NCBI GenBank assembly: GCA_022844275.1
Contig: JALHMB010000019.1
Location: forward strand, 1-35,999
Length of the DNA: 35,999 nucleotides
Origin: Hyphomicrobiaceae bacterium
GTDB lineage: Bacteria; Pseudomonadota; Alphaproteobacteria; Rhizobiales; Hyphomicrobiaceae
Reading direction: 5' to 3'
In this document: positions 1 to 35,999 of the stretch, in pieces
Layout: the number at the start of each line of letters is the position of its first letter
Numbering within the stretch: position 1 is the first letter of the stretch
Program-made: the position numbers and the translations under genes
Notes under the pieces: generated by a model
What the model was told of the DNA's origin: nothing
What the model saw: the letters and a program-made list of their open reading frames with translations, nothing else
The model's database searches: none

Positions 1-289
1 CGACCCCCAGTCCCCCAGACCTACGATTGGCCCTTTTTAGGTTCTTCCAGGTTCCATCGTCTTCCCACGATGAGGCCTCAATATGCTGTTATTATTACAT
101 AATTATCGAAACCTCCCGGAACCTCGCAAAACCAGGACTAACCGTTCCGCTGAGACATGAGTGAGACATGGAACGCGACTTCAAAAGCGATGTCTCAATT
201 TGCCAATTTATATATCCTTTTCAAATGGATAGATCCGCGATTCGTGGTCTGGGGGTCACACAGTCCAAAAGTACGGGGGTTACAAGTTC
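1..289. other. Upstream region of integrase with short repeats
   Basis: No gene is seen here. The octamer TGAGACAT occurs at 151-158 and 162-169, and its reverse complement ATGTCTCA at 190-197. Clustered direct and inverted copies just upstream of an integrase gene could be recombinase arm sites or operator repeats, but this is inference. The C-run GTCCCCCAGACC near position 10 is nearly mirrored by GGTCTGGGGGTC at 246-257. No tRNA 3' end could be recognised, so the attachment site remains unknown. Confidence 0.4.
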
Positions 290-1552
290 ATGCCAAATCT
301 CGACCCGCGTGGGCGTAACATCACGCGCGCTATCAACGGCCCGGCGGCGACTTATGCCATCGAGCGCCACGATCGCCTCTATCTCGATGTCCTCGGCGGC
401 GGACGGGCGTCCTGGCGCATCCGTTATCGGCCAAAACCGAATGCCAATCAGCGTTGGTTCACGCTGTCAGACGATGCCCGCAATGCGGACTTCGAGAAGA
501 TCGCGACCAAGGCACACGACCTTCTCACAAACCTTCGCCTGCACGGCATCGATCCGCTGACCGAGCAGGAAAAGAAGGCCACGCCACAACCGACGCTGAC
601 CGAGGCCTTCAAGCTCTGGCTCGATCACACCGGCAAGCGCCGCGCAAAATCACTAAGCCCGGCCACCCGCAAGGGCTACGAAGACTTGTACGACCTGCAC
701 GTCAAAGCACATCTCGGCAAGAAGTGCTTGCAGGATCTCGACCGCAAGGCAGTCAACGAGGCTCTGACCAAGATCAAGACGGCCACAACCAACCCCGACA
801 AGAAGCATCGCGGCGTTCAGGCGACAAAGGCGTTGAAGCTCGTCTCGAGCATCTGCGAGTGGTGCATCGACCAGGAATGGATCGTGCGCAATCCTTGCCG
901 CGGTGTGGAAAAGCCCGTGCCTATCGCGAATCCCAAGGGGAAGCAGCACCGTCCGCCGACCAATCCTGAGCTGCGTCAGCTTTGGAATGACGGCCCGGAC
1001 GTCATGGCACCGGCAAAGACTCGCGTGCTGCGCCTCGCCATTCTGATCGGCCGGCGCATCAGCGAGATCGCACTGGCCAACCGCGACGACGCTAAGCTCG
1101 ACGCTACAATCCCTTGCTTGCTCATCCCGGCCGATCGCCTGGGCAACAAGCCGAAACGCGACGACGCCGTCCCATTGCCGCCGCTGGCGCTGGCAATCGT
1201 CAAGGACGCGCTCGCAACGTCACAGCTGGGCGAGCCCCTATTCGTCGGCGCAGCAACCAGATGGACGGCCTCCAAGGAACTGACCACGACGCGACGCGCC
1301 TGGAAATGGCCGGACCCGCCCGTGCGCTTCCATGATTTCCGCGGCCTCATCAACGACCAGATGGCGGCACTCGGCGTTCCCTCCGAGCTGCGCAGCCGCA
1401 CGCTACATCACACCGGCGATCTCCAGCAGCTCGCGAATACAGTCTATTCGGCGTACGATTTCCTGCCTGAGCGACTGCGTGCGCTCGAGCTTTGGGAAGC
1501 GCGACTGCTGGAGATCGTGAACGACAGAGAGCCCGTCGGAATCCGATGGTGA
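290..1552 (+). CDS. Tyrosine recombinase / island integrase (DUF4102-type)
   Basis: Cytoplasmic site-specific recombinase that would integrate and excise a phage or genomic island. The 420 residues show the usual three parts: an N-terminal arm-binding region with a DUF4102-like WRIRYRPKP strand (about 20-90), a core-binding SAM-like region (about 105-195) and a catalytic domain (about 225-400). The catalytic set is visible: Arg256 in GRRISEI, H348-x-x-R351 in FHDFRG, His373/374 in LHHTGD, and Tyr386 or Tyr389 in TVYSAYD. The length is normal for the family and no break is seen. The ATG at 290 is the first start that keeps the DUF4102 strand complete; the ribosome-binding site is a weak G-run. 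It is transcribed toward an IS110 remnant and lies at the very left edge, so the element it belongs to cannot be delimited. Confidence 0.85.
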   Translation: MPNLDPRGRNITRAINGPAATYAIERHDRLYLDVLGGGRASWRIRYRPKPNANQRWFTLSDDARNADFEKIATKAHDLLTNLRLHGIDPLTEQEKKATPQPTLTEAFKLWLDHTGKRRAKSLSPATRKGYEDLYDLHVKAHLGKKCLQDLDRKAVNEALTKIKTATTNPDKKHRGVQATKALKLVSSICEWCIDQEWIVRNPCRGVEKPVPIANPKGKQHRPPTNPELRQLWNDGPDVMAPAKTRVLRLAILIGRRISEIALANRDDAKLDATIPCLLIPADRLGNKPKRDDAVPLPPLALAIVKDALATSQLGEPLFVGAATRWTASKELTTTRRAWKWPDPPVRFHDFRGLINDQMAALGVPSELRSRTLHHTGDLQQLANTVYSAYDFLPERLRALELWEARLLEIVNDREPVGIRW

Positions 1553-1645
1553 GGAATGTCCGCTTCGCATCACACTGCAGAGGTCAGGGGCGATATCCCT
1601 CGGCTCCACCAGCAAAATCGTAATAAGACGCTGTTATTGATTGTA

Positions 1646-2507
1646 AAGACGCACGAGGTGATCTCGAAGGCGAAGACCGAACTCTGGCATCGCCTGCTGA
1701 CGCACTACCTGCCATTGTTTTCCGGAGGCCGCACGGTTCGCCGGCAACTCCCGCAGCGACTGGTTCCTTGACTTTCTGGAAGCGTTTCCGACACCGGAGA
1801 GCATCACGGCGCTCTCGAAGGACGCCTTCGTCGAGGCGTCCTGGGGCGTGGTCGGCAAGAAGGTCTCGAAGGCCAGGCTACTCGGCGATATCTACGAAAC
1901 TGCTGCATCCTCGATCGGTTTGCCAATCCCGCTGGATAGCGCGGCCATCACCATGTTTCGTCTTGCTCTCGCCGAAGGGCGAAGCCTGATCCGCCAGCGC
2001 GACCTGATCGAGAGCCAAGCTCATGCGGCACTCGCGGACAATCCCGACTACCAGCGCCTACGACAGATCCCAGGCATCGGACCGATCACGGCGATGACCG
2101 TGCTCGCTGAGGCCGGCGATCTTCGCCGCTTTGGCCATCATCGACAGTTCCTGAAGTTCTGTGGTCTCGATCTCGCAACCTATCAGTCCGGTCAGTTCCG
2201 CGGCCGGACGAAGCTGTCGAAGTTCGGCAATGCGCGGCTTCGGCGCGCCTTCTGGGTCGCCGCTCAGGTTGCAATCCGCCAACCCGACAACAGCTTCCGA
2301 GCAAAATACGAGCGCTACATCGCGCGAGATCGCGACAACGGCGATCTCAGGCGCAAGGCACTCACAGCCATTACCGCCAAGATGGCGCGCACCGCACATG
2401 CCGTCATCAAGAGCGGTTCCGACTATCGGCCTTTCTTCGAGGGGTCGATGCCAAGCGGGAGAACCTCTCTCAGCAAGTGCCGTGAGGGCGCAACCGCGAC
2501 CCTATAG
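1646..2507 (+). pseudogene. IS110-family transposase, 3' part, frameshifted
   Basis: This is the C-terminal two thirds of an IS110-family (DEDD) transposase. Translation begins in one frame (KTHEVISKAKTELWHRLL) and shifts at about 1718 into the next frame, where FPEAARFAGNSRSDWFLDF continues and runs to the stop at 2505-2507. The Transposase_20 region is clear: PGIGPITAMTVLAEAGD followed by GQFRGRTKLSKFGNARLRRA at about 2065-2260. The N-terminal DEDD catalytic part is absent. Because of the truncation and the frameshift the gene should be inactive. A separate IS110 N-terminal fragment lies at 19.1 kb and another C-terminal fragment at 27.6 kb; they are from different members of the family. 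Confidence 0.85.
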
Positions 2508-2718
2508 ATAATGCTCGGGTCTTCCGCTTGGAACTGCATCTCGTGTTGAGGACGGTGAGGGCCAATGTACCGCGTCAAGGACCCTGTGTTTGCTATGGAT
2601 GAGAGTTCCTTCCCTGACGGCGGAAGCCGCTTGGTTGAAGTTGAAGTGCAATCACTGACTTCGGTCAGTGAATGGAGATCTGTTGCTCGCCTCCCTGCCA
2701 AGTTTCCCAACGTAGGAC

Positions 2719-2871
2719 GTTATCGGAAAGAACCGCCTCCGGTTTGTCGCGCCAGGCGATGACGCGGTCAAGCTCCCGCGCCACGCGGGCACCCGAGATC
2801 GACGTGTCGGGCACGAGAGCCAAACACTCGCGCGTGCAGTCGTCGACGATGACGAGAACGCGGAAGCGGAG
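2719..2871 (-). pseudogene. IS3-family OrfB internal fragment
   Basis: About 50 codons of an IS3-family integrase core (rve) domain: VLVIVDDCTRECLALVPD followed by SGARVARELDRVIAWR and ending at AVLSDN, where the next catalytic Asp and the expected GTE continuation are lost. The fragment is joined in frame to an IS66 TnpB fragment immediately upstream on the same strand, giving a chimeric open frame of 85 codons. Both flanks are broken, so this is debris, not a functional gene. Confidence 0.75.
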
Positions 2872-2949
2872 ACCGTCGTGCCAGAGGACCTTGATCAGGT
2901 CGCCCCGGGCGCCCCGGAACACGAAAAGATCCCCGGCGAATGGTTATGT
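2872..2949 (-). pseudogene. IS66 TnpB 3' fragment, right of the RIT insertion
   Basis: The frame reads FAGDLFVFRGARGD then LIKVLWHDG, the strongly conserved centre of IS66 TnpB. It is the direct continuation of the TnpB 5' fragment at 6374-6484, which ends in TLGRDP. The RIT element therefore separates the two parts of one tnpB gene. Beyond LIKVLWHDG the sequence jumps to an IS3 OrfB fragment, so the remaining tnpB and any tnpC of this copy are lost. Confidence 0.8.
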
Positions 2950-2965
2950 ATCGCGCCACATAACC
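2942..2965. other. Dyad at left junction of RIT element (candidate recombination core)
   Basis: Perfect 8-bp arms, GGTTATGT at 2942-2949 and ACATAACC at 2958-2965, surround the 8-bp spacer ATCGCGCC. The same spacer recurs in direct orientation at 6374-6381, 3 bp outside the right inverted repeat. An inverted pair of arms around a 6-8 bp spacer is the known form of a tyrosine-recombinase core site, so the spacer may be the crossover sequence or a target duplication. That role is inference. Confidence 0.55.
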
Positions 2966-2966
2966 C

Positions 2967-3056
2967 TTCTTATGTGTCGGCTGACGTTATGTGACGGAGG
3001 CGGCCGAAGGCCATGCGTGAACGGGCCTCGCCGGGCTTTCCCCGCCACATAATATC
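2967..3056 (+). repeat. Left 90-bp terminal inverted repeat of RIT element
   Basis: Reading 3056 to 2967 on the minus strand gives the same 90 bases as 6281-6370 on the plus strand, with no mismatch on a base-by-base comparison. It contains two copies of TTATGTG (2970-2976 and 2987-2993) and one CACATAA (3046-3052), which are likely recombinase-binding half-sites. Confidence 0.93.
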
Positions 3057-3110
3057 CCGTGCCTCTGGCGCAGCCGCAGGATCCCCTGCGGCGCGACGCA
3101 AGAGGGGCAC

Positions 3111-4349
3111 ATGCTCGAGTTCTATTTTTCGTATCGGGGGGTGCTCAAGCGCCTCCGTAGTGGGGCGCTCGGCGCCGAGATGGATCTCATCGCGGGGGAC
3201 CTGCACTCGCAAGGATACAAGCCTGCATCCACCAAGCTCTATCTGAGCCGGATTGCCCGGTTCAGCCATTTCGCTGCCGAGCGCTGCGGCTCAGAGCCGA
3301 TCAGCGCGACCATCGTCGATCGGTACCTTCTCACGCTGGGCCCCGGCTCTCCGCGGATCGCCGCAGTGACTGCGCTTCAGCACGCTCGGCGAGTGGCGCC
3401 CAACCGCTTCGTGACGGCGGTGGCCAGCGTCGTCGACGATCCAGATGCTGCTCTATTGAGCTCGTTCTCGAACTATCTGAGCAGAGTGCGTGGTCTCGAG
3501 CCGAAGTCCCGCGATGGCGCTCTCCTGGGGGCGCGGCGCTTTCTGCAATGGTTCCGCATTCGATACCCCGGCCAAGACCTCGGAACGATGAAGGCGCAGC
3601 ACGTCATTGCCGCTGTAGAGCACCAGCTATCGCTGTCCGCAGCCTCGAGCACGCGCACGGCAGCAACGTCTCATATCCGAGGGTTTCTCCGCTTTCTGCA
3701 TTGGGCCGGTCATCACCATCGGGAGCTTTCACCCGTCGTTCCAAGAACGCCCCACTGGCGGTTGGCCCATTTGCCGCCGCGTCTATCCTGGACAGAGGTT
3801 CGCCGTGCCATCGATACGATCGGCAGGGCAACGCCGATCGACGTTCGCGATCGGGCCATTCTTCTGCTGCTCGCGACGACAGGCATTCGCAATGGCGAGC
3901 TGCGCGCTCTTCGGCTCCAGGATCTCGATTGGCGAGCCGGCGAAGTCTTTATCCGGCACACGAAGGGCAAGCGCGACCGAGTGGCCCCGCTACTCGAGGA
4001 GACCGGCGCCGCGCTTGCCGACTACATCCTGAGGGCGAGACCGAAGGTCGATAGTGCGCATCTGTTCCTGACGTTCACCGCACCCATAGGGCCGATCAAG
4101 TACGCTGCGCCAGTGTCACGGATCGTGCGGAAGCGTTTGCAGTGTAGCGGGATCGAGCTTGGTCGCGTCGCCGGTGCCCATCTTCTGCGCCACAGTCTGG
4201 CAACTGAGCTTGTCGAGCAACGAAGGCCGATCAACGAGGTCGCCGATCTTCTCGGGCATCGCAGCATCAACACGACGGCGCTTTACGTGAAGGTCGCGAC
4301 CTCTCAGCTGGCTGACGTCGCGCTCCCTTTTCCGGGAGGCGCCGCATGA
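3111..4349 (+). CDS. ritA: RIT tyrosine recombinase A
   Basis: First of three tyrosine site-specific recombinases in the RIT element; together they are thought to catalyse its movement. The 412 residues include a long N-terminal DNA-binding region (about 25-205, two SAM-like parts) and a catalytic domain (about 225-395). Catalytic residues are all present: Arg260 in TTGIRNGE, Lys285 in RHTKGKRD, H357-x-x-R360 in AHLLRHSLAT, His383 in LLGHRSINT and Tyr392 in ALYVKVA. ATG at 3111 lies 55 bp inside the left inverted repeat boundary with AGAGGGG before it. The stop overlaps the ritB start by four bases (ATGA at 4346), so the genes are translationally coupled. Confidence 0.9.
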   Translation: MLEFYFSYRGVLKRLRSGALGAEMDLIAGDLHSQGYKPASTKLYLSRIARFSHFAAERCGSEPISATIVDRYLLTLGPGSPRIAAVTALQHARRVAPNRFVTAVASVVDDPDAALLSSFSNYLSRVRGLEPKSRDGALLGARRFLQWFRIRYPGQDLGTMKAQHVIAAVEHQLSLSAASSTRTAATSHIRGFLRFLHWAGHHHRELSPVVPRTPHWRLAHLPPRLSWTEVRRAIDTIGRATPIDVRDRAILLLLATTGIRNGELRALRLQDLDWRAGEVFIRHTKGKRDRVAPLLEETGAALADYILRARPKVDSAHLFLTFTAPIGPIKYAAPVSRIVRKRLQCSGIELGRVAGAHLLRHSLATELVEQRRPINEVADLLGHRSINTTALYVKVATSQLADVALPFPGGAA

Positions 4350-5278
4350 CCGCCTTCGCCACATTTCTCAGCGAGAAGATCGAACGCTACATCGAGCTGC
4401 GCCGGTCCCTCGGCTATGCCTTCGACAAGCAAGCAGGAACGCTGCGGGCGTTCGTGCATCACGTCGTGCGATCCCAGCTCGATGGACCTGCCATCCAGAC
4501 GATGGCGATCGATTTCGTCCTGTCGTTCCGCGGCGCCGCCAACAGTCCTGCCGTTCGTCACGGGGTCCTCCGCCGGTTCTACGAGTACCTCGCCCTCTAC
4601 GACGCCCGAACCGAGGCCTTGGAGCGCAAAGCGTTCCATAGGTCGAGGGCGATTCCGCCGCCGCGCATCGTGAGCGATACCGAGCTAGCGTCGCTCATTG
4701 GCGCATGCAGGCTCCTTTCGCCGAGGCTGCCTCTCGTTGGCTCCACGATGGCGACGTTGGTCGGGCTACTCGCGAGCACGGGGTTGCGATCGGGTGAAGC
4801 GATCAGGCTGGATCGCGGCGATGTCGATCTGACCCGTGGGGTCATTCTCATCCGCAAGACCAAGTTTCGTAAGGACCGCCTGGTTCCTGTTCACCCAACG
4901 ACACTGGCCGCTCTGCGCCGATACGCCCGCGAACGCGACGCGGCGTTTCCTGCGCCCGTGGACGCGGGCTTCTTTCTCAGCTCGCGAGGCTGTCGTCTCT
5001 CGACTGCCGGCTTGCAATGCAACTTCGTGAAGGCCCGCAAGCACGCCGGTCTCGACGATGGCAAGCCTCTGCGACCACACGATCTGAGGCATCGGTTCGC
5101 GGTGACCAGGCTCAGGCTCTGGCACCAGCAGCGCGCGGATGTCCAAGCGCTGCTGCCGCTCCTCGCCACTTATCTCGGCCACGCCAGCTACAGCGACACG
5201 GCGTACTACCTGACCAGTTCATCAGATCTCCTCGCCATCGCGGCCGAACGCGCCTCCATCGACGGAGGTGCAGCATGA
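4346..5278 (+). CDS. ritB: RIT tyrosine recombinase B
   Basis: Second recombinase of the trio, 310 residues. An N-terminal DNA-binding part (about 5-100) precedes the catalytic domain. Visible catalytic residues are Arg148 in STGLRSGEA, Lys173 in TKFRKDR, H245-x-x-R248 in PHDLRHRFAV, His279 in YLGHASYSDT and Tyr287 or Tyr288 in AYYLT. It starts within the ritA stop (ATGA) and ends within the ritC start (ATGA at 5275-5278), so the operon is tight. Length and motif spacing are normal; no break is seen. Its separate role from RitA and RitC is not known from sequence. Confidence 0.9.
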   Translation: MTAFATFLSEKIERYIELRRSLGYAFDKQAGTLRAFVHHVVRSQLDGPAIQTMAIDFVLSFRGAANSPAVRHGVLRRFYEYLALYDARTEALERKAFHRSRAIPPPRIVSDTELASLIGACRLLSPRLPLVGSTMATLVGLLASTGLRSGEAIRLDRGDVDLTRGVILIRKTKFRKDRLVPVHPTTLAALRRYARERDAAFPAPVDAGFFLSSRGCRLSTAGLQCNFVKARKHAGLDDGKPLRPHDLRHRFAVTRLRLWHQQRADVQALLPLLATYLGHASYSDTAYYLTSSSDLLAIAAERASIDGGAA

Positions 5279-6282
5279 GCGAGGATCTTTGTCTGGCACC
5301 GCTCCTGGAGTCATACTTCCGTCGGCGGCTGGCCAAGCAGCGTAACGCCACGCCTGCGACCATGGCCAGCTATCGCGATGCCTTGCGCATGCTGATCCTC
5401 TTTGCCGCAGGCCGATTGGGCAAGGAGCCGGTCGCGCTGACGCTCGAGGAGCTCGATCGGGACATCGTTCTCGCCTTCCTCGACGAACTCGAGGAGAAGC
5501 GGAACAACTCCGTCGCAACGCGCAATGCTCGGCTAGCCGCTGTTCGATCCTTCTTCCATCACGTCGCCGCCGCCGATCCCGCCGCCTTCGGCATCGCCCA
5601 ACGCGTTTTGGCAATCCCCACCAAGAGGGCTCACATCGAGGTGACGCACCACCTCACCAACGCCGAGGTCGAAGCCATCATCGCAACCCCTGATCAGACG
5701 ACACGCCGCGGTCGGCGCGATCGGGCTCTTCTGCTCTTCCTGGCGAGAACCGGCGCCCGCGTGTCCGAAGCGATCGGCACCAACGCAACTGATCTTCGCT
5801 TGCAGCGAGGGAGCCCGCAGGTGTTGCTTCACGGCAAGGGGCGTCGAGATCGTGTCGTTCCCATTCCTCGGGATCTGGTGCGATCACTGACTGAGCTGCT
5901 GAAGGAACGCGGGCTTGCTCATCACGAGCCGGAGCCGATCTTTGTCGGTGCCCACGGCGAGCGCCTGACGCGCTTCGGAGTGACGCACGTCGTGCGGCGA
6001 GCTGCGGCTGGAGCCAAGTCGATAGCACCGAGCTTGGACGGCAAGTCGATATCACCCCACATCTTCCGGCATTCTCTCGCCATGAAGCTCCTCCGATCGG
6101 GCGTCGATCTCCTGACGATCCAGGCCTGGCTCGGACACGCCCAGGTCGCCACAACCCACCGCTACGCCGCCGCGGACGTCGAGATGATGCGGCGCGGTCT
6201 CGTGAAGGCAGGCGTCTCGACCAACCGAAGTGCCCGCTTCCAACCGAAGGACGCTGTTCTGCGGCTACTGGAGAGCATCTGA
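5275..6282 (+). CDS. ritC: RIT tyrosine recombinase C
   Basis: Third recombinase of the trio, 335 residues from the ATG at 5275. That start is preferred over the longer upstream frame because it follows GACGGAGGTGCAGC, a good ribosome-binding site, and overlaps the ritB stop as ATGA. The XerC/D-like layout is clear: a core-binding domain (about 10-115) and a catalytic domain (about 125-310) with Arg162 in RTGARVSE, Lys188 in HGKGRRDR, H262-x-x-R265 in PHIFRHSLAM, His288 in WLGHAQVATT and Tyr297 in THRYAAAD. The TGA stop lies at the inner edge of the right inverted repeat, showing how compact the element is. Confidence 0.9.
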   Translation: MSEDLCLAPLLESYFRRRLAKQRNATPATMASYRDALRMLILFAAGRLGKEPVALTLEELDRDIVLAFLDELEEKRNNSVATRNARLAAVRSFFHHVAAADPAAFGIAQRVLAIPTKRAHIEVTHHLTNAEVEAIIATPDQTTRRGRRDRALLLFLARTGARVSEAIGTNATDLRLQRGSPQVLLHGKGRRDRVVPIPRDLVRSLTELLKERGLAHHEPEPIFVGAHGERLTRFGVTHVVRRAAAGAKSIAPSLDGKSISPHIFRHSLAMKLLRSGVDLLTIQAWLGHAQVATTHRYAAADVEMMRRGLVKAGVSTNRSARFQPKDAVLRLLESI

Positions 6283-6370
6283 TATTATGTGGCGGGGAAA
6301 GCCCGGCGAGGCCCGTTCACGCATGGCCTTCGGCCGCCTCCGTCACATAACGTCAGCCGACACATAAGAA
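6281..6370 (+). repeat. Right 90-bp terminal inverted repeat of RIT element
   Basis: Exact reverse complement of 2967-3056. It contains TTATGTG at 6285-6291 and CACATAA at 6344-6350 and 6361-6367. Three bases further out begins ATCGCGCC (6374-6381), also found at the left junction. Confidence 0.93.
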
Positions 6371-6373
6371 AGG

Positions 6374-6484
6374 ATCGCGCCCGAGCGTCTCCTGCACCTG
6401 CAGGGCGAGCCCGTTCATGCGGCGCCGCATGTCGGTGCGCCCGACCGAGAGCTACACGCGCACGCCCGACGGCACCGGAATCAT
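6374..6484 (-). pseudogene. IS66 tnpB 5' fragment interrupted by RIT element
   Basis: The ATG at 6484 overlaps the tnpA stop, as is usual in IS66 operons. Translation gives MIPVPSGVRV, a TAG stop, then LSVGRTDMRRRMNGLALQV and ETLGRDP, where the RIT element begins. The TAG stands where TnpB proteins usually have Trp, so a TGG to TAG change had disabled the gene as well. The downstream part is at 2872-2949. Confidence 0.85.
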
Positions 6485-6873
6485 CGATTCCTTAGTATGT
6501 CGAGCACGCGCTTCAAAGCACGGCCGTCGAAGCTCGAACCCACACGCACACGGCAGTCGCCTCCGACCTCGATCTCGATCGTGTCGGAATGCGCCTGCTG
6601 CGCCGACGCCGGCTTGTCCTCAAGCTCGGGCGTGATCGTCACGGGAACGAGCCCGCTCGACGTGGTTGACGATGCTGTCGAACCCGACTCATCTGCGAGC
6701 CGCCGCCAGCGGAATATCTGGTTGGCGTTGACGTCGTACTGGCGCGCCACGATCGAGACCGACGACCCAGGCAGGTACGTCGCCGCCACGATCTCGCGCT
6801 TCGGCTCCTTCGGCCAGCGCTTGTTCCGACGTCGCTTCGCGCCGTTTGTGTCCACATCCGGCATTGTGGGCAC
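6481..6873 (-). CDS. tnpA: IS66-family TnpA (OrfA) protein
   Basis: Small helix-turn-helix DNA-binding protein encoded by the first gene of IS66 elements; it is needed for transposition together with TnpB and TnpC. The 130 residues show the Lys/Arg-rich start RRRNKRWPKEPKREIVAATY, the HTH segment IVARQYDVNANQIFRWRRL (about 42-62) and the conserved C-terminal strand IEIEVGGDCRVRVGSSFDG with DILRNR near the end. Length is normal. It is the only intact gene of this copy: tnpB is cut by the RIT element and tnpC is absent. A candidate outer end, TGTTCACCGGAGGAAGAC, lies at 6942-6959. Confidence 0.85.
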   Translation of the reverse strand: MPTMPDVDTNGAKRRRNKRWPKEPKREIVAATYLPGSSVSIVARQYDVNANQIFRWRRLADESGSTASSTTSSGLVPVTITPELEDKPASAQQAHSDTIEIEVGGDCRVRVGSSFDGRALKRVLDILRNR

Positions 6874-6959
6874 TTCCTCACTCGCGTTGATCCAAGACGA
6901 GCGTCGAAGACTCGATCAGCGGCCAAGCCGCGACAAGGCGGTGTTCACCGGAGGAAGAC

Positions 6960-7335
6960 GACATTGCCGTTTCCGATCCGTTCAAACAGACGCTGCGCAA
7001 TGCCATCGCCCTCTATGCTGCGATGATCCTGGTCGTCGGACACATCAGGCGCCGCGGAACCTCCTCATGGCGACGGTCGGGCTTCTCATTGCCGTGCCGG
7101 CGCTGACGAGCGTCATCACCTTCACCACCGTCACCGGACTTGCGCTATAGTCGCCCACGCCGTGGGGTGGAGCGTGCTCGCAGTTCTTTGGCTCACACGG
7201 ACACCGATCACGGATCGCAACAAGGCGCGCTTGGTCGCCGCTGCTATCTAGGTCCTCTGCGTCACCCTCGTCGCTATCGGCTTCTTATTGTTGGCTTGAT
7301 GGGCGCCTGCCCGTTGGGCACCGGGCTCTCGTAAA
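6960..7335 (+). pseudogene. Degraded membrane-protein coding debris
   Basis: Several short hydrophobic stretches appear in shifting frames: NAIALYAAMILVVGHIR near 7000-7050, LLMATVGLLIAVPALTS near 7065-7115, then VGWSVLAVLWLTRTPITDR near 7155-7220 followed by a stop and VTLVAIGFLLLA. Together they look like one small inner-membrane protein broken by frameshifts and stops. The family is not recognised, and the segments could come from more than one gene. Confidence 0.3.
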
Positions 7336-7495
7336 TCGAACCCGTCGGTCTCGGCCCTGCGGCGCCGATCCCTGGCGCGTTGCACGCCGCGCCGATTGCG
7401 ATGGCCGCGATCCCCCGTACACTTTGAGCAGTGCTTCCGTCGTGCCCGCCGGTGCTCGATTCCCGAGCGTCGGTTGTGCGACGGAGTTGTTCGAT

Positions 7496-7618
7496 GACAG
7501 ACGCAGTACGCAGCGAACGTAACGCCGAACTCAATGACCGCCCGTACGGTGAGCGTGACTTCGGCGCGTTCGAGCTAGATGGTTCGCGGTACTTTTGGAA
7601 GATCGACTTGTATGAGAG
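7496..7618 (+). pseudogene. DUF3768-like protein, deleted internally
   Basis: The frame from the ATG at 7496 reads MTDAVRSERNAELND and then PYGERDFGAFELDGSRYFWK, which closely resembles the conserved NDPYGEHDFGSFELDGERFFWKIDYYD block of DUF3768 proteins. In intact members about 50 residues separate the two parts, so an internal deletion is likely, and the C-terminal half is replaced by unrelated sequence. DUF3768 proteins are frequent on alphaproteobacterial islands and plasmids; function unknown. A possible second N-terminal fragment is at 17966. Confidence 0.55.
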
Positions 7619-7671
7619 GGCGATTGTCAAGCACCGGCCAAGCCGGGGACGTTTCGTGGTCGATGCGAGAC

Positions 7672-8169
7672 CTACCGCTTCGGCATGACGATGAGCTCGC
7701 CAGACATCGACGGCTTGTGCGTGTCGCACACGATACCGAAGATGCCCACTTTGTTGGCGGTGAAAGTTACGCGATGAGCCTAGCCACGCCTCACTGTGAA
7801 AGTTTGGCCGAACGCCGCAATAGTCGTCGGATGCGCCGCGCCATTGATACCGACAAACTCAAGCGTTACCTCGTCCCCTTCGTTCACAATGACTTGGGAG
7901 GGCTGCCAAATGTAGGCGCTCACTTCCCAACGACGAATCTTCTCGTCGGGCTGTGTGATCACATACCCTCCGCCTAGAGGCAGCGGACCCGTTGGAAATG
8001 GTTCTTTGTCAACGGTTGTGCCGCCCTTCGGCTCAACCGCCAAGATCGTGAAGAAGCGTTTCTCCGCCCATGCCGGGCTCACCCAACCCGTGGCGCCGTT
8101 CAGGCTCGCTAGCAGGACCGCCAGGGCACAACAAAATGGCCGCTGCAACAACACACCCTTCTGAACCAT
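7672..8169 (-). pseudogene. Exported cupredoxin-like protein with in-frame TAG
   Basis: Predicted periplasmic copper-binding protein. The ATG at 8169 begins a signal peptide (hydrophobic core CALAVLLASL, cleavage after AWA). The cupredoxin fold is indicated by SQVIVNEGDEVTLEFVGING, the first ligand His113 in AAHPTT, and the ligand loop with Cys148, His151 and Met155 in VCDTHKPSM. Codon 130 is TAG, after TVRRG; the same frame then continues with AHRVTFTANKVGIF to the natural stop at 7672. The simplest reading is a CAG to TAG change. As it stands the product ends before the Cys-His-Met loop and could not bind copper in the usual way. A Fur-like palindrome lies just upstream at 8185-8205. Confidence 0.7.
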
Positions 8170-8184
8170 GGCAGCAACTCTTTC

Positions 8185-8205
8185 TGCTAATGAGAATTAT
8201 TAGCA
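8185..8205 (-). promoter_or_regulatory. Fur-like palindrome upstream of cupredoxin gene
   Basis: Perfect 7-bp arms, TGCTAAT (8185-8191) and ATTAGCA (8199-8205), flank GAGAATT, giving an AT-rich dyad in GC-rich surroundings 16 bp before the start codon. The spacing and the AATGAGAATTATT core resemble Fur-family operators. Which metal regulator (Fur, Mur, Irr or Zur) binds cannot be told from the sequence. Confidence 0.55.
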
Positions 8206-8499
8206 TCATAGACAGCCAAAAAGGGTCATTGTCAACTACGCCGTGACTTGAGACCGGGGGCCGCGTGCGGGTTGCGAGCGTGTAGGCTTCTGGATTGACC
8301 GCTCGGCGAAAGTACCCGTTGCCTGCCTGACGGCAAGACAATGATCACTTGGATGAAAGCTTGCCTTGCCTCCATCACTGCCGATGCTCTCCTCCCAGGA
8401 ACGCCAACTATCTGTCGGATAAACCTGCGTGAGGGAATCGGAGGCTCCTTGGCTCCTTCGCGCAAAGTTCGCCTGCGTGCAACGATCAATGAACACCAG

Positions 8500-8525
8500 A
8501 AAGCCCCCGATCGATTGGGGGCTTT
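8500..8525 (-). terminator. Stem-loop terminator downstream of ompA-family gene
   Basis: Perfect 9-bp arms, AAAGCCCCC (8500-8508) and GGGGGCTTT (8517-8525), around an 8-base loop. It lies 32 bp beyond the stop of the minus-strand OmpA-family gene. The strong G/C stem ending in A/T suits an intrinsic terminator in either direction, though no long T run follows. Confidence 0.7.
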
Positions 8526-8556
8526 CATTGTCGGACGTGTGTACGACAGGCGGGGA

Positions 8557-10536
8557 CTATTGACCCTTCAAGCCGAGCAGCGGTGTAATGCGACGGAACG
8601 CGACGCGGCGGTTCTGTTGTTCCGGTGCCTCCGTTTCCACCTTGAGGTATTGTTCGCCGTAGCCCTGCGTCACGAGGTTCTCGATCGGCACCCCGAACTC
8701 CGACATCAGGATCTCGGCGACCGCTTCCGCGCGCCGGTCCGACAATGTCAGGTTATCTTCTTCGGAACCGACAGCATCCGTGTGCCCTTCGATCAGGAAC
8801 ACTTCCGCCTCGTTGCGCCTCAGCACCCGTTCGATGATGCGCGCAAGGCGCTCGAGTTTGGGATACTGGTCCGGTGCCACCTCGAACGACCCGAACTCGA
8901 AATTGATCGTGTCGAGGTCGATGCGGCGCATGTACTCGCGCAGCGAACGGCTGTAGCGGATTTCCTCAAGCGAATAGGGCCGCTCGAGTCGCGCGACCGG
9001 CGGCGCCGACAGCGCCTCGTAGAGATCGTCCTCGGATGCACTATCGTACTCGACGATGTACTTTTCGCGCGGGAGGCTGTACGCGGGCGGTGCCAACGCG
9101 AGACCCACCCCGACTCCCAAGGCTGTCACGCCGAGCCCGATGCCCACGTTGCGATAGAAGCGGCGGTTATCGATCAGCACGATCTCACGGCCGGATCGAT
9201 CGCGGCGATAGCGCCGAAGCAATCGACCGTTACGGTCGACTTCGGAGACAACCCTCGAGCCGTCGGAGCGCTCGATCTCGGTCCGGCGGCGGCCTTCGCC
9301 GATATCCCGGGTGCGGGCGTTTGGTGAAAAGCGCTCCAAGGCACGGCTTTCATCGCGACGGATGATGGCACGCCCCTCCTCACGGATGATGAAGCGACTG
9401 CCGGGCTCTTCGATCACCCGACGTCCACCCGCCTCGACCCGCTCGACGCGCCCTTTCTTGACGTCCTCGAGGCGCCGCGGTTCATCACGGCGCGCGCGGG
9501 CAACATCGCGGCCACGGTCACGGCCACGGTCGCCGGTACGATCTCCGTCACGTTCGCGGTCGCCAGCGCGATCCCGGTGACGATCGCGGTCGCCGGCGCG
9601 ATCCCGATCACCCGCACGGTCCCGGTCACGATCGCGGTCTGGGCCTTGGCCGGGAACGGCCCTCGGCACCGGGCGGGCCTGATCCGTCCGCGAATCGTCC
9701 CCCCGTGGCGTAGGCGGAACCGCCTTGCCGACGCCGGGAGTGCGCCGAGGATCAGGCTGCGGAGCCACCCGCTGCTGCAACGGTTTCTCCTCCGGCGGTG
9801 TCGAGCGTTCCTGGGCCGGTCGATCGCGCCGGGTGCGGTCGCTCTCATCTTTGCCGGGATCCTCCTGCGGAGAAGGTCGGGCTCGATCCGTCCGCGTGTC
9901 ATCCTCCCGTGGCGTGGGCGGCGCCGCTTTGCCGACGCCGGGAGTGGCCCGTGGGTCGGCCTGGGGGGCCACGCGCTGCTGCTGCGGTTGTTTCTCTTCC
10001 GGAGGTGCCGAGCGCTCCTGGGCCGGTCGATCGCGCCGGGCGCGGTCGCTCTCAGGATCTTTGTCGGGAACTTCCCGCGGTGACGGTCGGGCTTGGTCCT
10101 GTCCGCGCTGCTGGTCCTCGCGTGATGGCGACGACGGATCCGCTTTTTTTTCAGGGCGCGAATCAGGTTGCGGAGCGGCGCGCCGCTGTTGCGACGGTTG
10201 CTCCGGCACCGGCGCTGTGCGCTGCTGGGGCTCTTGCCCTGGCTCCGTACGGTCCCGACGCCCGGGCGCGGCCCCCCGTGGTTCGAGGTTTCCTTTCGGT
10301 CGTTCTGCGTCCTCGCCTCCGCGACGTGACGCCGGTGGTGACTCGGGCGAACGCGGCGCCGCCCGCTCCGGACGCTTTTCGCCGCGCTTGCGGCGATCCT
10401 CGTCTTCTTTCGCTTCGGGTTGTTGCGCATACGCGCCGCTGATCAGTGTTCCCGCGGTAAGTGTGGTTCCCACCGTACCTACGAGCAGAGCGATCGCGAC
10501 CGGTCGCATCCCTCGTTTCCAATTCCCTCGTCTCAT
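8557..10536 (-). CDS. OmpA-family protein with long Arg/Pro-rich repeat region
   Basis: Exported envelope protein, about 659 residues from the ATG at 10536, chosen because AAGGTGG lies 5-6 bp before it; a GTG three codons upstream is possible. Order of parts: signal peptide ending SGAYA; a long charged Arg/Pro/Glu-rich disordered region (about 45-360) with two 69-residue tandem repeats and a Asp-Arg run; a short basic region with IIREEGRAIIRRDE; a Gly/Val-rich hydrophobic segment GIGLGVTALGVGVGLALA (about 465-485); and a C-terminal OmpA-like peptidoglycan-binding domain (about 545-655) with INFEFGSFEV, IEGHTDAVGSEEDN, LSDRRAEAVAEIL and QNRRVAFR. It probably ties the cell envelope to peptidoglycan. 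Related rhizobial proteins exist with variable linkers. It is transcribed alone, with a terminator 32 bp beyond the stop. Confidence 0.85.
   Translation of the reverse strand: MRRGNWKRGMRPVAIALLVGTVGTTLTAGTLISGAYAQQPEAKEDEDRRKRGEKRPERAAPRSPESPPASRRGGEDAERPKGNLEPRGAAPGRRDRTEPGQEPQQRTAPVPEQPSQQRRAAPQPDSRPEKKADPSSPSREDQQRGQDQARPSPREVPDKDPESDRARRDRPAQERSAPPEEKQPQQQRVAPQADPRATPGVGKAAPPTPREDDTRTDRARPSPQEDPGKDESDRTRRDRPAQERSTPPEEKPLQQRVAPQPDPRRTPGVGKAVPPTPRGDDSRTDQARPVPRAVPGQGPDRDRDRDRAGDRDRAGDRDRHRDRAGDRERDGDRTGDRGRDRGRDVARARRDEPRRLEDVKKGRVERVEAGGRRVIEEPGSRFIIREEGRAIIRRDESRALERFSPNARTRDIGEGRRRTEIERSDGSRVVSEVDRNGRLLRRYRRDRSGREIVLIDNRRFYRNVGIGLGVTALGVGVGLALAPPAYSLPREKYIVEYDSASEDDLYEALSAPPVARLERPYSLEEIRYSRSLREYMRRIDLDTINFEFGSFEVAPDQYPKLERLARIIERVLRRNEAEVFLIEGHTDAVGSEEDNLTLSDRRAEAVAEILMSEFGVPIENLVTQGYGEQYLKVETEAPEQQNRRVAFRRITPLLGLKGQ
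9640..10047 (-). repeat. Two in-frame 69-codon tandem repeats within ompA-family gene
   Basis: The first unit (10047-9841) and second unit (9840-about 9640) both read DRxRRDRPAQERSxPPEEK, then QQRVAPQxDPR, TPGVGKAxPPTPR and a TDxARP end. The following stretch to about 9510 is a degenerate run of GDRDR-type residues. A partial third unit (QDQARPSPREVPDKD) precedes the first. Such repeats can change length by slippage or recombination. Confidence 0.8.
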
Positions 10537-10719
10537 CAATACCACCTTTGCGCTCGCCGCCTGCTTCTAGCTTCACCGCAATGCGGGCAGCAGGACAAAC
10601 GCTCCACGGACGATCACGTTCCCTGTCATGCCCCGGGGTGCGCAACACTGCTCCGTCGCTGGAGAGGGGCATCTTGTCTCGGGAGCAGTGACGATGAGAC
10701 CAGTCAGCGGCAGGCGGCG

Positions 10720-11870
10720 TCAAGCTGACGACGCATTATCGGCGAGAGGCAGTTCGACGACGAATTCCGTTCCCGGCGCGAGGTTCAGGACGCTCAGCTT
10801 GCCACGACATTGTCCAAGCATTGCCCGGATGATCTTCATACCGACACCCTTGGCATTGGTTGTGAAACCTTCGGGCAGCCCCGCGCCTTGATCGCGGATC
10901 GACAGGGTCACGCTGGCGTCGCCTTGCCGGAACAGTCGGACGTCAACGACACCGGCGCTATCAGTCGGATAGGCGTGCTTGATCGCGTTACTGATCAGCT
11001 CCGTGGCCAACAAACCAACGTGAACGGCGCGATCGGTTACCATACCGACGTCAGCATCGGGCGCATATCGGATCTTACAATTCGTCGCGAGGCCGGTCAG
11101 GTCGCGACAGAGATCGCCAAGATAAGCGGCCAGATCAACGCATCCGACATTCGCCGATCGGTATAGGCGCTCGTGGACCCGTGCCACTGCCGATATCCGA
11201 CCGATGGCGTCCTGCAAACTCTGAACAGCTGGACTGTCACGCAACGTCGATGCCTGCAGACTGAGCATGCTGGCGACCATCTGCAGACTATTCTTCACGC
11301 GATAGTTGATTTCCTTTAACAACACGCTCTGATGATGACCGCCGCCGTCAAATTACGCTCGTAGCGCCGCCGCTCGATGGCCATGCCGAGGATATTCGCG
11401 GCACCCTGCAAGAACGTTAGATCATGGGACGTGAATACGCCCGTCGATCGACTGTCGACCTCGAGAACGCCGAAGGCAGCGCCGTCACCTTGAAGAATGA
11501 TCGCCCGACGCCCACCGTGCCTCGCAAGGAGGTCGGGTGTGCGAAAACGCTCCTCCTGCTCCAAGTGGTTTGATATCACGGGAGTGCCAGTCTGGAACGC
11601 AAATCCCGATGGAGATGCAAGATCGGCAACGATGCGCGCTGATCCGACAACGCCGGGATTCCACCCGACGCCAGCGCAGACGAGCAAAGAGTTTTCATCC
11701 GGCAGATACTGCAAAATTTTACACAGCTCTGCATCAAGGCCGTCAGCCGCGAGTTCAGCGGCCCGATGCCAAAGCTTTGTCAGGTCATTCTGCTTGAGAG
11801 CGACGACACCAAGCTCTGCCAGGAGTTCCTGCTGCCGCAACCGATAGGCCAGTTGAGCGCCATTTTGCAC
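10720..11870 (-). pseudogene. GAF-domain histidine kinase (HisKA_2/HWE type), frameshifted, His lost
   Basis: Sensor kinase of the GAF plus HisKA_2/HATPase type, read as two frames. The first (from 11870, GTG, to 11316) gives an N-terminal helix (AYRLRQQELLAELGVVALKQ) and a GAF domain ending in ILGMAIERRRYERNL. A shift at about 11335 then leads into VLLKEINYRVKNSLQMVAS, the dimerisation/phosphoacceptor region, followed by the ATPase domain with LLATELISNAIKHA (N box), IRDQGAGLPEG (G1) and KGVGMKII (G2), ending at 10720. In this family the phosphoacceptor motif is EI(N/H)HRVKN; here the His is Tyr (TAT). With a frameshift and no phosphoacceptor, the gene cannot make a normal kinase. The true start may lie upstream of 11870, where the frame stays open. 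Confidence 0.8.
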
Positions 11871-12507
11871 AGGCGCCGAAACATGGGGCGGTGCGTCAAC
11901 GACGGCGCAGCATGGCGCGACGTCGAACTCTCAGCTGGCTCCGCCATAGTATCTACCCTCTTCACCCAACGCCGACAGGTCACCGCCGTGGTCCCGTAAG
12001 AGACGGCAGCACCGATTGCCCAGCTGAAACTGAGGCCACTTGACCTGCTCCGCATCGCAAGTCAACGGGATCGTTCGCTCCGCGACTGCTCATCGCGCCG
12101 AGGAACGGAGAGGATGCATGTCACTAATATGGCGAATTATCGCCATCGACGGCTTGAATATCGAATGCCAATGATTGCGCATCCCATGAAAGTACATGGC
12201 ACCTGGATCAGCTGCTCTTGAGCCGGCGCATCTCGAGCCCAGGCGTAGGGCGCCGCTTGATCCGCATCTCAATCTCTCCCGGAGCTCAAGCCCTCCGAAT
12301 CGGTTGGGCGTCAGGCTGTACCCGCGTGTCGTTACCGGGGTGATGACCTCATTGCTTGGGCTGTGCTGGAGCGTCCATGGCCTCCATGATGGCCGTCGCA
12401 CAGACCCTTGCAACCTCGCTTCGATACTTTTCCGTCACGTTTGCGACCCAACCCGCCTCGATGACAAAGGTGTCACGGCTCCACGGTCTCACACGACGTC
12501 AACGCGC
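11871..12507. other. No recognisable gene
   Basis: Open frames here are short and show no family features. The minus-strand part next to the kinase (to about 11960) may be its missing N-terminus. Around 12216-12290 the minus strand reads REIEMRIKRRPTPGLEMRRL, possibly the tail of a lost gene. Nothing else could be supported. Confidence 0.4.
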
Positions 12508-12689
12508 GAGGATCCGCCCCTTCGGCAAGCTGCGCGCGAAGGTCGAGCACGTGTTTCGCGTCGTCAAATGCTAGCTCGGAAATCGCCGCGAACTCTATCG
12601 CGGCATCGCCAAGAGCAGTCGCGCTAGCGTTTGCGCTGCTCGCGCTCGCCAAGCTGCATCTCGCCCGCAGGCGTTTCACGACCGCATGA
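12508..12689 (+). pseudogene. IS5-family transposase, C-terminal fragment
   Basis: The last part of an IS5-type DDE transposase: IRPFGKLRAKVEHVFRVVK with the conserved Glu of the DDE triad in the VEHVF motif, an internal TAG, LGNRRELYRGIAK, and then after a frameshift AVALAFALLALAKLHLARR and the stop at 12687-12689. The N-terminal three quarters are missing. It is a relic with both a stop and a frameshift. Confidence 0.7.
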
Positions 12690-12923
12690 GGGAGAATGCG
12701 GGCCGAGTGGCCGAACAGCGGCGCACGCCGACTGCTCGACCGCAAACATTTGGTGAGCGCAGGAGGACGATCGTCACCGCGGCAGACAGCCGATGTGCTA
12801 TTCTTAGGCGAACGCAGATTCACGAATTTCTGGCTCAACATCGGGCGACCGGTGCCGTCATTGACGCGTCATGCAACTAGACGTACGGTTTGGCCTTGAT
12901 GAGCGTCAGCAGCGGAGGGCATC

Positions 12924-13688
12924 GTGCGGCGACTGATACTCGTTCTCTCAGTCACAATCGCGCTTTGCGGCGCCGGTGCGATCTACTGGATCGCGCAGGA
13001 CCGTACGCGCTGCCTTCTGGTGCCGGACTTTCTCCAAGTCATTTTGTGCGATCATGAGCTGATCGCCTCTCTGTCATTCAAGAAGGGTCAGTTCCAAGGA
13101 CCGCTCGATGTCCGTTTCATGAGCGTGCAATCGGGCGATGGATACCTCATCGAGATGGTTCAGCTTTTGAAGCCCTTCTCCTATCGCGACAGCAACGGTG
13201 TGCTTTGGGACGTGCCGGAGGGTTTTCTGTCGGACGGCGCGTCAATCCCGGAACCCCTTTGGGTCGCTCTCGGCGGTCCCTACTCGGGCCCCTACCGTGA
13301 TGCCGCGGTGGTTCACGACTACTATTGCTATACGCGAAGCCGCAAGTGGACGGATGTCCACAATGTATTCTTCGAAGCCTCCCTCAATCGCGGAACACCC
13401 GAGTGGAAAGCGAAATATTTGTACGCAGGCATTCTGCTGAGAGGGCCACGATGGCCCGACCCGCGATCCGCGATCGACAGAGGCAAGCTGGTCTATGCCC
13501 AAACAACACCCTCGCCCCTGCCCAAATCCGCGACACCGGCAGCGCCGCCACCCACTGCAGCTGGAAAAACGGATCAGGAGATCTTCGAAGACTTGCGTGT
13601 TTGGATCGAGAAGGAGAAGCCGACCCGAGATCAGATCCGGAAACGCGTCGAGGAACTGAGAGGCCTACAGACGCCGATAAAAAAATAG
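12924..13688 (+). CDS. DUF1353 family membrane-anchored protein
   Basis: The function of DUF1353 is unknown; many members are encoded by phages or islands. The 254 residues begin with a hydrophobic segment (LILVLSVTIALCGAGAIYWI, signal anchor or signal peptide), followed by the DUF1353 domain (about 65-185) with the typical VPEGFLSDGASIPEPLWVAL and PYRDAAVVHDYYCYT motifs and DVHNVFFEA. The Asp/Ser and His/Asp of these motifs are the conserved residues of the family. A Pro/Ala linker (about 193-215) and a charged C-terminal helix follow. GTG at 12924 is used because GCGGAGGG lies 4 bp before it. It stands alone between an IS5 relic and the convergent DUF2541-like gene. Confidence 0.75.
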   Translation: MRRLILVLSVTIALCGAGAIYWIAQDRTRCLLVPDFLQVILCDHELIASLSFKKGQFQGPLDVRFMSVQSGDGYLIEMVQLLKPFSYRDSNGVLWDVPEGFLSDGASIPEPLWVALGGPYSGPYRDAAVVHDYYCYTRSRKWTDVHNVFFEASLNRGTPEWKAKYLYAGILLRGPRWPDPRSAIDRGKLVYAQTTPSPLPKSATPAAPPPTAAGKTDQEIFEDLRVWIEKEKPTRDQIRKRVEELRGLQTPIKK

Positions 13689-13781
13689 CCGAGCGCTTGC
13701 AGTCGAGCTGACATCGGCGCGTCGCTGATGCCGCATCTTGCGCTGAGCCTCGCGCAACGGTCTCCACGGACGCCGTCGCCG

Positions 13782-14990
13782 CTAGCGCCGACTGGGCTCG
13801 CCAAAGACCTTGACCAGTGCACGGCCGCCGAAACCAGGGCGGCTGCGATAGGTGAGCTCAATCCGGCGGATGAAACTGCGGGCACCGCGAAGATCAACCT
13901 CGCTGCTTTCTCCGGCAGCGATGCGCTGCTCAATGCGCAGATCCTCACCGACCCCGTTCAGGTACACGATCCGTACGCCCATCAGGTGTACGTCGTTGCG
14001 CTCGGCAACGATGTGCAAGGCCCGGAACCGTCGATTGCGGAACCAATCTTCTGATTGATTGACGTCGATGACATCGCGGTCGACCGCGAACCCGACCGTC
14101 TGCTCGCCGAGCAGCGTCCAGCCGCGGCGAGTGTAGGGATCTTCGCGATCATCCGCGTCGGCACTTCGTTGACCTGATAGTCCGAGCAGCACCAGCTCCG
14201 CGCGTCCGGGACGACGGCGCGGCTCCAGCGCAACGACAACCCGCTCGATCCGGCGCCGGCGGCCGTCAAGGTCGAGGGCTTCAGTCTCGGTGCGGTCATC
14301 CATGCGCTGCTCGATTCGAACGCGCTGCGTCTCGCCGTTGGCGAACTCAATCGTGATCCCACGAATCTCAATCGTCTCACCGAGCAGGCGTAGCTTGATA
14401 CTCTCCATGCGGTCATTGGCTCGATCAGGGCGGAAGACCACTTCGGCATCGGTGCGATCGAAACGCTGGGTATCCACTTCCTGCCAGCGCTGCTCCGAGA
14501 TTGGAGGCGTCCGGCGCCGCCCGCGTTCGCCGAAGACCTTCACCACCGCCTGTTGCAAACGAATTCCGTCCGGCCCCAGCGACAGACCAACTTGGCCGCG
14601 GTAACGCATATCGATGCGCTGCAGGTAGCTGCGGTCGCCGGCCAGATCCACCACTAGCCCGCTGCCCCGTTGGATCAACCGGTCGACCCTCACATCCTCA
14701 GCATAGCCGTTCAAATACACGATCCGCAGCGAGATCAGGTGCACATCGTTACGCTCGGCTTGAAACTGAAGCGCCCGATAGGCTCGATTGCGGTACCACT
14801 CCTCATTGTGGCGCAGAACGATACTATCGGTATCGACCCGAAAACCGACCGTTTGCTCCCCGAGCAGCTCCCAGCGATCGTCCTCCGCCGATCGTTGGGC
14901 GGTGACGGGTGAGATAATTAGCAGTGACGCGAGCAAAGCGCAAAACCAGGGAAAGTATGTGCGCTGCGCTCTCGGCCCGTTTTGTGTCAT
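13782..14990 (-). CDS. Exported three-repeat DUF2541-like protein
   Basis: Secreted or periplasmic protein of 402 residues with a signal peptide (FCALLASLLIISPVTAQ) and three copies of a domain resembling DUF2541, at about 40-156, 168-272 and 291-398. Repeats 1 and 3 are very alike: LLGEQTVGF, then EWYRNRAYRAL or DWFRNRRFRAL, AERNDVHL, RIVYLNG and VKVFGE. The middle copy is more diverged (WQEVDTQRFDRTDAEVVF) and lacks the AERNDVHL block. Links between copies are short and Arg-rich. DUF2541 domains are beta-rich and of unknown role; tandem copies suggest a binding or structural function in the periplasm. The neighbours on the same strand are also small exported proteins. Confidence 0.7.
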   Translation of the reverse strand: MTQNGPRAQRTYFPWFCALLASLLIISPVTAQRSAEDDRWELLGEQTVGFRVDTDSIVLRHNEEWYRNRAYRALQFQAERNDVHLISLRIVYLNGYAEDVRVDRLIQRGSGLVVDLAGDRSYLQRIDMRYRGQVGLSLGPDGIRLQQAVVKVFGERGRRRTPPISEQRWQEVDTQRFDRTDAEVVFRPDRANDRMESIKLRLLGETIEIRGITIEFANGETQRVRIEQRMDDRTETEALDLDGRRRRIERVVVALEPRRRPGRAELVLLGLSGQRSADADDREDPYTRRGWTLLGEQTVGFAVDRDVIDVNQSEDWFRNRRFRALHIVAERNDVHLMGVRIVYLNGVGEDLRIEQRIAAGESSEVDLRGARSFIRRIELTYRSRPGFGGRALVKVFGEPSRR

Positions 14991-15152
14991 TGACGTCCCT
15001 CTCGCACCAAGGTCACGGCTAGCATTAGCCCACAGCGATTACAGCATCCTTGGATGCCAGCTGAACGCGCCAAAGGCAAACGGAAGTATGGCTGCACGAG
15101 CACGGTTCGTGCGCAAGAGACAGATCGCAGCGGCTAGCGCAGCACCCTCGCC

Positions 15153-15494
15153 TTAGTGGTGATGATGCCTTCTGTGGTGGTGGTGATGATCATGCTGATG
15201 GTGGTGGCGCCGATAGCTGTGGTGGTCATCATCGTGGCGGCGGGTTTGCCACTGCGTATGATGGTCATGGTGGCGCAGGTAATAACGCGAGCGATAATCG
15301 CGATACTCACGCCAAGTGTAGTGGTCATGAGTTTGATGGTGGCCGTGACGCCAGTGCCGATGATGATCTTGACGGTGACCATCATAGTGCCGGTAGCCGT
15401 CGTAGGCGTAAGCGGGGCTTGATGCCCCGCTGACACTCAGCAGAACGGCGCCGAGGACCGAAACAGAGACCAAAAACTTGCGAACGCTGAGCAT
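15153..15494 (-). CDS. His-rich secreted protein 1
   Basis: The 113-residue product has a clear signal peptide (FLVSVSVLGAVLLSVSG, cleavage after AYA) and a mature part of about 83 residues of which about 30 are His, with Asp, Arg and Tyr making up most of the rest; the C-terminus ends in runs of His. Such composition suits binding of Zn, Ni, Co or Cu ions in the periplasm, but no family is recognised and the role is inference. ATG at 15494 follows GAGAGGTGCCC; the paralogue at 16552 has the same leader GAGAGGTG before its ATG. The mature part starts YDGYR in both. A small HGG-motif exported protein lies between the two genes. Confidence 0.7.
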   Translation of the reverse strand: MLSVRKFLVSVSVLGAVLLSVSGASSPAYAYDGYRHYDGHRQDHHRHWRHGHHQTHDHYTWREYRDYRSRYYLRHHDHHTQWQTRRHDDDHHSYRRHHHQHDHHHHHRRHHHH

Positions 15495-15660
15495 GGGCAC
15501 CTCTCGGGATGGTTGGTGACAATGAATCGGCGCTAGATCAGGGTATCGGTGGGGCGCCGACTCCGTCGATGGGAACCGTAACAGACGGATGATGAATGCG
15601 AGGGCAGTGAATCATTTAATCGCGCTTCACGCCGCCGACATCCAACTGCCACAATGCGGG

Positions 15661-16035
15661 CTACCTCACGGTAAAGCGGGCCGAGACGCCATGCCCATCC
15701 TCGGTCTTGCCGGAAAGAAGAATGATCGCACCCTTCGGCAGCGGCTGAGCTAGCGAGCCAACCAGGTGATCCTTGTCAACGGTCAGGTTGACTTCGGTTT
15801 TCTTGCCACCCTCTTGAACCGTTGCCTTGATCGCATTGTCTTTTGCCGAGAGTGGCTTGCCGTGATTGGTCAAATAGAGGACGAGCCTCTTCGGCTCAAT
15901 GACGAGTTCGGCATCGTGATGGCCGGCCACGATTGCCGTTTGACCACCATGCTTGCCAATCTTCTGCGCCAGCGCTGGCGTCGATGCCATAATGGCAAAG
16001 CCAAGCGCTGCAGACATCACACTCTTGCCGATCAT
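15661..16035 (-). CDS. Small exported HGG-motif protein
   Basis: The 124-residue protein has a signal peptide (AALGFAIMASTPALAQ) and a compact mature domain starting KHGGQTAIVAGHHDAEL. This His/Gly motif, the strand ELVIEPKRLVLYLTNHGKPL and the later KGAIILLSGKTEDGHG occur in small periplasmic proteins found near metal resistance genes; the exact family is not certain. It lies between two paralogous His-rich secreted proteins, all on the minus strand, with 160-220 bp gaps. This fits a periplasmic metal-handling cluster, but the metal is unknown and no metal transporter is in the window next to it. Confidence 0.6.
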   Translation of the reverse strand: MIGKSVMSAALGFAIMASTPALAQKIGKHGGQTAIVAGHHDAELVIEPKRLVLYLTNHGKPLSAKDNAIKATVQEGGKKTEVNLTVDKDHLVGSLAQPLPKGAIILLSGKTEDGHGVSARFTVR

Positions 16036-16255
16036 TGTGCTTCTCCGTGGGTTGGCTCTGTAGTCCGCGGCAATCGCCGGGTGCCAGCGAAGTGCCGCGG
16101 CGGCGGTTGCAGCTCATTCAGGAGGACGCCAGGCGGCGTCCCCTTATTGGCATCGATCGATGATCCGCGCCGTGACGCGGCGCCCAACGAAGGTGGAATT
16201 GCCGGCACAAGCACCTCGCAGCATGCACGCGACTTCGTCGGGCACCGCTCACCTC

Positions 16256-16552
16256 CTATTGGTGATGGTGGTGGCGGCGATATCTATGATGTTCGTCGCC
16301 CTGGTGCCGTCGTCCATAACCGTGATGATCGTCGGAATCGCCGCGGTGATATCGCTGCGCGTGGTGGCTATGGTGGCGTGAATGCGCATGACCTTGGTGG
16401 TGACGCGGCTCGCGCCAATCAGTGCGGTGTTCGCTATGGTGACGCTGCCGGTAGCCGTCGTAAGCATGTGCTGGGCTCGCAGTTGCGCCGGCACTCAGCA
16501 ACACGGCACCAAGGACCGAAGCAGAAAGTACGAGTCTGTGAACGGTGAACAT
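16256..16552 (-). CDS. His-rich secreted protein 2 (paralogue)
   Basis: The 98-residue product is a paralogue of the protein at 15153-15494: the signal peptides share SVLGAVLLS and the mature proteins both begin YDGYR. About 21 of some 68 mature residues are His, with Arg, Asp, Ser and Gly around them and a final HHHHQ. ATG at 16552 is chosen over an upstream in-frame ATG because GGAGAGG lies 6 bp before it and the peptide then starts with a normal signal sequence. Likely periplasmic metal buffering, by composition only. Confidence 0.65.
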   Translation of the reverse strand: MFTVHRLVLSASVLGAVLLSAGATASPAHAYDGYRQRHHSEHRTDWREPRHHQGHAHSRHHSHHAQRYHRGDSDDHHGYGRRHQGDEHHRYRRHHHHQ

Positions 16553-16875
16553 GTACACCTCTCCGAATGACCGCAGCGTCAGAGCGCTGGAAGAGATCAA
16601 CATCTCACCGCTGCTCGAGGTTGACTATGTACCACGAGCACAATGAACGCAGGGACGATCACGCGTTCAGTCACGCTTCATATCGCAGCCACGCCAACGC
16701 CACAAACCAGCTGCGCACGCTCGAACAGACAGTTAGGCCGGATGTCTTTTCGCGTTGCATACGTTCACACTCTTAGCCGAGGACCCTCGAGCAGCCCCAT
16801 AGTGCACGGTGATTGCTAAAACCACTGCGCTATACTGGCGGCGTGGCTGTAAGTGCTCCTTCGCGCCCCGCTTCC
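16553..16875. other. No recognisable gene
   Basis: Intergenic sequence between the His-rich gene promoter and the broken nuclease-like gene. Apart from the likely promoter of the minus-strand His-rich gene, no coding, RNA or repeat feature could be supported. Confidence 0.4.
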
Positions 16876-17224
16876 TTACTTCGGCGACGACTCCACTTCG
16901 TAGAGATCGTACGCACCAGCTGCTGCATTCCACACCAGGATGTCGCACGCAGTCGTAAAGCGATCGGTCTCGAACACGGTTGATACAGCACCACTGTTCG
17001 TACCGCGACGTGTCGACGAGTGCCTTCGGTATCGCCACGCGCGACCGTCGTGTCGCCCGTAAACAGATAGCTGGCGCGTCGTCGACCTCATTGCCCGTTT
17101 CGATGATGGCTTCGTCGAAGGCCGAGAGCGGTTGTACGCGATAGATGTCCGACGCGTGGATCTTGACCCAGGCGTTGTGCGCGCACTCGCGATAGATGAG
17201 ATTGTCCGTCTTGCTGAGCTTCAT
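16876..17224 (-). pseudogene. Nuclease-like (PD-(D/E)XK / DUF2779-type) N-terminal fragment
   Basis: From the ATG at 17224 the frame gives MKLSKTDNLIYRECAHNAWV followed by LSAFDEAIIETGNEVDD, a start typical of Cas4/RecB-like DUF2779 proteins, which are predicted nucleases. The frame then breaks; in another frame VFETDRFTTACDILVWN, GAYDLYEVESS follows at about 16990-16880, which is the metal-binding D/E-x-K region of such proteins. Internal deletions and at least one frameshift separate the blocks, and the C-terminal part is missing. The family assignment is moderately sure; inactivity is clear. Confidence 0.5.
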
Positions 17225-17318
17225 GGTCGGCGCGGCCAGCCACTTGGCTAGCTTACGCCCAGTGTGGCGCCAGTGCCAGCCCGCGCTAGGCGCCGGGGCC
17301 GGCTACCCGATCGGCTCT

Positions 17319-17704
17319 TTAAATCAGATCCGTTACCGTTTTGGCAGCCAGAAGTTTGCTCTGCGTCGTGTAGCGCGGCCCCTGCATCGAACAGCCAGGA
17401 GCATCCCCAAATGGAATCGGTGTGATTACTTCTCTTCTTCGCCGTAGGGCTCGATGCGCGCAACAGGCGCGACGTGTGTCACCGCCACGATTGGCCTTGT
17501 TTGGTAGGCAGCAATGTACTTGATCTTCGGGAGCATGCCGCCGGCTATGCGTATAGCCCACCACGCGTGCTACGCCGAGAAAAACACGATCAAACCCCTC
17601 CTTCTGCGCGGGCACGATGATCGTATCCGTAAGCCGGTCGACGATGCGGACACCTTCCGGATCGCCGTCCGATACAAAAATTCTGATCGTGGAGGCGTCG
17701 CGTT
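17319..17704 (-). pseudogene. Conserved hypothetical protein, doubly frameshifted
   Basis: A formerly intact protein can be followed through three segments: STIRIFVSDGDPEGVRIVD and VPAQKEGFDRVFLG (17704-17580), then in another frame WWAIRIAGGMLPKIKYIAAY with PVARIEPYGEEEK and a stop (about 17570-17440), and back in the first frame ITPIPFGDAPGCSMQGPRYT, LLAAKTVTDLI to the stop at 17319. The start resembles N-terminal strands seen in some GIY-YIG-type nucleases, but the family is not firmly recognised. Two frameshifts and a stop make it non-functional. It lies next to another broken nuclease-like gene. Confidence 0.5.
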
Positions 17705-17857
17705 GTACCCCGTCCCCTCCGCACTCCTGGAAGGCCGCAACCTACCATAAATGCCCCGAGAGCGCACGGCGCCCACCGTTTCCAGACGAACTCGAGAATG
17801 AAGACAGTGGATAGCGGGCCCGCGCTGCTCTTCTCGGCGCTATCCTAAACTTAAGCG

Positions 17858-17910
17858 CTCCGTGCCGTTATGCGACTGCCGATGATCGGCGGCCGCACAA
17901 CGGCACGGAG
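17858..17910. repeat. Inverted repeat / large hairpin
   Basis: CTCCGTGCCGTT (17858-17869) is repeated inverted as AACGGCACGGAG (17899-17910). Allowing one mismatch the arms extend to 17 bases. The 29-base interval is long for a terminator and there is no T run. It could be a decayed insertion-sequence end or a REP-like hairpin. Confidence 0.5.
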
Positions 17911-17965
17911 GATGTCATGCACCTTCCCTCTAGCGTATCCTGCGCATAAACGTGTGGAGGCGCCC

Positions 17966-18003
17966 ATGAACCGTGAGCGCATCCGCGAGCTCAATGACGT
18001 GTT
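17966..18003 (+). pseudogene. Short N-terminal gene fragment, possibly DUF3768
   Basis: ATG at 17966 follows GTGGAGGCGCCC and reads MNRERIRELNDVF before it runs into insertion-sequence DNA. The start resembles DUF3768 N-termini (RIRxLND), as at 7496. Too short to be certain. Confidence 0.3.
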
Positions 18004-18036
18004 CCCCGTTAGGACCTACCGGACAATTTGAGCTGA

Positions 18037-19050
18037 TTGCGTAAGAGAGAGTTTCCGGCTCACCGTCACCCCAGGAGGGACACGCTGAGACAGCGAGACA
18101 AGCAAACTCCGCAGAGCGCGGAGGAGACGATCAGGGACGTCCGGCGAGCCACCAGGCGGCACATCTCAGCCGAGGAGACGGTCCGCATCGTCCTCGACGG
18201 CCTGCGCGGCGAGGACAGCATCGCCGAAATCTGCCGCAAGGAAGGCATCGCGGATGGGGAGGACGGCGAATGAGATACGCCGCATCCGAAAAGCTCGAGA
18301 TCATCAGAACCGTCGAGACCTCGCACCTGCCCGTCAGGCGCACGCTCGACAAGATCGCCATCCCCAAGACGACCTTCTACGCGTGGCTCGATCGCTACGC
18401 GGCCGGCGGGCTCGACGCGCTGGAAGACCGCAAGCCGCGGCCGATGCGCGTCTGGAACCGCATCTCCGACGAGGTCCCAACAAGGTCATCGAGCGGGCGC
18501 TGGAAGAACTGGAGCTCTCGCCCCACGAGGTGGCCGTCGCCTTCACCGATGGGGAGAAGACCTTCGTCTCCGAGGCCAGTGTCTATCGCATCCTCAAAGC
18601 CGAGGGCCTGGTGACCTCGCCGGAGTTCATCGTCATGAAGGCCGCTGACGCCTTCGCCAACCCGACGACGGCGATCAAACAGCTCTGGCAGACCGACTTC
18701 ACGTAGCTCAACGTCACGGGCTGGGGATGTTTCTACCTGTCCACGGTGCTCGATGACTTCTCGAGGTACATCGTCGCCCGGAAGCTTTGCACGACCATGA
18801 CCGCCGTCGATGTCACCGACACGTTGCACCTCGCCTTGCAGGCCTTAGGGCTCGAGAGGGTCGGTGCCGATCGGAGACCAAGGCTCCTCTCCGATAACGG
18901 GCCGTCCTACGTCGCTGCAGATCTGTCAGACTGGCTCAAAGGTCAGGGAATGAAACACACGCGCAAGCCCTACCACCCCATGACCCAGGGCGAGATCGAG
19001 CGCTGGCACCTCTCGCTGAAAAGCAGAATCCTGGTCGAGAACTACTATAG
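18037..19050 (+). pseudogene. IS3-family element, orfA and orfB broken
   Basis: OrfA (to 18273) keeps TPQSAEETIRDVRRATRRH and VLDGLRGEDSIAEICRKEG, then jumps to DGEDGE at its end, so about 60 internal residues are deleted. OrfB starts in an ATGA overlap at 18270 with KLEIIRTVETSHLPVRRTLD, shifts frame near 18478, continues with VIERALEELELSPHEVAVAF and FVSEASVYRIL, has a TAG at 18704-18706 where the first-Asp segment TDFT(Y)L is expected to have Tyr, then shows STVLDDFSRYI, LLSDNGPSY and EIERWHLSLK (DDE residues) and ends abruptly after VENYY. The last 60 or so residues are missing. An internal deletion, frameshift, nonsense change and truncation make it inactive. Confidence 0.85.
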
Positions 19051-19051
19051 A

Positions 19052-19088
19052 TGGCAGTCGTTCCATTGAGTTGGCAGTCGTTCCATTG
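19052..19088. repeat. 17-bp tandem direct repeat
   Basis: TGGCAGTCGTTCCATTG occurs at 19052-19068 and 19072-19088 (period 20 bp), exactly at the join between the truncated IS3 orfB and the IS110 fragment. The position suggests a duplication linked to the junction. Confidence 0.7.
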
Positions 19089-19325
19089 GTGCGTCCTATC
19101 AGCGCTGTTTTCAGCCGACGGCGAGGTTCGCTCGTTGTTCGAGAAACTGCCGCCAGCCTTGTCGGCATGGAGGCGTGCGCCGCATCGCATCATTGGGCGC
19201 GCAAACTCAGTGCGCTCGGACACGATGTGCGCCTGATGCCGGCGAGCTATGTGAAGGCGTATAATCAAGCGCAACAACAACGACGCTGCCGACGCGGCGT
19301 CGACGTCCAGTGGCGTCGGAACTAA
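19089..19325 (+). pseudogene. IS110-family transposase N-terminal fragment
   Basis: Pieces of the DEDD domain can be read across two shifts: VRSLFEKLPPAL, then VGMEACAASHHWARKLSALG and VRLMPASYVKAY, then IKRNNNDAADA. These are the usual IS110 blocks, including the VGMEAC Glu and the NDAADA Asp residues. The C-terminal half is absent. It borders the opgG upstream region. Confidence 0.75.
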
Positions 19326-19416
19326 CTACCTTCGACTGCGTTTCAGAGCATTGCGGCAGCACACGTTGCCGGATGAGACAATCTCCTGCAGCCAAAGTTT
19401 GCGAACAAGCTTAGAA

Positions 19417-20973
19417 ATGGCCCCTTCCTCCAATAGCCGCTTCGCGATAACTCTCGCCGCAAACTTGCTGGCGAGTGCCGTCGCCATCCCGGTCCTCGCG
19501 CAAGCACCGGCAAGTGCCCCTCCTTCCGGGCCGCCGCCCTTCACGCATGAGGTGGTGCAGCAGTTCGCACGCCAATTGGCCGCCAAGGTGCTTGTGCCGC
19601 CCTCGGAAGCGTTGCCGAAGGGCGCTGTGGAATTTGACTACGATCAGTACCGTCAGATTCGGTTCCGCCCCGAGCGGACAATCTGGCGAGGCGAAGGACT
19701 GAACTTTGAGCTGCAGCTTCTGCCCACAGGTTATCTATTCAAGACCGCCGTGGAGATCACTCTCGTTGACGACGGAGCCGAGCGGCCGCTCTCGCCCGAC
19801 AACGGCTATTTTGATCTTGGACCTTTGGCTGGCAAGCTGCCGCCCGAGGCGCGGTTGGGCTTCTCTGGATTTCGCGTAACCGGCCCGCTCAACAGACCAC
19901 TAGTGTTCGATGAGATCATTGTCTTTCAGGGTGCCAGCTATTTTCGTGCGCTATCGCAGGGTCAGAATTACGGGCTATCGGCACGCGGGCTCGCTCTGAA
20001 TGTCGGCAAGCAAAGCGGCGAGGAGTTCCCGTTTTTCCGACGCTTTTGGATCGAAAAACCCAAACAGCGCGCCTCCCACATTGTCATCCACGCCTTGTTG
20101 GACAGCCAATCGGTAACCGGTGCTTTTCGCTTTCAAGTGTTACCCGGACCGAACACTGTCGTCGACGTGCAGGCGACGCTCTATCCGCGCAGGGATCTCC
20201 CCGATGTTGGAATTGCTCCCCTCACGAGCATGTTCCTTTTTTCGGGCATCAACCGTTCGCGCATCGATGACTTTCGTCCCGCGGTTCATGATTCCGATGG
20301 GCTAGCTGTCGTCAATGGCTGGGGCGAGCGAATTTGGCGCCCCCTCAACAACCCACGCCGCCTTCAAACCAGTGATTTCCTCGACCAGAACCCACAAGGT
20401 TTCGGGCTTATTCAGCGGGCTCGCGAATTTGCCCACTACCAGGACCTAGAGGCCCATTACGAGAGCCGCCCGAGCGCATGGGTCGAACCGCGCGAAGGCT
20501 GGGGCGCCGGGACCGTTCGGCTGTTGGAAATTCCGTCCGATGAGGAAATCCACGACAACATTGTCGCTTTTTGGAAGCCGGCGCAGCCCTTAGCTGCCGG
20601 TCAGGCTCACGTGTTTAGTTATGCGTTGAGCTGGCCCGATCATGCTCCCCGAAGATGGCCTGGTGCTTTCGTTTCTGCAACGCGTGCCGGCCTCATCAAT
20701 GGTCCACAACGAAAGACCGGGATCATCCAGTTTGCGGTCGACTTTAAGGGATATGCTGCGGGTGCTGATACAGAACTGCCGATTGCGCGTGTTGAGGCTA
20801 GCACCGGCGCGGTAAGTCCACCAATTGTGCAGCCCAATCCCGGCATCGGCGGCGTGCGTGTTTCCTTCGGTCTCGATCCAAAGGGGGCTGAGAGCAGCGA
20901 GCTGAGACTCGCTCTCCAGACAAGAGATAAGCCGATCTCTGAAACTTGGCTCTACCGATGGACCAAATATTGA
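19417..20973 (+). CDS. opgG: Periplasmic glucan biosynthesis protein G
   Basis: Periplasmic protein of the OpgG/MdoG family, needed with OpgH to make osmoregulated periplasmic glucans; it is thought to act on the beta-glucan backbone released by OpgH. From the ATG at 19417 the product is 518 residues with a signal peptide (ANLLASAVAIPVLAQ). Family motifs appear in order: FTHEVVQQFARQLA, FDYDQYRQIRFRPERTIW, FDEIIVFQGASYFRAL, YGLSARGLALN, EFPFFRRFWIEKP, VVNGWGERIWRPLNN, FGLIQRAREFAHYQDLEA and the end ETWLYRWTKY. Length is normal and no break is seen. opgH begins inside its last codons (start 20958), so the two are one operon. Upstream lies insertion-sequence debris, so the original promoter may be lost. 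Confidence 0.92.
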   Translation: MAPSSNSRFAITLAANLLASAVAIPVLAQAPASAPPSGPPPFTHEVVQQFARQLAAKVLVPPSEALPKGAVEFDYDQYRQIRFRPERTIWRGEGLNFELQLLPTGYLFKTAVEITLVDDGAERPLSPDNGYFDLGPLAGKLPPEARLGFSGFRVTGPLNRPLVFDEIIVFQGASYFRALSQGQNYGLSARGLALNVGKQSGEEFPFFRRFWIEKPKQRASHIVIHALLDSQSVTGAFRFQVLPGPNTVVDVQATLYPRRDLPDVGIAPLTSMFLFSGINRSRIDDFRPAVHDSDGLAVVNGWGERIWRPLNNPRRLQTSDFLDQNPQGFGLIQRAREFAHYQDLEAHYESRPSAWVEPREGWGAGTVRLLEIPSDEEIHDNIVAFWKPAQPLAAGQAHVFSYALSWPDHAPRRWPGAFVSATRAGLINGPQRKTGIIQFAVDFKGYAAGADTELPIARVEASTGAVSPPIVQPNPGIGGVRVSFGLDPKGAESSELRLALQTRDKPISETWLYRWTKY

Positions 20974-22787
20974 AGCGGCCGGGGGTTGCGGAGTGCGACA
21001 CGGAGTGTCGGCCGATCCTCCCGGACACATGCCGTTGCGAGATGCCAGAGCAATCGTTGTGGAGGCAGCGCCCGGGCAAATCGCGCGCGCCGGCGCGCAC
21101 CCTCGTCGCACGCGTCGTACTATTGGTTCTGTGGATCGCAGCAACTGGAGCATTTGCCTGGACGCTCTATCGCGTCCTGTCCGTCCAAGCGCCGACCGGG
21201 CTGCAACTCGTGTTTCTGGTGTTAAGCACACTTTGCTTTAGCTGGGTTGCGGCGGGATCCGTTAGTGCACTTATTGGGTTCGCTGCTCTGATGACCACGC
21301 GTACCATCGATACGCTTCTGCTCCCCCCAGCAAACGTGCCGCTTCATACGCGTACGGCCTTGCTGTTTCCAGTATACCGAGAGGACGCTTCCGAAGTTGC
21401 TGCCCTAGTTGACACGATCTGTCGCGATCTTGATCGTGCCGAGGCTGGCGATCGTTTTGATGTCTTCATCCTGAGCGACACGCAAGACGCTTCGGAACGC
21501 AGTCTGGAGCAGCGCATCTACACTGAATTGCGGTTGCGGAACCAGGGACATCTGCAGATCTACGTTCGTTGGCGTACACCGAATGAAGGCAAGAAAGCAG
21601 GCAACATCCGCGACTGGGTGGAGCAGTTTGGAGCGGCATACCCCTATTTCGTGATATTCGACGCCGACAGCATCATGTCGGCCACCGCACTGCTGCGTTT
21701 GGTGGCTGGCATGGACGACAATCCTCGCGCTGGATTGATCCAGACGGTTCCGCGTCTTGTCGGAGGCCGAACGCTGTTCGCACATTTGCAACAATTTGCC
21801 GCCGGCTACTACGGCCCGGTCGTTGCCGCGGGTCTTGCAGCTTGGCACGCGCATGGCGGGAACTACTGGGGTCACAATGCCATCATCAGAACAAGTGCAT
21901 TTGCCCAGTGCGCGGGTCTGCCTCGGCTGCCGGGGAAACCGCCGCTCGGCGGCTACATTATGAGCCACGACTTTGTCGAAGCTGCACTTATGCGGCGCGG
22001 CGGCTGGGACGTTCATATGGTGCCGTCGCTGGACGGATCTTATGAGGGTTGCCCACCGACCTTGGCCGATCTAATCGTGCGAGACCGCCGCTGGGCTCAG
22101 GGGAATTTGCAGCATCTTCGGATCATTGGAGCGAGCGGGCTGCCGTTCCTCAGCCGAGTGCACCTCGTCATGGGCGTGTTTTCCTATCTCGCATCGCCCA
22201 TTTGGGCAGTAACACTACTAATCGGCGTCGTTCTCGCCTTTCAGGCTAAGTACGCCACGCCTAGTTATTTCGGCAGCGAGACGTCGCTGTTCCCTCAGTG
22301 GCCCGTATTTGACGCAGAAACCGCGCTATCGTTGTTTCTTGTAACCGTGGTTGTCGTGCACCTGCCAAAGCTGTTGGGCGGTATCTGGGCCTTGCGCAAC
22401 GCGGAAGTGCGGCGGCGGAATGGAGGAGCACTGCGCATCAGTGGTGGTATTTTTCTCGAGTCGATCCTTTCCACACTCATTGCGCCCTTGCTCATGATTA
22501 CGCAAACAAACGCAGTTCTAAGCATTCTGTTTGGCCGGGATGCAGGCTGGGGCGCGCAACAGCGGCGGCTGGGGACTGCGGTTACCTTGTCTCAGTTTAT
22601 GGGGCAGCATCGCTGGCACATGATGTGGGGAACTGTAGGCGCCTTGGTCTGCGCGTCAATTTCGTCTGCGGTGCTCGCCTGGATGAGCCCAATCATCGCC
22701 GGATTGCTGCTCAGCGCGCCGATCGCGCTGATGACTGCCCGAAATAGTGGGCAGTTGATCACGACCTTGCTCAGTACCCCGGATGAA
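20958..22787 (+). CDS. opgH: Glucan glucosyltransferase H, 3' end cut by IS66
   Basis: Inner-membrane GT2 glucosyltransferase that polymerises UDP-glucose into the periplasmic glucan backbone. The ATG at 20958 overlaps opgG by 16 bp. Two N-terminal membrane segments (about residues 50-75 and 84-112) precede a cytoplasmic catalytic domain with FILSDTQD, the metal-binding VIFDADS, GHNAIIR, SHDFVEAAL and DRRWAQGN (the RW motif of processive GT2 enzymes). Four or more further membrane segments follow. The native sequence ends at about LLSTPDE (near 22787), where IS66 DNA begins; the frame then adds a few foreign residues and stops at 22817. The family is usually 100 or more residues longer, so the C-terminus is missing. 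The catalytic core is intact and partial function is possible. Confidence 0.88.
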
Positions 22788-23022
22788 CCAGAGCGAGCTC
22801 GATCTGCTCATCGCTGATGCGCTCCGAACGGCGGCCGTACTGAGCACGGCGCAGCACCGAGACGATATGGTCGAGACGCTCGGCACGCGCGGTCAGGCGG
22901 TCGACCTCGACGGCCAACGAGGCTGCCCTAGCTTCGGCGGCTTGCGATGCTGCGTGCACGGCCAGCAGCAGAGCCTTCAGGCTCTCGACATCGTTTGGGA
23001 GGTCGTCGATCGACAGCGACAT
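22788..23022 (-). pseudogene. IS66 TnpC (DDE transposase) N-terminal fragment
   Basis: ATG at 23022 starts MSLSIDDLPNDVESLKALLL, followed by a coiled-coil region (EVDRLTARAERLDHIVSVLR) and the zinc-ribbon leader QYGRRSERISDEQIELAL. It ends there against opgH; the whole catalytic domain is missing, so this copy cannot transpose by itself. Confidence 0.85.
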
Positions 23023-23083
23023 GTCGGCAGAATCGCTAATTTGCCCACGCCTGCGCCAGCCTTCAGCTGGCTCTCGGTGTGGA

Positions 23084-23437
23084 TCATTGCGTCGCTGTGG
23101 GACGCACGACACGGCGCGCGTCCACGCGAGCCCAATCGAGACCTTCGAGCAGCGCGGAAAGCTGCGCCGGCGACAAGCGCGTCACACCATCCTGAATAGC
23201 TGGCCAGCGGAAACGGGCATCCTCGAGCCGCTTGGTCACGAGCACGAGCCCGGTCTGGTCCCAGAACAAGAGCTTCACGCGATCGGCCCGCTTGGCGCGG
23301 AACACGTAGATGACGCCGGAGAACGGATTGGCCTTGAACGCCTCCTGCACATAAGCGGCAAGCCCGTCCATGCCCTTGCGGAAGTCGACGGGCTTCGTCG
23401 CCACGAGCACGCGAATGCCGGTCGGAGCAACGATCAT
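23084..23437 (-). CDS. tnpB: IS66-family TnpB (OrfB)
   Basis: Small accessory protein of IS66 elements, required for transposition but of unknown biochemical role. The 117 residues from ATG 23437 start MIVAPTGIRVLVATKPVDFR and contain GMDGLAAYVQE, GVIYVFRAKRADRVKLLFWD and the C-terminal LSPAQLSALLEGLDW, all conserved in the family. The start overlaps the tnpA stop (ATGA). Length is normal, so the gene looks intact, unlike the cut tnpB of the other IS66 copy near 6.4 kb, which is a different subgroup. Confidence 0.9.
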   Translation of the reverse strand: MIVAPTGIRVLVATKPVDFRKGMDGLAAYVQEAFKANPFSGVIYVFRAKRADRVKLLFWDQTGLVLVTKRLEDARFRWPAIQDGVTRLSPAQLSALLEGLDWARVDARRVVRPTATQ

Positions 23438-23901
23438 GGCGTCCTGCCGGAGGCGGGCAAGCATAACACCCTCAGCGCCCTCAGCACCGCCGCCAGCGTC
23501 TTGGCGTCGACCGCACCCCGGATGCGCACTGTCGCGACGCCGACGCTGATCTCGATCTCTGCGGGCGGCTCGACGGGCAGTGGTGGCGAAGGCATCGCCA
23601 CCGGAGCATCGACGACGGCAGGCGCGAACATCGGCGACGGCGGTGGCGCAATCTTAGCCAATGCCGCGTCGCGGAACTGCCGCATCCAGCCGAAAAGCTG
23701 CGAGGGCGTAATATCGTGACGGCGGGCCACATCCGAGATCACGACACCGTCGGCCAACGCCTCGGCGACGATCGCGATCTTGGTCCCGTCCACCCACTTG
23801 CGCCGACGCTCTGGCCCAGTCAGCAACTCCACCCGGCGCGACCGCATGGGCGTAGTGACGTCACTATGGTCATCACTATGGTCGTATCGATCCTGCGCCA
23901 T
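23434..23901 (-). CDS. tnpA: IS66-family TnpA (OrfA)
   Basis: First gene of the IS66 operon, 155 residues, with a helix-turn-helix of the transposase_8 type: RRRKWVDGTKIAIVAEAL, SDVARRHDITPSQLFGWMRQ (about 55-75). A Pro/Ala-rich linker follows, then the conserved strand IEISVGVATVRIRGAVDAK and VLRALRVL. ATG at 23901 is used; a shorter start at MRSRRVELL is possible. It overlaps tnpB by four bases. Intact by length. Confidence 0.88.
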   Translation of the reverse strand: MAQDRYDHSDDHSDVTTPMRSRRVELLTGPERRRKWVDGTKIAIVAEALADGVVISDVARRHDITPSQLFGWMRQFRDAALAKIAPPPSPMFAPAVVDAPVAMPSPPLPVEPPAEIEISVGVATVRIRGAVDAKTLAAVLRALRVLCLPASGRTP

Positions 23902-23959
23902 GCCCGAACATCACCGACCCGACCTCAGATCGGCAACGTGTGCTCGGCGCATCGCTTAC

Positions 23960-24012
23960 AGAAATGGTACAGTTGCTTATATCTCAACGCGACGCACGTC
24001 GTGTTAATGCTC
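23960..24012 (-). pseudogene. nhaR-like LysR gene, 5' remnant
   Basis: Directly outside the IS66 end the minus strand reads LRYKQLYHF, matching LNYKQLHYF at the start of the intact nhaR-like gene at 31070. The start codon is no longer ATG. The rest of the gene is gone, cut by the IS66 insertion. Upstream (24008-24085) the sequence also matches the control region of the intact gene, with shared TTATCTGCTTT and CAGTTTTTT blocks. Confidence 0.65.
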
Positions 24013-24138
24013 AGTTTTTTTCGATCGTATGCAACAACTTTATCTGCTTTCTTCGATGGCAGCGTGAGTCCATATTCCGTCCATGTTTGGCACATGGTGG
24101 TGGTCGAGATGATCACCTGCGCGGAGCAGTGATGGTCG
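24013..24138. promoter_or_regulatory. Control region resembling the nhaR upstream region at 31 kb
   Basis: CAGTTTTTTTCGA, TTATCTGCTTTCTTCGA and a CCATAT block here line up, in the same order and near-equal spacing, with CAGTTTTTTACGA, TTATCTGCTTTTTTGGA and CCATAT at 31090-31155. At both loci a LysR gene points left and a stress-type gene points right. The region is therefore likely a divergent promoter with a LysR operator; that is inference. Confidence 0.5.
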
Positions 24139-25092
24139 ATGGCGAAGCGTCTCACGACAGGAATCGAAGTGTCCCCGGAGAAGGCTGTTTGCAGCCCATC
24201 GGATGGAGCCAGGGCCTTATCCATGTGGAGCAATCGTGGATGCATCGTCATGCGCAAGACGACGGCAGGACCAGATCAACCGGCGACAGTTTCGCTCGTA
24301 TCCAAATTCGACAAGGTCATCGCGCACGATCACGCAGTATTGAGTAGCGGTCCGGTAGAGCATCTACTGGTAGCGACAGACTTTACGGAGTGCTCCAACC
24401 GCGCAGTTGCCCGCGCGCTGGAGCGCGGGAATGCTCTTGGAGCACAAGTCACGCTTCTCTACGTTGTCGAAGAAGTGCTGCCACGAAAGTTGATGAAGCG
24501 ACGGCAGCGCGAAGCGCGTGACCTGTTGATGGAGTATGGCAGATCATTGAGCCCCGATTTTAATAACGACATCTCGATCAACGTGCGCACCGGCGAAATC
24601 TGCCAGGAAATTGTTCGCGAGGCCATCGAGCTTGGAAGCGACGCTATTATCCTCGGTTATAGGGATTACCCCTACGTCGGCAAGAAGGTTGCGTCGACAG
24701 TCATAGATGTTGTTAGCTACAGCGATACGCCCGTACTTGCCGTAGCGCTGCCACCTGATCGCCCCTATAGCCGTGCGGCTATTGTTATCGAGCCTTGGGA
24801 TCCGTCCGGCTTGCTCACGAGAGCAGCGCAGCGTCTTATGCCGCAGACCGAGGCGCAGCTTATCCGCATTGCGCCGCCAGCGGCAGCCAAATGCGGCGCT
24901 CGGCATGTTGATACATTCGAGGCAATTGGCAATTCAATCGAGCCGCGGATGGATTGCGTCTCGCAGCTCGGAGTTGACGTTTTTGTATTCGGCTCAGACA
25001 GAGCATTCCAGCATGCGCATGACGATCCGAGCAATCTCCTGCGCCAAGCCACCGCTCAGCGATGTGATTTGTTCTTTGTCAGGAACAGATGA
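24139..25092 (+). CDS. Universal stress protein (UspA family)
   Basis: Cytoplasmic stress protein with one clear UspA fold and a degenerate second half. After an unusual N-terminal extension of about 70 residues, the Usp domain starts at VEHLLVATDFTECSNRAV and contains LGAQVTLLYVVEEVLPRK, VRTGEICQEIVREAIELGSD and AIILGYRDYPYVGKKVAST, then YSDTPVLAVALP. The usual ATP-binding G-x2-G-x9-G(S/T) pattern is not kept: GYRDYPYVGKKVAST replaces it, so nucleotide binding is doubtful. The second half (about 215-317) is Usp-like in length only. ATG at 24250 is an alternative start that would remove 37 residues. It is preceded by a control region shared with the nhaR locus at 31 kb. Confidence 0.75.
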   Translation: MAKRLTTGIEVSPEKAVCSPSDGARALSMWSNRGCIVMRKTTAGPDQPATVSLVSKFDKVIAHDHAVLSSGPVEHLLVATDFTECSNRAVARALERGNALGAQVTLLYVVEEVLPRKLMKRRQREARDLLMEYGRSLSPDFNNDISINVRTGEICQEIVREAIELGSDAIILGYRDYPYVGKKVASTVIDVVSYSDTPVLAVALPPDRPYSRAAIVIEPWDPSGLLTRAAQRLMPQTEAQLIRIAPPAAAKCGARHVDTFEAIGNSIEPRMDCVSQLGVDVFVFGSDRAFQHAHDDPSNLLRQATAQRCDLFFVRNR

Positions 25093-25131
25093 GCGCGATT
25101 GTCCGACTTGGCGTCATGTTGGAGGCGGATG

Positions 25132-26202
25132 ATGTCAAGCCGACACGCTCCTCACGACGGCTTGCCGATGCGGCTGCTGATTGCGACCGATACTTGGCAT
25201 CCGCAAGTCAACGGCGTAGTGCGGTCGATCGAACACATGGTGCGTCATGCTGAACAGTTTGGTGCGGCGATTGCATTAATCGAGCCCGGTCAATTTCGCA
25301 GTCTGCCACTACCGACCTATCCGGAGATTCGCTTGGGGCTGGCACGGCCGTCTGCCATTGCGTCCCGGATTTCCGAGTTCAAGCCGACGCACATCCACAT
25401 CACCACCGAAGGGCCGATCGGCTTTGCAAGCCGCTGGGTATGCCTGCGCCATAGGTTTCCCTTTTCCACGAGCTACCACACTCGGTTTCCCGAATACGTG
25501 TCTGCCCGCGTGCCGGTGCCAGAAAGATGCGTCTATTGGATATTGCGCCGGTTTCACAACGCCGCTGGTGCAGTGCTGGTAGCTACCGAATCTTTGCGGC
25601 ACGAGCTCGCTCAACGTGGATTCAGGAACATCAGGTTGTGGACGCGCGGTGTGGATCCGGCCGTCTTCCATCCCCATTTGCGCCGCTCCCTGGATGCGAA
25701 GAGGCCGGTCTCGCTCTATGTCGGACGGCTAGCCGTGGAAAAGAACCTGCCTGCCTATCTGTCCCTCGATCTGCCAGGCACGAAAATGGTGGTCGGTGAC
25801 GGCCCGGCCAGACCGGCGCTGGAGCGTGCGTTTCCGCAGGCCCGATTTCTGGGAACGCTTGAGGGTGAGCAACTTGCAAGGGCCTACGCATCCGCCGATC
25901 TCTTCGTGTTTCCAAGTCGCACGGATACTTTCGGCATGGTACTGCTCGAGGCGCTTGCATCTGGCTTGCCGATTGCCGCTTTCCCAGTGACCGGCCCCAG
26001 GGATGTTCTTGGCGACTCCGGCTGCGGCATCCTCGACGACGACCTGCAGCGAGCAGCGCTGAAAGCGTTGGACGTTCCGCGCGCACGGTGCCGCGCATTC
26101 GCCGAGGGCTTCGATTGGCAGGAAAGCGCGCGCCAGTTTTTCGAGGGCGTTCAGGCCGCCAATGGAAGATACAATATCGACGTTGCGGCATTGCGGCGCT
26201 GA
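25132..26202 (+). CDS. GT4 family glycosyltransferase
   Basis: GT-B fold retaining glycosyltransferase, probably adding mannose or glucose to a lipid or polysaccharide in the cytoplasm; the acceptor is unknown. The N-terminal domain starts RLLIATDTWHPQVNGVVRSI, typical of MgtA/alpha-mannosyltransferase-like members, with PTHIHITTEGPIGFASRW and FSTSYHTRFPEYV. The C-terminal domain has the nucleotide-sugar site with VSLYVGRLAVEKNL, MVVGDGPARPALE and the conserved FPSRTDTFGMVLLEALASG. The start at 25132 is chosen because GGAGG lies 6 bp before it; another ATG at 25168 starts nearer the conserved block. The gene lies 39 bp after the Usp gene and may share its transcript. The 356-residue length is normal. 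Confidence 0.88.
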   Translation: MSSRHAPHDGLPMRLLIATDTWHPQVNGVVRSIEHMVRHAEQFGAAIALIEPGQFRSLPLPTYPEIRLGLARPSAIASRISEFKPTHIHITTEGPIGFASRWVCLRHRFPFSTSYHTRFPEYVSARVPVPERCVYWILRRFHNAAGAVLVATESLRHELAQRGFRNIRLWTRGVDPAVFHPHLRRSLDAKRPVSLYVGRLAVEKNLPAYLSLDLPGTKMVVGDGPARPALERAFPQARFLGTLEGEQLARAYASADLFVFPSRTDTFGMVLLEALASGLPIAAFPVTGPRDVLGDSGCGILDDDLQRAALKALDVPRARCRAFAEGFDWQESARQFFEGVQAANGRYNIDVAALRR

Positions 26203-26346
26203 TCGCGCGTACGGCGGACCAGCCGCCGCCGTCACACGAAGCTTACGATGTCCTTGACCCGCCATCATCGTCTCGGCCGCGATCCTCTGCGCGTTCGTGC
26301 CTCCTGTCAGGATCTACCGAACATGTGTGGAGGGCGCGACCACGCT

Positions 26347-27008
26347 AAGTGGTGTAGGTGACGGCGGCGGCGTTGCGCGGAGGGAGGCTGTAGTCCGAGC
26401 GTAGCGCAACGCTGCGAAAGCCCTTTCCCCAGGTCGTACACAGCGACAGCGGGGAGTTCGAGGTCATGGGCCGACTCAGCTGTTGGTTCGGGTTCTCACA
26501 CTCGAACGGACAGGAACCTGCACCCATGACTATCGACAGAGTGGCGATGAAGGAGCTGCTTGAGAAGGGCACCGATCAAGATCTCCTCAGGGAAATGCTG
26601 GCCTTCGTAGCGTCCCGCATGATGGACGTCGAGGTCGAAAGCCTCACGGGCGCCGCCCACGGCGAGTGCTCGCCCGAGCGCACGACCCAGCGCAACGGCT
26701 ACCGCACGCGCAACTGGCACACCGGCGTCGGCACGGCGCCGGTCGCCATCCGGAGCTGCAAGGGCAGCTACTTTCCGTCGTTTCTCGAGCCGCGCCGCTC
26801 CGCCGACAAGGCCATGATCGCGGTGATGCAGGAAGCCTACGTACACGGGATATCGACGCGCTCGGTCGACGATCTCGTGAAGGCGATGGGCATGACCGGC
26901 ATCTCCAAGAGCCAGGTGTCGCGGCTGTGCGAGGAGATCGACGGCTGCGTGAAGGAGTTCCTCAACCGCCCCATCGAGGGCACGTGGCCCTACGTGTGGA
27001 TCGATCGC
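26347..27008 (+). mobile_element. IS256-family element, 5' part only
   Basis: The outer end begins GTGGTGTAGG at 26347. A second copy of the first 210 bp lies inverted at 35157-35366 with the same outer end. The element is cut at about 27008, where a P-II-like gene fragment begins. Confidence 0.75.
26526..27008 (+). pseudogene. IS256-family transposase, N-terminal part
   Basis: The first 161 codons of a mutator-type transposase from the ATG at 26526 (MTIDRVAMKELLEKG). Family blocks are REMLAFVASRMMDVEVESLT, ERTTQRNGYRTRNWHT, PAR-like SYFPSFLEPRRSADKA, QEAYVHGISTRSVDDLVKAM, ISKSQVSRLCEEID and WPYVWID, whose Asp is the first catalytic residue. The remaining two thirds are missing. The frame runs on into unrelated sequence. 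Confidence 0.88.
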
Positions 27009-27009
27009 G

Positions 27010-27154
27010 TGACATTCTCGAGCGCATCGCCGAAGCGGCCGGCTTCGACAAGGAGCCCGGCACCGGGATCGCGGTGCAGATCGCGATCGAGGACGCCGTC
27101 GGACTCCGCACACAGATGCAGCAACTGTAGCAGCAAATCGAGGATGAGATCTGA
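27010..27154 (+). pseudogene. P-II-like protein, C-terminal half
   Basis: The frame reads RDILERIAEAAGFDKEPGTG, IAVQIAIEDAVGL, then MQQL, a TAG, and QQIEDEI with the stop at 27152-27154. This is the last third of a small P-II/GlnB-fold protein of the type found with DUF1538 membrane proteins. Its missing N-terminal half is on the opposite strand at 28085-28282 and ends exactly where this one begins. The stop overlaps the start of the CBS gene (TGATG), so the two formed an operon. The TAG stands where Gln or Glu is expected. Confidence 0.7.
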
Positions 27155-27563
27155 TGCGCAGACTCCCAACTGTCGCCGACGTCATGCACCAGAACCCGAC
27201 GGTGATCGCCGGAGCCGCTCCGATTGCCGATGCGCCGGCTCTGATGCGCAGCGAAAGCATCGCCTGCCTTGTCGTTCCGCGCAGAGACGCGCATGACGAG
27301 CACGGAATGTTGCTCATCACTGACATCGCTCGCGAGATCGTCTCGAGAAACCGACCGATCAGCCGCACCCACGTTTATGAGATCATGACCAAGCCTGCGC
27401 CATCGCTCGATGCCACGATGAACGTGAAACATGCCATTCGCCGCATGGAACGTTTCGCGCTCACAAACTGCAACGTCTTGAATGAGGGGAACTCGCTGAC
27501 ATCGTGACTCTCAAGACGCTGATATACGCCTACCTGGATGGCACCGAAAATGGAAAGGCATAG
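27154..27563 (+). pseudogene. CBS-domain protein, frameshifted near 3' end
   Basis: A small protein made of a pair of CBS motifs, which usually bind adenosyl ligands and regulate a partner. TVADVMHQNPTVIAGAAPIA and ACLVVPRRDAHDEHGMLLIT form the first motif; VYEIMTKPAPSLDATMN with IRRMERFALTNCNVLN the second. Near 27487, in GGGG, one extra base puts the frame out and it stops at 27507. Without it the frame continues with ELADIVTLKTLIYAYLDG to a stop at 27563, matching the usual end of the domain. So the last strand and helix are lost. It follows the P-II-like fragment directly and was probably co-transcribed with it and DUF1538. Confidence 0.7.
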
Positions 27564-27594
27564 CGGTCCTGAAGAGTATTCCCCGAGTCCGCGT

Positions 27595-27957
27595 GATTGG
27601 CGCAATCGCCATCGCCGCTACCACCGCGGATTCGAGTACATTGAGGTCAGGCCGTGAGTTTGCAGCCTGGATCGCGCTCTTTCTACGACGGAACTCAGCT
27701 GGTGGGAAGCAGAAGCTTGGCGGGGATTCGAAGCGAGGAGATCGTTATCTGCGGCGATCGATGATATCGCTGCGACAGCTGTCATTCGCTACGCGCGGAC
27801 GTATCCCGGAAAACATCCATGGATGATGAAGTTGCTCGCGAAAATGCTGGCAAAGAATGCCCTGGTCGCGCTTGCCAACAAGATGGCGCGGATTGCGTGG
27901 GCGATCCTCGCCAAGGGAGGGGCTCACCGAGCGCCCGCACTGCCGGTAGCCGCTTGA
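27595..27957 (+). pseudogene. IS110/IS1111-family transposase C-terminal fragment
   Basis: IGAIAIAATTADSSTLRSGR, EFAAWIALFLRRNSAGGKQK and GDRYLRR form the Transposase_20 block, then a shift near 27760 leads to TAVIRYARTYPGKHPWMMKL and LANKMARIAWAILAKGG with the stop at 27955-27957. The N-terminal half is absent. It differs clearly from the IS110 fragment near 2 kb and belongs to the IS1111 side of the family. Confidence 0.75.
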
Positions 27958-28084
27958 AGAGGCCTGGCAATCGAGACGTGATGCGCCGGGCAACTACGAC
28001 AATGGCATTGCGAGGGTGATCATGGCGTGATGCGAAGCGGTCGACCGTCGAACCGGAAAGTGCCTTGGAGCCTTTCGGGTGTAC

Positions 28085-28282
28085 ATGCTCTTCCACTACA
28101 AACAGGAGTATGTCGCGCTGGCTGGTCAGCTCGAGTCCGAAGAAGGACCGCTTCGGCTTCAAACCTTCGCCGCGACCACTTGGGATGATCGTGACGCCAG
28201 TCGCGCCGCCCGCGCGGGCGGCCTAGAGGGCCGAATCGTGTCGATCGTCGTCCACCATGGCTACGATGAGCTTGAATTGCAT
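28085..28282 (-). pseudogene. P-II-like protein, N-terminal half, with nonsense codon
   Basis: From the ATG at 28282, with AAGGAG 7 bp before it, the frame reads MQFKLIVAMVDDDRHDSAL, a TAG, AARAGGATGVTIIPSGRGEG, LKPKRSFFGLELTSQRDILL and FVVEEHV. These are strand 1, helix 1 and the T-loop region of a P-II-fold protein. The TAG replaces an expected GAG (Glu). At about 28085 homology ends, exactly where the plus-strand half at 27010 would continue (EEH / RDILERI). A DUF1538 fragment lies just upstream on the same strand, the usual partner of this P-II subtype. Confidence 0.7.
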
Positions 28283-28632
28283 GATGAGCTCCTTTCTGCA
28301 GGGGGTACCGGCGCGACTTTCTGGCGGCGGAGCCGAGCTTCAAGCCTTGCGACGGAGAGCAGCACGATGCCGGGCATCAAGAGCGCAAGGACGATCAGGC
28401 CGAAGCCGTCTCTCATGGGATCGCGGCCCGGCATCGTCTCTGCGACGGCAACTCCGAACACAGCGATGAGAGGAACGACGACGGCGGATGTCGCCATGCC
28501 CCCACTGTCGACGGCGAGAGGCCCCAGTTCGCGCGGGGCTTTGAGCGAATGAGCAATCCAACAAGCGCCAGGCGTCGATGCGAGGGGCGTGAACACCGCC
28601 GGCGTGACCAAAGGCAAGGTCCACGACGCCAA
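28261..28632 (-). pseudogene. DUF1538 membrane protein, C-terminal fragment
   Basis: The frame contains LGPLAVDSGGMATSAVVVPL, IAVFGVAVAETMPGRDPMRD and GFGLIVLALLMPGIVLLS, the characteristic last repeat of DUF1538 integral membrane proteins, which may be transporters and are often encoded next to small P-II proteins. Intact members have several hundred residues; only the last 70-80 are native here, and the first 40 residues of the open frame are not recognisable. It ends a few bases inside the P-II-like start, so they formed an operon. Confidence 0.6.
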
Positions 28633-28641
28633 GGTGATACC

Positions 28642-28896
28642 TCAACTTCGTTGCCCCACAGTCCTAGAAAGATAGCGCACGGCTAGAGCGGTCATGGCGA
28701 GCTGGGGGTAGTCGGTTTCCGGGATCGGCAACGCGAAACGCTTGTGGAGCGCTGTGACGAGATTGAGGAAATCCATTGAGTCGAGCCCCAGGTCATTCTG
28801 CAAATGGTCGTCGTCGCCGACCGCAGCGAGGTCGATGTCGGGAAAGACTGTGGCCAGCTCCTCAAGAAAGGCAGTGCGCAGATTCTGGGAACTCAT
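28642..28896 (-). CDS. Acyl carrier protein
   Basis: Small carrier protein of 84 residues with the phosphopantetheine site DLGLDSMDFLNLV (Ser40) and the usual four-helix pattern; FLEELATVFPDIDLAAV forms helix 1. It carries acyl groups as thioesters for an unknown pathway. It starts within the stop of the E2-like gene (ATGA at 28893-28896), so the two were translated together. A carrier protein paired with a 2-oxoacid dehydrogenase acyltransferase suggests transfer of a 2-oxoacid-derived acyl group, but the E2 is broken here. This ACP differs from the housekeeping fatty-acid ACP by its acidic start and its context. Confidence 0.85.
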   Translation of the reverse strand: MSSQNLRTAFLEELATVFPDIDLAAVGDDDHLQNDLGLDSMDFLNLVTALHKRFALPIPETDYPQLAMTALAVRYLSRTVGQRS

Positions 28897-29475
28897 AGTG
28901 CCTCGGGCTCCCGCAATCGGCGGTCGAATTCAGTCAGCAGCGTCGCGCCATGGCGGCCGTCGCTAACGCGGTGATCGGCGGCAAGGGTGGCTGTGACGGC
29001 CATGCGCGGGGCAAGCGCACCATCGACGATCATCGACCGCAAGCGCGGTGTACCGAAGCCGACCAGTGCCACCTGCGGCGGGTAGATCACGCCAAGCAGC
29101 GCGTCCACCCCGCCATCGCCCATGCTGGAAACGGTGATCGTCCCCAAGGTCAGCTCCGAGTTTCGGAGCCGCCCTGCGCGGGTCCGCGCAACGAGGTCGC
29201 GCATGGCATCCATGACCTTATCGAGGTTCAATTCATCGGCTTCCATGATGGCCGGCGCGATCAGCCCGCCGCCACGCATCGAGATCGCGAGCCCCGCGTT
29301 GACGTGCTCGGACGCTGTGAACACGCCGTTCTCATGCCGGCCATTAGCTCTGGCACCTTGGCCAGCGCAAGAGACGTAGCCTCGACGAGCAGCGCTCCCA
29401 TCAGCAGCCGCGCATCCGGCGGACGACGGCATTTTGCGTGGAGACCCAATCCCAGGCGGTCTGCAGGTCGATCTC
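28893..29475 (-). pseudogene. 2-oxoacid dehydrogenase acyltransferase (E2) catalytic domain, truncated and frameshifted
   Basis: E2 catalytic domain that would transfer an acyl group from lipoate to an acceptor. LLMGALLVEATSLALAKVPE is read in one frame; a shift near 29335 leads to GVFTASEHVNAGLAISMRGG, LIAPAIMEADELNLDKVMDA, LTLGTITVSSMGDGGVDALL, PQVALVGFGTPRL and the active-site ADHRVSDGRHGA (His and Asp of H-x3-D-G), ending in a TGA that overlaps the ACP start. The N-terminal lipoyl and binding domains are missing, replaced by an IS21 istB fragment. The close coupling to an acyl carrier protein is the notable feature. Confidence 0.78.
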
Positions 29476-29870
29476 GTGGGACACGCGCCAACTCCAGGAC
29501 CAGCATTTCGTTGAGCGACGGCAATGCCAGGAAGTCGAAGCTGTCGAGGCATTTGACCGTCGGTAACTTCGCGACCTTGATCCGGCGATCGACCATGCGC
29601 CGTTCGCGGTCGATCATCTCCATCTCGGCCAGCCGCATCAGGTATCGCGGATGATCGACACCCTCGGTGGCGCACAAGCGAGCGACCATGTCGTACTCCC
29701 TCAGGAACGTAGGAAGCTTGAGCGCCTTCAGGTGGTGGGCGAGCAGGATCTGCGATGTCTCCGTCATGCTGCGACGCCGGCAAGAAGATCCATGTACGAG
29801 CGGGTCGACGTCGTGGTGACGGTCGCCTTGGGCAGATACGGATAGATGGTCATGTCGAGCCGTGGCAGAT
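29476..29870 (-). mobile_element. IS21-family remnant: istA end and istB start
   Basis: istB (ATG 29767) gives ETSQILLAHHLKALKLPTFL, YLMRLAEMEMIDRERRMVDR, LPTVKCLDSFDFLALPSLNE and MLVLELAR, then stops matching before the Walker A site, so the helper ATPase is cut to about 97 residues. Just upstream, YPYLPKATVTTTSTRSYMDL and LAGVAA end in a TGA overlapping the istB ATG, the usual C-terminus of IstA. Both genes are truncated and the element is inactive. Confidence 0.8.
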
Positions 29871-30134
29871 GTTGAGAGCCCATAGATCGTTTGGCTCGGC
29901 CGTAGTGCCAGTCTTGCGCTTAATTAAGAGATCGTGAATGAGACCTTCCCGGTCGAGCCTAGGTCTCTTGGCTTTCGCGTCTTTCCTGGAGGTGGGGGAC
30001 GGCGCCGCGCTCCTTTCATTGACAATCATGCCGAGCACTTTCGCCACCAGCTCGCGGCGAATGATGTAGCGGCAAGGGCGCGCCAATCGCTTCCTCGTGC
30101 CTGAGGCCTTGTTCCTTCGGAATCCCGTCGAAGG
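29871..30134 (-). other. Unassigned open frame between IS21 remnant and nhaR
   Basis: A minus-strand frame from 30086 contains RELVAKVLGMIVNERSAAPS and IHDLLIKRKTGTTAEPNDLW before running into IS21 DNA. The second block looks like real protein, but no family is recognised. It may be the truncated start of an unknown gene. Confidence 0.3.
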
Positions 30135-31070
30135 TCATTGCTCGATCGCCGACCAAGTCGAGGCGGGTGCTCTTCCCTCAACGAACAGGCCCGTCTTCGC
30201 CGCTTCGCTGATCGCAACCACGGCCGGATGGGTCAGTTTGCGTTCGACCGAGATGGCGTAATATTTTGCTGCGACGCTGTCGGCGCGGCCGATGACTTCA
30301 GCTTCATATTGGCTGCGGATCTCGTCTGCCAGTACTGTCGGTGCAGGGAAAATGCCTGCGCCCGCCTTGCCGAAGGCCTTCATCAGCGCGGTGTCGTCGA
30401 ATTCCCCAACAATGCGCGGCTCGATCTGATGTTCGCTAAACCACCGCGTGAGCACCCCCCGCATTGTTGCGCCATCGCTTGGGATCAGCATGGGTGCGCC
30501 GTCCAGGGATTGCGGAAAGCCCTCCTGATAACGCACGGCAAGTCCGGGCACGGCATAGAAAGCGATAGGTGTGCGCCCGAGAGAGTGGCTGTAGCCTTTC
30601 ACCCCCAGTTCCGAGGGCAGCGGCCGGTCGGCGATCACGAGGTCCAGCTTGTGAATGGCGAGTTCCGCGAATAGTCGTTCGAGCTTGTCCTCCCGGCACA
30701 TCAGGCGCACGCGCCCGGCAATATTCAGTGCCGGGGCCAGCAGGTGATAGGCGATCGACTTAGGAACCACATCCGCGACTCCCACCCGAAAAAGCATGTC
30801 GCTGCGGTGGGAACGATTGCGCACCGTCTCCTCCAGCTCTCTTCCGATCTGGAATATCTCGTCGGCGTAGGAAAGGGTCAGCTGTCCCGCCGCGGTCAGC
30901 TCCAGCCGTCGTCCGGCGCGACGGAACAGCTCGGTTCCGAGAGATTCCTCCAGGGTTCCGATCTGGGCGCTGATGGTCTGCGGTGCGAGACGCAGCTGCT
31001 CGGCGGCGCGCGCGATGCTGCCCGCCTTCGCGACCTTCCAGAAATAGTGCAGTTGCTTGTAGTTCAACAT
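30135..31070 (-). CDS. nhaR: LysR-type regulator, NhaR-like
   Basis: Transcriptional regulator of the LysR family, closest in its start and effector domain to NhaR, the Na+/H+-responsive activator. ATG at 31070 gives MLNYKQLHYFWKVAKAGSIA, the winged helix-turn-helix (about 1-60) with AEQLRLAPQTISAQIGTLEE, LFRRAGRRLELTAAGQ, then the substrate-binding domain from about 90 (FRVGVADVVPKSIAYHLL, DLVIADRPLPSELGVKG). The length of 311 residues is normal. It is divergent from a truncated ribosome hibernation-factor gene and a universal stress gene; no nhaA antiporter is in the window, so its target here is unknown. A remnant of a second copy is at 23960. Confidence 0.85.
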   Translation of the reverse strand: MLNYKQLHYFWKVAKAGSIARAAEQLRLAPQTISAQIGTLEESLGTELFRRAGRRLELTAAGQLTLSYADEIFQIGRELEETVRNRSHRSDMLFRVGVADVVPKSIAYHLLAPALNIAGRVRLMCREDKLERLFAELAIHKLDLVIADRPLPSELGVKGYSHSLGRTPIAFYAVPGLAVRYQEGFPQSLDGAPMLIPSDGATMRGVLTRWFSEHQIEPRIVGEFDDTALMKAFGKAGAGIFPAPTVLADEIRSQYEAEVIGRADSVAAKYYAISVERKLTHPAVVAISEAAKTGLFVEGRAPASTWSAIEQ

Positions 31071-31186
31071 GACCGGCCATTCCGATCCGCAGTTTTTTAC
31101 GACAAAAGAACGCCGAATTATCTGCTTTTTTGGACGGTCGATCAAGCCCATATATCGCACGAAGCAGAGTGGCGGATGGAGGAGTA
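31071..31186. promoter_or_regulatory. Divergent control region of nhaR-like gene
   Basis: CAGTTTTTTACGA, TTATCTGCTTTTTTGGA and CCATAT occur in the same order as at 24010-24085, upstream of another nhaR-like start. Conservation of non-coding blocks at two places suggests a LysR operator with promoters in both directions. Confidence 0.5.
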
Positions 31187-31411
31187 ATGAAAACCGGGAT
31201 TCAAGTGCGTAACTCGAACCTCACGGATGAGCTACGTGAGCAAGTGGAGCATCAGTTGGCATTCGCACGGTGGCTTTTCCCAGAGCACATTCATGGCGTT
31301 GTCGCAGTCTTGTCCGATGCCAACGGACCGAATGGCGGTATAGACAAACGCTGCAGCCTGGCGTCCGGCCGGAAGAACAGGTCAGCCAGTGGATGCCGGG
31401 TCTCGTCGTAG
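31187..31411 (+). pseudogene. Ribosome hibernation factor (HPF/RaiA-like), truncated
   Basis: ATG at 31187, with GGAGGAGT before it, starts MKTGIQVRNSNLTDELREQV, followed by EHQLAFARWLFPEHIHGVVA and SDANGPNGGIDKRCSL, matching the first 55-60 residues of short HPF/RaiA-type proteins that inactivate ribosomes in stationary phase. After KRCSL the frame no longer fits the family and stops after 74 residues, while intact members of this type have about 100-110. The 3' end appears replaced or frameshifted. Confidence 0.65.
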
Positions 31412-31767
31412 AACCGCCGGCCAACCACGTGAGCGGGACCGCGCCGTCCCGGGCTTGATGCGAGCCATCTTGCGCACCGCGAATCGGTCGAGGTCCGCTA
31501 CGCGGGGCGCACCGCATTCGCTTCGGTGCGCGCGTAGTACGTTCACGGCTTCGCGGCGGCGGGGATACGACCAGTGACGGATGCAACGCAGAAGCTGAAC
31601 ATCACCGCTTTAGCGCTGGCCAAGGGTCGATCGAGCTCTCGCTACTGCCCCAGGCAGGAGGGCGCGTGGAATTTCGATTGAACGCTCTGGCTCAGTAGGA
31701 ATTTGGCCAGGGGTACCGCGTGCCGCAGTCAACGTGAAGCAGCAGATCAATTGAGGAAATAGAAGAA
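31412..31767. other. No recognisable gene
   Basis: Short frames only. One stretch near 31475-31535 reads HRESVEVRYAGRTAFASVRA before a stop, possibly a relic. The last 25 bases hold the ribosome-binding site of the following Usp gene (TTGAGGAAATAGAAGAA). Confidence 0.4.
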
Positions 31768-32616
31768 ATGACTTTCAAGGATGTCCTACTCCAGCTCAGC
31801 AGCTATCCCGAACCGACCCCGATTGCGGCGATCGAGCAAGCGATCGGCCTCGCTGGCGCGCTGGGCGCGCACGTCTCGGCGCTCACTTTCAAAATCGAGA
31901 TCCCAAACGTCGGCAACGTGCTTGCGAACAAGCTGCTTGACGTCCCGGGAATGATTGCGGCCGAACGGCAGAAAATCGTGGCGAATACCCAGACCCTGAT
32001 CGGGGCGTTCGAAAGCATGGCGGCGAAGCACGACGTTCCACACGGCCACATTATCGAGTCATCCACAACCTCGCACCTAGCGACCATCGTGACCGAACAT
32101 GCCAGGATGCACGATGTCACGATGATCCCGATCGGCAAGCAGGCAGACCTCCAGCCATATGTCGCCGAGTGCGTGATCTTCGGTTCCGGACGGCCGACGA
32201 TCGTCTTTCCCGAAGTGTCCAAACGCAGCGCCACCTTGGCTTTCGACGTCGTCGGCGTGGCCTGGGATTTCAGCCGGCCGGCCGCACGGGCTGTGGCGGA
32301 TGCCCTCCCGATCTTGCAGCTCGCCAAAACCGTACGGGTGGTGACGATCACCGAGGAGAAGATGATTGAAACGAGACGCTCAGGCACCGAGTTGGCGAAG
32401 CATCTTGCCTATCACGGCATTGACGTTGTCCTGGAGGAAGAAAAGGCCGATGGCCGGCTAATCGGCCAGGCTCTCGCAGACTATGCAGCCGCACGCGAAC
32501 TCGACCTGCTCGTCATGGGAGCCTACGGCCATTCGCGGATGCGCGACTTCATCCTGGGGGGCGCGACAAAGACCATTGTCGCCAACCCGCTGCTACCGGT
32601 TCTGCTCTCGCATTGA
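31768..32616 (+). CDS. Universal stress protein, two-domain (UspA family)
   Basis: Cytoplasmic stress-response protein with two Usp folds in 282 residues. The first (about 1-150) starts FKDVLLQLSSYPEPTPIAAI and is degenerate, without the nucleotide motif. The second (about 158-282) starts VVGVAWDFSRPAARAVADAL and ends with DLLVMGAYGHSRMRDFILGG and ATKTI, which keeps the ATP-binding pattern G-x2-G-x9-G, so this half probably binds ATP. GAGGAAATAGAAGAA precedes the ATG at 31768. The following terC gene starts 195 bp downstream in the same direction. Confidence 0.88.
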   Translation: MTFKDVLLQLSSYPEPTPIAAIEQAIGLAGALGAHVSALTFKIEIPNVGNVLANKLLDVPGMIAAERQKIVANTQTLIGAFESMAAKHDVPHGHIIESSTTSHLATIVTEHARMHDVTMIPIGKQADLQPYVAECVIFGSGRPTIVFPEVSKRSATLAFDVVGVAWDFSRPAARAVADALPILQLAKTVRVVTITEEKMIETRRSGTELAKHLAYHGIDVVLEEEKADGRLIGQALADYAAARELDLLVMGAYGHSRMRDFILGGATKTIVANPLLPVLLSH

Positions 32617-32810
32617 GATGCTGCATTCACCTCTGCGCAACGGCGAGCACGATGACCACAACGCCAACAAGAGCCATAGGCGCAATCGCAATATGACCGC
32701 CCGCCTCCGTATCAGCCGGGACCTGCTAACGGTCGAACATGGGCGCTATCGGAGAGGCCCTACGCATTCAACGGGTGCGCTCCCCGACACCCGAGAAGTA
32801 AGGATTACAC

Positions 32811-33872
32811 GTGGAACTGCTCGCCGAATTTCTGACCAGTGATTTCCTCGGCAAGTCCGCCTGGCTCTGGTTTTTATTCCTCATCATGGTCGGGGCACTC
32901 CTCACCTTCGACCTCGGCGTGCTGCACAAACACGACAGAGAGCTCGGTGTCGGCGAAAGCTTGGCATTGTCCGCATTCTACATCGCGATTGCACTCGTGT
33001 TCGGCGCCTGGCTGTGGTGGTCCATGGGACCGACCTCGGGCATGGAGTACTTTACAGGCTACGCGCTTGAGAAAGCGCTTTCGATCGACAACGTCTTCGT
33101 CATCTCGCTGATCTTCAGCTATTTCGCTATCCCAGCCAAATACCAATACCGGGCGCTGCTCTGGGGTATTGTCGCGGTGCTTGTCTTGCGCGGCATTATG
33201 ATTGGGCTCGGCGCGGCCCTCGTGCAACAGTATGAGTGGGTGCTCTATATCTTCGGCGCCTTCCTAATCGCGACAGGGATCAAGATGCTCTTCATGGGAG
33301 AGAGCGAGCAGCAAGTGTCGAAGAATCGGATCGTGCGCTTCCTGTCCAGGCGCGTGCGCGTCTCGGCCGAATTGCACGGTTCGAACTTCTTCGTCCGCAA
33401 GCTCGACCCGGAGACGGGCAAGCTCGCGCGCTTCGCAACGCCCCTGTTTCTTGCCCTCGTCGTGATCAACATCGCCGATCTCGTGTTCGCCGTCGACTCG
33501 GTGCCGGCGATCTTCGCCATCACCACCGACACCTACATCGTGTTTACGGCCAATATCATGGCGATCCTCGGCCTCCGCGCGCTCTACTTCGCCCTAGCCG
33601 CCATGGTCCACCGCTTCGAGTATCTGAAATACGCGCTCGCCATCGTGCTCGTCTTCATCGGCGCCAAGATTTTCTGGAACCAGATCGTCGGCAAACTCGA
33701 CCCCGCGATCTCGCTCGGCGTGACCCTAACCCTCATAGCGGGCGGTGTCGTGTTCTCACTCTGGAAAACCCGTCGGGCCGCAACAGATGAAATCGCTAGC
33801 CACGGCCTGACAGCTGCGCTCCCCAGCCCCGTCGGAAAACGCCACTCCACTCGCCCTGCCGGAGACGATTGA
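32811..33872 (+). CDS. TerC-family membrane protein (Alx-like)
   Basis: Integral inner-membrane protein of the TerC family; Alx/TerC members export Mn2+ or help load metals to exoenzymes, and some give tellurite resistance. In 353 residues nine or so membrane segments can be seen, with the acidic metal-site motifs FDLGVLH near the start, EKALSIDNVFVISLIF (about 86-101) and NIADLVFAVDSVPAIFAIT (about 222-240), all typical. The GTG start at 32811 follows AAGGATTACAC. Its stop overlaps the start of the zeta-inhibitor-like gene by one base (TGATG), so the two are coupled. No manganese riboswitch could be recognised in the 195 bp upstream. Confidence 0.9.
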   Translation: MELLAEFLTSDFLGKSAWLWFLFLIMVGALLTFDLGVLHKHDRELGVGESLALSAFYIAIALVFGAWLWWSMGPTSGMEYFTGYALEKALSIDNVFVISLIFSYFAIPAKYQYRALLWGIVAVLVLRGIMIGLGAALVQQYEWVLYIFGAFLIATGIKMLFMGESEQQVSKNRIVRFLSRRVRVSAELHGSNFFVRKLDPETGKLARFATPLFLALVVINIADLVFAVDSVPAIFAITTDTYIVFTANIMAILGLRALYFALAAMVHRFEYLKYALAIVLVFIGAKIFWNQIVGKLDPAISLGVTLTLIAGGVVFSLWKTRRAATDEIASHGLTAALPSPVGKRHSTRPAGDD

Positions 33873-34216
33873 TGAAAATTGATGTCCCATCTGCTGCCGT
33901 CAAGCACACTATTGCATCCTCCTTCGCCCCTGCCTGGTGCGTCGCTGCTGACACTCGCGACAATGTCCTCGCCCGCCGCAACGTGCTCGCTGGGCTCTGG
34001 GCCAGCCGGCTGATGCAGATCCCGGACCACATGGGCCCCATCTATGCGGCAGCGGTTCACCAGGCCAACTTTAGTGAGCGTGGGCACGATGATGTCGTCG
34101 ACAAACTCTTTGGCGACCTGAAGCGTTCCGGCGTTGCCATCACGCGTGACGAAGTGCGCCGCAGGCTCTGTGAGTTCCATCGCCAAGCGTTTTTGCAAAC
34201 TCGCGAGACGGACTGA
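33872..34216 (+). CDS. ATPase inhibitor zeta-subunit-like protein (DUF1476)
   Basis: In alphaproteobacteria DUF1476 proteins bind the F1-ATPase and inhibit ATP hydrolysis. The 114 residues show the family pattern after an atypical N-terminus: NVLARRNVLAGLWASRLMQI, YAAAVHQANFSERGHDDVVD and KLFGDLKRSGVAITRDEVRR. The family N-terminus (FDxREKAFE-like inhibitory segment) is replaced by a different stretch (MKIDVPSAAVKHTIASSFAP), so inhibition may not be retained. Its ATG overlaps the terC stop. A second, core copy is expected elsewhere in the genome; this one is likely an island paralogue. Confidence 0.75.
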   Translation: MKIDVPSAAVKHTIASSFAPAWCVAADTRDNVLARRNVLAGLWASRLMQIPDHMGPIYAAAVHQANFSERGHDDVVDKLFGDLKRSGVAITRDEVRRRLCEFHRQAFLQTRETD

Positions 34217-34703
34217 TGCCCCAGCAGAAGGGTTCAGCAAAGATGGATATTTTTGCAGGATCAAAGCGAAGCTGCATACGATTGCAAGATCATCGCGGGA
34301 TACAACAATGGCCGGGATGCACAACGGCGCGAATGTACCAGCCCATCACTTAATAGCGTGATGGCAGTGATCAGCAAGGAAGGCGACGGTGGGACGGGAG
34401 TGAGCATGGTCCAACGGTACCCTGCAAGGGTATCTGTCCTATCGCTGTCGCCGACAGATCGGTGATGCCTGCAAAGTCGCGGCTTTTCCGCTGATCTCAC
34501 GCTCGATACCTCGAAGAACTTGCGAAGCCGCCCCGCGTACAGCGCGCTGCTTCACTGACAATTAGCAGCAATCATTGGCACGAAGTGGACCGAGTGCAGT
34601 CAGCGGGAGATATCCCACTTGGTCGTCTATTGCATGACGTAGATCAACGCTCTGCAACGGACCGCGGTCGTATTCACCCGTTTGGAAACCAAAGGGTGGG
34701 CCC
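34217..34703. other. No recognisable gene
   Basis: No coding family, RNA gene or repeat could be supported. The end of the region carries the ribosome-binding site AAAGGGTGGGCCC before the ATG at 34704. Confidence 0.4.
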
Positions 34704-35157
34704 ATGAAATACAATACCGTGAGCACCGCGTTAAATGCCGCACGGTTGATCACGCTTGTCCTGGCCGTGTACACCCAGCGCGCGTTTGTCTTTCCTTTGG
34801 GCGCAGCGACGCCGCACCCGCCGCCTCTCAAAACCGGGGACATCGTTTTTCAGAACAGCTCGAGTAGCGCTCGAGAAGCAATCATGATTGCTTCGGGAAG
34901 CCCGTACACTCACGTCGGCATCATTGAGATCGACGCGAAAAAGCGCCCTTTTGTGATCGAGGCGGTGGGGCCGGTGCGGTCGGTGCCATTCGATACCTGG
35001 AGGCGCAACGGCATTGAGCAACGCATCACAGTCATGCGCGTCAAGGGACTAACAGAGGTCGACGCGATGCAAGCGATCGCGCGTGCTCGCCAGTACATCG
35101 GTCGCCCCTACGACCACCACTATTTCGAGACGCGAGATCGGATCTATTGCAGCGAAC
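34704..35157 (+). pseudogene. YiiX/YebB-like permuted NlpC/P60 amidase, truncated
   Basis: Predicted cysteine peptidase or amidase of the permuted papain-like fold (formerly DUF830), acting at the envelope. After an N-terminal hydrophobic segment (LITLVLAVYTQRAFVF) come LKTGDIVFQNSSSS, SPYTHVGIIEID with the catalytic His, PFVIEAVGPVRSVPFDTW and ARQYIGRPYDHHYFE, RIYCSELL with the catalytic Cys. At about 35157, directly after the Cys motif, the sequence becomes an IS256 end, so the last 30-60 residues are missing. Both catalytic residues remain, but the last helices are lost and the open frame continues into insertion-sequence DNA. Confidence 0.78.
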
Positions 35158-35366
35158 TCCTTCATTGCCACTCTGTCGATGGTCATGGGTGCAGGTTCCT
35201 GTCTGTTCGAGTGTGGAAACCCGAACCAACAGCTGAGTCGGCCCATGACCTCGACTTCCCCGCTGTCGCTGTGGACGACCTGGGGACAAGGGACTACACG
35301 GCGTTGCTCTCCGCTCGCCCTACGGGCTCCCTCCGCGCAACACCGCCGCCCCGCCTCCTACACCAC
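35157..35366 (-). mobile_element. IS256-family end fragment (inverted relative to 26347)
   Basis: Minus strand from 35366 to 35157 matches 26347-26556 plus strand: GTGGTGTAGG outer end, GTTGCGCGGAGGGAG, then ATGGGCCGACTCAGCTGTTG, the transposase start MTIDRVAMKE. The match ends after ATGAAGGAG. It cuts the YiiX-like gene, and only the first 10 codons of the transposase are left. The two fragments differ at several bases, so they are not a recent duplication. Confidence 0.8.
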
Positions 35367-35671
35367 ATCCCGGGACGCGCCCTAGCCGCCCGCCGCTGCA
35401 TTGTGTAGACGCCGTCTCTCGGCCCGCCCCCACTACGGGAGGCGGTTGGGATGCAATTCCAGCACAAATTCTGCATTGAACAGAGCGTCCAAGCTACATC
35501 CTGCGTCAATTTGTATATTGACGATCTCAATAAAGATTATTTCTCTTAAGAGAGGGGAGGCCAGCTCGCCAAGTATCAGAAGTGCACGCGCCGTTTGCTC
35601 TTGGCCCAGCGCGGGGACGTCGACTGGGCAGTTACCGAGACCAACGGCTCGGATCTGTCAAGGAGGAGCTG
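35367..35671. other. No recognisable gene
   Basis: An AT-rich stretch at 35500-35550 with the palindrome TCTCTTAAGAGA may be a promoter or operator for the next gene. GTCAAGGAGGAGCTG ends the region as a strong ribosome-binding site. Confidence 0.4.
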
Positions 35672-35923
35672 ATGCTCGACGGAAGATACTACGTCGGCCC
35701 GCCGAGGCCCCCGGCTTTGGAGGATTACGATTATATGCGCACCCTTCGCCACCGTGATTGGGCATGGGAAGGCCTTCGTCGCGATCCCGCGTATCAGGAG
35801 GAGGCCCGCGCGCACATCAAATTTCATCAATACGGCACTCGATTGGAGAACGGAGCGCTTCTCACGCGGATGCACGAGGTGTCGCCTCGTGCTGAAGCGT
35901 GGACGCTCCGCTCCTTTCGTTGA
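35672..35923 (+). CDS. Short regulator-like protein (DUF6499-like)
   Basis: A protein of 83 residues with a strong ribosome-binding site (AGGAGGAG) and the motif TLRHRDWAWEGLRRDPAYQE at about 24-43, which is typical of the small 'transcriptional regulator' domain proteins (DUF6499) on alphaproteobacterial islands and conjugative elements. No helix-turn-helix is obvious. The rest of the protein (HIKFHQYGTRLENGALLTRM) is not conserved in a way that could be recognised. Its presence suggests that the island continues to the right of the window. Confidence 0.55.
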   Translation: MLDGRYYVGPPRPPALEDYDYMRTLRHRDWAWEGLRRDPAYQEEARAHIKFHQYGTRLENGALLTRMHEVSPRAEAWTLRSFR

Positions 35924-35999
35924 TCCGTCACAGACGGCACTGAAGTCCCGTCACATCTGGCTCACATCGGCAAGCCGGAGCGTTCTATCCGCCTCAGCG

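Follow-up and report, generated by a model that had tools for sequence, protein, structure and literature searches.

A RIT element within an IS66 tnpB gene and a proposed palindromic joint for its insertion in either orientation

The window, a stretch of 35,999 nucleotides from contig JALHMB010000019.1 of a Hyphomicrobiaceae bacterium, contained three tyrosine recombinase genes on the forward strand. Open reading frames and profile searches placed ritA at 3111–4349 (412 aa), ritB at 4346–5278 (310 aa) and ritC at 5275–6282 (335 aa). The frames were open and overlapped by the four bases ATGA at 4346–4349 and 5275–5278. All products matched Phage_integrase (PF00589), with E-values of 2.4e-30, 7.7e-22 and 1.7e-34 for RitA, RitB and RitC, respectively. 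The residues R, K, HxxR, GH and Y were present in each by eye, and HxxR and GH...Y were also recovered by a simple motif search, in agreement with the first-pass annotation, which had described three coupled recombinases with all catalytic residues. RitA had two SAM-like N-terminal matches, at residues 30–74 (under the curated cut-off) and 118–200 (over it), and thus the two sequential core-binding domains of a RIT element. RitC was closest to the XerD and XerC models, with scores far under the Xer cut-offs.

Only these three genes lay between the terminal arms. Alignment of 2967–3056 with the reverse complement of 6281–6370 gave 90/90 identical positions, a match with a negligible chance probability, and confirmed the claimed identity of the inverted ends over 90 bp. 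The arm proper comprised 87 bp, at 2970–3056 (forward strand) and 6281–6367 (reverse strand), because the outermost TTC/GAA is part of the adjoining spacers, both of which end in TTC. The ritA-side arm carried TTATGT at 2970 and 2987, 17 bp apart, and the inverted ACATAA at 3047–3052; the ritC-side arm was identical to it. The arm-to-arm length was 3398 bp. The available text of two RIT papers (PMC2864759, PMC3414803) describes the same arrangement, with terminal inverted repeats, a length of about 3.4 kb and three tyrosine recombinase genes, A, B and C, that adjoin and overlap; the 87-bp arms and 3398 bp found here agree with the total of about 3.5 kb expected of a RIT. As the ends have no mismatches and RITs with this arrangement exist elsewhere, the earlier identification as a complete RIT stood, and the evidence supports an intact RIT, a known kind of bacterial mobile element, inside IS66.

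The element boundary had been drawn too narrowly, since a 24-bp palindrome and 6-bp spacers (2938–2969) had been overlooked. The palindrome, GGTTATGTATCGCGCCACATAACC, occupied 2942–2965 and consisted of two head-to-head half-sites (palindrome score 7.0). It differed from the common family form, GGTTATGTGGCGCGCCACATAACC, by two bases, both in the outer half. Beyond it lay the outer spacer O, CCATTC (2938–2943, reverse strand), which, by the family rule from empty sites, is probably a foreign fingerprint brought by the element. The inner spacer I, CCCTTC (2964–2969, forward strand), connected palindrome and arm and, with its flanks, may form a crossover site of CACATAA, 6 bp and TTATGTG. The target-side spacer L, CCTTTC (6368–6373, reverse strand), encoded Pro-Phe codons of tnpB.

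IS66 tnpB extended across both flanks, which had likewise been missed. Using tblastn with TnpB proteins, residues 38–104 matched the ritA-side flank (antisense) and residues 1–38 the ritC-side flank (sense). The 3' part of the gene (AGDLFVFRG.RGDLIKVLWHDG) was located at 2868–2937 on the reverse strand, with an approximate outer limit, and continued into an rve-domain fragment; the rve domain was found in an 85-aa ORF at 2668–2922. The 5' part (6374–6484, reverse strand) ended in ...GRD and held an in-frame stop, and a tnpA-like ORF of 130 aa (HTH_Tnp_1) followed at 6481–6873 on the same strand. The gene was interrupted at Asp-Pro codons. With an insertion at [GA]A[TC]CC and a palindrome on the tnpB 3' side, the window element belongs to the IS66-tnpB subfamily as defined here. 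The first-pass description of everything else nearby as decayed applied to tnpB, with its in-frame stop and its 3' part running into the rve fragment; it did not apply to tnpA or to the ORFs for an integrase-like protein (420 aa) and an OmpA-family protein (662 aa), all of which were open.

The window RIT was the only copy found in its own genome, and an order-wide search of 397 genomes (E<=1e-90) matched its own genome only. Identical RIT copies were present at different sites among relatives. The argument from perfect arms to a recent, possibly active insertion was rejected. Identical arms occur in relatives too (86/86 bases in L025, only 79/87 in L042), and perfect arms are therefore no clock for recency.

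Both sides were readable in 25 loci, or 23 without two duplicates (L049 duplicates L023, and L043 shows the insertion of L042 again). Regardless of the direction of the trio, the palindrome was on the tnpB 3' side, next to ritA in 14 and next to ritC in 11. TnpB 3' halves were matched by tblastn at 31/31 ends labelled as the palindrome side and 5' halves at 40/41 labelled as the plain side, the exception being a short flank without a match (L060); the ends of L064, L072 and L182 were labelled by hand. Four other loci broke the layout: L032, L050 and L073 were flanked by two tnpB 5' halves, and L067 by two 3' halves, with a second, imperfect palindrome (score 7.4). We read these as putative later rearrangements. 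The loci are related, and the locus counts are not independent.

Of 32 IS66-type RITs, a set that includes both duplicates, 22 had a palindrome score of at least 9 on one side only, as did 9 of 14 distant RITs, and none had it on both; 0.5% of 3000 control stretches reached the threshold. Ten IS66-type RITs, the window RIT among them, and five distant RITs were under it. In the distant set, an inverted repeat was found in 20/33 loci, of which 16 were sent to scoring and two of these were too short; L115 and L118 (contig ends), L120 (repeat not at the trio) and L133 (complex) were left out. The end search over 68 loci gave at least one end in 49 and both ends in 36. Several RITs at only 31–40% identity had the same layout, often within other mobile-element genes. 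Viral contigs searched for RitB relatives gave none.

The palindrome could belong to the target itself, or be an unrelated repeat beside which RITs insert. For L031 and L075, exact empty sites were present as intact tnpB copies that contained both 150-nt flanks unaltered, with four bases between them, and no palindrome. In 28 genomes or plasmids picked for carrying RITs of this kind, the palindrome was present in 20, at 25 places, and reversed-pattern controls gave none. A RIT arm adjoined it at 23 of the 25 (18/20 fetched, the other five from the separate analyses). At L168/L186, it lay beyond an IS91-type insert beside a RIT, and at L181/L183 no arm was detected by pattern. An intact palindrome was not found in the eight remaining records (L024, L028, L029, L032, L047, L050, L053 and L073). 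The empty sites contradict this explanation, which was rejected as highly improbable.

Eight insertions were compared with empty sites and five were decisive: L031, L075 and, with tnpB copies of 86–94% identity, L026, L027 and L046. In all five, the target spacer equalled L and differed from O, placing the target's bases at L and the foreign fingerprint at O. L034 was only consistent; the remaining two were L035 and the window RIT, where L read TTTC and O read ATTC and four tnpB copies of the same family carried TTTT, CTTC, GTTC and GTTC. L and O were equal in 9/21 loci, which are therefore silent on polarity, and this equality resembles the short target duplication of an ordinary terminal-repeat transposon. 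They differed in the other 12, two of which have an identical empty site; in addition, the genes encode tyrosine recombinases, and such a scheme leaves the one-sided palindrome unaccounted for. The duplication was rejected as hardly credible.

Copies in opposite orientation were informative. L025 and L182 of Sinorhizobium meliloti were identical over 3399/3399 positions and pointed in opposite directions at near-identical IS66 sites; a one-base asymmetry of the palindrome turned with the element and was the same in the element's own frame, a test that depends on a single base and a single pair. L042 and L075 (3169/3169 identical, opposite orientation) each carried ATAT next to ritA and CTTT next to ritC. 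In L184 and L185, with only one arm each within these contigs, the inner and outer spacers were swapped. Both orientations could also arise if a one-way insertion were followed by a flip of the trio between the target-side and inner spacer sites, which are mutually inverted and make the inversion geometrically possible. The palindrome would then be stationary, whereas its asymmetry in L025/L182 turns with the trio and is not fixed to tnpB, and an inversion involving the other two sites would not swap inner and outer spacers. In-place inversion was rejected as quite improbable.

The layout, the target, the orientation rule, the empty sites, the spacer polarity and the co-rotation of the palindrome are seen in the sequences. 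They are probably best explained by a RIT subfamily that targets the Asp/Asn-Pro codons of IS66 tnpB and whose circle integrates through a palindromic two-site joint. The mobile unit would comprise ritABC, two arms and the palindrome, and would exit, or be copied, as a circle with both arms joined via the palindrome. This joint would hold two equivalent, inverted crossover sites, each consisting of a half-site, CCNNNN and a half-site, and the recombinases would cross one of them with a CCNNNN in tnpB. As the joint is symmetric, either site would be usable, so that the trio may point either way, and the palindrome would come to lie on the tnpB 3' side in every case. At the tnpB 5' side, the spacer of the target would be retained, and that of the circle would land beyond the palindrome; given this polarity, inner and outer spacers would record earlier insertion sites. 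We infer the circle and the strand order, and likewise the fate of the donor copy and the assignment of Rit proteins to half-sites. None of 21 matching plasmid records covered 80% of the 152-nt joint of a circle or tandem, and none was found within the fetched loci.

The element-borne spacers read as Pro and then one of F, Y, H, M and L in 25/25 inner and 24/25 outer cases, in a hand-made table that omits repeats, the decayed L029 and L067, which has a palindrome on each side, with a residue set picked after the spacers were seen. With L029 and L067 added, the counts were 26/27 and 25/27. One outer spacer (CTAG) gave a stop, and L029 gave Asp and Lys. A spacer preference of the enzymes themselves could mimic part of this pattern.

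Tn916-like and SE-type routes share short spacers and the presence of foreign ones at one junction. These features also fit the same circle moving by conservative cut-out and paste-in with a heteroduplex spacer, instead of an SE-type strand-biased route. Random resolution of a heteroduplex should sometimes put the target spacer at O, whereas it was at L in all decisive cases, a small sample; we consider the heteroduplex route rather unlikely. SE elements and GInts also use several tyrosine recombinases, and SE elements carry a 6-bp fingerprint at one junction and the target's own bases at the other (PMC10214605), a polarity like that of the RIT relatives here. Both differ in having four conserved genes, including a non-recombinase, often with cargo, where the window RIT has three recombinase genes, and in their distinct left and right ends, in contrast to a symmetric joint permitting either orientation. 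Tn554 and its relatives bring to the new site 6 bp that adjoined the donor site on one side (PMC10214605), which resembles the same polarity. The proposed RIT crossover sites resemble dif, the XerCD site, where inverted half-sites surround a 6-bp spacer, about 11-6-11; in a RIT, the palindrome would instead be the centre of two such sites placed back to back. Tn554 encodes TnpA, TnpB and a non-recombinase TnpC and is not known to have terminal inverted repeats, unlike the three recombinases and arms of a RIT. We know of no joint of phages, ICEs, SE or Tn554 elements that is symmetric with two usable crossover sites.

RITs are present in many bacterial groups, and a 2023 table (PMC10214605, section 13) enters NT, for not formally tested, under their movement, empty site and target specificity. 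The available text of PMC2864759 and PMC3414803, on RITs of Cupriavidus metallidurans CH34 and others, notes for single cases an insertion within a mobile-element gene, among them one of IS66; unlike the present data, it gives no target rule, empty site or palindrome role. Ten of 27 flank peptides, chosen by eye, were scanned. Subfamily targets would include IS66 tnpB and tnpC, istB of IS21, a reverse transcriptase of group II type and even another RitC-like recombinase. We lean towards a general scheme in which all RITs move via circles with a palindromic two-site joint, integrate orientation-free at a fixed target and keep spacers that record the last sites, with each subfamily directed at a small number of conserved codons, frequently within genes of other mobile elements; many RITs would then be site-specific parasites of mobile DNA. 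A palindrome beside one RIT end would explain insertion either way at one fixed spot, and the layout gives a concrete, checkable reaction that specifies the DNA joined, the place, the orientations and the spacer sides.

The need for three recombinases was called hard to understand in the available text of PMC3414803. The layout sorts half-sites into classes assignable to the three enzymes. In 16 RITs compared at sites picked by hand, the palindrome half-sites were closer to the second arm half-site in nine, to the first in three, the window RIT among them, and tied in four. This leaning towards the second half-site is only suggestive with regard to the division of labour among the enzymes.

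The element in the window is a RIT, comprising the tyrosine recombinase genes ritA, ritB and ritC between terminal arms (2970-3056 and 6281-6367). The inverted ends, claimed in the first-pass annotation to be perfect over 90 bp, were identical at 90/90 bases, and the three coupled recombinases described there were indeed an intact trio with overlapping genes. A 24-bp palindrome, GGTTATGTATCGCGCCACATAACC (2942-2965), was located just outside the left end, with 6-bp spacers on both sides. Both flanks were pieces of a single IS66 tnpB on the minus strand, and the spacers CCTTTC, CCCTTC and CCATTC all read Pro-Phe. No second copy was found in the same genome, and a search of four other genomes of the genus returned a single weak match (205 nt, 66%). 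Rearrangement of the host IS66 itself is evident from the tnpB 3' part (2665-2922, minus strand), whose reading frame continues into a fragment of an rve (integrase core) domain. An open integrase-like ORF of 420 aa (290-1552, plus strand) gave no match to Phage_integrase at E 1e-3, and its arm-binding and SAM-like matches were weak, falling short of the curated cut-offs.

Relatives of the element were found with blastn in 59 plasmid records, 38 of them spanning 80% or more of its length, and at 54 loci in the scanned genome contigs. Of 68 loci (handles beginning with L), 49 had at least one recognisable end and 36 had both, and the flanks of these ends were listed. In the common layout, the tnpB 5' half ends in [GA]A[TC]CCNNNN at the plain end and is followed by the arm; at the other end, the arm is followed by NNNNGG, the palindrome, CCNNNN and the tnpB 3' half. 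The break was at the same Pro codon across loci, residue 28 to 40 depending on the best-matching reference TnpB (107-118 aa). Palindrome sides matched the TnpB 3' half in 31/31 cases and plain sides the 5' half in 40/41, the remaining one being a short flank without a match. One side of each kind was present in 25 loci, with the palindrome at ritA in 14 and at ritC in 11 (13 and 10 without two duplicates); three loci were labelled by hand. Three loci carried tnpB 5' halves on both sides (L032, L050, L073) and one carried 3' halves on both (L067). The paired halves belonged partly to different IS66 elements, which would fit recombination between RIT copies that produced chimeric IS66. IS91-type sequence occupied the expected place of the palindrome in L024, L033 and L047, ending exactly at the arm-side spacer; at L033/L186 a palindrome persists beyond it (L186 2710-2733). 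The genome with L067 also holds a family palindrome (L183 3910-3933, identical to L181) next to which the search patterns recognised no arm, possibly a remnant or diverged RIT.

Empty sites were compared for eight insertions. At L031 and L075 the comparison was with intact tnpB copies, in which the two 150-nt flanks recur without change, separated by four bases. Empty copies for L026, L027 and L046 were read at 86-94% identity, the L026 copy (94%) with a length difference of 6 nt. In these five cases the empty-site spacers TTAT, ATAT, GTTC, GTTT and GTTC equalled the spacer on the tnpB 5' side each time and differed from the outer spacers beyond the palindrome, GTTC, CTAT, CTAT, GTTC and GTAT. 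L034 agreed by residue type only, and L035 and the window pointed to neither side. The target spacer thus stays on the 5' side and a foreign spacer arrives beyond the palindrome; since the empty sites lack the palindrome, it is brought by the element. SE elements and Tn554 are reported to show this spacer polarity too (PMC10214605, section 13). In the passages covered from papers on or citing RITs, no description was found of a mobile unit that includes a palindrome at one side, nor of the orientation rule or the target codons.

In an inferred circle, the joint would read arm-CACATAA-6-TTATGTGGCGC.GCGCCACATAA-6-TTATGTG-arm, i.e. two dif-like sites around one palindrome. In the proposed division of labour, half-sites of the palindrome type would be held by one Rit protein and the half-site at the arm end by a second, which the sequences weakly favour (9 for, 3 against including the window, 4 ties). 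Circle joints were detected neither among the fetched loci nor in 21 matching plasmid records (80% of the 152-nt joint required), and the integrated copies would fit copy-out and cut-out alike. Two copies on one S. meliloti plasmid (L025, L182) were identical over 3399 bases in opposite orientation, in IS66 sites whose 5' flanks were identical at 575/576 aligned bases. Their palindrome has a one-base asymmetry, the same in both in the element's own frame. A flip of the trio alone predicts an asymmetry fixed to tnpB and a flip of the whole unit a palindrome on the 5' side, both contrary to the data. A circle opened on either side of the palindrome would give what is seen. Two opposite copies in R. 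freirei, identical over 3169 bases, both had ATAT beside ritA and CTTT beside ritC. A Mesorhizobium B2-7-2 pair, with one arm per copy on the contigs, had inner/outer spacers GTTC/CTAG versus CTAG/GTTC.

Spacers were tabulated by hand for 25 loci, and the table was subsequently verified in the sequences. The reading was Pro and then F, Y, H, M or L in 25/25 inner and 24/25 outer spacers; the codon test set (these and Q, 23% of codons) was chosen post hoc with the data already seen. Adding L029, a decayed locus failing twice, and L067, passing twice, gave 26/27 and 25/27. The pattern fits spacers copied from previously visited tnpB genes, and a spacer preference of the enzymes could contribute part of it.

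A palindrome of two half-sites beside one end was also present in many distant RITs, whose RitB is 31-40% identical and which come from the class and phylum of the window as well as from metagenome bins labelled Aminicenantes and Armatimonadetes. The palindrome scored at least 9 on one side in 9 of 14 testable elements, on both sides in none and on neither in five, compared with 0.5% of 3000 control stretches. To identify targets, 10 flank peptides, picked by eye from 27, were scanned with Pfam. Those recognised were tnpC of IS66 (L119, L127, L134 and, on one flank, L139), istB of IS21 (L126) and a reverse transcriptase (L129, and L128 as read by eye); in L137 the insertion splits a tyrosine recombinase at the SPHxxR motif. 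The neighbours of L122 and L136 were a solute-binding protein and a DUF3489 protein, respectively, and several further targets had no assignment; mobile-DNA targets are therefore shown for some RITs, not for every one. The other flank of L139 gave an IstA-like reading by eye without a Pfam match. On pNGR234a (L028, about 5600-8112), a subfamily RIT with truncated ritC was directly followed by a second recombinase trio, where the sequence resembled, by eye, the arm of L137.
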